A stretch of DNA of 64,000 nt from Fidelibacterota bacterium. Its GTDB lineage: Bacteria; Fidelibacterota; UBA8477; JABMPR01. Made by a program: the position numbers and the translations under genes. The notes below the pieces were generated by a model that ran no database searches, was not told the DNA's origin, and was given only the letters and a program-made list of their open reading frames with translations. Numbering within the stretch: the first letter of the stretch is position 1; each line of letters opens with the position of its first letter. Shown one piece after another: positions 1 through 64,000 of this stretch. The stretch is taken from positions 62,001 to 126,000 of the forward strand of contig JADHVL010000010.1 of NCBI GenBank assembly GCA_016784025.1, written 5' to 3'.

Positions 1-178
1 AAAGTCCCTGATTCACCGAATTGATTGAGGTGTTCTCCAGACTTTCTCTGATGACATTCGTTTTGGCTTTGCTAATAATTCGGTCAAACCGCCATTTTTT
101 TGAGGGTCCTTCACCGATGCGTGTGAATTCAAGGCAATCCTGACCGGCAAGCGCATTAATACATATTTGAGTTGTCAT
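1..178 (-). CDS. Partial unknown protein, N-terminal 59 residues
   Basis: An open frame runs from an ATG at 178 to the window edge without a stop, so the gene is cut at its 3' end. It begins MTTQICINALAGQDCLEFTR. A purine-rich ribosome site (GAGAGG) lies about 8 bases before the ATG, and a palindrome matching the one before the neighbouring arsR-type gene lies at 224-239. It is therefore probably under the same repressor. I do not recognise the family from this fragment. It could be a short metal or redox-related protein, but that is only a guess from context. Confidence 0.5.
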   Translation of the reverse strand, partial: MTTQICINALAGQDCLEFTRIGEGPSKKWRFDRIISKAKTNVIRESLENTSINSVNQGL

Positions 179-223
179 TTGCATTCCTCTCTGGAGGATC
201 TACTCCAATTGTTAAATACATGA

Positions 224-239
224 ATAGGTATATATCTAT
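224..239. promoter_or_regulatory. Probable ArsR-family operator (site 1)
   Basis: The site reads ATAGG-N6-TCTAT, a near-perfect inverted repeat (ATAGR/YCTAT). It lies between the ArsR-type gene and the cut-off gene starting at 178. The same spacing and half-sites occur at 581-596, before the arsR-type gene itself. Repeat of the same palindrome in front of two adjacent promoters is what an autoregulating ArsR protein would need. No binding evidence exists in the sequence. Confidence 0.5.
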
Positions 240-257
240 ATGTTGAATTAAAAAAAA

Positions 258-566
258 TCACTGCGCTTTTCCCGCTTTCCCCAACTTCTCAATCTCCACA
301 AACTGCTCCTGAAAACCATTACAACAGCTGGTGATACAAATTGAATCAAGGCGGTAGTAAACCTCTTTGCCGCGTTTGGTATGGGCGACTATATCAGCGT
401 TTTTTAATACACTCAGGTGATGTGAGACCGAGGGTTGTTGCATATCAAAGTGTTGACAAATCTCGCTCACGTTAAGTTCCTTGTCTTTAAGGAGCTCCAT
501 GATCTTGACCCGGTTGGGATCCGAGATTGCTTTGAAGAATTTATTTAAGTCGTAGGCCATTGTCAT
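258..566 (-). CDS. ArsR-family winged-helix transcriptional repressor
   Basis: A 102-residue protein of the usual ArsR/SmtB length. The helix-turn-helix reads LNVSEICQHF then QQPSVSHHLSVLKNADIV, followed by the wing (RGKEVYYRLD). The family is homodimeric and releases DNA when a metal, metalloid or oxidant binds cysteines. The classical ELCVCD metal box is not present. Instead there is one Cys in the recognition region (SEIC) and a C-terminal CITSCC cluster, so the ligand cannot be named. A palindrome at 581-596 just upstream suggests autoregulation, and another at 224-239 suggests control of the next gene. ATG at 560 (MAYD) is an alternative start. Confidence 0.85.
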   Translation of the reverse strand: MTMAYDLNKFFKAISDPNRVKIMELLKDKELNVSEICQHFDMQQPSVSHHLSVLKNADIVAHTKRGKEVYYRLDSICITSCCNGFQEQFVEIEKLGKAGKAQ

Positions 567-580
567 TATCTCATTTATAC

Positions 581-596
581 ATAGGAATGTATCTAT
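581..596. promoter_or_regulatory. Probable ArsR-family operator (site 2)
   Basis: ATAGG-N6-TCTAT, identical in half-sites and spacing to 224-239, placed 15 bases upstream of the ArsR-type start codon at 566. It lies where a repressor would block its own promoter. Confidence 0.5.
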
Positions 597-685
597 ATAT
601 TAATGAAAGGCAATGCTTATTTTCAAATAGTAGTATTTTGTTGGGGATATTCTGAAACAATTTCAGAAATCAGGGTCATCACCAA

Positions 686-1075
686 TTAAAGAGACTGAAT
701 AACTTTCTGGAGTTTGTCCTGAACCTCCATGCTCATTTCCGTCAGCTCAGAATTCTCGACGGATATCATGGATGCAACTGGATCTACGGCGGCTACTTCA
801 ACGGTTCCAGGGGATTGTTCAATCACCACTACATTGCAGGGTAGAAAGACACCAATTTTATCTTCAGTCTGTATGGCATGATGGGCATAGCCGGGGTTAC
901 AGGCGCCCAGGATGGTGTATCTTTTTAAATCCACATCGATCTTGTTCTTAAGCGTTCCTGAAACATCAATTTCACTGATAATCCCAAAACCTTCCTTGGC
1001 TAATTCAGCAGTAATGGTTTCCAGAGCTGCTTCAAATGTGGTCTCAGATAATATGGTGCTGGTGTAATAACTCAT
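686..1075 (-). CDS. DUF302-family protein
   Basis: A 129-residue protein matching the DUF302 pattern: an N-terminal helix region (FEAALETITAELAKEGFGII), a strand-rich middle (IDVDLKRYTILGACNPGYAHHAI) and the conserved end of the fold (IGVFLPCNVVVIE). DUF302 proteins are small, often found near metal or sulfur stress genes, and have no proven general reaction. Here it sits upstream of an ArsR-type gene on the same strand with a 119-base gap, so it may have its own promoter. No signal peptide is visible, so it is probably cytoplasmic. Confidence 0.8.
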   Translation of the reverse strand: MSYYTSTILSETTFEAALETITAELAKEGFGIISEIDVSGTLKNKIDVDLKRYTILGACNPGYAHHAIQTEDKIGVFLPCNVVVIEQSPGTVEVAAVDPVASMISVENSELTEMSMEVQDKLQKVIQSL

Positions 1076-1181
1076 GTGTTTCCTCTAAAAATTCGTGATA
1101 ACATTGTATTGCTAACTCGTGTTCTTATCTGAGACGAACAAATGGCCTTCTCGTTACAAGAAAAGCATCTGCCTTTTGTTG

Positions 1182-2108
1182 CTACTTTGGAATTTTAAAG
1201 TGGACTTTGTATAGTCGGCTCTGTCCATTGCTTGATTTGTTCAATTCTTGCAGCAGGGTTTTCACACTTGTGAAACCGCCTGCTTTGAATTCAACATCAC
1301 TTCGACGACTGGTAAAGTACAGGGTCTGTGACTTGGTATCAACAAAGGGACAATAATCCATGTACTTTGAATTGAAAGCTTCTCCCAGATTTTTAGCCCG
1401 TGTCCAGGTTTTATCCTCTTTCTTGAAGGAAATATATAGATCACCACTCCCCAGACCATCCTCTCGGTTGTAGCCAGAAAAAAGTAGATAGGATTCATCA
1501 GGAGCGATAAAGGCGTTGAATTCATATCCTGATGTGTTTATGGAGTCGCTGAGAGAGATGGGTGCCGTGAAATCCTTACCCGCCCTGGCGCTAAAAAAGA
1601 TATCATCTTTACCTTTTGAATCAGGTCGATCGCTGGTGAAATAGAGATTCCCATCCTGTGTTAAGGAAGGGTAAAACTCATTGTGCCCTGTATTAACAGG
1701 AGCCCCTAAATTAATTGGATTTGACCACTTCGATTTGGAATCATCACGTTGAACCATCCACAGATCATAATCTTTAACCGTTGTACTATCTGATGTGAGA
1801 GGTCGATTAGAGGCATAATAGAGACGTTTGCCATCGACGGAGAGAAAGGGTTCTAAATCGGCAAAGCTCCCCGAGAAGGACGCTATTTCAGGTTTGCGCC
1901 ACTTGTTGCGAATTTTCCGAGAGACCATGATCGCAGAAATCTCACCCATTGGACTCTGGGCCGTGAAATAGGCTTCATCCTTGCTTAGGGTGAGGTCACG
2001 AATACTGGGGTACTCCTGGAGAATATCTTCCAGGAAAGGGGAGGGGCTTTCTCGAGCTGAGAGTGAACTGAATAGGACAATACATATAATCAGGAAAAAC
2101 TTTCGCAT
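1182..2108 (-). CDS. Secreted PD40 (WD40-like) beta-propeller protein
   Basis: The frame is open to 2240, but the ATG at 2108 is preferred. It has an AGGAAA site just upstream and starts a signal peptide (MRKFFLIICIVLFSSLSARE). The 308-residue product contains several PD40 repeats, seen as recurring phrases such as EPFLSVDGKRLYYASNRP, NEFYPSLTQDGNLYFTSDRP and NAFIAPDESYLLFSGYN. These form a periplasmic or surface beta-propeller of the TolB type and are often part of OmpA/PD40 proteins in FCB bacteria. No OmpA domain follows here. The partner is unknown. Confidence 0.75.
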   Translation of the reverse strand: MRKFFLIICIVLFSSLSARESPSPFLEDILQEYPSIRDLTLSKDEAYFTAQSPMGEISAIMVSRKIRNKWRKPEIASFSGSFADLEPFLSVDGKRLYYASNRPLTSDSTTVKDYDLWMVQRDDSKSKWSNPINLGAPVNTGHNEFYPSLTQDGNLYFTSDRPDSKGKDDIFFSARAGKDFTAPISLSDSINTSGYEFNAFIAPDESYLLFSGYNREDGLGSGDLYISFKKEDKTWTRAKNLGEAFNSKYMDYCPFVDTKSQTLYFTSRRSDVEFKAGGFTSVKTLLQELNKSSNGQSRLYKVHFKIPK

Positions 2109-2338
2109 AGGTTTCCTATGATGGGTTTGAGTTAAGACTTCTCTGCTCAATCTGCCAGGGTTTGCTGGAAATCCACAATATAAATCGTTGAGCGGATTCC
2201 AGTCTCGATGAAGACCGGGCAAATGGGATGTGAAACCCAATCAATATCCTGACAAAAACTGTGAAAGAGAAGGCTGAGAGGATTAATCGAAGATACTTTT
2301 TCCTTATTCCTTCAACCACACCGGTTAATTTCTAGGCC

Positions 2339-3676
2339 ATGAGTCTTTTCAATAATGCCGAAAATCCCAGCACGCTGCCTCCCCTTGCAGAACGTATGCG
2401 GCCCAATACGCTTACTGCTTTTTTGGGGCAGCAGCATCTTGTGGCAGAGAACAGACTCCTGGCGAAAGCAATTCTTGCAGGTCGTCTTTTCTCTATCATT
2501 CTCTGGGGACCTCCAGGTTGTGGAAAAACCACCCTGGCCAAGATCATTGCCAGCCAGGTAGAAGCTCATTTCTATGAACTTTCAGCTGTGTCATCTGGAG
2601 TGAAGGATGTCCGTGAGGCCATGGCAAAAGCTAAGGCCAACCGGGAAATGGGGAAACCCAGCATCTTGTTTATTGATGAAATACATCGTTTTAATAAAGC
2701 CCAGCAGGATGCCCTGCTGCAGGCAGTGGAAAATGGCGTCATTACGCTGATTGGTGCTACCACAGAGAATCCCAGTTTTGAAGTCATATCACCTCTATTA
2801 AGTCGTTGCCAGGTGCTCAAGTTAAACCCCCACAGCAAAGAAGATCTGGCAGATATTCTTGAGAACGCTATTTCTGAAGACCTCTTTTTGAGTACTCAGA
2901 GCATCAAATTTGACAAAGATGGCAAAGACCTGCTACTTGAATCAGTCTCAGGGGATGCCCGACGTCTGTTAAATGCCCTTGAGATAAGCACTTCAGTTGC
3001 TACACCGGATCGCGATGAAAATGAAGTCATTACTATTACCGAAGAGCACGTCCGGGAAGCCCTTCAGAACAAGCATCAGCTGTACGACAAAACTGGCGAC
3101 TATCATTATGATGCAATCTCAGCATTTATAAAAAGTGTGCGAGGCAGCGATCCCGATGCATCCCTGTACTGGCTCTCCGTCATGCTGGAAGGGGGAGAGG
3201 ATCCCATCTTTATAGCGAGACGCTTGATTATCCTGGCCTCGGAAGATGTGGGGAACGCAGATCCTCAAGCGCTTACTTTGGCAACGTCGGGGCTCCAGGC
3301 AGTGCATGCTATTGGAATGCCAGAAGGGGCCATCGTTTTATCCCAGGTCACGACTTACCTGGCCTCAACAACCAAAAGCAATGCCAGCTATTTGGCTCTG
3401 CGAGCTGCCCAGGAAACCGTTCGGGAAGAAGGAGCAAAATCTGTCCCCCTACACCTGCGCAATGCACCAACCAGCCTTATGAAAGACCAGGGGCATGGTA
3501 AGGGTTATCACTATCCCCATAATTACCCCGGTCACTTTAGCGATCAGAACTATTTCCCTGATGATCTGAAGAACAAACAGTTCTACAGACCCACGACTGA
3601 AGGTATAGAAAAGCGTATATACGAACGTCTTGTTACCCTGTGGGCATCGCGCTTTGAGGAACCTTCTGGTTCATAA
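2339..3676 (+). CDS. rarA: Replication-associated recombination protein A (AAA+ ATPase)
   Basis: A 445-residue RarA/MgsA/WRNIP1 homologue of normal length. Walker A is GPPGCGKTT at residues 57-65 and Walker B is LFIDEIHRF near 110. Sensor and MgsA C-terminal regions follow (SVRGSDPDASLYWL, ASEDVGNADPQAL), as does the family's HLRNAPT motif. The protein acts on stalled replication forks and single-strand gaps, usually with SSB, whose gene lies at 18.3-18.8 kb. The stop is 15 bases before lptD, so the two are probably cotranscribed. The ribosome site is weak. Confidence 0.95.
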   Translation: MSLFNNAENPSTLPPLAERMRPNTLTAFLGQQHLVAENRLLAKAILAGRLFSIILWGPPGCGKTTLAKIIASQVEAHFYELSAVSSGVKDVREAMAKAKANREMGKPSILFIDEIHRFNKAQQDALLQAVENGVITLIGATTENPSFEVISPLLSRCQVLKLNPHSKEDLADILENAISEDLFLSTQSIKFDKDGKDLLLESVSGDARRLLNALEISTSVATPDRDENEVITITEEHVREALQNKHQLYDKTGDYHYDAISAFIKSVRGSDPDASLYWLSVMLEGGEDPIFIARRLIILASEDVGNADPQALTLATSGLQAVHAIGMPEGAIVLSQVTTYLASTTKSNASYLALRAAQETVREEGAKSVPLHLRNAPTSLMKDQGHGKGYHYPHNYPGHFSDQNYFPDDLKNKQFYRPTTEGIEKRIYERLVTLWASRFEEPSGS

Positions 3677-3691
3677 CCCATTCAAACTCTC

Positions 3692-6600
3692 ATGCAGCCC
3701 TCATTCAGACCACTCGCTTTCCGCCTTACACTCCTCTGCATATTATTAGCCTTGAGTAGTTCCTTTGCCCTGGCTGCACGGGGCGAAAAGCTGGAACTAA
3801 TTCGAGCGGATGAAATCCAGTCCTTTACTCGCGGGGGTATCACCTATCGACGTCTGGTTGGCGATGTAAAAATGAGACGGGGAGATGCCTTGCTCAACTG
3901 TGATGTTGCAGAATTCCAAATGGAGAAGGACGAGGCGCTGCTGACTGGTCATGTCACCATCACTACACCAGATTCAAAACTCTCCAGCAATACAGCCCGC
4001 TATGCAGGGAGCGATGAATATGTAGAACTCCTTGGTGACGCTCGTTTTGAGGATGATCCCTTTGTGGTCACGGCACAAAAGCTGGGCTATTACATTGACC
4101 TAAAAAAGGTACTGGCTACAGACAACCCTACCCTGGTGGATAGCGGTTCCACACTGATGGCAGATACTATTTATTATTATGAAGAGAGTCAGCTTGGTGA
4201 TGCCCGAGGGCGTGCTTCCATGGTGAATACCACGGATAGTCTCAGCGTTTCAGGAAGACATTTGCTGTACTATTCAGGCAAAGATTCTCTACTCAGTTAT
4301 GGAGATGCTCAATTCAAGAAGTGGTCAAGTGAAGACACCACCCTGCAGATTGACTCGGACAGTCTCAGTCTTGAGGAGGGTTATTTTTTCGCCTGGCAAA
4401 ATGTTGAGCTGCGTAATGGGGATGCGTTGGGCACCTGTGGACAGGCCGTCTACATGCAAGATGATGATGTCGCCATCATGCGGGACAAACCAATATTGAA
4501 AGAGGATGATTTTGTCTTGACTGGTGATGTTTTTAATCTGCACATGGATGGTGGCGATCTAAAATCAGTATATGTCCCAGAAAATCCCCACTTCACCCAG
4601 AGAAAAGCTTCAGATGATACCACGTTTACCGATTGGTTGGATGGCAAGGTCATGGCTGTTGAATTCAGCGAGGGACAGCCTGAGACAGTGACTCTCATTG
4701 AAATGGCCACATCATTTTTCAATGTAATTGAAGAAGGAACCTACAAGGGCTCCAACAAAGTAAGCGGCGACACTCTATTTATCCTTCTGTCAGACTCAAG
4801 CATCTCGGATATTTCCGTCACAGGTGGTGCAGAAGGTGAATTTACACCAACCAGGGGCAGCACAGATATTTCGTCTCCCATCAAATATTGGGCTCACCAT
4901 ATTGCTTATAGTATGCAGCATGAAACCACCCAGCTGAAAACAAATGCCTCAATTGATTATGGCGATATGAAATTAAAGGCAGGTCATGTCGGTGTGTACT
5001 GGCGTCAAAACCTGCTGCGCGCCCGTAGTCTGGTTGACACGCTTGGCTCCCAGGACTACCCGGTTCTTTCTCAGAAGGGTCAAGAGGATTTCAATGGCCA
5101 GAGCATGGTATACGACCTGAAAAGCCGACGGGGTAAAGTGGCCGCAGGTCGGACCAAAATGGATGATGCTAATTACTATGGTGAGGAATTGACCCGCATT
5201 AATGAAGACATCTATCTCATGGAAGACGGCTACTATACCACCTGTGATCTTGAAGATCACCCCCATTTTTATTTCTATAGCAGACAGATGAAACTTTTTA
5301 CAGATAAAATCATAATTGCCAAACCAGTCGTGCTTTACATTGCTGATATTCCCCTGATTGCCCTGCCCTTTGCAGTTTTCCCACAGAAAAAAGGGCGCAG
5401 CTCCGGATTTATACTGCCTTCCTATGACTATCGGCCTACCAATGGAGGTCGCGCCCTGAAAGGATTTGGGTACTATTGGGCCATCAATGACTATTCCGAT
5501 TTTAAAATGACTGGTACCTTTTGGGATCAATACGAAGAATTCAACTTAAGAAGTGTACTGAGGTATAAAAAACGCTACAAAATTAACGGTTCCATTGACG
5601 CTTCAATGGTTTCAGACCGGGATGCTCTGGATGATCCCGTGAATTGGAAGTGGCGCCTCAAATTTAAACATTCACAGACCATTGATCCCAGTTTCACCAT
5701 TCGAGCAGATGGAGAGCTCTCAGGGGATGCCAATTTCGATAGAAATTATAGCCATGATCAAGACCAGCGCTTGAATACCAAACTGCATTCTGGTATTTCC
5801 ATCAACAAAAAATTTGAATCCATCAATAGCACGACATCTCTCAGTGGAACCTATGATGAAAATCTCCAGGTTACGCGTCGGGTGGGAGAGGCACCGGAAG
5901 CTGCAGGGATCAAGCTGACGGGACCCACGCTAGCCTTACCTTCTTTTCGATTCAGTCGTGCATCGTCTCCAATTATCAAAGTAAAAGCGAATCAGGAACA
6001 TTGGTATAATAGCTTCCGTTGGAGCTACAATAATGCTTTTAGTAATCGCCGCAAATGGAGCTATCTGTCCTATGAAAATCCTGACAGCCAGGCAATGGAC
6101 AGTCTCCTCTGGCAGGAAGATATTGTGGATACACGGTCATGGAATCACAACATGAGTCTTTCAGGGGATACTCAGGTGATGAAGGTGTTGAAACTGGTGG
6201 GGTCAGTTTCCTATAAAGATGCCTGGGGCTTTAAATACTTCGATCCCATTCTGGACGAAAATGGTTTGGCCCTGGTGGACACAGGCTCGGGTGCTATCGA
6301 AACCACAGAAATCGAAGGCTTTATCCGTCGTGGAACCTTTAGTACCAGTGCCAGTCTGAATACAAAAGTGTATGGAATCTTTCCAGTACATATTGGACCG
6401 CTTCAGGCTATCAGACACACACTTACTCCCTCAATGTCCCTGAGTTATACACCTGATTTTTCAACAGATTTTTGGGGATATACAGAATCTCTAACAGACA
6501 CAACAGGCGCAGTACAGCGCTTCGATCGCTTCGCAGGAAGCGATCTGGGTGCCACATCAAGCAAAGAAGCGCTAAGAATGAGTTGGAGATTGAACAATGT

Positions 6601-7342
6601 TTTTGATTACAAAATGTTTCGAAATGATGTGGAGAGTAAGTCCCAGTTTTTCACCTGGAATATGAGCGGATCATATAATTTCAAAGCTGATTCCCTGAAA
6701 GCTTCAGATATTTCCAGCAGCATGAAAGTAAATATTGGAAAATCTTTCCGACTCAGTCCCAGTATGACCTACGAGGTCTATGAGCGGGACTCAACTGGAA
6801 CGCATAAGATTGACAAATTTCGGGCACCACGAATGACCAGGGCTGGTTTTAGCTTCGGTTTTAAGTTGGAAGGAGCACCCCCGGGTGGCTTACGCTCAGG
6901 TCCTCGTGAGAAGTTGTCTCCAGACAGTTTGAGCGCGGACTCTGCCCAGGGTTTTGATGAGGATTTTGATTTTAGTGAGATCAAAGTTTCCAGACCTGGT
7001 TCTGGTCGCCGCACCGCCGCCTGGACAGCAAACTTTAATTTCAGTTATTCATATAGTCATCAGAATCCATTAGAGGAATCTAAACAAACGTTTAACCTGG
7101 GCACCAGTTTAAAGTTTAATCTCTCTGAAAACTGGGCCGTTAACTATAATCCCAGATTCAATCTCATGGACAAAAAACTGGTCAGTGGTTCTGTTGGAGT
7201 TACACGAAAATTGCATTGTTGGAAGATGACCCTATCCTGGACACCCATGGGTAGATGGGGAGGCTTAAACCTGACAATCCGCCCCAATGCTTCTCAGCTT
7301 CAAGACTTGAAAGTGGAACATACCGCTCACAGAAAATATTAA
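3692..7342 (+). CDS. lptD: LPS-assembly outer-membrane protein LptD (long FCB type)
   Basis: A 1216-residue protein with a signal peptide (residues 1-29, ending SSFALAARG). An OstA/LptA-like beta-jellyroll region follows at about 30-400, with repeated phrases such as GDVKMRRGDALLNCDVAEF and LLGDARFEDDPF. The LptD barrel domain includes the conserved segment IPLIALPFAVFPQKKGRSSG and many aromatic-ended beta strands to the C terminus. LptD inserts lipopolysaccharide into the outer leaflet of the outer membrane. At 1216 residues it is much longer than the E. coli protein (about 784), as is common in FCB bacteria. It implies LPS or lipooligosaccharide in this organism. It follows rarA by 15 bases. 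Confidence 0.9.
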   Translation: MQPSFRPLAFRLTLLCILLALSSSFALAARGEKLELIRADEIQSFTRGGITYRRLVGDVKMRRGDALLNCDVAEFQMEKDEALLTGHVTITTPDSKLSSNTARYAGSDEYVELLGDARFEDDPFVVTAQKLGYYIDLKKVLATDNPTLVDSGSTLMADTIYYYEESQLGDARGRASMVNTTDSLSVSGRHLLYYSGKDSLLSYGDAQFKKWSSEDTTLQIDSDSLSLEEGYFFAWQNVELRNGDALGTCGQAVYMQDDDVAIMRDKPILKEDDFVLTGDVFNLHMDGGDLKSVYVPENPHFTQRKASDDTTFTDWLDGKVMAVEFSEGQPETVTLIEMATSFFNVIEEGTYKGSNKVSGDTLFILLSDSSISDISVTGGAEGEFTPTRGSTDISSPIKYWAHHIAYSMQHETTQLKTNASIDYGDMKLKAGHVGVYWRQNLLRARSLVDTLGSQDYPVLSQKGQEDFNGQSMVYDLKSRRGKVAAGRTKMDDANYYGEELTRINEDIYLMEDGYYTTCDLEDHPHFYFYSRQMKLFTDKIIIAKPVVLYIADIPLIALPFAVFPQKKGRSSGFILPSYDYRPTNGGRALKGFGYYWAINDYSDFKMTGTFWDQYEEFNLRSVLRYKKRYKINGSIDASMVSDRDALDDPVNWKWRLKFKHSQTIDPSFTIRADGELSGDANFDRNYSHDQDQRLNTKLHSGISINKKFESINSTTSLSGTYDENLQVTRRVGEAPEAAGIKLTGPTLALPSFRFSRASSPIIKVKANQEHWYNSFRWSYNNAFSNRRKWSYLSYENPDSQAMDSLLWQEDIVDTRSWNHNMSLSGDTQVMKVLKLVGSVSYKDAWGFKYFDPILDENGLALVDTGSGAIETTEIEGFIRRGTFSTSASLNTKVYGIFPVHIGPLQAIRHTLTPSMSLSYTPDFSTDFWGYTESLTDTTGAVQRFDRFAGSDLGATSSKEALRMSWRLNNVFDYKMFRNDVESKSQFFTWNMSGSYNFKADSLKASDISSSMKVNIGKSFRLSPSMTYEVYERDSTGTHKIDKFRAPRMTRAGFSFGFKLEGAPPGGLRSGPREKLSPDSLSADSAQGFDEDFDFSEIKVSRPGSGRRTAAWTANFNFSYSYSHQNPLEESKQTFNLGTSLKFNLSENWAVNYNPRFNLMDKKLVSGSVGVTRKLHCWKMTLSWTPMGRWGGLNLTIRPNASQLQDLKVEHTAHRKY

Positions 7343-7496
7343 AAGTTCTATAGTCCATTCTCGATTACTGCTTTAAACACAAAGACATCAGTACCAAAAA
7401 ATCCTAAATAGGCCTGTGCAGAATAGGCGTAGACTTTTTTTTATCCGGGATTACTTTTAGTACAAGCATTTTAAAACCATAAATTCGGAGTGTCTG

Positions 7497-8126
7497 TTGT
7501 CCCAAGTCATTGAGTTGAAATCTCATCCACTCGTCTCACACAACTTAGCCATCCTGAGAAGTAAAGACACTGACAGTCAACGGTTTAGAGAATCAGCTCA
7601 GCGATTAAGCAGCATGGTGCTGATGGCAGCGACTGAATCTTTAAATACTGTTGAGCAGAGTATTGAAACACCCATGCAAAGAACCACTGAAATGGTTTTC
7701 GCTGAAGACATCTGGTTTATCCCTGTTCTGAGAGCAGGTCTGGCCATGGTAGATGTCGGTCTCAGTCTTTTACCCGATGCACATGTTGGTTTTGTGGGTC
7801 TCTATAGAGATGAAGAGACTTTGGAACCCCAGTATTACTACAAAAATTTGCCGGATTATTCAACGTCCGCCCACAGCTGTTTTCTCATGGATCCTATGCT
7901 GGCTACGGGGGGAAGTGCCTGTGCAGCCATTGAGTTGTTAAAGTCTCAAGGAGCTTCAGACATCAGATTACTGACTCTGATCTGCGCTCCAGAAGGCATA
8001 AAAGAAGTCTTTACAAAGCATCCAGATATAGCCATTTTTACTGCTTCTGTAGATGAACGATTAAATGAGATAGGATACATCGTCCCCGGTCTTGGGGATG
8101 CAGGCGACCGATATTTTGGGACTTGA
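7497..8126 (+). CDS. upp: Uracil phosphoribosyltransferase
   Basis: A 209-residue enzyme of the expected length that makes UMP from uracil and PRPP in pyrimidine salvage. The PRPP-binding loop is LMDPMLATGGSA near residues 127-138. Other family marks are VLRAGLAMVD, YRDEETLEPQYYY and the uracil-binding end IVPGLGDAGDRYFGT. The start codon is TTG at 7497, supported by CGGAG 7 bases upstream; no in-frame ATG fits better. The gene ends facing the FliG-like operon, with a strong hairpin (8156-8184) in the gap. Confidence 0.95.
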   Translation: MSQVIELKSHPLVSHNLAILRSKDTDSQRFRESAQRLSSMVLMAATESLNTVEQSIETPMQRTTEMVFAEDIWFIPVLRAGLAMVDVGLSLLPDAHVGFVGLYRDEETLEPQYYYKNLPDYSTSAHSCFLMDPMLATGGSACAAIELLKSQGASDIRLLTLICAPEGIKEVFTKHPDIAIFTASVDERLNEIGYIVPGLGDAGDRYFGT

Positions 8127-8155
8127 GCTCTAAGTTCAGCCCAAAAACAGCGGAA

Positions 8156-8184
8156 GGGAGGACAGTCCGGGCGGACTGCCTCCC
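8156..8184. terminator. Hairpin between convergent upp and the motor operon
   Basis: GGGAGGACAGTCC pairs with GGACTGCCTCCC across a four-base GGGC loop, with one bulged A. It lies between two converging transcription units. Neither side has a good T-tract, so termination in either direction is plausible but not certain. Confidence 0.45.
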
Positions 8185-8231
8185 CTCCTATCTCGCTAGT
8201 GCAGGACAGCGGAGATATCTTCATCAGCTAA

Positions 8232-9161
8232 CTACTCGATAAAGTCGGCCTCGGCGAACTCCTCGATACTGAAATCATTTTCTGGATCAGCGTCCATTTG
8301 TAGGATGAATTCCACAACCTTTTTTTGTGCTCCCTCTACCTGCTTGCGAGAAACGGGTCCCTCTTTGGGTTCATACATGGCCTGCTTCTTTTGAGGCAGG
8401 TTCTCTACAACCCTATCGGTTAATTCCTGATCCTGCCCCTTAAGTGCCAGGGCAATATCATCGATATCAAGACTGTTAAATACATCTCTGAGAATGTTTT
8501 CCGGGAGCATGGGCACATTTTCAAAGGTGAAGTGATGTTTTTTCACTTCCTTGGCCAACTCAGGATCTTCCTGGGAGAGATAATCAAGAAATTGTCGTTG
8601 TTCTTTGGCATCCATGGTTCCCAATAGACCTGCCATCGCTTTACCGCCACCTTCTGAATATTCGGCTTGAGATGGAATCTGCTTGGCTTTTTCACGATAT
8701 TCTGAAGCAACTTCTAGAACAGCTTCCAATGGAACGTCCTTAATCTTTCCAAGATCAACCATGGCTTCGGTACGAATTTCAGTGGGAAGCCTCATTAGGA
8801 GGCGACCTTGCATTTCTGTAGGAATTTGGGCCAGGAGTATGGAAATCGAACGAGTTGGTTCTGATCGAATCAAATATGCGAGATGAACTTCTGACATACC
8901 CTCAAGAAAAGCAAAGGGTTGAGAGGTTGCATCCTTGGCATCTGCTGCAAATTTCTTGGACATAAAGGAGAAATAGAACTCCTCCAGCACCATCTTCTTA
9001 AATTCAAAGTGTATGTTTTTGATCTGAGGTACACGCTGGCGGACCGTAATGATTTCCTGATCCGTTAAATTGGGGAACAACTGTCCCGCAAGACGTGCTC
9101 CCAATATATCAAAAAGAATTGCGGCTTTATCAATACCGGCTAGTTTTTTTTGAGTAGCCAT
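8232..9161 (-). CDS. FliG-like motor switch protein in a non-flagellar operon
   Basis: A 309-residue protein that aligns by eye with all three FliG domains. The N domain (about 5-70) starts LAGIDKAAILFDILG, as in FliF-binding FliG. The middle domain (about 84-165) has FAFLEGMSEVHLAYLIRSEP, with SEPTR where FliG has EHPQ. The C domain (about 175-300) has DPELAKEVKKHHFTFENVPM, DDIALALKGQDQELTDRVVEN and GPVSRKQVEGAQKKVVEFIL. FliG (usually about 335 residues) transmits torque from MotA to the FliF ring. Here the charged stretch normally written RDDLEALG before GPVR is replaced by a short YEPKE. The ATG overlaps the FliF-like stop (TAATG), implying translational coupling. It is the last gene of the operon. 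Confidence 0.85.
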   Translation of the reverse strand: MATQKKLAGIDKAAILFDILGARLAGQLFPNLTDQEIITVRQRVPQIKNIHFEFKKMVLEEFYFSFMSKKFAADAKDATSQPFAFLEGMSEVHLAYLIRSEPTRSISILLAQIPTEMQGRLLMRLPTEIRTEAMVDLGKIKDVPLEAVLEVASEYREKAKQIPSQAEYSEGGGKAMAGLLGTMDAKEQRQFLDYLSQEDPELAKEVKKHHFTFENVPMLPENILRDVFNSLDIDDIALALKGQDQELTDRVVENLPQKKQAMYEPKEGPVSRKQVEGAQKKVVEFILQMDADPENDFSIEEFAEADFIE

Positions 9162-11050
9162 TATTTTTGCCCCTTCTTTTTCTTTTTACCATTCGATTTT
9201 TCTTCTTCCTCAGTCTCTTCTTCTTCCTCTTCTGCTTCGCCAGTATCCTGTAGCCAGTCCTTCACAATGCTGGAGGCTGAACCAGGCTTACTTACCGCCA
9301 GGGAGACAACTGATTTCTTAATGCTATCCACTTCATCCAGCAACTCTGGATCAACGGCCGGCTCAGGGATGAGGTCTTCTTCAGGCTCTGTCACAACTTC
9401 AGGAGTTGGTTCCGGTTCAACTGGTGCCTGAGCCATGTCCTGTGATGGAGGTAAATCTGGAGCCTGACGACGGCCACCCATCAGGGCGCCGATAATCACG
9501 GCCAATCCCACCAGTACAGCGGCACCAATAATGAAAAGCCACAGGAGATCATCTTCATCCTCAGGCAGCATGGTGGCCTGGAGTCTCTGGTTCTCAAGAT
9601 CATCCATTTGCTGTTTGAGTCTATCTTCACGATCTTTGATTGCTGATTTTTCTGCTTCTCTACGTTTTTGCTCAAGCTCAAGTTTCAGACGCTGCTCTTC
9701 TTCCAGATCCACAGCTGATAATTGATCTTTGAGATCCTCAAGTTGTTCAGAGAGCAGGGCTAACCTCAAGGAATCCTGACGTAAGCGATCCTGGGCTTGT
9801 TCCTGCTGGGCTTCAAATAATTGTCGACGTTCTTCGGCCAAACGGTTTTCTTCCTGCTCGCGCAAGTCTCTTAATTCATTCTCGCGTTGGCGAATCCGTT
9901 CTTCCTCTTGAATACGTAGTTGTGCCAACTCAGCATCATGTTCTTTCTGTTTATCAGCCTCTTCCTGTCGGATACGGGCCATTTCAGCATCACGAGCCTC
10001 TTTATTGGCCTGATCCAGTTTCATCCGCTCTTGCTGACTTTCTAAATCTTTGATGCGCTTGTTTTCAGTTTCTTCTTTCTGCCGGGCTTCAATTGCTGTC
10101 ATTTTTTCAGCAATGGATTTAAGAAGAAGTTGTTCCGTGTCAGGCTTGTCTTTAGTGGTGCCCTGGAAATCAGCAGTCATAACCTGTAATTTGTCACCAC
10201 GCTCCCTGTTGAAATGGGCAGCAACCATGGTTACGGTGCGAATGTTTTCAATAATCTGAGGGGAGATAGGATCTTCCAGAATAACGGTTAGCTCCATTTT
10301 GTTAACCCGCAGGCTTGGACCACTCGTGCTGGCGACTGTGTGGCGGGATAATTTTGCATTACCACTTTCAGAATAGCTCACCAGGTTCTGATCGGCGGTG
10401 TTTTCTGTGACGCTTTGAATGTCTTCTTCCAGGATGACTTCATTTTCTTCCAGTGAAAGATTTGCCTCGGCAGCGACTTCAGTTTGAGTGGTATCAGGGA
10501 TTTCAGCTACTTCATCCAGATCTTCAGCAGCAGCATAAACAACGTCTTCATTGGTGTCTTCTTCTACAGGAACTTCTTCTTCGTATAATTCAAAACCAGG
10601 TGATTGAATTCCAGGGAATCCAGGGATATCAGATGGTACATCAGTTTTAATGGGGCGCTTTTTGAGAACGGTACGGGTTTTTTTCACACTTGGATCATCA
10701 GTGGTTTCAGTTGCTGATTGACTCATACCTGGCGTTTTGCTAAGAGATTGCTTAAATATTTCTTGCTCGGGGCTGACCTTCCCTTTTTTAGATCCTGGTG
10801 CTTCATAAACAGTTGTATATTTTTGAGTTGGTGTTGCTTCCATGACAATATTTACATTCACAATGAAATTCTCATGGCGTAAAATGCGATAAACAGCATC
10901 ACTTACTCTTTGATGAATGGTATTCTCCAGCAGAATCTTTTGGGAGAGCACCTCTTTATTGGTGTCCGGTAAAGCGAACACCTGAGAGATCAACATCAGT
11001 GAGGTAATGATACCGCCTGTTATGATGTGTTTAAATGCTGGATACTTCAT
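9161..11050 (-). CDS. FliF-derived ring protein with signal peptide, coiled coil and FliG-binding-like tail
   Basis: A 629-residue protein. A signal peptide (1-26) is followed at about 36-72 by a segment like the first half of the FliF ring-building domain (TIHQRVSDAVYRILRHENFI, then VNVNIVME). A long acidic, probably disordered insert spans about 85-235. The second half of that domain lies at about 236-295 (MELTVILEDPISPQIIENIR, then FNRERGDKLQVMTADF, matching FliF's AxG-x-ERGD-x-V motif). A charged coiled coil covers about 305-495, one membrane helix about 501-524, and an acidic tail ends in a Lys run. Within the tail, residues 581-602 (VVSLAVSKPGSASSIVKDWL) resemble the FliF C-terminal motif that holds FliG. 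The N-terminal FliF domains and first membrane helix are missing. Confidence 0.75.
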   Translation of the reverse strand: MKYPAFKHIITGGIITSLMLISQVFALPDTNKEVLSQKILLENTIHQRVSDAVYRILRHENFIVNVNIVMEATPTQKYTTVYEAPGSKKGKVSPEQEIFKQSLSKTPGMSQSATETTDDPSVKKTRTVLKKRPIKTDVPSDIPGFPGIQSPGFELYEEEVPVEEDTNEDVVYAAAEDLDEVAEIPDTTQTEVAAEANLSLEENEVILEEDIQSVTENTADQNLVSYSESGNAKLSRHTVASTSGPSLRVNKMELTVILEDPISPQIIENIRTVTMVAAHFNRERGDKLQVMTADFQGTTKDKPDTEQLLLKSIAEKMTAIEARQKEETENKRIKDLESQQERMKLDQANKEARDAEMARIRQEEADKQKEHDAELAQLRIQEEERIRQRENELRDLREQEENRLAEERRQLFEAQQEQAQDRLRQDSLRLALLSEQLEDLKDQLSAVDLEEEQRLKLELEQKRREAEKSAIKDREDRLKQQMDDLENQRLQATMLPEDEDDLLWLFIIGAAVLVGLAVIIGALMGGRRQAPDLPPSQDMAQAPVEPEPTPEVVTEPEEDLIPEPAVDPELLDEVDSIKKSVVSLAVSKPGSASSIVKDWLQDTGEAEEEEEETEEEEKSNGKKKKKGQK

Positions 11051-11082
11051 AAGCTTCTCCTCGTTTCTAGCGTCAGCCTTAA

Positions 11083-11724
11083 TTAGCCGATCGTTAGAAA
11101 TGTTATATCAACGCGTCTGTTCTTCGCTTTATTCGCTGGGGTGTCGTTTGCTACGATCGGTACAGTATCGCCAAAACCGATGGCTCGGAATTTGTCAGCA
11201 TGAATTCCCTGACTGGTTAAATACCGAATCACTGCACTGGCTCTAGCTGCTGATAGCTCCCAGTTTGAAGGAAACTGACTCGACCGGATTGGGTCATTGT
11301 CTGTGTGTCCCTCTACTGCAATGGCATAAGTTGCCTTTTCCATGGTGCTTACCAGTTTCACGAGAAATGACTTGATGGGTCCTGAAAGTGTAGCAGTTCC
11401 TGAACCAAAAGCTAGATCGCTGGCGATTCCCAGTGTAACCCCTCGGGCATCCATAGAAACTTTAACCTGACTCTGAAGCTCCTGCTCCACCACTAATTTT
11501 TTAACTTCTTTATTGATCTGACTCAAGGAAACCTTTTTGCTTTTCTTCTTGGATCCTTGTTTCTTTTGAGTTGAATCACCGAATTGCTCCAGCTTGACTG
11601 GATCCAGGGTGGACATGGCGAAAAGGAGCACAAAGAAAGTCATGAGTAGGGTCATCATGTCAGCATAGGTGGTCAGCCAGCCGCCCTCGTCCTGTTGCTG
11701 TTTCTTTTTTGGTGCCATTGCCAT
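11083..11724 (-). CDS. motB: MotB-like stator subunit with OmpA peptidoglycan-binding domain
   Basis: A 213-residue MotB family protein, shorter than E. coli MotB (308). The N terminus is cytoplasmic and Lys/Gln-rich. One membrane helix starts at YADMMTLLMTFFVLLFAMS with the proton- or sodium-carrying Asp at residue 22. A short linker leads to an OmpA/MotB domain (about 100-213) with the peptidoglycan-binding signature VEGHTDNDPI, NWELSAARA and KNRRVDI. In the family it forms the ion channel with MotA and anchors it to the wall. It follows motA by 6 bases and precedes the FliF-like gene by 32. Confidence 0.92.
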   Translation of the reverse strand: MAMAPKKKQQQDEGGWLTTYADMMTLLMTFFVLLFAMSTLDPVKLEQFGDSTQKKQGSKKKSKKVSLSQINKEVKKLVVEQELQSQVKVSMDARGVTLGIASDLAFGSGTATLSGPIKSFLVKLVSTMEKATYAIAVEGHTDNDPIRSSQFPSNWELSAARASAVIRYLTSQGIHADKFRAIGFGDTVPIVANDTPANKAKNRRVDITFLTIG

Positions 11725-11730
11725 TTTTTA

Positions 11731-12537
11731 TTAGTCCTCGTAAACCCTGTCACGTGGGGCAAGATATGAGTTCAAGAATTCTCTAACCAGAATGGGATGC
11801 TTTTTGACCTTGAGCATCACAACCCCATCAATAATCATATTTTGAGTAATATTTCGTTTGTCTATTCGAGAACGCAGTTTCGCTGCAACAGGCAAAAAGA
11901 AAAGGTTGGCAAAGAGGGCGCCATAAAAGGTGGTAATCAGGGCAACACCCATGGATTGTCCAAGTTTTGCTGCTGGATCGTCATTTCCGCCACTACCATC
12001 AGAGGGAGCACCCATGGCAAAAAGCATGGCAACTAGACCCACCAGGGTTCCAACCATACCAAATGCAGGTGAGAAAACACCCATGGTCTTGAATACATTT
12101 GCTTCGGCATCTTCACGAAGTTCTCGATTGACAACACGGGTTTCCATAATGTTGCGGATATCTTCTTCAGGTAGACCATCAACAATCATCTGAACGCCGT
12201 CTTTCATAAACCAATCTTTAATACCATCTGTAGCCTTTTCAAGATCTGCAGTACCCTTTCGGGCAACAGCAGCCAGTTCCACTAATTCACGAAGTGTATC
12301 ACTATCATTGTGAGTATCACCCTTGAAAACAGCCCAGAGGTTGGTATACAGGGAAAGTACCTCTTTAACAGGGAAGGCCATGGCTGTGGCAGCAATAGTA
12401 CCACCCAGCACAATCATGAGAGATTGGACATCCACAAAGGTCATCACACCGTTTGGGAGAACTTGAGATACTTCAAATACAGCGTATCCGATCAAGCCTG
12501 AACCGAATAATAATCCTATAATGGTTGCAAAATCCAT
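11731..12537 (-). CDS. motA: MotA-like stator ion-channel subunit
   Basis: A 268-residue MotA family protein of normal length, with four membrane helices at about 2-20, 38-56, 155-175 and 195-218. A large cytoplasmic loop lies between helices 2 and 3, with charged residues (VVNRELREDAEANVF) where MotA contacts FliG. The conserved third-helix motif is AFGMVGTLVGLVAMLFAMG. It belongs to the true MotA group rather than ExbB/TolQ, judging by the N-terminal helix pair and loop. Its partner MotB follows directly, and a FliG-like protein is encoded in the same operon, so both halves of a rotary contact are present. Confidence 0.92.
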   Translation of the reverse strand: MDFATIIGLLFGSGLIGYAVFEVSQVLPNGVMTFVDVQSLMIVLGGTIAATAMAFPVKEVLSLYTNLWAVFKGDTHNDSDTLRELVELAAVARKGTADLEKATDGIKDWFMKDGVQMIVDGLPEEDIRNIMETRVVNRELREDAEANVFKTMGVFSPAFGMVGTLVGLVAMLFAMGAPSDGSGGNDDPAAKLGQSMGVALITTFYGALFANLFFLPVAAKLRSRIDKRNITQNMIIDGVVMLKVKKHPILVREFLNSYLAPRDRVYED

Positions 12538-12555
12538 ATGCTAATCCTTTTCCTG

Positions 12556-13923
12556 TTAATCCCTTGCAGAAACGGCTGAACGCAACCGATTCTCGTTTAA
12601 AGCACGCAGGATATTACGTACTTCGTCGTATCCGGGGTCGATCTGAAGTGCAATATTCCAATTAATGGTTGCTCTGTCGATCTGATTAAGCTTGTAATAG
12701 ATGGACCCACGTCTGGCATATGCTAAAGCCAGATTTGGATTGTATTCCAAAGCTTCGTTGATCTCAATCAGCGCATCATCGTATTCTTCATTATAGAAAA
12801 GTCGCAATGAACGTGAGAGGTGTTTCAAAGCCTGGTTGATCTGGGCATCGGAAACGTGGCGCGCCAATTGGAGAGAGGCCACTGAATCTGCCAAAACCTG
12901 ATTTCGTTGTTCAAGATGCTCTACCATACGATTAAGGTGCTCAATCTCCGCACTTGACATTCTGAGGGAATCCCTCAGAACCAGCAATTGACGCTCCTGA
13001 GCTTTGTGCCAGCTGGAGTCAATCACCGTTCGCATGGGTAAGCCATCTTCAGTAACAACGCCTGAAACCTTGATCCCACCACGCTGTTTGCTGGCTGCAG
13101 ATCTGACGCGGGGTAGAAAATAATCTAGTCCGATTCCTATACCAGGTGGGTTCTCACGATCCTCACCGAGATAGGGTAAATTTTGCATGTTGGAGAAACC
13201 GACATTGATGTGGTATTCATGAGTTAAAGGTACTTTCACTCCAGCATTGATACCCACACCATCCCACTCAATAATAAAATCAAGGCCACCACGATCAGCC
13301 ATGATGTTGGTGTTTAATAATAACCCTAAAAAGAAACCAATACTGTTGGCCTTGGCAATCTTGATTGTATCGCCAGGAGTGGTGGTTGTATCCAGATCAA
13401 ATTTGCCAAAATTGGATCCATAACGTCCAGAACCAATACCCAGATAGGTTTTGAGGTTATACTCAGAAAAACTGTTCTCACGACTGAGCAGCATATAGTA
13501 GGAAAGATTACGAACCTTCTCTTCAAGATCAGTAGAATCTGAAGCTGCACTGGTAACGCTGATATCATTCACTCCAATTCCCACAGCCGTTTCACCATAA
13601 GTCAACAGGCGGTTTTGAATATGTAAGGCAATATCATTTTCATTGGCGGCCGAACCAGATTGTATGGCGGAGAGACCCAGTCTGAAATCACGGGTAATAT
13701 CCGTTTCCAGAAAGGCACCCTTGTTCCAATAATCGGTTTCAAAAGCACCACGGGTGGATTGACCGGCAACACCAATACGCAATAAATAGGATTCATTATA
13801 TAGACTGGAAGTTGGAATATGCATCATTGGTCCAGGCCTTGAATAATTCAGGGTCGTTTGACCGAAAACTGATATGCTTGATGCAACGATAACTAAAATC
13901 AGTATATGTTTTAATGTTTTCAT
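12556..13923 (-). CDS. Outer-membrane barrel-like protein with C-terminal TPR domain
   Basis: A 455-residue protein with a signal peptide (about 1-21, ending VFGQ). A beta-strand-rich region at about 25-270 resembles PorV/OmpA-type barrels (alternating hydrophobics such as LLRIGVAGQS and DFRLGLSAIQSG). A predicted helix or coiled coil at about 305-355 follows (LRDSLRMSSAEIEHLNRMVE). TPR repeats cover about 360-450 (FYNEEYDDALIEINEALEYN, AYARRGSIYYKLNQIDRATI). I infer an outer-membrane protein whose periplasmic TPR end could hold other members of this operon. It lies 18 bases upstream of motA on the same strand. No exact family name is claimed. Confidence 0.6.
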   Translation of the reverse strand: MKTLKHILILVIVASSISVFGQTTLNYSRPGPMMHIPTSSLYNESYLLRIGVAGQSTRGAFETDYWNKGAFLETDITRDFRLGLSAIQSGSAANENDIALHIQNRLLTYGETAVGIGVNDISVTSAASDSTDLEEKVRNLSYYMLLSRENSFSEYNLKTYLGIGSGRYGSNFGKFDLDTTTTPGDTIKIAKANSIGFFLGLLLNTNIMADRGGLDFIIEWDGVGINAGVKVPLTHEYHINVGFSNMQNLPYLGEDRENPPGIGIGLDYFLPRVRSAASKQRGGIKVSGVVTEDGLPMRTVIDSSWHKAQERQLLVLRDSLRMSSAEIEHLNRMVEHLEQRNQVLADSVASLQLARHVSDAQINQALKHLSRSLRLFYNEEYDDALIEINEALEYNPNLALAYARRGSIYYKLNQIDRATINWNIALQIDPGYDEVRNILRALNENRLRSAVSARD

Positions 13924-13957
13924 ATGATGATCTCCAGGATCAGCCTCTCATCTCGTA

Positions 13958-14824
13958 TCATTCCTGCACAAATCGTCTGGCCAGGGTCAAATATTCACTG
14001 CCGGGGTGACGGGAGACCAGCTCTTGAAAAGCAAGCTTGGCTTCCGGAAGACGATCCTTGTTTTTAAAGGCCAGACCGATCATTACCAGGGCATCGTCCT
14101 GTTTGTCAGAATTCTCGAAGCGCTGCACCTGTTCAAGGGCGCTAATCGCTTCATCATAAAGTCCTTTTTCAAAATAACAGCGACCTACCCAATACTGGGC
14201 ATTCGCACGCATGGTCACATCAACACCGCCTTGAACGATGTTGTTAAAATCTTCAATGGCCTGGTAATAAAGTTCCTGGTGATACTTTGTGAGTCCACTT
14301 CTGTAGGCGGCCTGTTCTTCACGTTCACTTAATTTCGGACCAGAATATGGTTGATTGATAGGTGCTGTCGTTACAGTCGCATGCTTCCAGGGAGTATGCA
14401 ATTCAGCAAACACGCTATCTGATGTCTGGCTTTCACCAGGTACAAAAACTGGCGTCCTCCGGGCATTTTCCTGTTGACCCACCAGGCTGGTAATGCGGGT
14501 GCTCAGTAAGGCGCGATCCGTTTCCCCGGCGGCCTTAATCTGGGCAATCTCAGACTGCAGACTATCAATCACAGTTGTCTGATATCTCAAACGAATTTCT
14601 GTTTCAGCTAATTTGTGCTGATAGCGATTTAATTCTTCTTCAAGCTCCATTTGCTGCCCTAATAATTCTGGAGAATCATTGATCTCCCCATCTATATCAG
14701 GACTTGTCTGGGTGCTATCATCTATTCTCAAACCAATATCATAGAATAGAGATCCCGTTTGACCATATGCAGTCAATCCAAGAAGGAGAATAATCGGAGT
14801 GATATATGTGAGATACGACTTCAT
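13958..14824 (-). CDS. Periplasmic YbgF/CpoB-like coiled-coil TPR protein
   Basis: A 288-residue protein with a signal peptide (about 1-22, ending TAYGQ). A coiled coil at about 50-115 (GQQMELEEELNRYQHKLAET) is followed by three Tol-Pal YbgF-type TPR repeats at about 170-285 (YYQAIEDFNNIVQGG, ANAQYWVGRCYFEKGLYDEA, PEAKLAFQELVSRHPGSEYL). YbgF/CpoB proteins couple envelope constriction with peptidoglycan synthesis by trimerising through the coiled coil. Here the gene sits among motor genes rather than tol-pal genes. It is separated by 4 bases from the next upstream gene, which has the same architecture, so the two are probably paralogues. Confidence 0.7.
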   Translation of the reverse strand: MKSYLTYITPIILLLGLTAYGQTGSLFYDIGLRIDDSTQTSPDIDGEINDSPELLGQQMELEEELNRYQHKLAETEIRLRYQTTVIDSLQSEIAQIKAAGETDRALLSTRITSLVGQQENARRTPVFVPGESQTSDSVFAELHTPWKHATVTTAPINQPYSGPKLSEREEQAAYRSGLTKYHQELYYQAIEDFNNIVQGGVDVTMRANAQYWVGRCYFEKGLYDEAISALEQVQRFENSDKQDDALVMIGLAFKNKDRLPEAKLAFQELVSRHPGSEYLTLARRFVQE

Positions 14825-14828
14825 AGAT

Positions 14829-15806
14829 CTAGTTCTGACGATTTCCTTTTAAGAAGTCCCTGGCCTGGTTTGCCAGTTCACTGTCCGGGTATTCATTGAG
14901 AAATCGTTCCATGTGTTCTCGGGCTTTCAAATAGCGACCGAGCTGCTGATAGCTGATGGCAATTTTGAAAAGAGCATGATCACTTTTATTGTTTTCTTCA
15001 AAATTGAAAACCTTCTCAAACTCAGTCACAGCAGATTCATAATCTTCCAAGGAGTAATAGCATTCACCAATCCAGTATTGTGCATTGTCAGCGTAGGCGC
15101 CCGTAGGTTCACGCTGGATAAGGATCCGGAAATCCTGAATGGCCTCAAGAAAATCATTATTGAAATAGTTGTTGAGAGCGTCATTATAGGCCATGCGATA
15201 ATCCGCATTAAATTTATAACCGCGAGTTTTGGAGGGAGTGACAACAGCTGCAACGGGTTTCTCAACCGCCGGAGGAGCTTCTGCCACACGAAGCGTAGTC
15301 TTCACTTTTACTGGTTCAGGTTTGACTTTAACGGGCGCTGGCTTGGTGGTTACTGATTCCATAACGACACCAGCATGGGTTTCCAGGGCAAGTTGCTCGA
15401 TCTGTATTTCCAGAGAGTCATTTAAGAGCAATAGATTTTTCATACCCTCTTTCAGGGAATCAATTTCCCGAATCAGGACATAAATATTTCCTCTCAGATT
15501 GATGATATCTGGATCACGGGGAGTGGCTACTACTTCAATAACAGGTTGCTCAGCTTTTTCATCTAATTTGGTTTGATAGACGGCTATTTGTGTATCCATG
15601 GCAGCGATACTGGCTTTGAGAAGTTCAACTTCTTCACGGGATTCGCGGAGCTTGACCACCTCTGCAGAAAGTGCCTTCATCTGGGATTGCATCTTCATCT
15701 GCTCAATATTAGGAGCGGATGTGGCTGGCTCTTTTGGCGTACAGGCCATTAGTCCCAGAAGGGTTGCCAGAGAAAGGGATAATATGAGTGAGCGTTTAGA
15801 TATCAT
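14829..15806 (-). CDS. Lipoprotein with coiled coil and YbgF-like TPR domain
   Basis: A 325-residue lipoprotein. The signal peptide ends at a lipobox with Cys 22 (LLGLMAC), so the mature protein is lipid-anchored. A coiled coil covers about 35-150, a Pro/Val/Lys-rich linker about 155-190, and YbgF-type TPRs about 205-322 (FLEAIQDFRILIQREPTGAY, NAQYWIGECYYSLEDYESAV). It looks like a lipid-anchored paralogue of the downstream protein at 13958. The start overlaps the preceding lipoprotein gene by 11 bases. Its likely role is a structural link between outer membrane and motor complex, by inference. Confidence 0.7.
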   Translation of the reverse strand: MISKRSLILSLSLATLLGLMACTPKEPATSAPNIEQMKMQSQMKALSAEVVKLRESREEVELLKASIAAMDTQIAVYQTKLDEKAEQPVIEVVATPRDPDIINLRGNIYVLIREIDSLKEGMKNLLLLNDSLEIQIEQLALETHAGVVMESVTTKPAPVKVKPEPVKVKTTLRVAEAPPAVEKPVAAVVTPSKTRGYKFNADYRMAYNDALNNYFNNDFLEAIQDFRILIQREPTGAYADNAQYWIGECYYSLEDYESAVTEFEKVFNFEENNKSDHALFKIAISYQQLGRYLKAREHMERFLNEYPDSELANQARDFLKGNRQN

Positions 15807-16791
15807 GCTCTTCCCAATCGAGTGAATAACTATATCCTATAAAAGAGCCAAATGAATTTGGCACATAAAGTTCAAATTCGCCACTGGCACCAGGGAAAAG
15901 AGAGGTGTCAGTATTAACACCGCTGGAGAATACATGGTGGGAACCTTTGACAAAAGCCGTCAGCTCTCGTGTATCACCACTCCAGTTAATTCTGAAAAGA
16001 AAATTCACTTTGACAAAGTCTGCGCGGCGACCACCAATATTTTTTACCACTCCAGAAAGAATGGTATTTCCTGTGCGATCCTTGCGCTCTTTGATGCTGC
16101 CAGATAAAACGACGTTACCTGTGTATTTGCTATCCCGTGTATCGCCCTTGACATCCTGGGTTCCGGTCATATTAGCACGATCACCATTAATATTCATGGG
16201 AGCGCCACCACGTGCGCCATCAACGGCTGAAACTGCAGGAGCATCATCAGATGTAGGGATATTATCGACAATACGTAAGACTTGATCGCGGGAGACAGAA
16301 AGCACACCGATAAGCGTTTTGACCTGGATATTATCCTTGTCCTGATCAATGACATCACCAAATAGCTTGGTGCCATTCTCTAAATGTACTTCCTTACTAT
16401 ATATACTTAAGGGGTTGGTCCAGACTTCACTCTGAGTTTGAAGTTCGGTTAATTTCTTTTTTACATATTTTAATTCAGCAGCCAGACGTTTGACTTCATA
16501 GTTGATCTCGCTAGTGACAAAATCAGCAGACTCGCCAGAATCCGGTTTTTTATTTCTTAGTTGATCAAGATTATAGATCAGATTATCAGCTTTTTCACCA
16601 CTCTGCCAGGCAGATTCATCAGTGCCCTGAGCATCTACACCTGCAGATTCAGCACGATTTGTTGAGTCCCCTCGTGCTGACGATTTGTCCCAGGACTCTT
16701 CTTCCGGTTTTGATTTTCCACCGAACATTGAGCACTGTACAAATGTCAGGGTTAGCGCCAATAACAGTACTTGTAAGCTGTATCGCTTCAT
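15796..16791 (-). CDS. Lipoprotein, first gene of the motor operon
   Basis: The frame opens at 16815, but the ATG at 16791 is better. AGAGG lies 8 bases upstream, and the product starts with a lipoprotein signal (MKRYSLQVLLLALTLTFVQC). The 331-residue product has a polar linker, a short coiled coil at about 85-125 (EINYEVKRLAAELKYVKKKL) and a small beta domain at about 130-170 (HLENGTKLFGDVIDQDKDNI). Its C-terminal beta-sandwich resembles FxLYD/DUF3426-type domains (ILSGVVKNIGGRRADFVKVN). I do not recognise a named family. Its place at the head of the operon suggests an outer-membrane-anchored component. Confidence 0.6.
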   Translation of the reverse strand: MKRYSLQVLLLALTLTFVQCSMFGGKSKPEEESWDKSSARGDSTNRAESAGVDAQGTDESAWQSGEKADNLIYNLDQLRNKKPDSGESADFVTSEINYEVKRLAAELKYVKKKLTELQTQSEVWTNPLSIYSKEVHLENGTKLFGDVIDQDKDNIQVKTLIGVLSVSRDQVLRIVDNIPTSDDAPAVSAVDGARGGAPMNINGDRANMTGTQDVKGDTRDSKYTGNVVLSGSIKERKDRTGNTILSGVVKNIGGRRADFVKVNFLFRINWSGDTRELTAFVKGSHHVFSSGVNTDTSLFPGASGEFELYVPNSFGSFIGYSYSLDWEEHDI

Positions 16792-16859
16792 ACGCAGCCT
16801 CTTCCGACTTAACATCGCTTCCAGTTTTATGCGGAGTGTAACCTGTCCTGCACCGCATT

Positions 16860-16895
16860 CGTAAAGAATTTAGGGGGTTATTAAAATCTTGTCAA
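16860..16895 (-). promoter_or_regulatory. Probable sigma-70-type promoter of the motor operon
   Basis: On the minus strand there is a perfect -35 box TTGACA (16895-16890), a 17-base spacer and a -10 box TAAATT (16872-16867, four of six matches). Transcription would begin near 16860, leaving a leader of about 70 bases before the ATG at 16791. No flagellar sigma-28 type box is apparent. Confidence 0.5.
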
Positions 16896-17038
16896 GAAAA
16901 TACAACTGTTTTTTAGGCACTTATGGCAACTACTTAAGAAAATGCTTTAAGTGATACTACATATTGTGGTTTTAAATGAGGGGCTTTCCGTATCTTGTGG
17001 AAAAAAAAGGGCAAAAAGTGAGGTTTTGGACAAAAAAA

Positions 17039-17512
17039 TCAATGGTTTAGATGATTTTTGTCATTTTTTAGCAAAATTTTTGCCAGGGCGAGGGCAGGCG
17101 ACGAAGTCATCAATTTGGGGATGGATTCAATTGCTTTTCGATAAGGGGTCCAAGAAACTGTTTTGAGGGCTTCCTCCAGAACAAGCCATTTGAAGTCATC
17201 ATGCTCGTGGCTCAGTTCAGGATCTTTCAGCTCAACTTCGGCTATGAATGCAGGGACATGAATGATCTCATCTGTGCGATGGAGGTAATACGTTGAGACA
17301 TGATCGAGGGCATAAAACTGCCTGGGGGTAAAGTTTGTCTCTTCTTCAAGTTCACGCAACCCAGCTTCCCAGGCTGCTTCACCTCCCTTGATTTTTCCTG
17401 CAACAGGTTGCCAGATTCCAGGGTAACTGTTGTTGGGAGCACGCCTCAACAGGAGGAAACGCAAGCCGTCATTTGTTTGAGAGAATGGAAAAACATCTAT
17501 GTATTTCATCAT
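17039..17512 (-). CDS. Nudix hydrolase
   Basis: A 157-residue Nudix protein. The catalytic box G-x5-E-x7-REUxEE is intact (GKIKGGEAAWEAGLRELEEE, about residues 39-58). The fold begins MMKYIDVFPFSQTNDGLRFL and has RRAPNNSYPGIWQPVAGK. Nudix enzymes cut nucleoside diphosphates linked to another group. The sequence resembles the NudB/dihydroneopterin-triphosphate and dNTP-cleaning branch, but the substrate cannot be fixed by eye. There is no signal peptide. ATG at 17509 is an equally good start. The gene is divergent in spacing from the motor operon but on the same strand. Confidence 0.88.
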   Translation of the reverse strand: MMKYIDVFPFSQTNDGLRFLLLRRAPNNSYPGIWQPVAGKIKGGEAAWEAGLRELEEETNFTPRQFYALDHVSTYYLHRTDEIIHVPAFIAEVELKDPELSHEHDDFKWLVLEEALKTVSWTPYRKAIESIPKLMTSSPALALAKILLKNDKNHLNH

Positions 17513-17540
17513 GGTTGAAGATAGCCTCGCTATTTCAAAT

Positions 17541-17558
17541 CTGGGTTTCGAATCCCAG
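17541..17558 (-). terminator. T-arm-like hairpin terminator after the methyltransferase gene
   Basis: On the minus strand CTGGGATTCGAAACCCAG forms a hairpin 20 bases after the stop at 17578, followed by ATTTGAAAT. It shares the ten-base core GGGATTCGAA with hairpins after ssb and metG. The T-tract is weak, so termination strength is uncertain. Confidence 0.5.
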
Positions 17559-17577
17559 TCTTTTGCAATGTATCATT

Positions 17578-18219
17578 CTACTTCTGCAGTATAATCACTG
17601 ATTCACCAATGATCTCAATAGAAGCACCCCAACGCTTGGCCAACCAGATCATGGTTTGTGGCGCAAAAAAAACAACATGGGTCTCATCCTTGATATAATG
17701 CCAGGTGCTAAAATTCAGATCGGGCAAATTTAAGCTGGTCATTATCCCAAGATAACCCTGGGGTTGCAGACAGGACCAGAGACGGTCGAGCTCTACCAGG
17801 GGTTTATGAAGATGCTCAACAACCTCTGTCGCCGTGATAAAGGCATAACTATTATTGAAGACCTCCTCCTCGGGTGCATAGAAGGTATCGTAGACGGACA
17901 TGGTATGCCCCTGCTCTTCAAATATGAGCTTGAGCAAAGGTCCTGGACCAGAACCAAAATCAAGACCTCTGGAATTTGCCGCAATTCTATCGAGTATGGG
18001 AGCACTCATTTTTTGGAGAAAACTACGGTAGCGCGGATCTTCAAGATTATTCTGATGAAACTCATAGCGCTTTAATTCCTCATCCCTACTGAGATGGGAA
18101 TCTGGATGTGCAAAAACCAGCTCACAGACTGGACAGTGCAAATATTCACGCATGGTGTCCCTGTGAAAATGCTCTGGTTTGTCATGGGAGCAAAGTGGGC
18201 AGGAGAGTGTGTTCATCAT
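17578..18219 (-). CDS. Zinc-ribbon SAM-dependent methyltransferase (Methyltransf_23 type)
   Basis: The frame is open into ssb, but the Gly/Val-rich upstream part is the shadow of ssb. ATG at 18219 (or 18216) starts a 213-residue protein. An N-terminal zinc ribbon (CPLCSHDKPEHFH then LHCPVCELVF) is followed by a class I methyltransferase core with the SAM-binding glycine motif GLDFGSGPGPLL, then VYDTFYAP and ATEVVEHLHKP. The fold is typical of small methyltransferases of unknown substrate. The gap from ssb holds a strong terminator at 18230-18258, so this gene probably has its own weak promoter or relies on readthrough. Confidence 0.75.
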   Translation of the reverse strand: MMNTLSCPLCSHDKPEHFHRDTMREYLHCPVCELVFAHPDSHLSRDEELKRYEFHQNNLEDPRYRSFLQKMSAPILDRIAANSRGLDFGSGPGPLLKLIFEEQGHTMSVYDTFYAPEEEVFNNSYAFITATEVVEHLHKPLVELDRLWSCLQPQGYLGIMTSLNLPDLNFSTWHYIKDETHVVFFAPQTMIWLAKRWGASIEIIGESVIILQK

Positions 18220-18229
18220 TATCTGATAT

Positions 18230-18258
18230 AAAAAACAAGCGGGGATTCGAATCCCCGC
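18230..18258 (-). terminator. Intrinsic terminator of ssb (perfect T-arm-like palindrome)
   Basis: Positions 18239-18258 form a perfect 20-base palindrome (half GCGGGGATTC). On the minus strand it is followed by TTGTTTTTTA, a standard U-tract, 32 bases after the ssb stop. The core GGGATTCGAATCCC looks like a tRNA T-arm, but no tRNA body is present. Confidence 0.8.
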
Positions 18259-18289
18259 CTGTGTAATTACTTGAAGTGTATTTGCTTGC

Positions 18290-18772
18290 CTAGAATGGTA
18301 AAGGCTCGTCGTCTTCACCACCAAAGGGGTTACCACTGGGAGCTGAACCACCAGGAGCCGTGCCACCTGAGGGTGCTCCACCACTATAACCGCCACTATC
18401 AGGGCTACGTCCACCACCTTGTGCACCACCACCGCCACCACTACCAAGTGGAGTTACGGTCAGAGCCACTATTTCCGTCGTATACTTTTTAACGCCATCA
18501 CGGTCTTCCCATGAGCGGGTTTGCAGACGACCTTCAACATAAATCAAGGATCCTTTGTCCAGATAGTTTGCCACAAACTCGGCAGTCTTGCCAAAAACAA
18601 CAATGCGATGCCATTCAGTTGAATCAATATTATTACCACTGGCATCCTTACGTGTCTCATTGGTGGCCAGGGTAATATTTGTAACTGCAGTTTGCGCAGG
18701 AGTATATTTTAATTCAGGTTTTTGACCCATTCTCCCCACAATGATTGCTTTATTAACACTATTCTTTTGCAT
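18290..18772 (-). CDS. ssb: Single-stranded DNA-binding protein
   Basis: A 160-residue SSB of usual length. The OB-fold occupies about 1-110, with family marks NKAIIVGRMGQKPELKYTP, WHRIVVFGKTAEFVANYLDK and GSLIYVEGRLQTRSWEDRDG. A Gly/Ser-rich flexible linker (about 112-150) is followed by the acidic partner-binding tip DDEPLPF. It coats single-stranded DNA and recruits repair and replication enzymes, several of which are encoded in this window (PriA, RecF, RarA). It ends at a clear intrinsic terminator. Confidence 0.97.
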   Translation of the reverse strand: MQKNSVNKAIIVGRMGQKPELKYTPAQTAVTNITLATNETRKDASGNNIDSTEWHRIVVFGKTAEFVANYLDKGSLIYVEGRLQTRSWEDRDGVKKYTTEIVALTVTPLGSGGGGGAQGGGRSPDSGGYSGGAPSGGTAPGGSAPSGNPFGGEDDEPLPF

Positions 18773-18824
18773 GCTTCCTCCACTTGACCCGACAAGGGTC
18801 GTTCAAATATGACGATTAATCTAA

Positions 18825-19301
18825 TTAAATATTAATGGAACTGATCCACTTTTCTAAATCAGCGATAATCCAGGCATCAATTGTATAGCTCCTATGTTTC
18901 AAGGCAATTGCCTCCCAGACACCACCAGTAACATGAGCCCACGGCTCTTTAAAATTTTTGAGGTCTTCATCCTCTCCTAACACAGCGATAACTCCATCGT
19001 TTTCTTCATAAACCGAAGACATGTCAGGAAACCGAGGACCTTTGCTCAGATCAACAGGACCAATCAGCGGATTTTGCCTTGTCAGATTTATATGATCCCT
19101 GACAGACTGATTTGAAACCATATGATGAATCCCCTTAAAAAGGAGAAGAACCTGTCGAACATTCTGGCTATCCAGGGCGGCAACCTGTTTCCTGCAAACA
19201 GCTATATCGTTTGAATAAGAGACAACAATTCTGCCGGGAAAGGCTTGTTCCAATCTTTTACGGAAATCAGGGGCGCAGAAAATGAGGGCGTTTTGATTCA
19301 T
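18825..19301 (-). CDS. Shortened purine nucleoside phosphorylase-like protein
   Basis: A 158-residue protein whose middle (about 70-106) carries the PNP signature DHINLTRQNPLIGP then GPRFPDMSSVYEE, nearly as in full-length enzymes. Full PNPs are about 270-290 residues. Here the N-terminal phosphate-binding loops, the AAG segment and the C-terminal purine-binding Glu and Asn region are absent or unrecognisable. No frameshift is seen, and the gene overlaps the divIVA-like gene by four bases (ATGA) with an intact frame. It may be a decayed PNP kept for another role, or a regulatory relative. Catalysis of phosphorolysis is unlikely. Confidence 0.6.
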   Translation of the reverse strand: MNQNALIFCAPDFRKRLEQAFPGRIVVSYSNDIAVCRKQVAALDSQNVRQVLLLFKGIHHMVSNQSVRDHINLTRQNPLIGPVDLSKGPRFPDMSSVYEENDGVIAVLGEDEDLKNFKEPWAHVTGGVWEAIALKHRSYTIDAWIIADLEKWISSINI

Positions 19302-19903
19302 TCCTGTGTGAAGTCCTCAGTATCCATGATATTGATTTCTGGCTCCTCAAGATCTTCAGGCAAATCATCCATGATAAGATCGTTTTTAGAAAAATCCACA
19401 ATCCGCTCGTCACCTATACTACTACCTCCCTCAATGGACTCAAGGTCATCCTTATTTGAGAACTCTTCTTCAAGGACTTCCAAATTAGATCGAAGACTGC
19501 TCTTTAACTTGATGAGCATTGAATCCCGTTGAGCCTGTAGCTTGCGAAGTTCATTTTGGATTTGAGAAATATCCTGGTGGGCAGTAAAGAGTAAAGCCTC
19601 TTTTTCAGTATTGGCTTTACGAATGATGATATCGGCTTCGTTTTGGGCATTTTTCAAGGTCTCCTGGGCGGTCTTCTGTGCCAGGAGCAAAGTCTCCTTA
19701 AGACTGTCCTCTACATTCATATAAGTGGTCAATGCCAGGCGGGTTTCTTTATTCTCGATATGGATTTCATTTGATTCACGAATCAGGGTTTCAAGCTCAT
19801 CGGCAAGCCCTTCCAGAAATTCGTTGACCTGATCTTTGCTGTAACCCAGAGGAGATTGTTTAAATTCCCGATCGCGTATGTCTTGTGGGGTTAAGCGTCC
19901 CAT
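19298..19903 (-). CDS. DivIVA-domain protein
   Basis: A 201-residue protein with the DivIVA N-terminal domain (LTPQDIRDREFKQSPLGYSK, then DQVNEFLEGLADELETLI) and a long coiled coil to about residue 145, ending in an acidic, probably disordered tail. DivIVA-family proteins bind curved membrane and organise poles, division sites or wall synthesis. In FCB bacteria a DivIVA gene often sits between yggS and a PNP gene, exactly as here. It starts 15 bases after yggS ends and overlaps the PNP-like start. Confidence 0.85.
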   Translation of the reverse strand: MGRLTPQDIRDREFKQSPLGYSKDQVNEFLEGLADELETLIRESNEIHIENKETRLALTTYMNVEDSLKETLLLAQKTAQETLKNAQNEADIIIRKANTEKEALLFTAHQDISQIQNELRKLQAQRDSMLIKLKSSLRSNLEVLEEEFSNKDDLESIEGGSSIGDERIVDFSKNDLIMDDLPEDLEEPEINIMDTEDFTQE

Positions 19904-19917
19904 AATTGCCTCCTCAT

Positions 19918-20619
19918 TTAATATTCCCTGGCTCCAAATAAGGCTGTTCCCACACGAATATGGGTGGCACCCTCTTCGATAGCGATTTTAAAATCACTTG
20001 ACATGCCCATTGATAACATGGCCGTCTTACCACTTGTTCCAATCTGTCTTACCACTTGTTCATGAATCAGCTTCATCTCTCGAAAGGCCTGTCTGATACG
20101 ATCAATATCCGCAGTGAGTGGGCCAATAGTCATTAAACCTTGAAACTCTAGATGGGGCTTCTCTGCACAATAAGCAGCCAACTCCAGCGCTTGAATAGGC
20201 TCAACACCCTCTTTATTGGTTTCACCAGAGATATTGATCTCTACCAGAACAGGAATTGTCAATTCTTGTGCACCAAAACGTTGATCCACAGCATCAGCAA
20301 TGCGGGTAGAATCAATAGTGTGAATGATATCAACCCTGCCAGGTAGATATTTGACCTTATTGCTCTGAAGATGCCCGATAAAGTGTTTGACGATGCCGGC
20401 TGGATTAAACCCGGGAAATTTATCTCGAACTTCCTGGGCTCGATTTTCTCCAAAATCACGCAACCCTGCATCGTATGCCTGCTGCATGTCTTCCACGGGT
20501 TTCCGCTTGCTGACACCAATCAGGGTGATGTCTTCAGTGGCTCGACCAACCCCATGAGCAGCCTCAGCTACTTCATCCTGGATTTGGCTCAGCCGTTCAG
20601 CAAAGGTTGATGTACCCAT
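19918..20619 (-). CDS. yggS: Pyridoxal-phosphate homeostasis protein (YggS/PLPBP family)
   Basis: A 233-residue protein of normal length. The PLP-binding lysine is in LIGVSKRKPVEDM (about residue 36), followed by GLRDFGENRAQEVRDKF. Other marks are HFIGHLQSNKVKYL and the phosphate-binding end MLSMGMSSDFKIAIEEGATHIRVGTALFGAR (listed here as its parts SMGMSSDF and GATHIRVGTALFG). The family binds PLP without known enzymatic turnover and balances vitamin B6 and amino-acid pools. It sits 12 bases after gyrA on the same strand, ahead of the divIVA-like gene. Confidence 0.93.
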   Translation of the reverse strand: MGTSTFAERLSQIQDEVAEAAHGVGRATEDITLIGVSKRKPVEDMQQAYDAGLRDFGENRAQEVRDKFPGFNPAGIVKHFIGHLQSNKVKYLPGRVDIIHTIDSTRIADAVDQRFGAQELTIPVLVEINISGETNKEGVEPIQALELAAYCAEKPHLEFQGLMTIGPLTADIDRIRQAFREMKLIHEQVVRQIGTSGKTAMLSMGMSSDFKIAIEEGATHIRVGTALFGAREY

Positions 20620-20631
20620 GGAACAACTCCC

Positions 20632-23154
20632 TTATTCGGCTGGCGGTGTTTCTCCCTCACCGTCAAAGATATCCTTTTGCTCGACAACTGGAGCTTCACC
20701 ATCAGCGAGATCAATTTCTGAAGGGTCTTTCTCTTCTTGAACCCGAGTCACGGCAGCAATGGAATCACCATCATCCAGGCGAATCAACTTGACCCCCTGT
20801 GTATTCCGACCAATACTGCGTATGGAGGAAACAGGCTGACGGATGAGCACACCTCGACTGGTGATAATCATCAGATCATCATTGTCCACAACCTCAAGCA
20901 GGGAAACCATACTGCCAACCTTAGGTGTGGTTTTGATGGTGATAATACCTTTACCAGCGCGATTCTGGACGCGATAGTTGATCACTTCCGTCCGTTTACC
21001 AAATCCGTGTTCAGATACGGCGAGCACAGTACCTTCGCGACGAACCACAATCATACCTACAACCTGGTCATCATCTCCCTTGAGCTCGATACCCTTAACA
21101 CCCATTGTCTTACGACCTGTAGGACGGATATTGGTCTCACTAAAGCGGATGGACATACCATTTCTGGTACCAAGTATGATGTCATTTTCACCTGAGGTGA
21201 TCTGGGCATCAATGAGGTGATCATCATCACGAATATCGATGGCAAAGATACCACCCTTCATGGGACGACTATAAGCTGTGAGGACGGTTTTCTTGACCAA
21301 TCCCTTGGCTGTTGCCATGGTGATGAAAAGATCTTCAGCATATTCTCTTACGGCAATATAGGCTTTGACATTTTCACCCTGATCGACACGCAATAGATTG
21401 ATCAGCGCGCGACCTCGCGTGGCTTTTCCAGCCTGAGGAATTTCATGAACCCGTAACCAGTGACATTTTCCGCGATCGGTAAAGAATAGGATATAGTCAT
21501 GGGTGGATGCGGTGAAGAGATGTTCGATAAAGTCCTCATCTCGGGCTTTTGCCCCGGCTGATCCTCTACCACCTCTGTTCTGGCGACGATATCCACTGAC
21601 GGGATAACGCTTTATAAAACCGTTGTGAGTAATGGTGATGACCATCTCTTCTTCAGCGATCATATCTTCAATGGTGAAATCTTTTGCGTCGAAGACGATT
21701 TCTGTACGACGCTCATCACCATAACGCTCCTGAACATCACGGAGTTCAGTTCTAATAATTTCCATCCGGAGACCCACATTGTTGAGAATCTCGTTCAAGC
21801 GGGCAATCAGCTTGAGAACTTCTGTATACTCATCAATAATTTTCTGACGTTCCAGACCAGTAAGCTTCTGCAGACGCATATCCAGGATAGCCTGAGCTTG
21901 AATTTCTGATAGCTGGAACTTGGATACCAGGGACGCTTTGGCCTCTGGTGGATTTTTGGAGCCACGGATTGTCTTGATAATGGCATCAAGATTATCCAGG
22001 GCAATTTTTAAACCCTCTAAAATGTGAGCTCTGGCTTCAGCTTCTCTGAGCTCGAATTGAGTCCGCTTTACAATGATTTCATGACGAAACTTGATAAATT
22101 CGGCGATTACCTCTTTCAAGGTTAACACCCGAGGTAAACCATCTACCAGGGCTAGCATGATGACACCAAAGGTCTCCTGCATTTGAGTATGCTTATAGAG
22201 CATATTCAGAACAACCTCTGGAACCACATCACGTTTTAACTCAATCACGAGACGGATACCGTCCTTATCTGATTCATCGCGGATATCTGAGATACCCTCG
22301 ACCTTTTTGGTACGAACCAGCATGACAATTTTTTCGATAAGTGAAGACTTGTTGACCTGATAAGGGATCTCAGCAATGACCAGGCTATAACGACCATTCT
22401 TATGCTCTTCAATATTTGCACGGGCACGGACGGTAATCTTACCTCGACCCGTTTCGTAGGCTTCACGAATTCCTGAAGCGCCGTAAATAATGGCGGCTGT
22501 TGGGAAATCTGGACCCTTGATATGTTCCATGAGCTCAGGAACTTCGATCTCAGGATTATCGATTTGAGCCACGATGGCATCCACGACCTCATTCATATTA
22601 TGAGGAGGAATATTGGTGGCCATACCCACAGCGATTCCACTGGAACCATTGAGCAGAAGGTTTGGAATAACAGCAGCCAATACTGAGGGCTCCTGGAGAC
22701 TTTCATCAAAGTTTGGTGTGAATTTTACCGTCTCTTTTTCAAGATCCTTGAGCATTTCACTGGAAATACGCTTCATGCGGGCTTCTGTATAACGCATGGC
22801 TGCAGCACTATCACCATCAATGGATCCGAAGTTACCCTGACCATCAACCAGGGGATAACGCAGGGAGAATTCCTGGGTCATACGTACCATGGAATCATAC
22901 ACAGCAGAATCACCGTGAGGGTGATACTTACCCATGACGTCTCCAACGATACGGGCACTTTTACGATAAGCTCTATTGTACCCAACCCCCAATTCCATCA
23001 TTCCGTAAAGGATACGACGGTGAACGGGTTTTAAACCATCACGGACATCCGGTAGGGCACGTGAAACAATCACCGACATGGAATAATCCATATAGGATTT
23101 TTTCATTTCCTCTTCAATCGATGTGTTCAGTATGTTCTGTCTCTGAATCTCCAA
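20632..23154 (-). CDS. gyrA: DNA gyrase subunit A
   Basis: An 840-residue GyrA. The catalytic tyrosine is in [11 protein letters not shown] (about residue 123). The breakage-reunion domain opens [20 protein letters not shown] with [13 protein letters not shown]. The C-terminal beta-pinwheel contains the GyrA box as QNRGGRG, which supports gyrase rather than topoisomerase IV. It cuts and rejoins DNA to introduce negative supercoils with GyrB, encoded just upstream. The start is TTG at 23154 with AGAGG about 9 bases before it. A 170-base gap with a long inverted repeat separates it from gyrB. The tail is acidic, as in many GyrA proteins. Confidence 0.98.
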
Positions 23155-23226
23155 CTCAATACCTCTTTATTCTAGTTCTTTCAAATTCTTTATTTCACTG
23201 CTCTACGTGGAATCTTCCTGTGTCAT

Positions 23227-23289
23227 CCCGAGCGGAGTCGAGGGACAAGGGGATTCACTTTTTTACATCACCCCTCGACTCCGCTCGGG
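23227..23289. repeat. Long inverted repeat between gyrB and gyrA
   Basis: Two 18-base arms, 23227-23244 and 23272-23289, are perfect reverse complements (arm begins CCCGAGCGGAGTCGAGGG) around a 27-base loop. Repeats of this type (TCATCCCGAGCGGAGTCGAGGG-like) are known to recur between genes in many bacterial genomes. It could fold in RNA and attenuate gyrA relative to gyrB. Confidence 0.85.
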
Positions 23290-23324
23290 GAGACGGACTA
23301 AGAGCACTCTCCATCAACATGATT

Positions 23325-25535
<2,211 letters not shown>

Positions 25536-25543
<8 letters not shown>

Positions 25544-26654
25544 TTGCCTGCATCTTTCCGGCATCAATAATTTGCAGGGTATCGCCCTCGAGCTCGAGAC
25601 CGTGATGTCTCAAATCTGCCAGGTCTGTGGCTGTGATAAATATTTGATGTCCACCGCGGAGGCTCTCCACAATCATTACGCTGCGTTTCACATCGAGTTC
25701 TGCGAAAAGATCGTCCAGCAAGAATACAGGCGGTTCACCCAGAAAAGTTTCCAGAAAACGCCCCTCGGCAAATTTGATTGCCACCAACACGAGCTTGTGC
25801 TCCCCCTGAGAGCCAAATTTCCGAAGATCTTTGGTATTGAGGTAAAAGGTGAACATGTCTCGATGAGGTCCACGGGTGGTGGTCCCCTTACGCATATCCT
25901 CAGCTAGAGAATCCTGGTAAGCACTGCGGTACAGGCCTTCCAACTCACCAGCTGTTGATCTGACATTGGAGATAAAGGCCATTTTTACGGACTTTTCATC
26001 TTCCAGCTCAGCATAGGCAGCGTAGAGGAGTTTTTTAAACTCAGAGATATGCTTGCTACGGGCTTCATGGAGTTGCGCGGAAATTTTGGCTCGTTGATCA
26101 TCCAGGGTAGACATTTGAATGCGGTCAATTGACGTGCCATCGTTGGCATAGCTCTGCAGCAAGGCGTTACGCTGCTTGAGAATGCGGGCATAAGTCTGTA
26201 GGTTTTCAAGATACCCAGTATCAACCTGAGAAAGGAGTTTGTTGAAGAACAGGCGTCTGATTTCAGGAGAGCCAAAGGTTAATTCACTATCCTCTGGAGT
26301 AAGAGAAACCAGAGGGAAGCGGCCAATAATTTGTGCGCGGCTGGTGAGGTTCTTGCTGTCGACACTCACCAATTTCTTGCGGGCAGACTCCACCTTGAGA
26401 CGGACTTCATGGTCATTTTCATGATGATCAGTAAAAACACCTTTCAACTGGTAACCCACCTGGCCATGTCGGGACAAGTCTGCATCCAATCGGGTTTTAA
26501 AGCTACGGGTATAAGCGAGGCTGTGGATGGCTTCCAGAATAGTGGTCTTCCCTGCACCGTTTTCCCCATGGAGAATATTAGTGAATGCACCAAATTCCAT
26601 GGAAGCCTGCTCGTATTTACGAAAGTCAATCATCGTAAGCGACTTAATCAGCAT
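25536..26654 (-). CDS. recF: DNA replication and repair protein RecF
   Basis: A 372-residue SMC-like ATPase. Walker A is GENGAGKTTILEAI (about residues 30-43) and the signature motif is SQGEHKLVLVAIKFAEG. Walker B follows in PPVFLLDDLFAELD. The length and the TTRGPHRDMFTF motif are typical. RecF loads RecA at single-strand gaps with RecO and RecR. It lies 139 bases downstream of dnaN and overlaps the DUF721 gene, as in many origin-region clusters. Confidence 0.97.
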
Positions 26655-26793
26655 ACCCGAGTTTTGGATGTGGTTTTATGGTTAATCATCACGTGTCGAT
26701 TCAATACCTTATCTTTGCCAGTGATCAAACCGGTCAATTTCCCCCATGTTTTAGAATCAGTTTGACGACCGGCTGTCCTGCCAAGATACCTGT

Positions 26794-27909
26794 CTATCCC
26801 TGAAGCCTGATGGGCATCAGGAGCATTACTAACTCTTCTTTTTCGGCCTGTACTTCAGGCAATATTAATCCAGGACCAATTTCAGATCCCAGTCTAAAAA
26901 CTACACGATCCGTTTCAATATTTTTGAGCATATCCTTGAGATAAATGGAATTGTATCCCAGGGTCAATTCTTCACCATCATAATCGGATAGGACCTGTTC
27001 TTTAGCACTTGTGCTGGCTTCTGGATCTTCGGTAAATACTTCGATATATCCAGGGTGCAGCTTCAAGGCTACCTGGTGGGTCGTGCGGTTTGAAAATATG
27101 GACACGCGGCGAACAGTCGTAACCAGGTCTTTACTGGAAAGGGTTACGGTCTTGTCATTGGTGGATGGAATAACACTTCCATAGTCTGGGTATTGCTCAT
27201 CAATGAGGCGACTGAAAATGGTGGCCGTCTCTGTGGCGACACTGATATACTTTTCCCCCACAGATAGATTGATGGTGTCGCCATCATCCAGAAAAGACTG
27301 GATCAGCGATAAAAATTTTGGTGGAACAATGATATTGGCTTCAAAATCGGCAGAGACAAAATCCCAGTTGGTATATTTTACCAGACGATGACCATCGGTG
27401 GCTACGGCGCGAATTTCGTTATTCTTCAATTCAAAAAGAACACCCAGGAGCGCTGGCTTCAACTCATCCTTTGAAACAGCAAATACCGTTTTTTCCACAG
27501 TTCGTTTTAATACTTTAGATTTAATTTCAAGACTTTGAGCGGGACCCAGTTCAGGAGCATCTGGGAAATCCATGGCAGGACGCCCAACTATCTTATATGT
27601 ACCACCTGTTGTGGATAGCGTCACCCGACTGTCATCTGACCAGGTAAAGGTGAGTTCTGTATCAGGTAACTCGCTGGTGATCTCCTGGAGTAGACGGACA
27701 GGTAATGCGACTGCCCCCTCATCTTCTCCCAGGACATTCAGGTTCAAGGTATATGTGATCTCGATATCAGTACTACGCATGGAGAGAACATTCCCTTTCA
27801 CGGTGAAAAGAATGTGGTTGAGAATGGGCATGGTTGAGCGGGTGGGGCTTACGCGAGCCACCTTTTGCAAGCCGTGTAAAAGGGTTGACGAGTCAACGGT
27901 AAATTGCAT
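26794..27909 (-). CDS. dnaN: DNA polymerase III beta subunit (sliding clamp)
   Basis: A 371-residue clamp protein with three repeated domains. It begins MQFTVDSSTLLHGLQKVARV with the expected ATRSTMPILNHI-like segment (SPTRSTMPILNHILFTV) and FAVSKDELKPALLGVLFE. The C-terminal end is LLMPIRL. It forms a dimeric ring that holds the polymerase on DNA. dnaA, which commonly precedes dnaN, is not present. The next gene upstream is divergent and encodes a small membrane protein. Confidence 0.98.
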   Translation of the reverse strand: MQFTVDSSTLLHGLQKVARVSPTRSTMPILNHILFTVKGNVLSMRSTDIEITYTLNLNVLGEDEGAVALPVRLLQEITSELPDTELTFTWSDDSRVTLSTTGGTYKIVGRPAMDFPDAPELGPAQSLEIKSKVLKRTVEKTVFAVSKDELKPALLGVLFELKNNEIRAVATDGHRLVKYTNWDFVSADFEANIIVPPKFLSLIQSFLDDGDTINLSVGEKYISVATETATIFSRLIDEQYPDYGSVIPSTNDKTVTLSSKDLVTTVRRVSIFSNRTTHQVALKLHPGYIEVFTEDPEASTSAKEQVLSDYDGEELTLGYNSIYLKDMLKNIETDRVVFRLGSEIGPGLILPEVQAEKEELVMLLMPIRLQG

Positions 27910-28208
27910 GGTTTTGATCTCCGAATGTCGGGTTATTCACTGTCCTATTTATAGCAAACCAAACTAAACTTGGAACAGAGCAATTCAAAGCTTGAACCTG
28001 TAATAATTAGCCAGTAACAGCATTTTTTCGTCCAAAACACCCCTTTAAAGGCCGTGAAATGACTTGAGGCAGGACTGACCCAGGGTAAAACGGCAATTTT
28101 TCATGATTTTTACACCCCAGTGAGAGTCTAGCGACCAGGGATTGAAGTACTCCTTGCTGAGACCCGATCATCGCCTAGTTTTGTAGCATCAATTTGTAAA
28201 CACTTCAA
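27910..28208. other. 299-base divergent gap upstream of dnaN
   Basis: The gap must hold promoters for dnaN (-) and for the membrane protein (+). One imperfect DnaA-box-like site (TTATTCACT, near 27931) is visible, but there is no cluster of boxes or AT-rich repeats, so I do not call an origin here. Confidence 0.4.
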
Positions 28209-28652
28209 ATGGGGTGGTTTCTGAAAAATTTTATCACGCGGTGGTTTATCAATAACCCGATCCGGTTTAGACTCTTTCTGGTCTTTGCCGGGATTCTGGC
28301 AGGAGTTTCACACCCCTGGTTTAAAACTGAAGTGACAGCAGAGCTATCAACTATAAAAATGATATTCATGCTGGGCTTCTCTACAGTGACTTTTACGTTT
28401 ATGCTCATCCTCTACCGCATGCTGCAAAAGCTCTTTCGCAAGGGCCTTGAAGTTGAAGGTCGCAAAGTAGACTTTGATGAGCGTACCATGGTAAGGGCTG
28501 CAGGTATCTTTTGGTTTATTCCATTTGGCCTGACCTTGCAGGTGGCAACTTTTAGCTCCGCTGCGGCTGACCCACACTTTGGGAAGGTCATGATTATTCA
28601 GGGTCTGGCCATTGCTCTAGGTGCCTGGTTATCTCAGATGATTAAGAAATAA
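28209..28652 (+). CDS. Small integral membrane protein
   Basis: A 147-residue protein with about four hydrophobic segments: residues 22-37 (FRLFLVFAGILAGVSH), 50-72 (IKMIFMLGFSTVTFTFMLIL), 95-115 (MVRAAGIFWFIPFGLTLQVA) and 126-142. A basic, acidic-spotted loop lies between the second and third. I do not recognise the family. It stands alone, divergent from dnaN, and its ribosome site is poor, so the exact start is less certain than the frame. It may be a conserved membrane protein of unknown role. Confidence 0.6.
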   Translation: MGWFLKNFITRWFINNPIRFRLFLVFAGILAGVSHPWFKTEVTAELSTIKMIFMLGFSTVTFTFMLILYRMLQKLFRKGLEVEGRKVDFDERTMVRAAGIFWFIPFGLTLQVATFSSAAADPHFGKVMIIQGLAIALGAWLSQMIKK

Positions 28653-28697
28653 TCGAGACCTGGTACTTTTTATGAAATAGGTATGGGGGGATAAAAA

Positions 28698-29876
28698 CTG
28701 AAAATAAATAGATGCATTCTTTTGCTTATTACGGTATCAGCCTTAATTGCTGAGACTTCATTAATAAATCATCCAGCAGCTACATTTTTAAAACCAACCG
28801 TTAAACTTTTTCCTATTTATGATAAAGAGTTGATAGGATTTATTGATTCAACGGGCGCAACAAGAATTCAGCCACAGTTTTCAATACTCATTAATGATAC
28901 AACTATTCGGTATATAGAATCGGCTACGGGGACCAAAATGCCATCAGTGCTCCCTTTTTACTTTCGAGAGGGCAAGCTGGTTCTGGGACAATCGGAGGCC
29001 TACTCTTTGCTTAAGCATGGTAACCATTACTCAATTATTAATGAAGCAGGTCGGATTGAAGCGGAAATGGTCTTGGAATGGATGGGAGAATTTAGCGAAG
29101 GCTATGCACCAGTTTGTCAGGCAAGAACATTTCTAGGAATAAAGATAGGTGAAAAGTGGGGTGCAATTGGTCACGATGGGCAGGTGCGAATAAAACCACA
29201 GTTTGATTATCTTGGTCCATTTTCAGAGGGCCTGGCAGTGGCGCGCAAGAAGAAACACTATGGTTTTGTTGATACTTCTGGTGCATGGCGCATCCCACCT
29301 GAATTTCAAGAATGTCGGCCCTTCCGGGAAGGTTTGGCTGCCATATCAGTTGATGGGAATTGGGGATATATAAATAAACAGGGCCAGCAAATAATTGAAA
29401 CAAGCGCTGATCGGGTCTGGGATTTTAACGATGGACGAGCCCGGGTCAGCGTTGCTGGACAATATGGATTTATAGATTCTGCTGGCGACTTTGTGGTAAG
29501 GCCGTCATTTGATTTTGCCCTGGATTACCAGGAAGGCTTGAGTTGTGTTTCACAAGATAGTAGTGGTGGATATATCGATCTGAATGGTCAGTGGGTAATC
29601 AGTCTTCAGTATGCAAATGTAGGTACATTTTCACAGGGTCTGGCCGCCGTGAAAGTAGGTGAGTTGTGGGGATATATCAATCTAGAGAATGAAATGGTCA
29701 TAGAACCACAATATCAACTGGCCTTCCCCTTTCAAGGTGGTTTAGGTATTGTCTGGGAAAATTTCCAGCCAGTCTATATAAATCCCAAGGGTGAAAAATT
29801 ATCCGTTCTCTATCTGGATGTAACACCAAAGCAGACTTTTTTTAAACGCTGGTTCACCTATCCCAAAACCCTATAG
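28698..29876 (+). CDS. Exported WG-repeat protein (probable CTG start)
   Basis: At least six WG repeats cover most of the protein, e.g. WGAIGHDGQVRIKPQFDYLG, YGFVDTSGAWRIPPEFQECR, WGYINKQGQQI and WGYINLENEMVIEPQYQLAF. Each repeat is a beta-hairpin unit of about 38 residues with the phrase FSEGLA. The first ATG/GTG/TTG in frame is TTG at 28722, but it would remove the positive end of the signal peptide. CTG at 28698 gives KINRCILLLITVSALIAETS and has a G-run 7 bases upstream, so I prefer it (392 residues). WG proteins are often surface or adaptor scaffolds; the target is unknown. Confidence 0.75.
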   Translation: MKINRCILLLITVSALIAETSLINHPAATFLKPTVKLFPIYDKELIGFIDSTGATRIQPQFSILINDTTIRYIESATGTKMPSVLPFYFREGKLVLGQSEAYSLLKHGNHYSIINEAGRIEAEMVLEWMGEFSEGYAPVCQARTFLGIKIGEKWGAIGHDGQVRIKPQFDYLGPFSEGLAVARKKKHYGFVDTSGAWRIPPEFQECRPFREGLAAISVDGNWGYINKQGQQIIETSADRVWDFNDGRARVSVAGQYGFIDSAGDFVVRPSFDFALDYQEGLSCVSQDSSGGYIDLNGQWVISLQYANVGTFSQGLAAVKVGELWGYINLENEMVIEPQYQLAFPFQGGLGIVWENFQPVYINPKGEKLSVLYLDVTPKQTFFKRWFTYPKTL

Positions 29877-29984
29877 ACAAACTTCTCCTCTTTTCAATCG
29901 ACACATCTGGTATTATTTTTACTCAGTTAACCGCAATTCCTGAATAACCTTTTCTTTTAATCCAAAGCAGTCTCATTTTATAAG

Positions 29985-32399
29985 ATGGAAAAAGCCATGT
30001 ATGTTGAAATTGTTTTCCCCCTGAGTCTTGATCAGGCCTTCACCTATTCTGTTCCTGAAGAGCTCAACGATGTCGTTCAGGTTGGCCAACGCGTAATTGC
30101 CTCGCTGGGTCGGCGCAAACAACAGGGCATGATCATAGGCGTCAAATCAGATCCACCTGCAGATTTCACCGGAAAGCTAAAAAGTTTTGAAAATATTGTA
30201 GATCCGGTACCCGTTTTTGATCTACATCTTATCAATCTTCTCAAATGGATGAGCCGCTATTATTTCACCCCACTTGGCAAAGTGATCCAATCCGCCATTC
30301 CCTCTGATGCTCGCATGAAAAAAGAAGTCATCATACAGCCCACAGCACTCTTACACGGAACAGATGAGTTTAGTAAATTTTTAAAAGCGAAGGGTCTGGC
30401 ACGTCTTTCAACCCTGAAAAGAAAATTCGGTGCAGACATTGCCGTGAACCAGGTTGCCCGTCTTCAAAGACAGGGTCTTTTAGAGCTTGAAAATGAATTT
30501 GAATTCAAAGGGAAAAGAGCTTCAAGTTACCTTGTTGTTCCAGATTTGGGTCGGGATTCAGAAATTCCCACCAATGCCAGAGCCCAGCAAAAAGCATTTG
30601 ATATTCTCAATGATTTTCCTGATGGAATACCTCTGGATAAGCTGCGGGATGACTATGAAGTTTACCGACCTATCATTCACAAACTAGCGGATCGTGGACT
30701 GGTGGCCTTGCAGGAAATTGAACCTGATATCGACCCACTGAAAGACTATCACCGACCACCACCGAAGACGGTTGAGTTGAACCACGAACAGGCTATTGCA
30801 CTAAATGAAGTAACTCGCTCTTTGGATGATCGTGTATTCACACCCTATCTGCTTTTTGGAGTTGCCGGGAGTGGGAAAACTGAAGTTTACTTAAATGCTA
30901 CTGCTCATACTCTACAACAAGGTCGGTCTGTCATTGTCCTGGTTCCTGAAATCGCCCTGGCACCTCAAATAGCCTATCGCTTTCAATCCCGCTTTGGGAA
31001 CATTGTGGCTCTCTGGCATTCAGGTCTAAAAGGGGCAGAACGACTATGGACCTGGCAGCAGATTCAGAAGAACAAATTTACCATTGTAGTGGGTGCCCGA
31101 TCAGCGGTTTTAACACCCCTGAAAGATCTGGGTCTTATCATTGTCGATGAGGAACAGGAGAACAGTTATAAACAACAGGACAATGAGCCTCGCTACCATG
31201 CCCGTGATGTGGCTTTGGTACGTGGTAAGGAAGAAAAAGCAGTGGTCTTATTGGGCTCGGCGACGCCTTCCCTGGAAACCTACTACAACCTGACTACCAA
31301 TCGCTATAAAGGACTCCATCTCACCAAGCGCTGGGAGAAAGCCAAGCCTCCACTGGTCGATCTAATCGATATGGGTGTTGAGCGGGAAGAATCTCGTGAT
31401 TATTCCAACCCCTTCTCCAGAAAGCTTGTTGATGCCATCAGAGAGACTTTGGAGAATGGTAAGCAGATCATTTTGTTTCAAAATCGTCGGGGTTATGCAC
31501 CGGTCATTACCTGTAGAGATTGCAACTGGACCATGGCTTGCCCCCATGATGATATTTCGCTGACCTATCATAAAATTGGCAACAAGATGCGGTGTCATTT
31601 TTGCGATTTTGAAGCACCCACGCCTGTGAGTTGCCCGGAGTGTCGCTCGCTAGAATTGAAATTTGGTGGCATGGGAACCCAGATGGTGGAAGAAGCTCTG
31701 GAGACTCAGTTCCCAGATGTACCAGTTTGTCGTATGGATATGGATACCACTCGGGGGAAAGGTGCTCACACCAAACTGTTGGGTGATTTCGCCCGAGGGC
31801 AGTACAAAATTCTGCTGGGAACCCAGATGATTGCCAAAGGTCTGGATTTTGAAAATGTTACCCTGGTTGGAGTGATAAATGCTGATTCAGGATTACACTT
31901 TCCAGATTTCAGGTCCCGGGAAAAAACCTTCCAATTGGTGTATCAGGTCTCGGGTAGATCTGGCCGTGGCGAGTTTCCTGGTCGTGTTGTTGTACAGAGT
32001 TGGATGCCAGATGATATTTCCATCCAGTGTGCCACCAGAAGTGATGTCAAACTCTTCTACAATGGGGAGCTAAACGATCGGGATCAACTCCAGTATCCAC
32101 CCTTTTCCAGAATGATATCATTTGGGTTTCAGGGGCGCTCCAGGGATGCTGTGATTCGATTGTCAGAGCGTGCCTCAGAATTGTTTAAAAATCAGAAGCT
32201 TGTTCAGTTATTGGGACCAGCACCTGCTATGATTGAAAAGAGTCACATGGGCTTTCACTGGAAACTTGTTTTGAAAACATCCAAGGCAGATGATCCAAGT
32301 GGAGGGGCTCTCCGACAGGCTGCAGCACAGATACTACAAACCACCCAGGACAAATATGTTCGCGTAACTGTAGATGTGGATCCATATCAAATCCTCTAG
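29985..32399 (+). CDS. priA: Primosomal protein N' (PriA helicase)
   Basis: An 804-residue PriA. The N-terminal 3'-DNA-binding domain begins MYVEIVFPLSLDQAFTYSVP. Walker A is GVAGSGKTEVYL and the DEAH-type box is IIVDEEQENSYK. The zinc-binding region has CRDCNWTMACPHDD and CHFCDFEAPTPVSCPECR. PriA restarts stalled replication forks and loads the helicase. Seven of the usual eight cysteines are present; the fourth (CPxC) reads CPHD, so one zinc site would be incomplete or use Asp. The gene is otherwise full length and in good frame. It has 4 additional residues before the conserved Met. Confidence 0.95.
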   Translation: MEKAMYVEIVFPLSLDQAFTYSVPEELNDVVQVGQRVIASLGRRKQQGMIIGVKSDPPADFTGKLKSFENIVDPVPVFDLHLINLLKWMSRYYFTPLGKVIQSAIPSDARMKKEVIIQPTALLHGTDEFSKFLKAKGLARLSTLKRKFGADIAVNQVARLQRQGLLELENEFEFKGKRASSYLVVPDLGRDSEIPTNARAQQKAFDILNDFPDGIPLDKLRDDYEVYRPIIHKLADRGLVALQEIEPDIDPLKDYHRPPPKTVELNHEQAIALNEVTRSLDDRVFTPYLLFGVAGSGKTEVYLNATAHTLQQGRSVIVLVPEIALAPQIAYRFQSRFGNIVALWHSGLKGAERLWTWQQIQKNKFTIVVGARSAVLTPLKDLGLIIVDEEQENSYKQQDNEPRYHARDVALVRGKEEKAVVLLGSATPSLETYYNLTTNRYKGLHLTKRWEKAKPPLVDLIDMGVEREESRDYSNPFSRKLVDAIRETLENGKQIILFQNRRGYAPVITCRDCNWTMACPHDDISLTYHKIGNKMRCHFCDFEAPTPVSCPECRSLELKFGGMGTQMVEEALETQFPDVPVCRMDMDTTRGKGAHTKLLGDFARGQYKILLGTQMIAKGLDFENVTLVGVINADSGLHFPDFRSREKTFQLVYQVSGRSGRGEFPGRVVVQSWMPDDISIQCATRSDVKLFYNGELNDRDQLQYPPFSRMISFGFQGRSRDAVIRLSERASELFKNQKLVQLLGPAPAMIEKSHMGFHWKLVLKTSKADDPSGGALRQAAAQILQTTQDKYVRVTVDVDPYQIL

Positions 32400-32463
32400 G
32401 CCTCTATAATAATATGAAAAGGTTTTCCATAACCCGAACCCTCATATCCACAAACGAAAATCA

Positions 32464-32937
32464 ATGCGTTTAAAAGGATATGATTATACGAAACCGGGAA
32501 AATATTATGTTACTATTGTGACAAAAAAACATAAACATCTGTTTGGTCACATTGAAAAAGGTTCGATGCAGTTAAATGAATCTGGTCTCATTGTTAAACA
32601 GTCATGGGAATGGCTGGAAAATCAATATGATTATGTAGATTTGGATGAATTCATTGTCATGCCCGACCACCTCCACGGGATAATGATTTTACGTAAAGAT
32701 AGAGGTGTTTCGCGAAACACCTCTGCTGAAATTGCCACCAAACGCAAGTCTTTGGGTCGCCTCATAGGTGCATTTAAAACTGTTTCAACCAAACAATTAA
32801 ATCAAATCCACAAAACCCCCGGAGTTAAATTGTGGCAACGGGATTTCCATGACCAGGTCATTAGAGGTAGTGAGGATTTGGACAGAATTCGCCGATACAT
32901 AATAGATAACCCCAAAAAATGGAATAGTGATGCGTAG
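32464..32937 (+). CDS. REP-associated tyrosine transposase (RAYT, Y1_Tnp family)
   Basis: A 157-residue protein with the Y1 HUH motif VMPDHLHGIMIL (two His for metal, residues about 68-72) and the catalytic tyrosine in RIRRYIIDNPKKW near the C terminus. Other RAYT marks are GKYYVTIVTKKHKHLFG and LGRLIGAFKTVSTK. RAYTs are single-copy, vertically inherited transposase relatives linked to REP palindromes. The coding frame contains a perfect 24-base palindrome (32701-32724) that reads through in frame. The stop overlaps the next gene's start by eight bases, unusual for an insertion element. Confidence 0.85.
   Translation: MRLKGYDYTKPGKYYVTIVTKKHKHLFGHIEKGSMQLNESGLIVKQSWEWLENQYDYVDLDEFIVMPDHLHGIMILRKDRGVSRNTSAEIATKRKSLGRLIGAFKTVSTKQLNQIHKTPGVKLWQRDFHDQVIRGSEDLDRIRRYIIDNPKKWNSDA
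32701..32724. repeat. Perfect 24-base palindrome inside the RAYT gene
   Basis: AGAGGTGTTTCG is followed at once by its exact reverse complement. It lies in frame in a region that varies in the family, between the HUH motif and the basic segment, and encodes RGVSRNTS. It looks like a REP unit carried within its own putative transposase gene. Confidence 0.85.
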
Positions 32938-33817
32938 CAGAAATATTTTTCTAATACTGGCATCGCAATTGATACTGGTAGGATTGATTTATTCCCAACC
33001 CATTATTTATAAATCAGGAAAAATCACACTGTTCTCCGATCGAGGTGATACAACCTTGTTGATGAAGGCCCATAGATTAATCCTGGAAGAGCAACAATAC
33101 TACCAGGCTCTATTTGGTTTAAGTCTCGACAAAGAGCTGGAAATTCGATTTTACTATAATCCTGATAAAGTGGGTTCTCGCTTACATAGCGTTCCATACT
33201 GGAGTGCCGGAATAGCCAGAGCGGGTTCAGAAATTTTGATTTATGGAAGAAATCGTAATCAATGGCTTTCAACACTAAAACACGAGCTTTTCCATGCCCT
33301 TCTAGGACAAAATGAGGTGAGTATCCCGGTCTGGTTGAACGAAGGTCTGGCGCAATGGCATGCTGGTCAGATGGACTGGGGTGGATTTATGGAGCTGGGG
33401 ACAGCCACAGCAAGGGGGTATCTCATCCCTTTGGTTGACCTGGATGTAATTCTGAGCTATAATCACAAACGTGCGAACCTGGCTTATGCCCAGGCTTTAG
33501 ACGCCACCCGGTTTCTGATCAAGCGACATGGAGAATCTATTTTACCCTATCTGCTCCGTGCAGATGAACTTGGTTACCGAGAGCGATTTAGGGCTGAGAC
33601 TGGTGAAGACTTAATCAACTTTGAAATCGCCTGGCGAGAGAAGCTGGAAGAACAATTCTGGTTTTTTAAGATTTCACGTATCCCAGGCGTTCTCTGGGCG
33701 GTATCGCCGCTCATTGTCGTCCTGGCCTGGTATCTCAAACGCCGCAGGGGCAAAAAGAAAATGGAAGAATGGGACCAGGAAGAATCTGTTCAAGATGAGC
33801 CCAAGTATTTTGCCTGA
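32930..33817 (+). CDS. Membrane-anchored gluzincin metallopeptidase (peptidase MA-like)
   Basis: A 295-residue protein (ATG 32930; GTG 32927 is possible). A signal peptide or N-terminal helix (IFLILASQLILVGLIYSQ) leads to an extracytoplasmic domain. The zinc motif HExxH is KHELFHALLG, about residues 117-126. A second glutamate lies in VWLNEGLAQWHAG, the gluzincin pattern. A C-terminal membrane helix (VLWAVSPLIVVLAWYL) is followed by a basic cytoplasmic stop. It should cut peptides at the outer face of the inner membrane. The substrate is unknown. It overlaps RAYT by eight bases, so its translation may be coupled. Confidence 0.75.
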   Translation: MRSRNIFLILASQLILVGLIYSQPIIYKSGKITLFSDRGDTTLLMKAHRLILEEQQYYQALFGLSLDKELEIRFYYNPDKVGSRLHSVPYWSAGIARAGSEILIYGRNRNQWLSTLKHELFHALLGQNEVSIPVWLNEGLAQWHAGQMDWGGFMELGTATARGYLIPLVDLDVILSYNHKRANLAYAQALDATRFLIKRHGESILPYLLRADELGYRERFRAETGEDLINFEIAWREKLEEQFWFFKISRIPGVLWAVSPLIVVLAWYLKRRRGKKKMEEWDQEESVQDEPKYFA

Positions 33818-33911
33818 TCCAAGCACTCCGAAACCTATTTTCAGCGAACAAAGTGAGCCAAATTGGTTTCCAGACAGCGTGAAGATATTAGCTCTTGGAC
33901 GGGTTGAGGTT

Positions 33912-33957
33912 AAACCAATTTAGCCCCCTACGGGGATCGGGAAATTGGTTTCTCTTT
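33912..33957 (+). terminator. Intrinsic terminator after the metallopeptidase gene
   Basis: AAACCAATTT (33912-33921) pairs with AAATTGGTTT (33942-33951), with an inner CCCC/GGGG pairing, followed by CTCTTT. It closes the priA-RAYT-peptidase unit before the TPR gene. Confidence 0.7.
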
Positions 33958-34013
33958 GACCGAATCTATCACATATTAGAAATCTACACCGGGGGCACAG
34001 CTAGGAGAAGACT

Positions 34014-34901
34014 ATGAAAAATTCAATCATTATACTGTTGATTGGTGTGCTATTTAGTGGGTTGGCTATGGGTCAAGAGACACCTGACCCGCGAATAGAA
34101 CAGGCACAGCAGCTAGAGGTTGAAAAAAAGTTCAAAGAAGCATTTAAGCTCTACGAGAAAATTCACAAAACCGCTCCGGAAGATAACGCGCTTACCTTCA
34201 AGCTGGCTGGAATGGCTCACACATCAAAAAACTATAAAAAAGCAATTAAATATTATGAGAAACTTGCACCTAATGGAAATCCAACGGTGCTTTATAATCT
34301 GGCTTGCTCCTATGCCATGCGCGGGAAGGAAAAGAAGGCCCTGGAGGCTCTTGAGTCAGCTGTAGACAAAGGTTTTATACAGCTCGGCCTCATGAAAACC
34401 GATCCTGACCTGTCCAGCATCAGAGACAGTGAGAAATTTGAAATGATTGCCAGCTCTGTAAAATCGATTGAGAATGAACCTGAAGCTCAAAAGTTTGATT
34501 TCTGGGTGGGCGAATGGAATGTTTATGGCCTGAATGATGCGAAGGTCGGCGAAAGTACTATTCAAAAAATTCTTAACGGCAATGTCATCCTTGAGAATTG
34601 GAATGGAGCAGGTGGTTTTACTGGAAAAAGCTTTAACCATTACCACATGGATTCAGGCCGCTGGATTCAGTACTGGGTGGATCAAAGCTCAGGCAGGATT
34701 TATTTCGAAGGAAACTTTGACCCTGAGCAAAACGCTATGGTCTACTATGAACAGGTAGATAAAGATTCAGAAAAACCCTTACGACGTCTCACCTTTTTCG
34801 ATATTTCCCCGGACAGTGTAAGACAGTATTCTCAGCTAAGTTCAGACTATGGAAAAAACTGGAATGTGGAATATGATTTTATGTATGTGAGAAAACCATA
34901 G
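34014..34901 (+). CDS. Secreted TPR protein with DUF1579-like C-terminal domain
   Basis: A 295-residue protein with a clean signal peptide (1-21, ending LAMGQ) and an AGGAGAAG ribosome site. TPR repeats cover about 25-120 (FKEAFKLYEKIHKTAPEDNA, YKKAIKYYEKLAPNGNPTVL, KKALEALESAVDKGF). The C-terminal beta-rich domain (about 155-293) begins FDFWVGEWNVYG, a motif typical of DUF1579-like lipocalin-shaped domains. The combination suggests a periplasmic binding protein. The ligand is unknown. It ends 9 bases before the next gene, so the two likely form an operon. Confidence 0.7.
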   Translation: MKNSIIILLIGVLFSGLAMGQETPDPRIEQAQQLEVEKKFKEAFKLYEKIHKTAPEDNALTFKLAGMAHTSKNYKKAIKYYEKLAPNGNPTVLYNLACSYAMRGKEKKALEALESAVDKGFIQLGLMKTDPDLSSIRDSEKFEMIASSVKSIENEPEAQKFDFWVGEWNVYGLNDAKVGESTIQKILNGNVILENWNGAGGFTGKSFNHYHMDSGRWIQYWVDQSSGRIYFEGNFDPEQNAMVYYEQVDKDSEKPLRRLTFFDISPDSVRQYSQLSSDYGKNWNVEYDFMYVRKP

Positions 34902-34910
34902 GAAAAACCC

Positions 34911-35561
34911 ATGACCACTACCGTTTCAGTAATCGGATCAACTGGTTTAATTGGCTTAGAATTTCTCAGCAATATTGCTGAAGGTGAGTACCAGAAAGTA
35001 ACTGCTATAACCCGTCGTCAGATTCCATCACTGTCCAGTAAGGCTTTTATCCACCAGGCGACCCACAGCTTTGAAGATCTTGAAAGCATGCGCCCTGATC
35101 TAAAATCGGATGTGTTGGTCTGCACACTGGGCACCACAATTAAAACCGCCGGATCACAAGAGCGCTTCACCAGGATTGATCATGATATCCCCCTGGCGCT
35201 GGCAAAAATTGCTCGCGAGGAAGGCTGCAATACCTTCATCCTGGTGTCATCCATAGGTGCTGATGCCAACTCAAGTGTCTTCTACAGCCGTGTTAAAGGT
35301 CAACTGGAGGAGGCTCTCAAGGCAGTGGGCTTTCCGCGATTGCACATCCTGAGACCCAGTCTTTTATTAGGAGAACGACAAGAAAGTCGCCCGGGTGAAT
35401 TTTTGGGTAAACTCGTCATGCAGCCTTTGTCTTTCCTCATTCCCTGGAAATACAAACCCATCCATGCCCGCACGCTAGCAGCGAAAATGCACGAGATAAT
35501 TGTTGCTGGAGAGACGGGAATCAGAACCTGGTCAGGCAAAGAACTTTTTCATAAAAATTGA
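34911..35561 (+). CDS. NAD(P)-binding atypical SDR (HTATIP2-like)
   Basis: A 216-residue Rossmann-fold protein. The nucleotide-binding motif is VIGSTGLIGLEFL (GxxGxxG, residues 7-19). Later marks are LVCTLGTTIKTAGS and FILVSSIGADANSSVFYSRVKG (given in parts: LVSSIGA and FYSRVKG), with Tyr and Lys placed like the YxxxK of atypical SDRs, then LHILRPSLLLG. It resembles the HTATIP2/oxidoreductase group that binds NADPH; no reaction can be assigned. It sits just after the secreted TPR gene but has no signal peptide, so it is cytoplasmic. Confidence 0.8.
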   Translation: MTTTVSVIGSTGLIGLEFLSNIAEGEYQKVTAITRRQIPSLSSKAFIHQATHSFEDLESMRPDLKSDVLVCTLGTTIKTAGSQERFTRIDHDIPLALAKIAREEGCNTFILVSSIGADANSSVFYSRVKGQLEEALKAVGFPRLHILRPSLLLGERQESRPGEFLGKLVMQPLSFLIPWKYKPIHARTLAAKMHEIIVAGETGIRTWSGKELFHKN

Positions 35562-35662
35562 TCCAGAACACACACTTGATTTATCTGTGAGCCCCAGCAC
35601 AACATGAAGGGCTCTATCTTCACATATTGTCTTCAGGCGGGGCAAAACTGGAGGATGGAGAA

Positions 35663-35746
35663 ATGGATGATAACAAACAGTACGGTTTTCAACTGTTTAT
35701 TCTTATTGCCACGTTAGTCCTGGTTGTGGGTATCACCCGACTGTAA
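35663..35746 (+). CDS. 27-residue single-span membrane peptide
   Basis: ATG 35663 to TAA 35746 encodes MDDNKQYGFQ followed by a hydrophobic helix (LFILIATLVLVVGI) and ending TRL. GGAGG at 35650-35654 lies 8 bases before the ATG, a good ribosome site. The charge pattern (acidic N terminus, Arg after the helix) suits a real single-pass peptide. It is preceded by a 100-base gap after the SDR-like gene. No homologue is recognised; it may be a small regulator of a membrane complex. Confidence 0.5.
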   Translation: MDDNKQYGFQLFILIATLVLVVGITRL

Positions 35747-35793
35747 AAACTTTTTGCGGGCTTTCTGACTGAGTCAACTACGGTATAAGGGAC

Positions 35794-36582
35794 TTAGTCC
35801 GGGTTAAATATTATTTCAGTAAGCCGGAGAAATTCCAAAGGACTGAGTTGCTCAGGCCGCAAATTCAGATCAAACTGATCCTCAATACTTTCCCTGTCCG
35901 TTAAAATTGATTTCAGGCTGTTCCGCAAAGTTTTTCGCCGCTGATTGAATGCAGTTCTGACCACCTGTCTCAAGTGAGGTTCAAGCTCAGCTGAAACAGG
36001 ATTGTGCTGGTCAAATGAAAAGCGAATAAAACAGGAATCCACATCAGGCATCGGGTAAAACACATGGCGACTGATATCGAAGAGATATTCGGTTTTGGCA
36101 AAGAGAGCAGCATAAACAGAAAGAATTCCATACACTTTGGATCCATGGGGCGCAATCAAGCGCTTGCCCACCTCTTTTTGCATGAGAAAGTGGACATCCC
36201 TAATGCGTTCATGATGCTCAAAAGCCTGGAGTATCAACTGAGATGTGATGTAATAGGGGATATTACCCATGAGTCGAAAATCATTGAGTTCTGCTGGAGG
36301 CGACCATTTCAGGAAGTCCTTATGCTCATATGAGAAAGAAGGGATATCATTTTGAATGGGCTCAAGATATTCATCCATGCGAGGATCGATTTCTATGGCA
36401 TGAAGCTGTTTCACCCGGGCTGCGAAAAGACGGGTAAGCGCCCCTGATCCAGGACCAATTTCTACCATGATATCATCTGCCTGAGGATTCACCGTCCGCA
36501 CAAGTTTGTCCAACATGGCTGGATCAATGATGAAATTTTGACCCCATTTTTTCAGGGCATATAAATCAGGTTTTAAACCCAT
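35794..36582 (-). CDS. rsmA: 16S rRNA dimethyladenosine transferase (KsgA)
   Basis: A 262-residue enzyme of normal length that dimethylates two adjacent adenosines near the 3' end of 16S rRNA. The SAM site is VEIGPGSGALTRLF (about residues 40-53) and the catalytic loop is NIPYYIT (NxPY). The start is KKWGQNFIIDPAMLDKLV and the C-terminal domain has FNQRRKTLRNSLK. It lies downstream of tatD on the same strand; the 63-base gap holds a 20-base palindrome. Confidence 0.96.
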   Translation of the reverse strand: MGLKPDLYALKKWGQNFIIDPAMLDKLVRTVNPQADDIMVEIGPGSGALTRLFAARVKQLHAIEIDPRMDEYLEPIQNDIPSFSYEHKDFLKWSPPAELNDFRLMGNIPYYITSQLILQAFEHHERIRDVHFLMQKEVGKRLIAPHGSKVYGILSVYAALFAKTEYLFDISRHVFYPMPDVDSCFIRFSFDQHNPVSAELEPHLRQVVRTAFNQRRKTLRNSLKSILTDRESIEDQFDLNLRPEQLSPLEFLRLTEIIFNPD

Positions 36583-36599
36583 TTTTCAGAATTCCGTGG

Positions 36600-36619
36600 G
36601 GACGCAGCATGCTGCGTCC
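36600..36619. repeat. Perfect 20-base intergenic palindrome
   Basis: GGACGCAGCA is followed by its reverse complement TGCTGCGTCC in the gap between tatD and rsmA. Palindromes of this GC-rich form are typical REP-like repeats. The window contains a RAYT gene that could have spread such units. Confidence 0.7.
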
Positions 36620-36645
36620 GTACAATCGCAGAGATAAAAATGTCT

Positions 36646-37422
36646 TTACAGGCTATCATTAAGTCCAAAGAAGGATACTGCATTTTCGGTGGTTATTTTA
36701 GCTAGCATTTCGATATCCATGTTCCGCAATGATGCGATTTTTTCAGCAATATGAGGGATGTATTTAGGTTCGTTAGGACGTTTGCCGCGATGGGGGACAG
36801 GTGTGAGAAAAGGGCTATCGGTCTCCAGCAGGAGACGTTCCAGGGGCATCCGTGTCGCCACATCCTGAACGGCTTCATTTTTCTTAAATGTCACAGTCCC
36901 GGTGAAGGAGATGTGGTACCCTTTATCCAGAAGCGGTTTGGCTATTTCCCAGGGAGACGGCCAGCAGTGAAAAACGCCAGATGCGTTTCCATGTTCGAGA
37001 ATTTGCTGAACGATATCCTGGTCTGCTCCACGGTTATGAATAATTGCCGGTTTGCCCGTGGCCAATGCCAGATCAAGATGATCTCGAAAGAAGATTTTTT
37101 GAACATCGGCAGGGGAGTCATCCCAATAATAATCCAGGCCTGTTTCACCCACAGCCACTACTTTTGGATGAGAGAGCATGTCGACAATCTCTTTCTCCCA
37201 GTTTTCAGGTGCTTTTGAACAATCATTGGGGTGAATCCCGGTGGCAGCAAAGATCTGAGGGTGGTCCTCAGCCAGACGGATAGCGATTTCAGATGTGGGG
37301 AGGTCAATTCCCACCACAACCATTTTGTGGATACCCTGTTCTGCAGCAGCGTCTAGAACCTCGTTTGTTCTATCCAACAAGGGCTCTATGTTTAGGTGAC
37401 AGTGGGTATCTATGAAGTTCAT
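36646..37422 (-). CDS. tatD: TatD-family metal-dependent deoxyribonuclease
   Basis: A 258-residue TIM-barrel hydrolase. Metal ligands are visible in FIDTHCHLN (residues 3-11), the Glu in VAVGETGLDYYW (with the second-shell Asp), IIHNRGA and VFHCW, and the last Asp in LLETDSPFLTP. TatD proteins are 3'-5' exonucleases on DNA/RNA ends and can remove damaged nucleotides. The gene lies between metG and rsmA, a very common order in bacteria. It begins 59 bases after the metG stop, past a terminator. Confidence 0.92.
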   Translation of the reverse strand: MNFIDTHCHLNIEPLLDRTNEVLDAAAEQGIHKMVVVGIDLPTSEIAIRLAEDHPQIFAATGIHPNDCSKAPENWEKEIVDMLSHPKVVAVGETGLDYYWDDSPADVQKIFFRDHLDLALATGKPAIIHNRGADQDIVQQILEHGNASGVFHCWPSPWEIAKPLLDKGYHISFTGTVTFKKNEAVQDVATRMPLERLLLETDSPFLTPVPHRGKRPNEPKYIPHIAEKIASLRNMDIEMLAKITTENAVSFFGLNDSL

Positions 37423-37436
37423 AAGGAAAATTACAT

Positions 37437-37468
37437 AAAACCAAGTCAGGGTTCGAATCCCGACCTGG
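37437..37468 (-). terminator. T-arm-like intrinsic terminator of metG
   Basis: On the minus strand CCAGGTCGGGATTC pairs with GAACCCTGACTTGG (two G-T wobbles and one mismatch), 14 bases after the metG stop, followed by TTTTATGTAATTTT. It shares the core GGGATTCGAA with the hairpins at 17541 and 18239. No tRNA body accompanies it. Confidence 0.7.
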
Positions 37469-37481
37469 AAGTATAATTATT

Positions 37482-39359
37482 TTATCGGACTTTGGATCCC
37501 GGGTCAACATCCTTCAAAGGAATCAGAGGTGACACAACCTTCCCATCATCAGCAGCTAGAATCATTCCCTGGGAAAGTTCACCACGAATCTTGGCCGGTT
37601 TCAAATTAGCCACAATGGAGACAGACTTGCCCACCAGATTCTCTGGCGAATAGTGCTCGGCAATCCCGGCAATCACCTGGCGCTGTTCAGCACCAAGATC
37701 CACCTGTAGTTTCAAAAGTTTATCTGCATTTGGATGTTTCTCTGCTTTAATAATTTTCGCAACACGGATATCCATTTTCATAAAATCATCAAAGCTGATT
37801 TCGTCCTTAATATCCAGTTTTTCTGGTGCTTCTTCAGGGACTTCCTGCACTTCGATGCGTGGAAAGAGACCATCAGTTTTACCCAGTTTGGTACCGGGTT
37901 TATTGTGTCCCCACTCAAACCAGCCATCCTCACTGAAGCGTGACTTGGCTGAGGTCCCCATCACTTCCAGCAGTTGTGAGATTTTTTCCGGCATGACTGG
38001 ATACAGGTGAACAGCACTAAGCCGCAGAGCTTCAGCAGCGTTGTACAATACGGCACCCGCTCGATCTTTATCAGTTTTCAGCAATTTCCAGGGGGCGGTC
38101 TCTTCCAGATAGCGGTTGATCTCACGGAGTACATCAAAGACATGGGTGATGGCATAATTAACACGCATTTGATCCAGCTCTGAGGCGACCTTCTCGCGCA
38201 AAGCAGCAACGTGCTGTACCAGATCTGAATCCACAGGCATGGTTTCGCCCGGGTCCGGCAGGATAAAATCAAAATTACGGCCCAAAAGTTTGGTAATACG
38301 GTTCACCATATTCCCCAGATCATTTGCCAGATCCGAGTTATAGCGGCTGATAAAACCGTCCATGGTGAAGCTGGCATCCTGGCCAGGGGTCATTTCCCGC
38401 ATAAGGAAATATCGTAAAGCATCTACACCGTATTCATTGGCGAGGTCAAGAGGACGCACAACATTGCCTAGAGATTTAGACATTTTGGCGTCGCCCATGA
38501 GCCACCAGCCATGAGCAAAAATAGTTTTAGGGAGGGGCAGATCTGCAGCCATGAGCATGGTTGGCCAATAGACTGCATGGGTGGTGAGGATATCCTTGCC
38601 GATAAGGTGGAAATCTACTGGCCACCACTGCTTGAAAGTTTCATCCTGATTTGGATAGCCAATTGCTGAAATGTAATTGGTCAAAGCATCAAACCAGACA
38701 TAAGTGACATATTCATTATCAAAGGGCAATTCAATACCCCAATTAAGACGAGCCTTGGGACGAGAGATGCACAGGTCGCCTAGTTCTTGTCTTAGAAAAC
38801 CCAAAACTTCGTTTTTCCGGAAAGCCGGTTGAATGAAATCAGGATTGTCATGGATATAGTTGATCAAATCTTCCTGGTATGCTGACATTTTGAACCAGTA
38901 ATTTGATTCGGAGAGACGTTTTACATCTCGCCATTCACCCTCTTCGTATTCTTTATCAGTCAAAAAACGCTCTTCAGCAACCGAATACCAACCTTCGTAG
39001 GTGTCCTTGTAAATCAAACCTTTGTCCCACAATTTCTGGAGTAAAAAGCTCACGACAGACTTGTGATTGTCTTGAGTCGTGCGAATAAACTGATCATACT
39101 GAATATTCAGGGCGTCCCACTTCTCCTGGAAGCGAACTACATATTCATCCACGTGCTGTTGTGGGCTTACGCCCCTCTTCTCAGCAGCCTGCTGGACTTT
39201 TTGACCGTGCTCGTCTGTACCAGTTAAGAAATACGTTTCATCCCCCAGGGCTCTATGAAAACGGGCCACCACATCTGCCAGGATGGTCGTATAGGCGTGA
39301 CCAATATGGGGCTCATCATTTACATAATAAATCGGGGTGGTAACGTAAAAACGCGACAT
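37482..39359 (-). CDS. metG: Methionyl-tRNA synthetase
   Basis: A 625-residue class I synthetase. The HIGH motif is HIGHAYTTI (about residues 19-27) and KMSKS is AKMSKSLGNVV. The zinc knuckle cysteines of type I MetG are missing (GWYSVAEERFLTDKEYEEGE), so it is of the zinc-free B. subtilis/Thermus kind. A C-terminal tRNA-binding OB domain (about 520-625) has FMKMDIRVAKIIKAEKHPNA and SQGMILAA. It charges initiator and elongator tRNA-Met. The ricT gene ends 6 bases upstream of its ATG. Confidence 0.97.
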   Translation of the reverse strand: MSRFYVTTPIYYVNDEPHIGHAYTTILADVVARFHRALGDETYFLTGTDEHGQKVQQAAEKRGVSPQQHVDEYVVRFQEKWDALNIQYDQFIRTTQDNHKSVVSFLLQKLWDKGLIYKDTYEGWYSVAEERFLTDKEYEEGEWRDVKRLSESNYWFKMSAYQEDLINYIHDNPDFIQPAFRKNEVLGFLRQELGDLCISRPKARLNWGIELPFDNEYVTYVWFDALTNYISAIGYPNQDETFKQWWPVDFHLIGKDILTTHAVYWPTMLMAADLPLPKTIFAHGWWLMGDAKMSKSLGNVVRPLDLANEYGVDALRYFLMREMTPGQDASFTMDGFISRYNSDLANDLGNMVNRITKLLGRNFDFILPDPGETMPVDSDLVQHVAALREKVASELDQMRVNYAITHVFDVLREINRYLEETAPWKLLKTDKDRAGAVLYNAAEALRLSAVHLYPVMPEKISQLLEVMGTSAKSRFSEDGWFEWGHNKPGTKLGKTDGLFPRIEVQEVPEEAPEKLDIKDEISFDDFMKMDIRVAKIIKAEKHPNADKLLKLQVDLGAEQRQVIAGIAEHYSPENLVGKSVSIVANLKPAKIRGELSQGMILAADDGKVVSPLIPLKDVDPGSKVR

Positions 39360-39365
39360 GGGGTC

Positions 39366-40295
39366 TTAGTTCTTTCTCTCTTTATAGTCAGCATCCATAT
39401 GTTTGAGTGCTTTTTTAATGGTCTTCAGGTCATGGGTTTCGATACCACCTTGCTCATAAGAAACGGTACAACGTCCATTGAGGACATCATTTGAGATGAT
39501 GGTGCCAAGCCCCTCTTTGGTCTCAACGGGAAGACCGACCGAAGGAAAATCCTTCATGGCTTCGTGATAAAAATCCCATTCAAAGCGTAAACAGCATTTC
39601 AATTTCCCACAGGCACCGCTGAGCTTGCTTGGATTAATGGGCAGATTCTGATCTTTGGCATACTGAGTAGTCACCGGCTCAAATCCATCCATAAAACGAG
39701 AACAGCAGATCTGTTGACCACAGGGACCCTGACCATCTAGACGACGGGCATAATCTCGAACGCCAATCTGCCGCATCTCGATACGGGTCCTAAACTCATA
39801 GGCCAGGTCTTTTACAAGTTGCCGAAAATCTACCCGCTCTTCAGCAGTATAGAAGAAGGTCATTTTGCGACGATCAAGCTGATATTCAACATCAACCAGT
39901 TTCATCTTCAGACCATTCTTTGCAATGAGTTCCAGCCCACGCTTGAAAGCCTCTGGTTCATCACGTCGATTATTATGATGTGTACTTATTTCTTTTTCAT
40001 TCGCTTTGCGGAGAAGCTTATGAATAGACTCGCCATTTTTGCGATTATTAAACTCCGGTTCAGTACTGGGGCATCGGTTACAACCCTCAACCTTATTACA
40101 GACTGGCGTCACCAAGCCAATGTCCTCACCGAGTTCGGTTTCAACAACGACATAGTCGCCAGATTTCAGAGCTAGACTTTCGAAATTGGTAAAAGTTTCC
40201 CGACGATTGCCCTTGAAGCTGACCTTTGTCAATCCTGGTGGTTTGGGTTCTCCCTCTTCAGGGGGCGTAGGGCTGTGCTGCGCATAGTGTGTCAT
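39366..40295 (-). CDS. ricT: PSP1/RicT (YaaT) family protein
   Basis: A 309-residue protein with the PSP1 C-terminal domain and the family's cysteine clusters: GCNRCPS, GPCGQQICCSRFM and GACGKLKCCLRF. In B. subtilis RicT joins RicA and RicF to bind iron-sulfur clusters and promote mRNA cleavage by RNase Y. It sits between holB and metG, the same neighbourhood as yaaT (holB-yaaT) in Firmicutes. No other Ric gene is in this window, so the full complex cannot be claimed. Confidence 0.85.
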   Translation of the reverse strand: MTHYAQHSPTPPEEGEPKPPGLTKVSFKGNRRETFTNFESLALKSGDYVVVETELGEDIGLVTPVCNKVEGCNRCPSTEPEFNNRKNGESIHKLLRKANEKEISTHHNNRRDEPEAFKRGLELIAKNGLKMKLVDVEYQLDRRKMTFFYTAEERVDFRQLVKDLAYEFRTRIEMRQIGVRDYARRLDGQGPCGQQICCSRFMDGFEPVTTQYAKDQNLPINPSKLSGACGKLKCCLRFEWDFYHEAMKDFPSVGLPVETKEGLGTIISNDVLNGRCTVSYEQGGIETHDLKTIKKALKHMDADYKERKN

Positions 40296-40348
40296 GTATT
40301 TATATCCTGACCATTGGTCCTGGGGCCGCTGGTTCTATTCTTTTACGT

Positions 40349-41482
40349 TCAATCCTGAGGTTTTTGTCCCCGCAGGTGTTTTCGTAGTTCGAAAAATAAG
40401 GAAGTAATTGCGAGCTGCAAATGAACTTTACGTGCTAAGGCATCCTTTGTGCGCTCGATCGCTTTGATAGCGCCATGGTTGTCGCAGCTAGGAAATAATT
40501 TTTGCATCTGTTGTACCTGAGCCACCCAGAGGGCCGTTTCGCCAGGTTTAATGTCGAGGGCCACATCTCTAAAAAAGAGGATGAGCAGGGATAGAAATTG
40601 TTGTCGCGACTCATCATTCTCGAGGTCTTTGTCTTTGAGAAGCAGGGTTTGCTTGTGCACAGAAACAAAATCTTCGCGAGCCAGCGTGTTCAATGTTGCG
40701 CGTATACGGTCCAGCCAAAAAGTGTTGTCCTGTTCTGCATATGTATGAGCTGCTGCAAGGTCTCCCATGGCCATGCGTGCGCTGATCTCAGCTTGGACTG
40801 CATCGACACCTTTTTTCTCCACCAGATCATCTCTGATGAGCTTCCAACTTAAATCAGGAATATGATGCATGGCACAGCGGGAGCGAATCGTGTCGGGCAA
40901 ACGATCAGGGAATTCAGTTGTCAGGAGAAACACGGTCCCTTCAGGAGGCTCCTCTAGAATCTTTAAAAGGGCATTGGCTGCTTCCACATTCATTCTATGA
41001 GCGCGGAGAATGATGACAATGCGAATACTGCCCGTATCGTGAGCAAGGTAAATATCTTTCCTCAATTTACGTATGGCCGCGATTCTGATATCATTGGCTC
41101 CATCAATTTGGAGATGATAGTAGGGCCATTTGACTTTTTTACCCAGCTCTTCATTTATGAGGATCATTTCCCCATCCTTGATACCGGCAAAGGGGTCGGT
41201 TTGGCTGGGAGAGCGTCGAGGCAGAGCAAATATGAGATTTAGAGCGGGATGTTCAAAATTTTGCATTTGCCGACAGGCCGAACATTCCCCACAAGGCTTA
41301 TTTTTTTCTGCTTTGCAATTAAGGGTGGTTGCAATGGTCAAAGCCATAGCGTCTTTACCTACACCGGAATGTCCACTAAGAATGTGGGCATGTCCAAAAC
41401 GGCCAGAACTTATAAGAGACTCCCAATAACGGCGAGTCTGGTCCTGTCCAATTAGATGATATGGATTTAGCGTTTCAGCCAC
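40349..41482 (-). CDS. holB: DNA polymerase III delta-prime subunit
   Basis: A 377-residue AAA+ clamp-loader subunit. It has HILSGHSGVGKDAMALTIAT (Walker A), a four-Cys zinc module (CKAEKNKPCGECSACRQ), RIVIILRAHRMNVEAANALL (with the SRC-type motif IRSRCAMHHIP). It helps open and load DnaN on DNA. The start is GTG at 41482, which overlaps the end of the envC-like gene by 16 bases; family length and motifs support it. It is followed by ricT. Confidence 0.92.
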   Translation of the reverse strand: MAETLNPYHLIGQDQTRRYWESLISSGRFGHAHILSGHSGVGKDAMALTIATTLNCKAEKNKPCGECSACRQMQNFEHPALNLIFALPRRSPSQTDPFAGIKDGEMILINEELGKKVKWPYYHLQIDGANDIRIAAIRKLRKDIYLAHDTGSIRIVIILRAHRMNVEAANALLKILEEPPEGTVFLLTTEFPDRLPDTIRSRCAMHHIPDLSWKLIRDDLVEKKGVDAVQAEISARMAMGDLAAAHTYAEQDNTFWLDRIRATLNTLAREDFVSVHKQTLLLKDKDLENDESRQQFLSLLILFFRDVALDIKPGETALWVAQVQQMQKLFPSCDNHGAIKAIERTKDALARKVHLQLAITSLFFELRKHLRGQKPQD

Positions 41483-42660
41483 TTCTGAGGGTCTACTTTA
41501 TCTTTTCCGCGCCAGACTTCAAAATGTAAACGTGCTCCATCAAGACTGCCTGTATCACTGACCTGGGCAATAACCTGATCCCTGAGCACATATCCATTCA
41601 TATTAACCTGAATATTATCGATGTGAGCATAAACTGTATAATAACTGTCGCCATGATCAACAATCATGGTGTTGCCATAGCTAGGAATCCAGGTAATAGC
41701 CACCACGATTCCATCCAGAACAGCACGAACACCTTTACCTTTGGGGGCAGCGATATCTATACCAGGATTGGTGGTGACTGTGCCCAGTTTTTCGTTTTTC
41801 TGGGGTCCAAAACGACCGACGAGTTTGCCCTGTACTGGCCAGCTGAGCTTGCCTTTGTATTTGGCGAATTCACCTTTGGCCTGGTCCATGGTCATTCCAC
41901 GTCGTCTTGCTAGTTCCCGGAGACGTTCTTGTTTTTTCTTCTCCAAGTCTTCAATCATACCCTTAATTTTTTTCGCTGCGGCCTGTTTGGTCTTTACCTG
42001 TTGCTGCATGCTCTTGCGATCACGTTTCAGGGTACTGAGTTGGGATTCTTTTTTCTTCTGCTGGGAAGAAATTTGTCGACTGGCTTGCTCTTCCTCACGA
42101 ATATTGCGTTTGACCTCTCCCAGTCGTCGGGCCAGATTATTTTGATCGCTCCGATTGGTCCGAATCATCAGCTGAAGCTCATTTAGGGTAATTTCCTCAG
42201 CCTTGTTAATGGCAGACAGATAGGTTGAGCGTCGCAAAGCCTGATGAATATCCCCTGAGGTTAGCAACAAGTCTATATCACGATTTTGCCCAAGCTTATA
42301 AGCCCGGACGGCCCGTCTGGCTGCACGTTCCTTCATCACCAGGATTTTCTGATCTGTGGTTTGAATGGTTTCATTAAGCAGGTTTATCTGGCTCTCTTTG
42401 AGCCGTCGTTCTTTTTGCAGCTCTCTTTTTAGTTGGGTTACCATGGCGATTTGCTTATCTAGGTTTTGAATTTGCCTCAGCGTCGCCTTTTCATCCTTCT
42501 GGGTCTTATTGATCCGCGAATTGAGACGATCGATCTCCTTGCGAATTTCTTTGAGTTTTTTGGATTGAGAGTTAATGTTTTTATCCAGATCTTCAGTCTG
42601 ACCATTGGACACGCCAAAGGCAATGAGTAAAGAAACTAGTATATAGATCACTTTTTCCAT
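41467..42660 (-). CDS. EnvC-like murein hydrolase activator (M23/LytM domain)
   Basis: A 397-residue protein with a signal peptide (about 1-20), a long coiled coil (about 22-250) and a LytM/M23 domain (about 290-395). Zinc-site residues are partly kept: NPGIDIAAP has the Asp but Asn where the first His should be, while HGDSYYTVYAHID and RLHFEVW keep the later His. EnvC-type proteins do not cut peptidoglycan themselves but activate amidases at the division site, which suits the missing ligand. It is the first gene of the envC-holB-ricT-metG unit. Confidence 0.85.
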   Translation of the reverse strand: MEKVIYILVSLLIAFGVSNGQTEDLDKNINSQSKKLKEIRKEIDRLNSRINKTQKDEKATLRQIQNLDKQIAMVTQLKRELQKERRLKESQINLLNETIQTTDQKILVMKERAARRAVRAYKLGQNRDIDLLLTSGDIHQALRRSTYLSAINKAEEITLNELQLMIRTNRSDQNNLARRLGEVKRNIREEEQASRQISSQQKKKESQLSTLKRDRKSMQQQVKTKQAAAKKIKGMIEDLEKKKQERLRELARRRGMTMDQAKGEFAKYKGKLSWPVQGKLVGRFGPQKNEKLGTVTTNPGIDIAAPKGKGVRAVLDGIVVAITWIPSYGNTMIVDHGDSYYTVYAHIDNIQVNMNGYVLRDQVIAQVSDTGSLDGARLHFEVWRGKDKVDPQKWLKR

Positions 42661-42993
42661 TAGCGTTTAAGCTAAGTGAATTCAACTAAAAGCAATAGGT
42701 CAAAACCATGAGGTTTTTGCTTTTGAAAAATGGCTTATGGCTTTTGCTTTTGTGTACAATCGGTGAGATTATTCAGAGAAGTGTGAGTTTGATTCAATGA
42801 AAAGAGGTTTGAAAAAAGTTGAAATACACTAGAAAATGATTGTTTGCTTTTACATTTGGCTGTCCAATATTCCACGCAATAGTCAGGAAAGTCCAATTGG
42901 AATTAAAGTGCTAAACACAGGAAACCGTGTAAGAGCCTGACGAGTAGAAAGCCGACTTAGGCGGTATGTTTTAAGAAAGAGGTATATGTACAA
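42661..42993. other. 333-base gap between envC-like and cspA genes
   Basis: A divergent gap carrying promoters for envC (-) and cspA (+). A long leader of the cspA mRNA is likely, as in other cold-shock genes. A short palindrome TCCAATTGGA lies at 42892-42901. I see no clear -10/-35 pair, riboswitch or small gene. Confidence 0.4.
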
Positions 42994-43206
42994 ATGGCTG
43001 AAGAATTAGTCAACGGTGTGGTAAAGTGGTTCAATGACGAAAAAGGTTACGGATTTATTCAGCAGGAAGATGGTCCGGATGTGTTCGTTCACTACCGTGC
43101 AATTAACTCAGAGGGACGTCGTTCTTTGAAAGAAGGACAGAGCGTCACTTTTAACGTTACTCAGGGCGAAAAAGGTCCACAGGCAGATAACGTTACTCCT
43201 GTTTGA
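42994..43206 (+). CDS. cspA: Cold-shock-domain protein
   Basis: A 70-residue CspA-type protein. RNP1 is KGYGFIQ and RNP2 is VFVHYRAI; the start is [12 protein letters not shown]. It binds single-stranded RNA and DNA and melts secondary structure. AAAGAGG lies about 11 bases upstream of the ATG. It is monocistronic, closed by a GC-rich terminator at 43229-43265. The long AT-rich leader upstream is typical of cold-regulated genes. Confidence 0.97.
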
Positions 43207-43228
43207 TTCTTATCTAAGAAATCAACAG

Positions 43229-43265
43229 AAGCGCCGGTCTCATTGCGAGTGCCGGCGCTTTTTAT
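43229..43265 (+). terminator. Intrinsic terminator of cspA
   Basis: AAGCGCCGG (43229-43237) pairs perfectly with CCGGCGCTT (43252-43260), followed by TTTATTT. It lies 23 bases after the stop. Confidence 0.9.
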
Positions 43266-43493
43266 TTATCTAGACTTTATCTTTACTAGGACTGATAATT
43301 TCCGGTTTAGGGAAATTGTACCAAGCAGCAGGCTTGAATGAAACCGTATCTATACAAACGCTATTGTCATCTTAATTAAGCCCACTTTCCAGTAAATCTT
43401 ACTTTGAATAATCCAGCCACTTTTTTGTGGCGAATGACATTCATTTAGATTTATTTGATCCCACACTGAACCTAACAGCACAAGATCAGGATA

Positions 43494-43973
43494 ATGACAC
43501 ATTCAAACGAATTACTGATAGAGCAGTTTTATAAGGCCTTTTCTGAAAAGGATAGTCAGGTAATGACCGACAGCTATCATTCCGAGGCTGTCTTTAATGA
43601 TCCAGTATTTCAAAATCTCCAGGGTTCAGAGATAGGACAGATGTGGACCATGCTGTGTCTCCAATCTTCATCCCTTGAGATTGCCTTTGAGAACATCCAA
43701 GCAGAGGAGGAGAGTGGCCAAGCTGATTGGTCGGCGATATACACTTTTGGTAAAGCTAAGCGAAAAGTCCACAATAAAATCCATGCCGAATTCACATTTA
43801 AGGATGGAAAAATATTAAAACATACTGACCATTTTAATTTCTGGAAATGGAGCCGGATGGCCTTAGGTCCACTGGGTTTATTCATGGGATGGAATGCTGT
43901 GGTAAAGGTAAACATTCGAAAACAGGCCAAGACCAATTTGACCAAATTTATAACAATCACAAAAAACACGTAA
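43494..43973 (+). CDS. NTF2/SnoaL-like protein
   Basis: A 159-residue protein with the SnoaL-like start LIEQFYKAFSEKDSQVMTDSYHSEAVFNDPVF (listed as IEQFYKAFSEKD and YHSEAVFNDP) and the end FTFKDGKILKHTDHFNFWKW. The fold is a cone-shaped alpha+beta barrel used as an enzyme (polyketide cyclase, isomerase) or binding domain. The ligand is unknown. A basic tail (VNIRKQAKTNLTKFI) follows. It stands ahead of an SDR gene on the same strand with a 111-base gap. Confidence 0.75.
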   Translation: MTHSNELLIEQFYKAFSEKDSQVMTDSYHSEAVFNDPVFQNLQGSEIGQMWTMLCLQSSSLEIAFENIQAEEESGQADWSAIYTFGKAKRKVHNKIHAEFTFKDGKILKHTDHFNFWKWSRMALGPLGLFMGWNAVVKVNIRKQAKTNLTKFITITKNT

Positions 43974-44084
43974 AATACTTGTGTAAGTCCATTCTTTCTG
44001 TTATAGAAAGCGCGAAACAGCATGGAAAAACATTTTGCTGATTTTTGAAGAATAAACGAGGAAAACGAGGAGAAATCTCGAGAT

Positions 44085-44801
44085 ATGTATAGAAAAGTAG
44101 CCATCGTAACCGGCGCAAACAGGGGTTTAGGTCATGCCTTGACCAAATCACTGGCCGAAGATGATTATAAAGTTTTTATGGTAGGACGCAACAAGATCGA
44201 AATCGATAATGCCTCTGCCAAACTGCAAGAAGCTGGTCTGGACATTGAGGGTTTTGAGGCAGATGTAAGTAAAGCACGTCATATCACAGCCCTTTCCTCT
44301 TATGTCTCATCACAGTTTGATCACCTTGATCTCCTCATTAACAATGCCGGTGTTATTGTTGAACCTGGTGGTCTTGAAAGCCAGGTCACCTGCTTCACCA
44401 TTAATCCTGAACTTGTTGAAGAAGCCTTTTCAGTAAACACTGTTGGCGCCTTACGCCTGGTTCAGGCTTTCTACGACCTTCTAAAAAAAGCACGTCAACC
44501 ACGAGTGGTGAATGTTTCCAGCGGCATGGGTTCAATTGCCCATATGGAAGCCGGTTGGCCAGCCTATCGGATGTCCAAAGCCGCCATGAATGCTCTGACA
44601 GTCATTTTGGCCAAGGAGCTTGTAGATACTCGGATCAAAGTCAACTCTGTTGATCCTGGCTGGGTGAGAACTGATATGGGTGGCCCCAACGCAGATCGCT
44701 CTATCGAAGAGGGGATCGAAGGTATTCTTTGGGCAGCCAAGCTTCCACCAGATGGCCCTACCGGTGGTTTCTACAAGGATGGAAAACTCCTGGACTGGTA
44801 A
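44085..44801 (+). CDS. Short-chain dehydrogenase/reductase
   Basis: A 238-residue classical SDR. The cofactor site is VTGANRGLG (residues 8-16). The NNAG motif is LLINNAGVI. Ser and YxxxK are in VNVSSGMG and YRMSKAAMN, then VDPGWVRTDMGG. The acidic or basic residue after the glycine motif (VGRNKIE) suggests NADP. The closest general type is the carbonyl-reductase group; the substrate is unknown. A textbook terminator follows at 44825-44853. Confidence 0.9.
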   Translation: MYRKVAIVTGANRGLGHALTKSLAEDDYKVFMVGRNKIEIDNASAKLQEAGLDIEGFEADVSKARHITALSSYVSSQFDHLDLLINNAGVIVEPGGLESQVTCFTINPELVEEAFSVNTVGALRLVQAFYDLLKKARQPRVVNVSSGMGSIAHMEAGWPAYRMSKAAMNALTVILAKELVDTRIKVNSVDPGWVRTDMGGPNADRSIEEGIEGILWAAKLPPDGPTGGFYKDGKLLDW

Positions 44802-44824
44802 AGAAGATTATACCATTAATATTC

Positions 44825-44853
44825 AAACCCCATGTTGCTGCATGGGGTTTTTT
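44825..44853 (+). terminator. Intrinsic terminator after the SDR gene
   Basis: AAACCCCATG (44825-44834) pairs perfectly with CATGGGGTTT (44841-44850) across a six-base loop, followed by TTTTTT. Confidence 0.92.
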
Positions 44854-44908
44854 GTATAAACTATTGAACGATAGTTTTCACAATCAGGTTTAACAAAGGA
44901 TTTGTCAA

Positions 44909-45538
44909 GTGGGAGATAAGCTCTGTCCTAAAATCATTTTAGAAGGTACACGCCTAACCGGCAAGACCGAGTTAGCATTTGTGTTGAATGAACATCCAAG
45001 ATTGGTAGGACCGAGGAAATATCGTTATCATTCACCTCTGATCTCAGCGGAGTGGTGCGCATTTACCAATTTCCCCTGGGGGAGAGGTCTTATTAATTTT
45101 GAGTCTCACGAGGAAGAACAGGCTATGGAAACCTACCGTACCTGGCTAAAACTTTTTCAGCTTCAGAGATACTATTCATGGATGATCGACCGGTTTCATC
45201 TCTCAACCCAGCTTTTCCAGAGAGAAGTGTTTGGTCGGAATTATGATTTTGGATGGCTGGAAGAGGGATTGTTGGAGCTGGGCTTTCATCTCCTTCTGTG
45301 TATCCGATCAGACGACTCGTTTGAAGCAGCCCGGGAAGAGCGACTGAAGATTTCTGGCAATCCTTCTCAATATGATGATCTGGATATTTTTCGCAGGGAA
45401 CAGGAACATTTTGTGACGCTGGCCAGACAATCCAGTCTTCCGCTGCTTGAGTTGAATGTTGATACCCGATCCATTGAGGAACAGGCAAATAAGGTCGCGG
45501 ACTGGCTGAGTTCTTCAGGTGGTTTGTATGCGAATTAA
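44909..45538 (+). CDS. P-loop nucleotide kinase-like protein
   Basis: A 209-residue protein with a Walker A motif LEGTRLTGKTELAF (about residues 11-24) like that of thymidylate and deoxynucleoside kinases. Later come a possible Asp-Arg pair in WMIDRFHLSTQLFQRE and LLLCIRSDDSFEAAREERL. The GTG start at 44909 has AAAGGA 8 bases before it. The closest group is small P-loop kinases of unknown substrate. It lies 21 bases upstream of the aldo-keto reductase gene. Confidence 0.65.
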   Translation: MGDKLCPKIILEGTRLTGKTELAFVLNEHPRLVGPRKYRYHSPLISAEWCAFTNFPWGRGLINFESHEEEQAMETYRTWLKLFQLQRYYSWMIDRFHLSTQLFQREVFGRNYDFGWLEEGLLELGFHLLLCIRSDDSFEAAREERLKISGNPSQYDDLDIFRREQEHFVTLARQSSLPLLELNVDTRSIEEQANKVADWLSSSGGLYAN

Positions 45539-45559
45539 AACATATAGGAGCAAATAAAG

Positions 45560-46546
45560 ATGTACAAGGCAGCAGAAACCAGATACGATTCAATGAGCTA
45601 CAAGCGGTGTGGGGTAAGTGGTATTCTTTTGCCAAAAATTTCCCTGGGTCTCTGGCACAATTTTGGGGAGCCAGATGACTTTGAAACAGCTCGAGCCATG
45701 TTGAGGAGAGCCTTTGATCTTGGAGTTACCCATTTTGACCTCGCCAACAACTATGGTCCACCCTATGGTGCTGCTGAGACGACATTTGGAAAATTGTTTA
45801 AAGAAGATTTCACATCATATCGTGATGAACTAATCCTCTCGACAAAGGCCGGTTGGGATATGTGGCCAGGTCCTTACGGGGATCACGGAAGCCGTAAATA
45901 TTTGATTGCCAGTCTGGATCAGAGTCTCAAGCGTATGGGTCTGGATTATGTGGATATTTTCTACCACCACCGTCCTGATACCAGTACACCACTTGAAGAA
46001 ACAATGGGCGCCCTGGACCAGATCGTACGCAGCGGCAAAGCCCTGTATGTCGGAATATCTTCCTATAATCCTGAGCAAACCAGGCAAGCAGCCAAAATTT
46101 TGAGAGAGTTGGGAACCCCCTGTCTCATACATCAACCCAAATACAACATGTTCCATCGTCAACCGGAAAACGGTCTTTTTGAGGAGCTTAAAAAGAATGG
46201 GGTAGGATCAATCGTTTTCTCTCCCCTGGCCCAGGGTGTCTTGACTGACCGCTATCTCGCAGGCTTTCCTGAAGATTCAAGGGCAGTTCGTGATGGCCGT
46301 TATCTTAAGCCAGAGTTTATTAAAGAAATGCAACTTGAAAAAGTACGGGCGCTGAAAGCAATAGCAGAAGCACGTGGTCAGAATGTAGCTCAGCTAGCCA
46401 TTGCCTGGGTCTTGCGCAAGGAAGAGGTAACATCTGCTTTAGTCGGGGCTTCAAAAGTTTCTCAGATTGAGGATGCAGTAAGTGCTCTTGACAATTTGAA
46501 TTTTGATCCAACAGAACAAAGTGAGATCGATAAGATCTTAGGATAA
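45560..46546 (+). CDS. Aldo-keto reductase (YghZ/Gpr type)
   Basis: A 328-residue NADPH-dependent TIM-barrel reductase. It closely matches the YghZ group: MSYKRCGVSGILLPKISLGL then WHNFGEPD, DLANNYGPPYGAAETTFG and LSTKAGWDMWPGPYGDHGSR (in parts: LSTKAGWDMWPGPYG). Catalytic Asp, Tyr, Lys and His are in DLANNYGPP, STKAGW and FYHHRPD. YghZ enzymes reduce L-glyceraldehyde 3-phosphate and methylglyoxal-like aldehydes. It probably detoxifies reactive carbonyls. Confidence 0.9.
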   Translation: MYKAAETRYDSMSYKRCGVSGILLPKISLGLWHNFGEPDDFETARAMLRRAFDLGVTHFDLANNYGPPYGAAETTFGKLFKEDFTSYRDELILSTKAGWDMWPGPYGDHGSRKYLIASLDQSLKRMGLDYVDIFYHHRPDTSTPLEETMGALDQIVRSGKALYVGISSYNPEQTRQAAKILRELGTPCLIHQPKYNMFHRQPENGLFEELKKNGVGSIVFSPLAQGVLTDRYLAGFPEDSRAVRDGRYLKPEFIKEMQLEKVRALKAIAEARGQNVAQLAIAWVLRKEEVTSALVGASKVSQIEDAVSALDNLNFDPTEQSEIDKILG

Positions 46547-46686
46547 CTACTCCTGTCTGGAAGCACGTAAACCATCAGATTGATGCAGATTAAAGGGGCA
46601 AAAACCGTGTTTTGTCACCAGTCTTTCAGATTAGATTAACCGCTACTCACATTATCGCTATTGAGCTTGTACTAAGGAATAAATCT

Positions 46687-47088
46687 ATGGAACGGAAAAT
46701 AAGAGTCATTCTGGCAAAACCAGGTTTGGATGGCCATGACCGCGGGGCAAAAGTCCTGGCGAACTCATTCAGAGATGCCGGTATGGAGGTCATCTATCTC
46801 GGTTTGAGACAGACCCCTGAAATGATTGTTGCCGCTGCAGTCCAGGAAGACGCTGACATTGTGGCATTGAGTATTCTGTCAGGCGCCCATATGACTATCT
46901 TTCCACGAGTTATGGAGTTGATGAAAGCAGAGGGTTTAACTGATGTCCTGCTTACTGGTGGTGGCATCATACCTGATTCTGATATGGAAGCATTGCATAA
47001 ACTAGGTGTGGGCCGCCTGTTTGGTCCAGGTGCCAGCCTCATGGAAATCAATGACTATATCACCAATTGGGTTCAGGAAAACCGTTAA
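46687..47088 (+). CDS. Stand-alone cobalamin-binding domain of methylmalonyl-CoA mutase
   Basis: From ATG 46687 (AAGGAA 8 bases upstream; the frame opens at 46612) a 133-residue B12-binding domain is encoded. The signature DxHxxG is [13 protein letters not shown], with [12 protein letters not shown] and [13 protein letters not shown]. This is the C-terminal part of MCM, here encoded as a separate subunit, as in some archaea and anaerobes. The large catalytic subunit is not in the window. It ends right at the start of the carboxyltransferase gene (TAAATG), so the two are translated together. I infer a propionyl-/methylmalonyl-CoA pathway. Confidence 0.92.
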
Positions 47089-48639
47089 ATGAATCGTCAT
47101 GATCGCCTGGAGCAACTTAACAGGCTAAAAGCAGAAGCGCTGCTTGGTGGTGGGCAGGATCGTCTTGATGCCCAGCACGCCAAACAAAAATTATCCGCTC
47201 GGGAAAGATTGGACCTACTCCTGGATCCAGGCTCATTCGAAGAAATGGGTATGCTGGTAACCCACCGCTCCACCAATTTTGGTCTTGAAAAACAAAAATT
47301 TCTCGGAGATGGCGTCGTAACTGGTCACGGAACGATCGATGGTCGAACCATCTTTGTCTTCAGTCAAGATTTTACTGTTATGGGGGGCTCGCTCTCTGAG
47401 GCATATGCCGAAAAAATAGTTAAAGTTATGGATCTGGCTGCCAAGGTTGGTGCACCAGTTATTGGATTGAATGACAGTGGGGGAGCGCGAATTCAAGAAG
47501 GCGTGGTTAGCCTGGCTGGCTATGCGGACATTTTCTTGAGAAATACACTCATGAGCGGTGTGGTGCCCCAGATATCAGCTATTTTGGGACCCTGCGCCGG
47601 CGGTGCAGTCTACTCTCCAGCGATCACAGATTTTATCTTCATGACCAAGGGAACAAGCTACATGTTTGTCACAGGTCCTGAAGTAGTCAAGACAGTCACC
47701 CACGAGGAAGTTACCAAAGAAGATTTGGGCGGTGCAACTGCCCATGGTTCCAAGAGTGGTGTCAGCCACTTCACCTGCAACAATGAAATTGAAGTCATCG
47801 AAGGTATCAAAAGGTTATTAAGCTTTATTCCTCAAAATAACCTGGAGGATCCACCCACCATTCCATGTGACGATCCCATTGACCGGGCTGATGTAGGGCT
47901 GGATACGATTGTCCCTGAGAATCCCAACAAACCTTATGACATGAAAGATGTCATTCACAGTGTTGTTGATAATGGTGAGTTCTACGAGGTTCATGATGAA
48001 TTTGCCATGAATATGGTGGTTGGCTTTGTGCGTTTGAATGGGAAATCAGTTGGTGTGATTGCCAATCAACCTGCACATCTTGCAGGCGTTCTGGATATTG
48101 ATTCTGCCGTCAAAGGTGCTCGATTTGTGCGCTTTTGTGATGCCTTTAACATTCCCTTACTCACTTTTGAGGATGTCCCGGGATTTTTACCTGGAACCGA
48201 TCAGGAGTGGGGTGGTATTATCCGTCATGGCGCAAAACTTCTCTATGCTTTTGCCGAGGCAACGGTACCCAGGGTCACTGTTATAACCCGCAAAGCCTAT
48301 GGTGGAGCTTATGACGTGATGAACTCCAAGCATATTCGTGGAGACATCAATTTTGCCTGGCCCTGTGCAGAGATTGCTGTCATGGGTGCCAAAGGGGCGA
48401 CTGAAATCATTTTCAGAAAAGAAATTGCCAGAGCAGATGATCCAGAGGAAGTTCTCGAGCGTCTCACAAACGAGTTTTCTGAGCGATTTGCCAATCCATA
48501 TTCTGCAGCTGAACGCGGCTATGTGGATGAGGTCATTGAACCAAACCAGACTCGTTTAAAAGTGATCAGGGCTTTTGAAATGCTTGAAAATAAAGTTGAT
48601 TCAAACCCACAAAAAAAACACGGAAATATCCCGCTATAA
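47089..48639 (+). CDS. Biotin-dependent acyl-CoA carboxyltransferase subunit (PccB/MmdA type)
   Basis: A 516-residue carboxyltransferase of normal length with two crotonase-like halves. Marks include [65 protein letters not shown] and [13 protein letters not shown]. It moves CO2 between biotin and propionyl-CoA or methylmalonyl-CoA. The adjacent mutase B12 domain strongly favours this substrate. It may act in propionyl-CoA carboxylase or a decarboxylase sodium pump; the biotin-carrying and membrane subunits are not here. Confidence 0.93.
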
Positions 48640-48659
48640 ATCAGGGAGAGGGGTTTCAA

Positions 48660-49724
48660 GTGGACAACAGAAATCGTGACGAGTTATTAAAAAAGCAGGA
48701 AAGCCTGGAAGCGTACTTGCTTAAGAATCCCCAGTCGACTCTTTTCGCCTGGTATGCAAGACAGAACATGGAAGCGGGAGAATTGAATCGTGCTTTAAGT
48801 ATATGTCTGCTTGGCATCCAGAATGTTGAGAGCCGTGGTGTTTTACACAAACTCATGGGCGAAATCTATCTGGCCAAAGGTGAAGTCACCAATTCCATGA
48901 AACAGATGATTGAATGCATCCTGACCAAAGAACCCTTCCCCGGTGTGATTATTGAAGTGATCAAAAATTTAGGCGACACCATGGAACCCCAGCAAGTCGC
49001 CTTCTTGATTTATTTGCTCAATAAAGCCTTACCAGGTCATCCAGATGCCATCCAATTCTACAAAAAATTTCCGAACTCCCGCAATTATGTTGTTCAGCCA
49101 GGTGAATATAAGTTTCTGGAAGAGCTGGCAGTCGGCCTGGAACGCTCTGCCCTTGTGGAAGTGATGCCTCTTGATGAGGACGAGGAAAATCCGTTGTCCT
49201 TACCTGATTCAGTCCCACCAGAGATGGAGTATACCCCACCTGAACCAGTGCAACAGGCCCCGCCACAACCACCCCCTCAGCCTGCTCCAAATCCCGTCCC
49301 TCAACCGGTACCTGAACCAGCTCCTGCGGTTGAACCTGCCCAGGAATTTGTGGAACCAGAAATTGAGATACCGGCCGAACCACCCGTTCCAGAGTACGAA
49401 ATTCCTGACACTACACCTCCCCTGGAGGAGGTTATAAAGCAGGCGGAAACGATGACGGAATTTGAGGAACCATCTGTACACCAGGCTCCCTCTCCACCGC
49501 CTCCAAAGGAAGCGCCTCTGCCACCTAAAAAACCAGCTATTAAGCACAATATTAATCGCTCCATGGCGACCTTCACTCTGATGCAGATTTTTAAGGATCA
49601 GGGGATGTATGAAAATGCTTTGGAGGTCTTGTTGTTTCTCCGTGAGAAATCCAGTGATACCGAGCGTATCGACCAAGAGGAAAAAGACATTCGAGAACTC
49701 ATGGCTCGAAACGGCAACAAATAA
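48660..49724 (+). CDS. TPR-like protein with Pro-rich linker
   Basis: A 354-residue protein with GTG start at 48660 and GGGAGAGG 9 bases before it. The N-terminal half (about 1-150) is helical and TPR-like (LLKNPQSTLFAWYARQNMEA). A Pro/Glu/Gln-rich stretch (about 175-285) is disordered. The C-terminal helical domain (about 295-354) has TFTLMQIFKDQGMYENALEV and another TPR-like pair. There is no signal peptide. I do not recognise the family. The neighbour is a glycosyltransferase with a 17-base gap. Confidence 0.6.
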   Translation: MDNRNRDELLKKQESLEAYLLKNPQSTLFAWYARQNMEAGELNRALSICLLGIQNVESRGVLHKLMGEIYLAKGEVTNSMKQMIECILTKEPFPGVIIEVIKNLGDTMEPQQVAFLIYLLNKALPGHPDAIQFYKKFPNSRNYVVQPGEYKFLEELAVGLERSALVEVMPLDEDEENPLSLPDSVPPEMEYTPPEPVQQAPPQPPPQPAPNPVPQPVPEPAPAVEPAQEFVEPEIEIPAEPPVPEYEIPDTTPPLEEVIKQAETMTEFEEPSVHQAPSPPPPKEAPLPPKKPAIKHNINRSMATFTLMQIFKDQGMYENALEVLLFLREKSSDTERIDQEEKDIRELMARNGNK

Positions 49725-49741
49725 GTCAACTCTAATAAATA

Positions 49742-50686
49742 ATGTCTGAATCTCAACCGCGGGAAGCCCCTGTGGATATGGAATCCCCGATTCAATTATC
49801 AATCCTCATAGTCACTTATAATTCTGCCTCGACGATTAGGGTCTGTCTGGAAAGTGTTTTTCAGGAGCTTCAATCTCTGGACGGACAGGTTATTGTCGTA
49901 GATAATCATTCCTCGGATGATACCGTTTCAATTTTAGACGAGCTTTTGACACAGAACACCCATCTCAAAGTTGAAATAAATCGGACAAACCGCGGTTTCG
50001 CCGTTGGGAATAACCAGGCGCTTGAAATGGCTGGCGGTCACCATATTCTCATTCTAAATCCAGACACTATTCTCCAAGCAGGCATTCTGAAAAACCTGCT
50101 GTTTGAGCTAGAAAAGGATGAAAAAATGGGTGTGGTTGCACCTCAATTACAGTTTCCAGATGGGCGCATACAGAAAACCTGCCGGCGATTCCCGAATCAT
50201 ATGGATGTTATCTATAATGTGTTTGGGCTCTCAGTTCTTTTCCCGGAGAACCGCCGACTCAATGGCTGGAAAATGGGTGATTTTGATCATAAAACCCGTC
50301 AAGAGGTAGATCAGCCCGCTGGTGCTGCCTTGTTGGTTCGCGGTGATCTTTTAAGATCCCTGGGGGGCTTTGACGAAAATTTCCCCATGTTCTTTAATGA
50401 TGTAGATCTATGTAAGCGCATCAAGAAGGCTGGTTTTGCCATCTGGTACTTACCAGAATATGCCATTCAACATCTGGGAGGGGCCAGTGTCAAACAGGTG
50501 AAGATGAAGATGACTATTAGCTCCCATGTTTCATTTTTTAGATATTTTGAGAAGCATTTCACCCGGATGTATCAGCAGCCCCTTAACTTTATAGTCGGTG
50601 TATTGCTTTACCTGTCTCTCATTCCTCGCCTGCTGGTTCTACTTCTTTTCAAAGGGCAGCGTACGGCTTCCCGAGAAACCCTCTAG
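49742..50686 (+). CDS. Family 2 glycosyltransferase (rhamnosyltransferase-like)
   Basis: A 314-residue GT2 protein. The GT-A start is LSILIVTYNSASTIRVCLES and the nucleotide-sugar Asp is VIVVDNHSSDDT. The NRGFAVGNNQALEMA, ILNPDTIL and FFNDVDLCKRIKKAGFAIWY motifs place it near rhamnosyl/N-acetylglucosaminyl transferases such as WbbL. Two hydrophobic stretches at the C terminus (LNFIVGVLLYLSLIPRLLVL) suggest membrane attachment. It may extend surface polysaccharide. It overlaps no gene; the HAD gene starts 14 bases later. Confidence 0.88.
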   Translation: MSESQPREAPVDMESPIQLSILIVTYNSASTIRVCLESVFQELQSLDGQVIVVDNHSSDDTVSILDELLTQNTHLKVEINRTNRGFAVGNNQALEMAGGHHILILNPDTILQAGILKNLLFELEKDEKMGVVAPQLQFPDGRIQKTCRRFPNHMDVIYNVFGLSVLFPENRRLNGWKMGDFDHKTRQEVDQPAGAALLVRGDLLRSLGGFDENFPMFFNDVDLCKRIKKAGFAIWYLPEYAIQHLGGASVKQVKMKMTISSHVSFFRYFEKHFTRMYQQPLNFIVGVLLYLSLIPRLLVLLLFKGQRTASRETL

Positions 50687-50699
50687 AGCGGCAATCTTC

Positions 50700-51332
50700 A
50701 TGAATCGTAACCCAAAAATAAAAGCTATTTTCTTTGATATTGGTGGTGTGCTGGTAAAGGTTGATTCCAGCGAATCCGTTCAAAAGTTGTCCAGGGAATT
50801 AGAAGTAAGTACTGAAAAAATTCGCCAGGGGATGACCAGAGACTTACTTAATGAATATGAAAAAGGGCACCTGACCTCAAATCAGTTTTATGAGCAGCTC
50901 CTCATCAATTATGGTAGCAAGAAGACAATGGATATGGAGACCTTCAAAGGCTACTGGCTGGATGTCCTCTTCCCTTGTACTGACAGTGTGGCTTTTCTCA
51001 AGCGAGCGACCAAAGATTTCCCGGTGTGGCTACTGAGCAACACCAACGATTTTCATTATGATCTGCTCATGCAGGATTTCCCCTTTATGAAATGGGTTGA
51101 GGGAGGCACCTACAGCTTTATGGTGGGCAGCATGAAGCCAGACCCACCGATCTATGAAGTGGCCATCAAAAAGAGTGGGTTTCGACCAGAGCAAATTCTG
51201 TTTATTGATGATTTAGAGGCAAATGTTCAAGCCGCACAGGACAAGGGCATTAATATTATCCATTATGTGGATTTCCCCGGCTTTGGTAAGGAGTTGAGCC
51301 AACGCTTTCCAGAATTGGAGTATTTGTTATGA
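50700..51332 (+). CDS. HAD-superfamily hydrolase
   Basis: From ATG 50700 a 210-residue HAD protein is made; the longer frame from 50598 overlaps the glycosyltransferase. Motif I reads FFDIGGVLVKVD (Asp nucleophile, GG instead of the usual D at +2), motif II VWLLSNTND, motif III GSMKPDPPIY and motif IV LFIDDLEANVQAA. This is the YihX-like phosphatase group (haloacid dehalogenase type). The substrate is unknown. It overlaps the acylase gene by four bases (ATGA). Confidence 0.88.
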   Translation: MNRNPKIKAIFFDIGGVLVKVDSSESVQKLSRELEVSTEKIRQGMTRDLLNEYEKGHLTSNQFYEQLLINYGSKKTMDMETFKGYWLDVLFPCTDSVAFLKRATKDFPVWLLSNTNDFHYDLLMQDFPFMKWVEGGTYSFMVGSMKPDPPIYEVAIKKSGFRPEQILFIDDLEANVQAAQDKGINIIHYVDFPGFGKELSQRFPELEYLL

Positions 51333-53755
51333 GACTTATTAAAACAATCCTGGCCTTTGTTGTCCTATTGATTCTTTTCAATCTACTGAACAACAGTCAG
51401 GGCAGTATACCTCCTCTGGGAAAATTTTTAAACCCTTTCGCGGGATTCTGGCAAAATGGTGAGAAGCTGGACCAGATTGATGAAGTGCTTGATGTAAAAG
51501 GACTGCGAGATGTAGTGCAAGTGGTTTGGGATGAGCGTCATGTCCCCCACATTTTCGCAGAGAATACCTATGATGTCTATTTTGCTCAGGGCTTTTTAAC
51601 AGCTCGTCATCGTCTCTGGCAAATGGAGTTTCAAACCCATGTGGCAGCCGGACGCGTTTCAGAAATCATCGGTGAAAAAGCCCTGGAGTTTGATAGAATG
51701 CAGCGTCGCCGCGGTTTGTTAATGGCAGCCGAAACGACCATTCAACATATGGATAAGGATCCAGAGACCCACCTCATTCTGCAGGCTTATGCCAATGGTG
51801 TTAACACCTGGATCGAGTCCCTCACACCAGCAACCCTGCCCCTGGAATATAAGCTGCTAAACTATGAACCTGAGGTCTGGTCCACGCTAAAGACAGCGTT
51901 GCTCCTTAAGTACATGGCCTGGGATTTAACCGGACGCAACTCAGAAATGGATATGAGCATTATTCAGGCGACTTTGGGTGAGGAATTCGTCAACACATTT
52001 TATCCAGAACACACACCACACACAGATCCAGTGATTCCCGCCGCTAAACCCTGGCGCTTCGAAGCCATGGAGCCAGATTCTATTCCCCCTGCATTTGTAC
52101 CACAGATTGTCCAGGATCTCCGGAAGAACGAACCAGACCAAGATAATGGGAGTAATAACTGGGCAGTTTCAGGTAATAAAACAGCATCAGGGTTTCCCAT
52201 GTTAGCCAACGACCCCCATCTTGGGCTAAAGTTGCCATCCATCTGGTACGAGATTCAGTTGAGGACACCTGATATGAATGTTTATGGTGTTTCAATGCCT
52301 GGTGCCCCAGCGGTGATTGTAGGGTTCAACAAAGATATCGCCTGGGGTGTGACCAATGCGGCCAGTGATGTCATGGACTGGTTTGAAATCGAATTCAAGG
52401 ATGATTCATATTCTGAATATCTCTACATGGATGAATGGATAAAATCAGATCTGCGGGTTGAGGAAATTTTTATCCGTGGTGGGGAAACGGTCCTGGACAG
52501 CTTTGCCATCACGCGCTTTGGACCCCTGGTTTATTTTGGTGAAAACACACTGGAAAATGGACATCCCACTGGTCTGGCCATGCGCTGGTCCGCTCATGAT
52601 CCTTCTAATGAAATGTTAGCCGTTCGAAACATGAATTTGGCTACTGATCGAGAGACCTTTTACACTGCTATTGAAGATTTTGAAGCACCAGGACAAAATT
52701 TCGCCATGATTGCCAGGGATGGTGATATTGCCATCAGACACAATGGTAAATATCCATTACGCGGTCAGGATCAAGGTAAGTTTGTCAGGGCTGGACGGGA
52801 TACCATTGGTGAATGGCAGGATTGGATTCCCTACGAGCAACTTCCGGCGATTTCTAATCCCTGGAGAGGCTTTGTCAGCTCAGCCAACCAGAATCCGGTT
52901 GGTAAAAAATATCCCTACTATATGGGTTGGGATTACGATGACTATGAGCGGGGCTCACGTATTAATGATCGTCTCGGAGAATTGAAGAAAATAAAATTTG
53001 GAGATATGCAGGATCTGCATATGGACAATTTTAATATGCAGGCCGAGCTCATGCTGCCATTTCTACTTAAACAGATTGATGTAGAGGCACTTTCTGGTGA
53101 TATGGGTGTCATTTTAAATGACCTTTACGGCTGGAATTATGTCTCAGATCCTCATGAAAAAGCGGCCTGGGTCTATAAGCAATGGTGGCTACGTTTAGAG
53201 AAGGCGATCTGGAATGATGAGTTAAATATTCTTGGTGAGATTAGAAAAATCCCCACCAGATCAGTGACAGCCAGACTCCTCCTGAAAAAGTCAAAGCTGG
53301 TGTACTATGATGATATCAATACACCGGAGCAAGAGGGTCGCCCTGAGATTATCAACCGTGCTTTTAAGCAAACCATCATGGATCTGACAGATGAGTTGGG
53401 GCCATATGGCGAAGCCTGGGAGCTGGGTCGGGCTCGAGGAACAGATATCAACCATTTACTCTCTGTAAAGGGCCTGGGACGAACGGGTCTTTATACTGGC
53501 GGTGGCCAGGGCATTGTAAATGCCACCAAGAAAGACCATGGACCCTCCTGGCGTATGCTTGTGGAATTGGGTGATCGCCCTACAGCCAAGGGCATTTTTC
53601 CTGGAGGACAGTCTGGAAATCCAGGTTCACCTTATTATGACAATGCTGTAGATAATTGGGTCGCCGGCAAATATTTCGATATTCATTTTCTGGATTCCAC
53701 TGATATAGATCTCAATTCAAAACTCTCATTGACTCGCTTAAGGAATTATCAATGA
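51329..53755 (+). CDS. Penicillin-acylase-family Ntn hydrolase
   Basis: An 808-residue precursor with an N-terminal membrane helix or signal (RLIKTILAFVVLLILFNLLN). The self-cleavage site is before Ser 275 in DNGSNNWAVSGNKTASG, giving an N-terminal nucleophile. Other marks are LANDPHLGLKLPSIWYEIQL, GVSMPGAPAVIVGFN and GGQSGNPGSPYYDNAV. These enzymes cut amide bonds of acylated compounds, including N-acyl homoserine lactones or fatty amides. The true substrate is unknown. It overlaps the HAD gene before it and the small membrane protein after it. Confidence 0.93.
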   Translation: MRLIKTILAFVVLLILFNLLNNSQGSIPPLGKFLNPFAGFWQNGEKLDQIDEVLDVKGLRDVVQVVWDERHVPHIFAENTYDVYFAQGFLTARHRLWQMEFQTHVAAGRVSEIIGEKALEFDRMQRRRGLLMAAETTIQHMDKDPETHLILQAYANGVNTWIESLTPATLPLEYKLLNYEPEVWSTLKTALLLKYMAWDLTGRNSEMDMSIIQATLGEEFVNTFYPEHTPHTDPVIPAAKPWRFEAMEPDSIPPAFVPQIVQDLRKNEPDQDNGSNNWAVSGNKTASGFPMLANDPHLGLKLPSIWYEIQLRTPDMNVYGVSMPGAPAVIVGFNKDIAWGVTNAASDVMDWFEIEFKDDSYSEYLYMDEWIKSDLRVEEIFIRGGETVLDSFAITRFGPLVYFGENTLENGHPTGLAMRWSAHDPSNEMLAVRNMNLATDRETFYTAIEDFEAPGQNFAMIARDGDIAIRHNGKYPLRGQDQGKFVRAGRDTIGEWQDWIPYEQLPAISNPWRGFVSSANQNPVGKKYPYYMGWDYDDYERGSRINDRLGELKKIKFGDMQDLHMDNFNMQAELMLPFLLKQIDVEALSGDMGVILNDLYGWNYVSDPHEKAAWVYKQWWLRLEKAIWNDELNILGEIRKIPTRSVTARLLLKKSKLVYYDDINTPEQEGRPEIINRAFKQTIMDLTDELGPYGEAWELGRARGTDINHLLSVKGLGRTGLYTGGGQGIVNATKKDHGPSWRMLVELGDRPTAKGIFPGGQSGNPGSPYYDNAVDNWVAGKYFDIHFLDSTDIDLNSKLSLTRLRNYQ

Positions 53756-54108
53756 TCAACATTTTAACACCTCTCATAATTGTCTTTATCCTACAACTCA
53801 TCCTCTACTCCTGGTGGTGGATTATTCTGGTTCCCCTGGTTATTGGTTTCTTTGAAAAAGATTCAGCATTGAAAGCTTCTGCAGGTACCGGCCTGGGCGT
53901 TTTCCTGCTCTGGTTTGGAATGGCTGTATATCAATGGAAGAATGGTGGGGAAATCATTGTCATACGCATTGCTGAAGTCATGGGTGTCGGATCAGGTTTT
54001 GTACTGGCTCTGGCCACGGGTCTGGTTGGCTTTCTGGTTGCCCTGGTGGCTGGCTATGCTGGTTTCTCACTGAGAAAAGTTCTGATCAAGGAATACCAGA
54101 TATCGTAA
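53752..54108 (+). CDS. Small membrane protein after the acylase
   Basis: A 118-residue protein with three or four hydrophobic segments (PLIIVFILQLILYSWWWIIL, SAGTGLGVFLLWFGMAVYQW, GSGFVLALATGLVGFLVALV). Its ATG overlaps the acylase stop (ATGA), so expression is coupled. The family is unknown. It may be a membrane partner or an unrelated envelope protein. Confidence 0.55.
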   Translation: MINILTPLIIVFILQLILYSWWWIILVPLVIGFFEKDSALKASAGTGLGVFLLWFGMAVYQWKNGGEIIVIRIAEVMGVGSGFVLALATGLVGFLVALVAGYAGFSLRKVLIKEYQIS

Positions 54109-54134
54109 CGAAAAAAAAAGCCAAGGAACCCCTC

Positions 54135-54692
54135 ATTTATGAGGAGCCCCTGAGAACCATCCCGCATAATGTCTTTAGGGATAACAATCCCGATTATGAT
54201 GAATTAGAGCGACGACCCAGAATGCCTGTGGTAGCCCTCCTTGATAATATCCGCAGCATGTTTAATGTGGGATCTATGTTCCGGACAGCCGACGGTGCCT
54301 GGCTGGAAGAAATGATTATTAGTGGTTATACTGCCTCACCTCCCCGAAAAGAAATAGCCAAAACTGCTCTAGGAGCTGAGTACTCAGTACCCTGGAGAGG
54401 CATTCCTGACCCTGTTGATGCCCTTCGCGCCTTAAAACAGAGGGGTTATACTGCTATTGCCCTTGAGCACACCACGCGGAGCCAGTCCTATACCAGTGTC
54501 GAGTATGACTTTCCCCTGGTCTTTGTGGTGGGGAATGAGGGCGTGGGGATTCAAGACGATATCGTCAAGAAATGCGATTTTGCTGTAGAACTACCTCAAA
54601 ACGGCATGAAAAGCTCCATGAATGTTGCTGTGGCATTTGGAATTATGCTTTATGAGTTGAGACGTCAGTGGGATTCAAAAAATCAACCTTGA
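54135..54692 (+). CDS. SpoU/TrmH-family RNA methyltransferase (possible ATT start)
   Basis: The first ATG in frame is at 54222, but it has no ribosome site, and the preceding 10 codons (DYDELERRPR) look like the N-terminal segment of homologues. AAGGAA at 54123-54128 is 6 bases before an in-frame ATT at 54135, which I prefer (185 residues; 156 from the ATG). The SPOUT core is clear: VALLDNIRSMFNVGSMFRTA, FVVGNEGVGIQDDIV and LPQNGMKSSMNVAVAFGIML. It methylates 2'-O of a tRNA or rRNA nucleotide. The exact target is unknown. Confidence 0.75.
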   Translation: MYEEPLRTIPHNVFRDNNPDYDELERRPRMPVVALLDNIRSMFNVGSMFRTADGAWLEEMIISGYTASPPRKEIAKTALGAEYSVPWRGIPDPVDALRALKQRGYTAIALEHTTRSQSYTSVEYDFPLVFVVGNEGVGIQDDIVKKCDFAVELPQNGMKSSMNVAVAFGIMLYELRRQWDSKNQP

Positions 54693-54819
54693 CCAAGCTG
54701 GCAAGTTAAATAACTAGTGGAACCCTCATTTTAAGCTAACAACAATTTGTACTGGCAATTGTTAAGTTGCGGCTTACTTTTTTGCCAATTGACATGGCTC
54801 ACAGGGGATGAATCAAGAT

Positions 54820-54848
54820 TTGAACTGTGTTACACTGATCCATATATT
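54820..54848 (+). promoter_or_regulatory. Probable promoter of the DUF6588 gene
   Basis: TTGAAC (54820-54825), a 17-base spacer and TATATT (54843-54848) fit a sigma-70 promoter with four and five of six matches. A perfect AAGGAGG ribosome site follows 4 bases before... the ATG at 54889 is reached after an A-rich spacer of about 5 bases. Confidence 0.5.
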
Positions 54849-54888
54849 AAACGATATTTAATTACGATAATATTCCTAAGGAGGATTT

Positions 54889-55983
54889 ATGATTAAAAAG
54901 GTACTTGTTTCAATTTTAGCTCTCACACTGGCTGTTGGTGCATTTGGCCAGTCGCTGGAAGAAAATCTGGGAAAAATGGTTAGTGACAATGCTGAGATGT
55001 ATCTTATGCCACTGGGGGATGCTTTTGGAGCCTCCATGAATTCAGGATGGTATCATCGTTCTAGGGTACATAAGATGCTGGGCTTTGATATCAGTGTGAA
55101 AGCAATGGTTTCAGCGGTTCCCGAGGAAAGTGAGTTCTTTAACTTTGCTTTGAGCGAGACCGATATGGAATTACCCCTTCCTGCTGATTTGATTCCTGGT
55201 CAAACCTTAGAAGCCATTAGAATCAGTTTCGCTGATATTTATGAAGGCTCAGACACCAGGACCCCTACTTTCTTTGGACCAGCAGATAGTGCTGGGACAT
55301 TAGTGGCGAATCCAACCGCGATCAGGGCAGCTTTTGAAGAACAGTTGGCCGAACAGGTGGGTGCAACTGCTGCAGCAATAGCCATGGGGTCAGCAGAAGT
55401 GACAGATATTATTAATGGTATTGGGGATTTTCCGCTTCCTCCTGGAATCGGATTACCTGCCCTTCCATTGGTGATGCCACAGATAGCTCTAGGTCTCCCC
55501 ATGGGTATTGAGGTGACACTCCGTGGTTTTCCAGAAGCCGAGCTTGAGGATATTGGTACTTTCAGCATGTATGGTGGTGGTCTTCGTGTCAATATTGACC
55601 AATTTATTCCAATTCCACTGTTTCCAGTGGATATCACTGCTGGAGCCTTCCATTCACAGATGAGCATCGGTAATCTGATTGAATCTTCAAATACATCATT
55701 AGGTCTGCAAGTCGGAAAATCTATGAATCTGCTTATTTTTGGTGTCGGCGTTTATGTGGATGCTGCCTACGAGATGAGCTCATTGAGCATTGGCTATGAT
55801 GTGGATGAATCATTTGGTATTGAAGATAATCGTATCCAGTTTGATATGGAACCGGATCCAGGCATGAGACTTGGTGCAGGTTTACATCTGAAATTGATTC
55901 CATTGACTTACTTTAATGTTCATGTAAGTCAAACTCCAACCAATAGTGTAGTCACTGCAGGATTTGGTATCTCACTGAGATAA
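54889..55983 (+). CDS. DUF6588-family outer-membrane-type protein
   Basis: A 364-residue protein with a clear signal peptide (1-20, ending GAFGQ) and a strong AAGGAGG ribosome site. It is rich in short beta strands and Gly (LKLIPLTYFNVHVSQTP, VTAGFGISLR), and ends in the pattern of an outer-membrane barrel. It resembles DUF6588, common in Bacteroidetes and relatives, of unknown role. It has its own promoter and a strong terminator, so it is a single-gene unit, probably well expressed. Confidence 0.75.
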   Translation: MIKKVLVSILALTLAVGAFGQSLEENLGKMVSDNAEMYLMPLGDAFGASMNSGWYHRSRVHKMLGFDISVKAMVSAVPEESEFFNFALSETDMELPLPADLIPGQTLEAIRISFADIYEGSDTRTPTFFGPADSAGTLVANPTAIRAAFEEQLAEQVGATAAAIAMGSAEVTDIINGIGDFPLPPGIGLPALPLVMPQIALGLPMGIEVTLRGFPEAELEDIGTFSMYGGGLRVNIDQFIPIPLFPVDITAGAFHSQMSIGNLIESSNTSLGLQVGKSMNLLIFGVGVYVDAAYEMSSLSIGYDVDESFGIEDNRIQFDMEPDPGMRLGAGLHLKLIPLTYFNVHVSQTPTNSVVTAGFGISLR

Positions 55984-56002
55984 TTACTTCGCAAAGTATG
56001 CT

Positions 56003-56037
56003 AAAAAGGTCATCCCAACGGGATGGCCTTTTTTTTT
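56003..56037 (+). terminator. Intrinsic terminator of the DUF6588 gene
   Basis: AAAAAGGTCATCCC pairs with GGGATGGCCTTTTT (one G-T pair), with ten T's in the tract. It lies 20 bases after the stop. Confidence 0.92.
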
Positions 56038-56218
56038 AACCTCAAACTCACCAGAATCTCCTTGATATTTTCAAAATTAAAGATGCTTCCCATTGGAGTT
56101 GAATGTTGCTGTTGACAATCCTTCAATTGGATGAATTATTATTTACGCTCTTTTATTAGAACTAGCTGATTTTTAGAGAATTATGTTCTATATTCAAGAT
56201 TGATTACTGGAGGACGAT

Positions 56219-56764
56219 ATGATCGACTATGATGAACATATAGATGATGAAATGAAAGTGATGAATGAAGGTGGGTCTTCGACAAAAAAAGGACCAAAAC
56301 AAATCATTCGTCTCAATGACCCGGTTAGCAGTCTGGAGCTCAGAAAATCAATCTGCATATCTGGAGATACCAGCATTGCAGCCTGTTTACAGCTGATGAA
56401 AGATGAGCGAATTGGTTGTCTCCTCATTACCGAAGATAAAAAGCTGAGTGGCATATTTACGGAGCGTGATATTATTCGTCGAATCGTTGGGAAAAACTTG
56501 TCCCACGAAGACATCGATGTCGAGAACTATATGACCAGCGATCCTGATACCCTGATGGCTGATGCCCCACTGGCCTTTGCCTTGAATTATATGGTTGTGG
56601 GTGGTTATCGTCATGTCCCCATTGTGGATGAGGATAATAAACCACAGGCCTGTCTTTCCATTAAAGATGTCGTGAAGCATATTGGGGATCACTATTTTAG
56701 TGAAATCGCCAACCTGCCTCCAACCCCCAAAAATCCTGGTTGGGCAACCGTTGATGGTGGTTGA
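56219..56764 (+). CDS. Tandem CBS-domain protein
   Basis: A 181-residue protein with two CBS motifs: SICISGDTSIAACLQLMKDE with GCLLITEDKKLSGIFTERDI (first), and LMADAPLAFALNYMVVGGYR with HVPIVDEDNKPQACLSIKDV (second). CBS pairs bind AMP, ATP or SAM and act as sensors. No catalytic domain is attached; it may regulate a partner. The N-terminal 35 residues are acidic and polar. Confidence 0.88.
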   Translation: MIDYDEHIDDEMKVMNEGGSSTKKGPKQIIRLNDPVSSLELRKSICISGDTSIAACLQLMKDERIGCLLITEDKKLSGIFTERDIIRRIVGKNLSHEDIDVENYMTSDPDTLMADAPLAFALNYMVVGGYRHVPIVDEDNKPQACLSIKDVVKHIGDHYFSEIANLPPTPKNPGWATVDGG

Positions 56765-56805
56765 TTAACCTCGTTTCCAGTTTATAAAGAAGGCATTTAA
56801 TAAAA

Positions 56806-57471
56806 TTGATTAACCGTCCTGATCTTGGTCGCATAAAGGCTATACTCTTTGATTTTGACGGAGTCGTTGTGCAAAGTGAAGATGTATACGATCGAGCCAC
56901 CAAAAAACTTGGTGAAAAATATGGTGTGCAAATTCCAGCCCCCTTTTATGAAGCCAATCGAGGTATTGCCGAATCGCTTTTTTATGAAAGATTTAAAACA
57001 GAATTTGAGTTAGAGGTCGATATGATGTCTTTACAGGCAAATGGCAAAAGGCTACTCTGGGCCGAATTCTCATCTTCGGTACATTACACACCTGGATTCC
57101 AACAGTTTTACACCAACATCCGCAAGCATGTGGGCCACGTAGCATTAGTAACCGCCACCCCCAGACCACTCATTGACGAGATTTTTAAAAATTCAAACAT
57201 ATCGGTGGATTTTGATTTCATAGTGACCTCAAGTGACGTTGAAAAGACCAAACCGGCTCCTGATTCCTATCTGAAAGCATGTAGCCAAATTGGAGTGGAC
57301 CCTGCCCAGGCTCTAGTTATTGAGGATTCTCCCACTGGCTTGCGAGCCGCAACTGCTGCAGGTTGTCAAACTATAGCGATTACCACAAGCTGTAGCAGGG
57401 ATTCCTTAAAAGAAGCGAATTTTGTTGTTGACAGCTTCGGTGAACTCGAAGAACTTTTAACCATTGCATGA
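56806..57471 (+). CDS. HAD phosphatase, beta-phosphoglucomutase-like
   Basis: A 221-residue HAD protein. Motif I is LFDFDGVVVQSE (DxD), motif II LVTATPRP, motif III VEKTKPAPDSYLKA and motif IV VIEDSPTGLRAATAAG. A helical cap (about 16-85) marks the beta-PGM/phosphatase subgroup. The start is TTG at 56806, with AAGAAGG 12 bases upstream. The substrate is a small phosphorylated metabolite, not further defined. The VOC gene starts 9 bases later. Confidence 0.9.
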   Translation: MINRPDLGRIKAILFDFDGVVVQSEDVYDRATKKLGEKYGVQIPAPFYEANRGIAESLFYERFKTEFELEVDMMSLQANGKRLLWAEFSSSVHYTPGFQQFYTNIRKHVGHVALVTATPRPLIDEIFKNSNISVDFDFIVTSSDVEKTKPAPDSYLKACSQIGVDPAQALVIEDSPTGLRAATAAGCQTIAITTSCSRDSLKEANFVVDSFGELEELLTIA

Positions 57472-57480
57472 GGGACAAGA

Positions 57481-57843
57481 ATGAGTTGGTATAAACAGTT
57501 TGATCTGGTCTGGTTCCCTGTCGTTGATTTTGAGCGAGCCAAAGCCTTTTATCAAGATGATCTGGAGTTTGAACTGGTTCTGGAAGACCAGGAGTCCAGC
57601 TGGGCTGAATTTCAAATTAGCCCCGGAGCCAAGATTGCCATCCACGGTGTTAAAGCCACAAACGCAAATCCCATTGGGGCCCTCGTCATTGATGTTGAAA
57701 ATATTGAAAAATCCGAACTATTTCTGAGGGGGAAGGGTATCAAATTATTTGATAAGGAAGAAATTCCGGGTCTTACACGCCTCGCCTCGTTTACAGATCC
57801 AGATGGTAATGTCATCCAACTAAGCCAGTCCCTGGTGGAGTAA
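57481..57843 (+). CDS. VOC-family (glyoxalase/bleomycin-resistance fold) protein
   Basis: A 120-residue single-VOC protein. It starts WFPVVDFERAKAFYQDDLEF and ends FTDPDGNVIQLSQ, the standard repeats of the fold. Metal ligands of the family (His/Glu) are only partly kept (Glu in ELVLE, no clear second His), so the reaction is uncertain. It lies between a HAD phosphatase and a homocysteine methyltransferase. Confidence 0.85.
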   Translation: MSWYKQFDLVWFPVVDFERAKAFYQDDLEFELVLEDQESSWAEFQISPGAKIAIHGVKATNANPIGALVIDVENIEKSELFLRGKGIKLFDKEEIPGLTRLASFTDPDGNVIQLSQSLVE

Positions 57844-57853
57844 GCCAGCCTTC

Positions 57854-58723
57854 ATGAGCGCTATTATTCTTGATTCAGCTATGGGATCCCGCCTCGAAGA
57901 GATGGGTCACAAGCTAACGGCACCCCTCTGGTCAGCCACAGTTCTACAATCTAATCCCGAAGACATCACTCAGATTCATAAAGAGAATATTGAAGCGGGA
58001 GCTCAGGTCATTTCCACCAATACCTTTCGAACCACTCCATATGCTTTACATCAGGCCGGACTATCTGGGGTTGATGCACACACCCGTGCTCGAGCTTTAA
58101 CCCTGCTGGCAATTCGCCTGGCCTGGAAAGCGGTTCAAGAATCAGGCAAAGATATCAAAATTGCTGCCTCAATCGCACCCCTGGCAGATTGCTGGGCCCC
58201 CCAGGAATTTCCTGGAAATATTATTTCAAGACCCTGGCATGATGCCCAATTGGATAATCTGGCTCATCATTCAACGGATATTATGCTTCTGGAGACCATG
58301 AATTCCGCCCGGGAAGCAAAGGGTTTAACGGAGCTGGCCTTGCGTTATGATAAACCGGTCTGGGTTTCCTTTGCTCTCAATGGAGAAGGCAACATCTATA
58401 ATGGTGATGATATCGTCACAACAGCCAAATTTCTTGAAAAGAAGGGTGTCTCCGCCATTGGGGTGAACTGTTCCAATCTAGAAGTTTCGAAGATGGCCCT
58501 CCGTGAGCTGCGTGAAGCCGTTTCTGTGCCCTTGCTGGCCTATCCCAATGTGGAGCTGGAGCAACCTGAGAGTAAAAGAAAGAAAAAGATTAAAAAGGTT
58601 ACTCCTACAGCTTTTGTGGCCTGGTCTGAAGAAGTCAAAGAGCTGGGTGTCGAATTTATTGGTGCTTGTTGTGGCTCGGATCATACTCATATCAAAGCAT
58701 TGGCTGACCAAAACGATTCCTGA
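57854..58723 (+). CDS. Homocysteine S-methyltransferase
   Basis: A 289-residue TIM-barrel enzyme. Zinc cysteines are in GVNCSN and GACCGSDHTH. The barrel opens LDSAMGSRLEEMG and has AGAQVISTNTFRTTPYAL. It moves a methyl group from S-methylmethionine or SAM to homocysteine to give methionine, like MmuM/YagD. It is 10 bases from the VOC gene and 9 bases from mutY. Confidence 0.9.
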   Translation: MSAIILDSAMGSRLEEMGHKLTAPLWSATVLQSNPEDITQIHKENIEAGAQVISTNTFRTTPYALHQAGLSGVDAHTRARALTLLAIRLAWKAVQESGKDIKIAASIAPLADCWAPQEFPGNIISRPWHDAQLDNLAHHSTDIMLLETMNSAREAKGLTELALRYDKPVWVSFALNGEGNIYNGDDIVTTAKFLEKKGVSAIGVNCSNLEVSKMALRELREAVSVPLLAYPNVELEQPESKRKKKIKKVTPTAFVAWSEEVKELGVEFIGACCGSDHTHIKALADQNDS

Positions 58724-58732
58724 TTTTCTCAG

Positions 58733-59809
58733 TTGTTAGACCAGCAAAACTTTTCCAAAAAACTCATCAAATGGTTCCAGACTGAGCGGGCGCACTTGCC
58801 CGTTCCCGGTAGAGGCGATTCAAATCCATATGCCATTTGGGTGGCTGAAGTCATGCTCCAGCAAACTCAAGTCACTACGGTTTGGCCTTATTACAAAAAA
58901 TGGATGCTTGATTACCCCACGATTTCACATGTAGCTGCTGCCGAACAGGATCAAATTTTAAAAAGCTGGGAAGGTTTGGGTTATTATTCCCGGGCTAGAA
59001 ATCTCCATCGCGGAGCAAAATTTGTTATGGAGGAGTTTGGTGGCGTTCTACCTGCCACTGTCACCGAGTTGCTAAAAGTTCCGGGCATAGGTCCATATAC
59101 TTCTGCCGCTATTGCCAGTCTGGCCTTTGGAGTACCAGAACCACTTATTGATGGAAATGTTTTACGTGTTTATACAAGGGTAACACGAATCACGGCAGAT
59201 ATCGGTCAGTCCAGTACGAAAGCAACGATTTCAAGTGAATTGGCTCAACTTATTAGCCCAGATCAATCGGCTGAGTTTAACCAGGGTCTCATGGACCTGG
59301 GCCGGGTGATTTGCACACCTAAAAATCCAGGATGTGAATCCTGTCCATTAAAAAAGGTCTGCTTGAGTGCAAGGACTGAAGATGTGGAATCCTTTCCAGT
59401 AAAGAAAAAACGTAAACGTCTCCCACATTATCAGATCGTTATTGGTGTTATCCAAAAAGGGGAATATTGCCTCATCCAAAAACGACCTGCCAATGGTTTA
59501 CTGGGAGGTTTGTGGGAATTTCCAGGTGGAAAAATTGAGATGGGAGAGAGTGGTGAAGAGGCTCTCCTGCGGGAAATCAGAGAGGAAACCGGTCTGGATG
59601 TTGATCTCGATCAAAAGATTGGAACCATCAATCATGCCTATACTCATTTCAAAATTACCATGTCGGCCTGGCATTGTACCTGGATAAGAGGTGAAGCTCA
59701 AACCCACGCAGCCAGCGAAAACAGGTGGATTCCCTTTACTGATATCAATAGATATGCCTTCCCAAAGGCAAATTTAAAAATTCTTGAACTCATCACTCCG
59801 CCATCTTGA
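58733..59809 (+). CDS. mutY: A/G-specific adenine glycosylase with intact Nudix box
   Basis: A 358-residue MutY. The N-terminal domain has catalytic Glu in WVAEVMLQQTQV, HhH in VPGIGPYTSAAIASLAFG, and Asp in LIDGNVLRVYTRVTRI. The 4Fe-4S cluster is C-x6-C-x2-C-x5-C (CTPKNPGCESCPLKKVC). The C-terminal MutT-like domain reads oxidised guanine opposite adenine. It carries a complete Nudix box (GGKIEMGESGEEALLREIRE then EETGL), so it might also hydrolyse a nucleotide. The start is TTG 58733 with a poor ribosome site. Confidence 0.95.
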   Translation: MLDQQNFSKKLIKWFQTERAHLPVPGRGDSNPYAIWVAEVMLQQTQVTTVWPYYKKWMLDYPTISHVAAAEQDQILKSWEGLGYYSRARNLHRGAKFVMEEFGGVLPATVTELLKVPGIGPYTSAAIASLAFGVPEPLIDGNVLRVYTRVTRITADIGQSSTKATISSELAQLISPDQSAEFNQGLMDLGRVICTPKNPGCESCPLKKVCLSARTEDVESFPVKKKRKRLPHYQIVIGVIQKGEYCLIQKRPANGLLGGLWEFPGGKIEMGESGEEALLREIREETGLDVDLDQKIGTINHAYTHFKITMSAWHCTWIRGEAQTHAASENRWIPFTDINRYAFPKANLKILELITPPS

Positions 59810-59909
59810 AAATTAATTCTTTTTTATTCCAGAGGCGGGATCGGCTGGATGTATAGGGGTGGCGCGTTTATCTTATAGATCGTTTTGAAACATTGAAGGA
59901 GATATTTCC

Positions 59910-62369
59910 ATGATACGTATTCTGTCGGTTCTGTTCCTGAGCATCACCTGTGTAATAGGACAAATCCAGTTAATTCCCCAGTCTGTGGCTGCCGCCGATG
60001 ACCCCATGTCTGTGGGTATCAATCCTGCCGGTTTGGCGTTTAACAAACACACTGAAACCATGATGGTTGGACATTTTGACGGCAGTGCCTTTACAAAAGA
60101 TTTCGGTTACTTCAGCCAGAATAACACCACTGGTTTTGGGTACCAATGGGATGTGATTTCAGCTAGAAATATTTATCAATTCAGCCAGGGCTTTAAAGTC
60201 TCAACGTCCCATGCTATGGGAATAACCTATTCCTTCGACCATTCAAAGTGGGATGAAGGTCGTTTGGACCTGGGGTGGATGCATCGTCCCTTCCCCATGA
60301 TGGCCCTTGGAGCCAATATTCAGAACGCCTGGTCTGCTAATGATGACTTCAGACATTTGACTGGAGGAGTTGCTTTTCAAAGTCGTACTGGTCGCTGGGG
60401 TGGCGGTGTAGATCTAGGGGTTACCATAGATGATTCCGGCACTGAAACCGATTATATCATGGACCAGAGTATGACCGTATTCGTTGAACCTCTCGAGGGC
60501 TTTCGTGTGAATGCCTGGGTGGATCTGGACAACACAAATTCAACGGGAATATCCCTGAGTATGTTTCTACCAGACGCAGGCTTTGAAAGCCATTCAAGAT
60601 CTAACAGCAGTGCCCAGTCTGTGGTAGTTCGTTCCAGCAAAAATCCTTATCGCACACTATTGGGTGGGAAGACAGTAAAGAAAAACCAGAAGACCTATCT
60701 GAGGATGCATCTCAAGGGCTTAATCATCGAAGAACCAGAGATGAGACGTCCAAAGATGCCCTTCAATTTTAATTTTGATATTCCTTTCCTCAGCGGGCAG
60801 ACTGTTTATGGAAGACAACTTAAAAAGCTCATTGATCAGATAGATGAATATACCGATGACCCAAATCTCAATGGTTTGATTATTGACCTGGGGAATATCA
60901 GGGGTGGGTTTAGCAAAATGTCTGAAATACGCAATGCTTTTCAACGCTTCCACGATGCAGGGAAAGAAATCATCGTCTATAGCAAATTTGGCCTGGGCAA
61001 TGGGTCGACGTATTTGCTTTCCATGGCCGATGAAATTTATGTTCACGAGATGACAGGCGTTGACCTTCGAGGGTTAGGTATGGAAATTACCTTTTTCAGG
61101 GGTCTCCTGGATACCCTGTCTATTGTCCCTGAAGTGTGGCGAGTGAGCCCTTACAAAACAGCCGGTGATATGTATTTGAATAGCACCATGTCTGATGCTA
61201 TGCGTGAAAACTATTCACAACTTTTGGATGGGGTCTACGAAGAATTTGTACGTGGAATATCAGAAGGAAAAATTTGGGAAGATGAAAAAACTCGTGCTGT
61301 GATTGATGCAGGGCCTTACATGCTCACAGCCGATGCCAAGGAAGCTGGATTGATTACAGGCACAATGTATCCAGATGAGTTCGATGACTATGTAAAAGAC
61401 CTTAATGATGGCAAGGTCAATATCATTAAACCAGAAAAAGAAAAAGTGAGTCCAGATTATCAATATGCCTGGCGTAATGATAAGGTGAATGACCGTATTG
61501 CCGTTATTTATGCAGTTGGAGGTATCGTCTCAGGCGAAACAAGACCTGGTCCATCTGGCTCAAAAAACATGGGTGATGAAACCATTGCAGCAGCAATTAA
61601 ACAGGCTCGCGAAGATAAAAGTATCAAGGCAATTGTTCTCAGGATAGATAGTGGAGGTGGTTCAGCTCTGGCCTCAGATATCTTGTGGCGGGAAATTATC
61701 AGGACCACCAGGGAGGACTCCAGCAATGTGAAGCCCGTTATAGCCTCCATGTCTGACGTTGCAGCTTCTGGTGGATACTATATTGCCTGTGAAGCGGATA
61801 GTATTATTGCATATCCCTCCACCATCACCGGATCGATTGGTGTCATTGGAAGCCGCCTGAATTTCTCGCAGCTTAAAGAGCGTTTTGGGCTACATACTGA
61901 TAAAATCCTCCATGGAAGACATGCTGATTTTGCCAGCGGCAATAGACTGGCTACTGATGAGGAATCAACCATGATTCTGGCTTCAATTAATGACACGTAC
62001 TTACGATTTAAAGAGCGTGTGGTGGCTGGACGTGAAAAGCTAAATGATGTTGATGCCCTGGATAGCCTGGCTCTGGGTCGCGTATGGACTGGTAGTGATG
62101 CAAAAACCTATGGTCTCATTGATGAATTAGGCGGCTATTACGAAGCCATTGAATTGGCCAAAGCAGCAGCAGGGATTGAAGGCGATGTAGATATCGTTGA
62201 GTTGCCCAATTACAAACAGAAAACAAATTTCAAAAAACTGTTTGGTGGCGAGGCTAACATTAGCCTGGGTTCTGATGTGCTGGAGACACTGCACGTAGAC
62301 GATTTGATTACCATCCTAGAGGGTGATCAAATTCAAATGATTCTTCCAGTGAAAATTGAGATCAAATAA
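59910..62369 (+). CDS. Outer-membrane-barrel-like domain fused to signal peptide peptidase A
   Basis: An 819-residue protein with a signal peptide (1-18, ending CVIGQ). The N-terminal region (about 19-245) is rich in beta strands and PorV-like phrases (DDPMSVGINPAGLAF). The SppA 67-kDa type part (about 262-819) is doubled. The catalytic Lys is in VSPYKTAGDMYL (K416) and Ser in DVAASGGYYIACEAD (S620). SppA degrades cleaved signal peptides at the inner membrane; here the fusion instead suggests an outer-membrane or periplasmic site. GAAGGAGAT lies about 8 bases upstream of the ATG. Confidence 0.85.
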   Translation: MIRILSVLFLSITCVIGQIQLIPQSVAAADDPMSVGINPAGLAFNKHTETMMVGHFDGSAFTKDFGYFSQNNTTGFGYQWDVISARNIYQFSQGFKVSTSHAMGITYSFDHSKWDEGRLDLGWMHRPFPMMALGANIQNAWSANDDFRHLTGGVAFQSRTGRWGGGVDLGVTIDDSGTETDYIMDQSMTVFVEPLEGFRVNAWVDLDNTNSTGISLSMFLPDAGFESHSRSNSSAQSVVVRSSKNPYRTLLGGKTVKKNQKTYLRMHLKGLIIEEPEMRRPKMPFNFNFDIPFLSGQTVYGRQLKKLIDQIDEYTDDPNLNGLIIDLGNIRGGFSKMSEIRNAFQRFHDAGKEIIVYSKFGLGNGSTYLLSMADEIYVHEMTGVDLRGLGMEITFFRGLLDTLSIVPEVWRVSPYKTAGDMYLNSTMSDAMRENYSQLLDGVYEEFVRGISEGKIWEDEKTRAVIDAGPYMLTADAKEAGLITGTMYPDEFDDYVKDLNDGKVNIIKPEKEKVSPDYQYAWRNDKVNDRIAVIYAVGGIVSGETRPGPSGSKNMGDETIAAAIKQAREDKSIKAIVLRIDSGGGSALASDILWREIIRTTREDSSNVKPVIASMSDVAASGGYYIACEADSIIAYPSTITGSIGVIGSRLNFSQLKERFGLHTDKILHGRHADFASGNRLATDEESTMILASINDTYLRFKERVVAGREKLNDVDALDSLALGRVWTGSDAKTYGLIDELGGYYEAIELAKAAAGIEGDVDIVELPNYKQKTNFKKLFGGEANISLGSDVLETLHVDDLITILEGDQIQMILPVKIEIK

Positions 62370-62463
62370 GTGCGGTTAACTGCGAATTTTGCAGATCTAG
62401 TGAAAAAGTAAAAATTGAAACGGACCCCTGCTGGAATTCGTGTTTCACTGGTTTAGGTGACCA

Positions 62464-64000
62464 ATGTCCCAGAACTTGATTGAAAAAATCGCTCAGAACT
62501 TTGCTGTTGATCTGAAGCAGGGGACCCGTGTACATCAAGGTGACTTCCTGTTTATCTCACCGCAGCATATTCTGACCCATGACAATACAGGGGCAGTGAT
62601 AAACAAGTTCCTGACGATTGGTGCCAAACACATACACAATCCCCGGCAACCCATGTTTGCCCTTGATCATAATGTTCAAGATACTGGGATCGACAATTTA
62701 CAGAAATATGCTGCTATCGAAGTCTTTGCCCATGAGATGGGTGTAGACTTCTATCCTGCAGGCCGTGGTATTGGTCACCAGATCATGTGTGAAGAGGGTT
62801 ATGCCTGGCCTGGCACCCTGGTATTGGCCTCTGATAGCCATGCCAATATGTATGGCGGGCTGGGGGCACTTGGAACACCTGTGGTGCGTACCGATGCAGC
62901 GGCTATCTGGGCAACCGGACAAACCTGGTGGCAGATTCCACCAGTTGCCTGCGTTGAACTCAGAGGTGCTCTGCGACCAGGTGTTTCCGGGAAAGATGTT
63001 ATCATCACTCTGGCAGGTCTTTTTAATGGGGATGAAGTACTTAACCATGCTCTGGAATTTACTGGAAATGGTGTAGCATCTCTCAGTATTGACCAGCGCC
63101 TGACAATTGCCAATATGACCACAGAGTGGGGTGCCCTGGCTGGGGTTTTCCCCATTGACAACCTGACTTTTGACTGGCTTGAGGCAAGGGCAGTTGTTCT
63201 TGAAAGACGAGGTCTTTCTGGGATTTCTTCTGATGCCACGGCAGTTGATGGGGAATCGCCTCGTTTGAATTTTGGAGCCATCTCAAAACTGAAACATTCC
63301 GCACCTTATGCTGATCCAGATGCCTATTATGCCAAAACATTGAGTCTCGATTTGTCCACTGTTGAACCGCATATTGCAGGTCCAGATTCGGTAAAAATTA
63401 TCAGCCCAGCAAAAACGTTAGAAATGGAGAACCTGAAGATACAGAAGGCATATCTACTTTCCTGTGTGAATAGCCGTGCAAATGACCTGTCAGAAGCCGC
63501 CAGGATCATCAAAGGGCAAAAAGTAGCGAAAGTAGCGAGGGATGTGGAATTCTATATTGCAGCTGCATCAAGTGAGGTTCAGGCAGAGAGTGAAACCCGG
63601 GGTGATTGGCAGATATTGTTGGATGCTGGAGCAATCCCACTCCCACCTGGTTGTGGACCATGTATTGGGCTTGGAGTAGGTTTGCTGGGAGAGAGTGAAG
63701 TTGGGATTTCCGCCACTAATAGAAATTTTAAAGGTCGCATGGGGGCACGAAGCGCCAGGACTTATCTGGCCAGTCCAGCTGTGGTAACTGCCTCGGCAGT
63801 GGCTGGTAAAATGGTATCTCCCTTTGATTATTCAGGTGACCATCCCCAGGGCGAGATCAAGTTAAACACCCAGAAAACACACAATGCTCATGATATTGAC
63901 ATCCTGGAGGGATTTCCACAAAAGCTATCAGGAAAGATTCTCTTTTGCCATCAGGACAATCTGAATACTGACGGTATCTTCCCAGGTAAGTACACTTACA
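62464..64000 (+). CDS. Homoaconitase, fungal Lys4 type (3' end cut by window)
   Basis: ATG 62464 (AGGTGA just upstream) opens a frame that runs uninterrupted to the window end, about 512 residues. It matches mitochondrial Lys4/LysF of fungi: VHQGDFLFISPQHILTHDNT, VDFYPAGRGIGHQIMCEEGY, GLGALGTPVVRTDAAAIWAT and TIANMTTEWGALAG. The [4Fe-4S] cysteines are in LLSCVNSR and GCGPCIG. The small domain has begun (FCHQDNLNTDGIFPGKYT), so it is a one-chain enzyme. Homoaconitase hydrates homoaconitate in the alpha-aminoadipate route to lysine. Confidence 0.88.
   Translation, partial: MSQNLIEKIAQNFAVDLKQGTRVHQGDFLFISPQHILTHDNTGAVINKFLTIGAKHIHNPRQPMFALDHNVQDTGIDNLQKYAAIEVFAHEMGVDFYPAGRGIGHQIMCEEGYAWPGTLVLASDSHANMYGGLGALGTPVVRTDAAAIWATGQTWWQIPPVACVELRGALRPGVSGKDVIITLAGLFNGDEVLNHALEFTGNGVASLSIDQRLTIANMTTEWGALAGVFPIDNLTFDWLEARAVVLERRGLSGISSDATAVDGESPRLNFGAISKLKHSAPYADPDAYYAKTLSLDLSTVEPHIAGPDSVKIISPAKTLEMENLKIQKAYLLSCVNSRANDLSEAARIIKGQKVAKVARDVEFYIAAASSEVQAESETRGDWQILLDAGAIPLPPGCGPCIGLGVGLLGESEVGISATNRNFKGRMGARSARTYLASPAVVTASAVAGKMVSPFDYSGDHPQGEIKLNTQKTHNAHDIDILEGFPQKLSGKILFCHQDNLNTDGIFPGKYTY

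Follow-up and report, generated by a model that had tools for sequence, protein, structure and literature searches.

What might a stator, a rotor protein and a ring protein of the flagellar type be doing in an operon that carries no genes for a rod, hook or filament? The question is raised by a stretch of 64,000 nucleotides (referred to here as the window) from a member of Candidatus Neomarinimicrobiota (SAR406/Fidelibacterota), a marine phylum of which 245 genomes were surveyed in this work. The genome that contains the window is 3.52 Mb in size, is held in 47 contigs and is 86% complete.

Organization of the operon

Eight tightly packed ORFs were located on the minus strand at positions 8232–16815, with gaps of no more than 34 bases and two overlaps, which confirmed the eight-gene, one-strand operon described in an earlier note on this DNA. 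In the order of transcription from the promoter they encode a lipoprotein, YbgF-1, YbgF-2, a barrel+TPR protein, MotA, MotB, a relative of FliF and FliG. The features of the locus, with the evidence for each, are the following:

8156–8184, minus strand: strong terminator-like hairpin (RNA fold)
8232–9161, minus strand: FliG-like rotor protein, 309 aa (Pfam FliG_N/M/C, T. maritima FliG 1lkv, column conservation, tree)
9161–11050, minus strand: FliF-like ring protein, 629 aa (hhalign, Pfam YscJ_FliF_C in orthologues, PDB profile search, AF2/Foldseek, tail motif)
11083–11724, minus strand: MotB-type stator subunit, 213 aa (Pfam MotB_plug and OmpA, invariant residues)
11731–12537, minus strand: MotA-type stator subunit, 268 aa (Pfam MotA_ExbB, NCBIfam PomA/MotP as best match, columns, tree)
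12556–13923, minus strand: outer-membrane beta-barrel and TPR protein (AF2 model, Foldseek, alignment)
13958–14824, minus strand: YbgF/CpoB-like protein 2, with signal peptide, coil and TPRs (NCBIfam tol_pal_ybgF, E 1.6e-18, below the curated cut-off)
14829–15806, minus strand: YbgF/CpoB-like protein 1, with lipobox LMAC (NCBIfam tol_pal_ybgF, E 2.7e-22, below the curated cut-off)
15796–16815, minus strand: phylum-conserved lipoprotein, with lipobox FVQC (family alignment with 37 invariant columns, phylum search)
16867–16895, minus strand: sigma-70-like promoter match TTGACA-17-TAAATT (pattern scan)

The hairpin, positioned between the end of the operon and the convergent upp gene, has a folding energy of −36 kcal/mol and a z value of −4.24, and none of 200 shuffles folded as well; it is thus as real as had been claimed. 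The single promoter that had also been proposed fared less well. No match in the region scored better in the pattern scan, but promoter-type matches exceeded the shuffle expectation only modestly (22 found against 14.3 ± 4.6), and for this reason the promoter constitutes weak evidence.

Conserved and changed residues in FliG and the stator

The window FliG scored above the Pfam cut-offs for all three of its domains (FliG_N 48.8, FliG_M 31.1 and FliG_C 84.2 bits), and a profile search of the PDB agreed with this three-domain assignment, the nearest solved structures being flagellar FliGs (T. maritima 1lkv, E 2e-26). The identification of MotA and MotB was equally borne out, by strong Pfam matches to MotA_ExbB, MotB_plug and OmpA.

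EHPQ is the FliM-binding motif of FliG; it is conserved at 95–100% in the flagellar FliG of the phylum, whereas it is degenerate in the operon FliG. Among the other FliG positions, K241 is 100% conserved, the R281 equivalent is mostly Lys, the counterparts of D288/D289 and R297 of E. coli are changed, and new conserved Glu residues are present at E264 and E267. Contact pairs of MotA R90/E98 with FliG have been described (PMC7564593). Residues R93, E100, P157 and P216 of the operon MotA are 100% conserved, as are the channel residue D22 of MotB and its peptidoglycan-binding D142, N154-W-E-L and R161 (92 operon sequences). This pattern of conservation suggests a stator–rotor pair that would be active and would have no direction switch.

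A FliF relative reduced to RBM3, TM2 and tail

When the FliF relative was aligned with flagellar FliF by hhalign, colinear matches (E 3.8e-6 and 5.6e-4) covered RBM3, in both of its halves, as well as the FliG-binding helix at the C-terminus. Residues 1–230 of flagellar FliF, which comprise TM1, RBM1 and RBM2, had no profile–profile match in the operon protein, and RBM3 begins at approximately residue 37 in the latter as compared with residue 237 in flagellar FliF. The domains of the protein are (i) an N-terminal signal/TM helix, (ii) the two RBM3 halves at residues 35–88 and 238–297, with long collar strands, (iii) a coiled coil at about 308–493, (iv) a TM segment at 500–524 and (v) a FliG-binding tail at 572–601. 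The YscJ_FliF_C family was just missed by the window protein (22.2 bits against a cut-off of 23.8) and was matched by 45 of 47 orthologues, with a best E value of 1.8e-15. FliF sequences also occupied the top four places in a PDB-wide profile search, none of them aligned over the N-terminal RBM1/RBM2 part, and the first 15 Foldseek matches to the AF2 model were all FliF structures. In this model, a single chain like all of our AF2 models and of low global confidence at full length (pTM 0.29), a helix is followed by long strands at residues 62–82 and 234–259, a helix and a strand, corresponding to RBM3 with its collar strands; the C-terminal part displays the coiled coil, the TM segment and two tail helices.

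The stretch between RBM3 and the TM segment measures 45–210 residues (median 179), compared with 22–28 in flagellar FliF; in one lineage (L037) the coil is only 45 residues, hence a long stalk is not universal. The FliG-binding tail motif was recovered in 80 of 83 orthologues as against 15 of 4150 shuffled tails. As judged from these profile and fold comparisons, the FliF relative is reduced to the RBM3/beta-collar, TM2 and the FliG-binding tail, having lost RBM1 and RBM2 and gained a long coiled coil. The description of the protein as FliF-derived therefore stands for homology, with the reservation that only these three parts are retained, and the Pfam, PDB, profile–profile and fold searches together place neither this protein nor FliG in an unrelated family. 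In flagella, RBM1 and RBM2 surround the export gate, and a FliF relative that has lost them is consistent with the lack of export genes.

Envelope proteins of the operon

The lipoprotein, the two YbgF/CpoB-like proteins and the barrel+TPR protein that had been read from the sequence were all present. An AF2 model of the barrel protein (mean pLDDT 75) contains about 12 strands, a 75-residue helix and a C-terminal TPR domain, and its Foldseek matches were FapF, NanC, KdgM, a designed 12-strand barrel and TPR proteins. No Pfam family was matched by the window lipoprotein; some members of its family carry an extra CarboxypepD_reg-like domain at the N-terminus.

The operon is separate from true flagellar genes

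A search of the window genome, 86% complete, yielded no match to FlhA (PF00771) or to the FliM/FliN C-domain (FliMN_C) and no second FliG_C, the operon copy being the only one. Since PF00771 also represents the SctV/FlhA-family export gate, the gate of a type III injectisome was likewise not detected in this genome, and Pfam revealed no rod, hook or filament genes among the operon proteins. The claim that no flagellar or type III secretion set accompanies these genes was upheld on each of these counts, and, as far as these markers show, no set making use of the operon genes was found elsewhere in the window genome. The genome encodes three MotA/ExbB proteins, namely the operon MotA, the MotA of a MotA-MotB-MotB cluster and one of the ExbB type that has ExbD- and TonB-like neighbours.

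In 20 flagellated relatives, a flagellar cluster was found with its own FliF (518–550 aa) and its own FliG, and 16 of the 20 also had their own flagellar MotAB; in flagellated relatives the operon is thus accompanied by a flagellar set that is complete and distinct from it. The operon FliG (41 sequences) formed a single clade with 100/100 support, the opposite side of the tree being occupied by the phylum's flagellar FliG together with those of Thermotoga, Helicobacter and Aquifex; long branches join at the operon/flagellar split, which makes its depth uncertain. The operon MotA was also a single clade (100/100).

Distribution and conservation in the phylum

FliG_C was detected in 172 of the 245 genomes and FlhA, above cut-off, in 42. 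The operon itself was counted in about 164 genomes from a strong match to the lipoprotein profile (E < 1e-30, a threshold set by us that excludes weak secondary matches), 33 of them with FlhA and 131 without. Considering the best 80 of 138 matches to the barrel profile, the named ones in species genomes belonged to Candidatus Neomarinimicrobiota/Marinimicrobia or to FCB-group bacteria. Three lineages with otherwise near-complete genomes (f5/g7, f14/g17 and f13/g16) have no operon, and some lineages, f5/g7 for example, have neither operon nor FliG; because of the lineages without it, the function of the operon cannot be an essential one.

The gene order (lipoprotein, YbgF genes, barrel, MotA, MotB, FliF, FliG) was kept in nearly all of approximately 100 loci and recurs in genomes without FlhA. 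The exceptions were loci in which one or both YbgF genes are missing, YbgF-2 among them, as happens in part of the phylum, loci truncated by the end of a contig, and L048, a single locus in which the lipoprotein, YbgF and barrel genes lie apart from the remainder. Pairwise dN/dS values within the genus, for all genes with unsaturated dS, ranged from 0.013 to 0.124. Conserved order combined with such low values excludes both chance and decay.

Outside the operon, neighbouring genes showed lineage-specific synteny only, apart from a small TPR lipoprotein encoded just upstream on the same strand in L049 (17870–18445) and in about 36 other loci, roughly one-third of the total; this gene may be a lineage-specific ninth member of the operon. 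A further observation concerns the MotA-MotB pair. One locus of the genus (L057) shares 95–99% identity with the window over FliG, FliF, barrel and lipoprotein, and only 79% and 60% over MotA and MotB, respectively. Its MotAB (11387–12819; window counterpart 11083–12537) is 91–92% identical to that of L064 (4325–5757). These identities suggest an exchange between members of the genus that was confined to MotA and MotB.

Comparison with known systems

With the flagellar motor, the operon shares a homologous stator, including its stator and peptidoglycan-anchor residues, a three-domain FliG, and the RBM3 fold and FliG-binding tail of FliF. It differs in encoding neither an export apparatus nor FliM/FliN, and no rod, hook or filament (FlhA and FliMN_C being absent from the whole window genome), in a FliF without RBM1/RBM2 whose TM2 is preceded by a coiled coil, in the loss of EHPQ, and in the addition of an outer-membrane barrel, a lipoprotein and CpoB-like proteins.

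The AglRQS-Glt system of Myxococcus similarly joins a MotAB-type motor to periplasmic TPR and outer-membrane proteins. AglRQS consists of one MotA and two MotB homologues and has no FliG or FliF, whereas the operon has a single MotB plus FliG and a FliF-type ring protein; one of the operon YbgF-like proteins matches GltC weakly, through its TPRs only. GldLM/PorLM, of type IX secretion (T9SS) and Bacteroidota gliding, is likewise a PMF-driven motor of the 5:2 type linked to an outer-membrane complex, but GldL and GldM have no clear sequence homology to MotAB and work without FliG/FliF. The statement that known non-flagellar relatives of MotAB lack FliG and FliF is upheld for AglRQS and GldLM, and we know of no other non-flagellar MotAB-type machine with a FliG–FliF rotor (reviewed in PMC9389320).

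Tol-Pal resembles the operon in its MotA/TolQ-family motor, peptidoglycan-binding OmpA domain, lipoprotein and, by matches below the curated cut-off, CpoB/YbgF-like TPR proteins; in contrast to Tol-Pal, the operon is of the MotA/MotB rather than the TolQ/TolR type, includes FliG and the FliF-like protein and has no TolA/TolB. TolB_N was absent from the window genome, undetected in 82 of 99 near-complete genomes and weakly matched in the other 17. Zorya (ZorAB) is another MotAB-type motor outside the flagellum, from which the operon is distinguished by the lack of Zorya effector genes and the presence of FliG/FliF-like ring proteins. An assignment to Zorya was rejected, as the operon MotA had no PADLOC (ZorA) match and only MotB matched ZorB models.

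Discussion

We consider it probable that the operon encodes an ion-driven rotor–stator machine that has its basis in the flagellar motor core and does not serve a flagellum. This agrees with the earlier proposal of a rotary or linear machine without a flagellum; the roles suggested alongside it, namely gliding, cargo transport and cell constriction, stay conjectural. In the mechanism we envisage, MotA5MotB2 units anchored to the peptidoglycan would push a ring of FliG held on the tails of the FliF-like protein, and the FliF-like ring would turn one way only, because FliM/FliN are missing and the FliM site is lost. By way of the coiled coil, the RBM3 ring would reach into the periplasm and act there on a complex of barrel, lipoprotein and CpoB-like proteins at the outer membrane. 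That a ring would form, turn and be coupled to the outer membrane is what we infer from the parts encoded. By analogy with Tol-Pal, the output would most likely be mechanical work on the envelope, which is favored by the failure to detect TolB in most near-complete genomes and by the CpoB-like proteins; this is the weakest part of the proposal and is offered with modest confidence.

The nearest alternative output would be movement of the barrel complex at the surface, the rotor carrying an adhesin or the barrel complex along the cell to produce gliding. MotAB relatives do drive gliding in Myxococcus, where AglRQS acts with TPR/barrel Glt proteins, and GldLM does so in Bacteroidota (PMC9389320); the operon also supplies barrel, lipoprotein and TPR parts. 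However, it encodes no adhesin, occurs in numerous SAR406 MAGs and single-cell genomes of small size, and is carried by the probable genome of the cultured Fidelibacter, a reportedly non-motile organism (PMC11652737), and we judge a gliding motor to be rather unlikely. That the operon replaces GldLM as the motor of T9SS and energizes SprA-dependent export is a suggestion we find doubtful. SprA was detected in 97 and sorting tails in all of 99 near-complete genomes of the phylum, often with dozens of tails each, whereas GldM, searched with one Bacteroidota model, was found in a single one of the 99 and not in the window genome; the sole positive contig has GldK/L/N-like neighbors and Flavobacteria-like sequence, and is possibly a contaminant. 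What disfavors this reading is that operon-free genomes (G013, G014, G034 and f14/g17) also have SprA and sorting tails, with one ExbB-type protein only, and a second MotA-MotB-MotB cluster adjoining PorU in the window genome competes for the role.

A static or signaling scaffold, for example a periplasm-to-cytoplasm sensor that does not rotate, would be compatible with the changes at some canonical torque charges of FliG, but the complete conservation of the channel Asp, the MotA Arg, Glu and prolines and the MotB peptidoglycan motif would be difficult to account for if no ion-driven work were done on FliG, and makes a scaffold quite improbable. We give very little credence to a relic or spare part kept, or decaying, after loss of the flagellum. 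In its favor, each of the four core proteins has flagellar homologues, and flagella are missing from most carriers. Yet the operon co-occurs with FlhA in 33 genomes and with full flagella, forms deep clades of its own, has an invariant gene order that includes non-flagellar genes, and evolves under purifying selection. On these phylogenetic and substitution data, taken with the separate flagellar set in relatives, the operon is not a flagellar remnant, and the relic explanation was rejected.

The ion-driven machine may be stated more fully as a new rotary machine in which MotAB would turn a FliG/FliF(RBM3) rotor that has no part in export, and in which a coiled coil in the periplasm would transmit the torque to a barrel complex of the outer membrane; inherited largely vertically throughout the phylum, it would descend from the flagellar motor core along a line other than that of the flagellum. 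We put the chances of this complete version at about even. The modules are familiar; what we do not know from the literature is their combination, the reduction of FliF and the presence of outer-membrane partners. No paper on a FliG–FliF–MotAB machine outside flagella in this phylum was found in the open-licence literature, where absence is not proof. The operon, conserved across a widespread ocean phylum whose examined genomes mostly have no FlhA, offers a natural case of rotor and stator genes kept without a secretion system, and it bears on whether the motor and export modules were separable when flagella arose.

One genome holding the full operon (G003) probably belongs to Fidelibacter multiformis, which would make this species a cultured carrier and render biochemical and cryo-ET tests feasible. 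Strain IA91 has a genome of 2.79 Mbp with 45.6% GC, and the cell shape of the species depends on exogenous muropeptides (PMC11652737).

Other motor and T9SS genes

T9SS markers are near-universal in this phylum, outside Bacteroidota, despite the near-absence of GldM. The operon-free lineages f14/g17 (genomes of 0.7–1.0 Mb) and f5/g7 have retained SprA together with T9SS tails and a single ExbB-type protein. The second cluster of the window genome, on contig 8 at approximately 105440–111642 (L140:9341–15543), lies directly upstream of the sortase PorU (NF033707, E 1e-203). As a candidate T9SS motor it was rejected, the linkage to PorU being confined to the window genome among the loci examined; the same MotA-MotB-MotB set, of AglR/Q/S-like make-up, recurs in G003 and G006 without an adjoining PorU. 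On contig 41 of the window genome (L141:7214–10319), the ExbB-type gene is followed in a row by two ExbD-like and two TonB-like genes.
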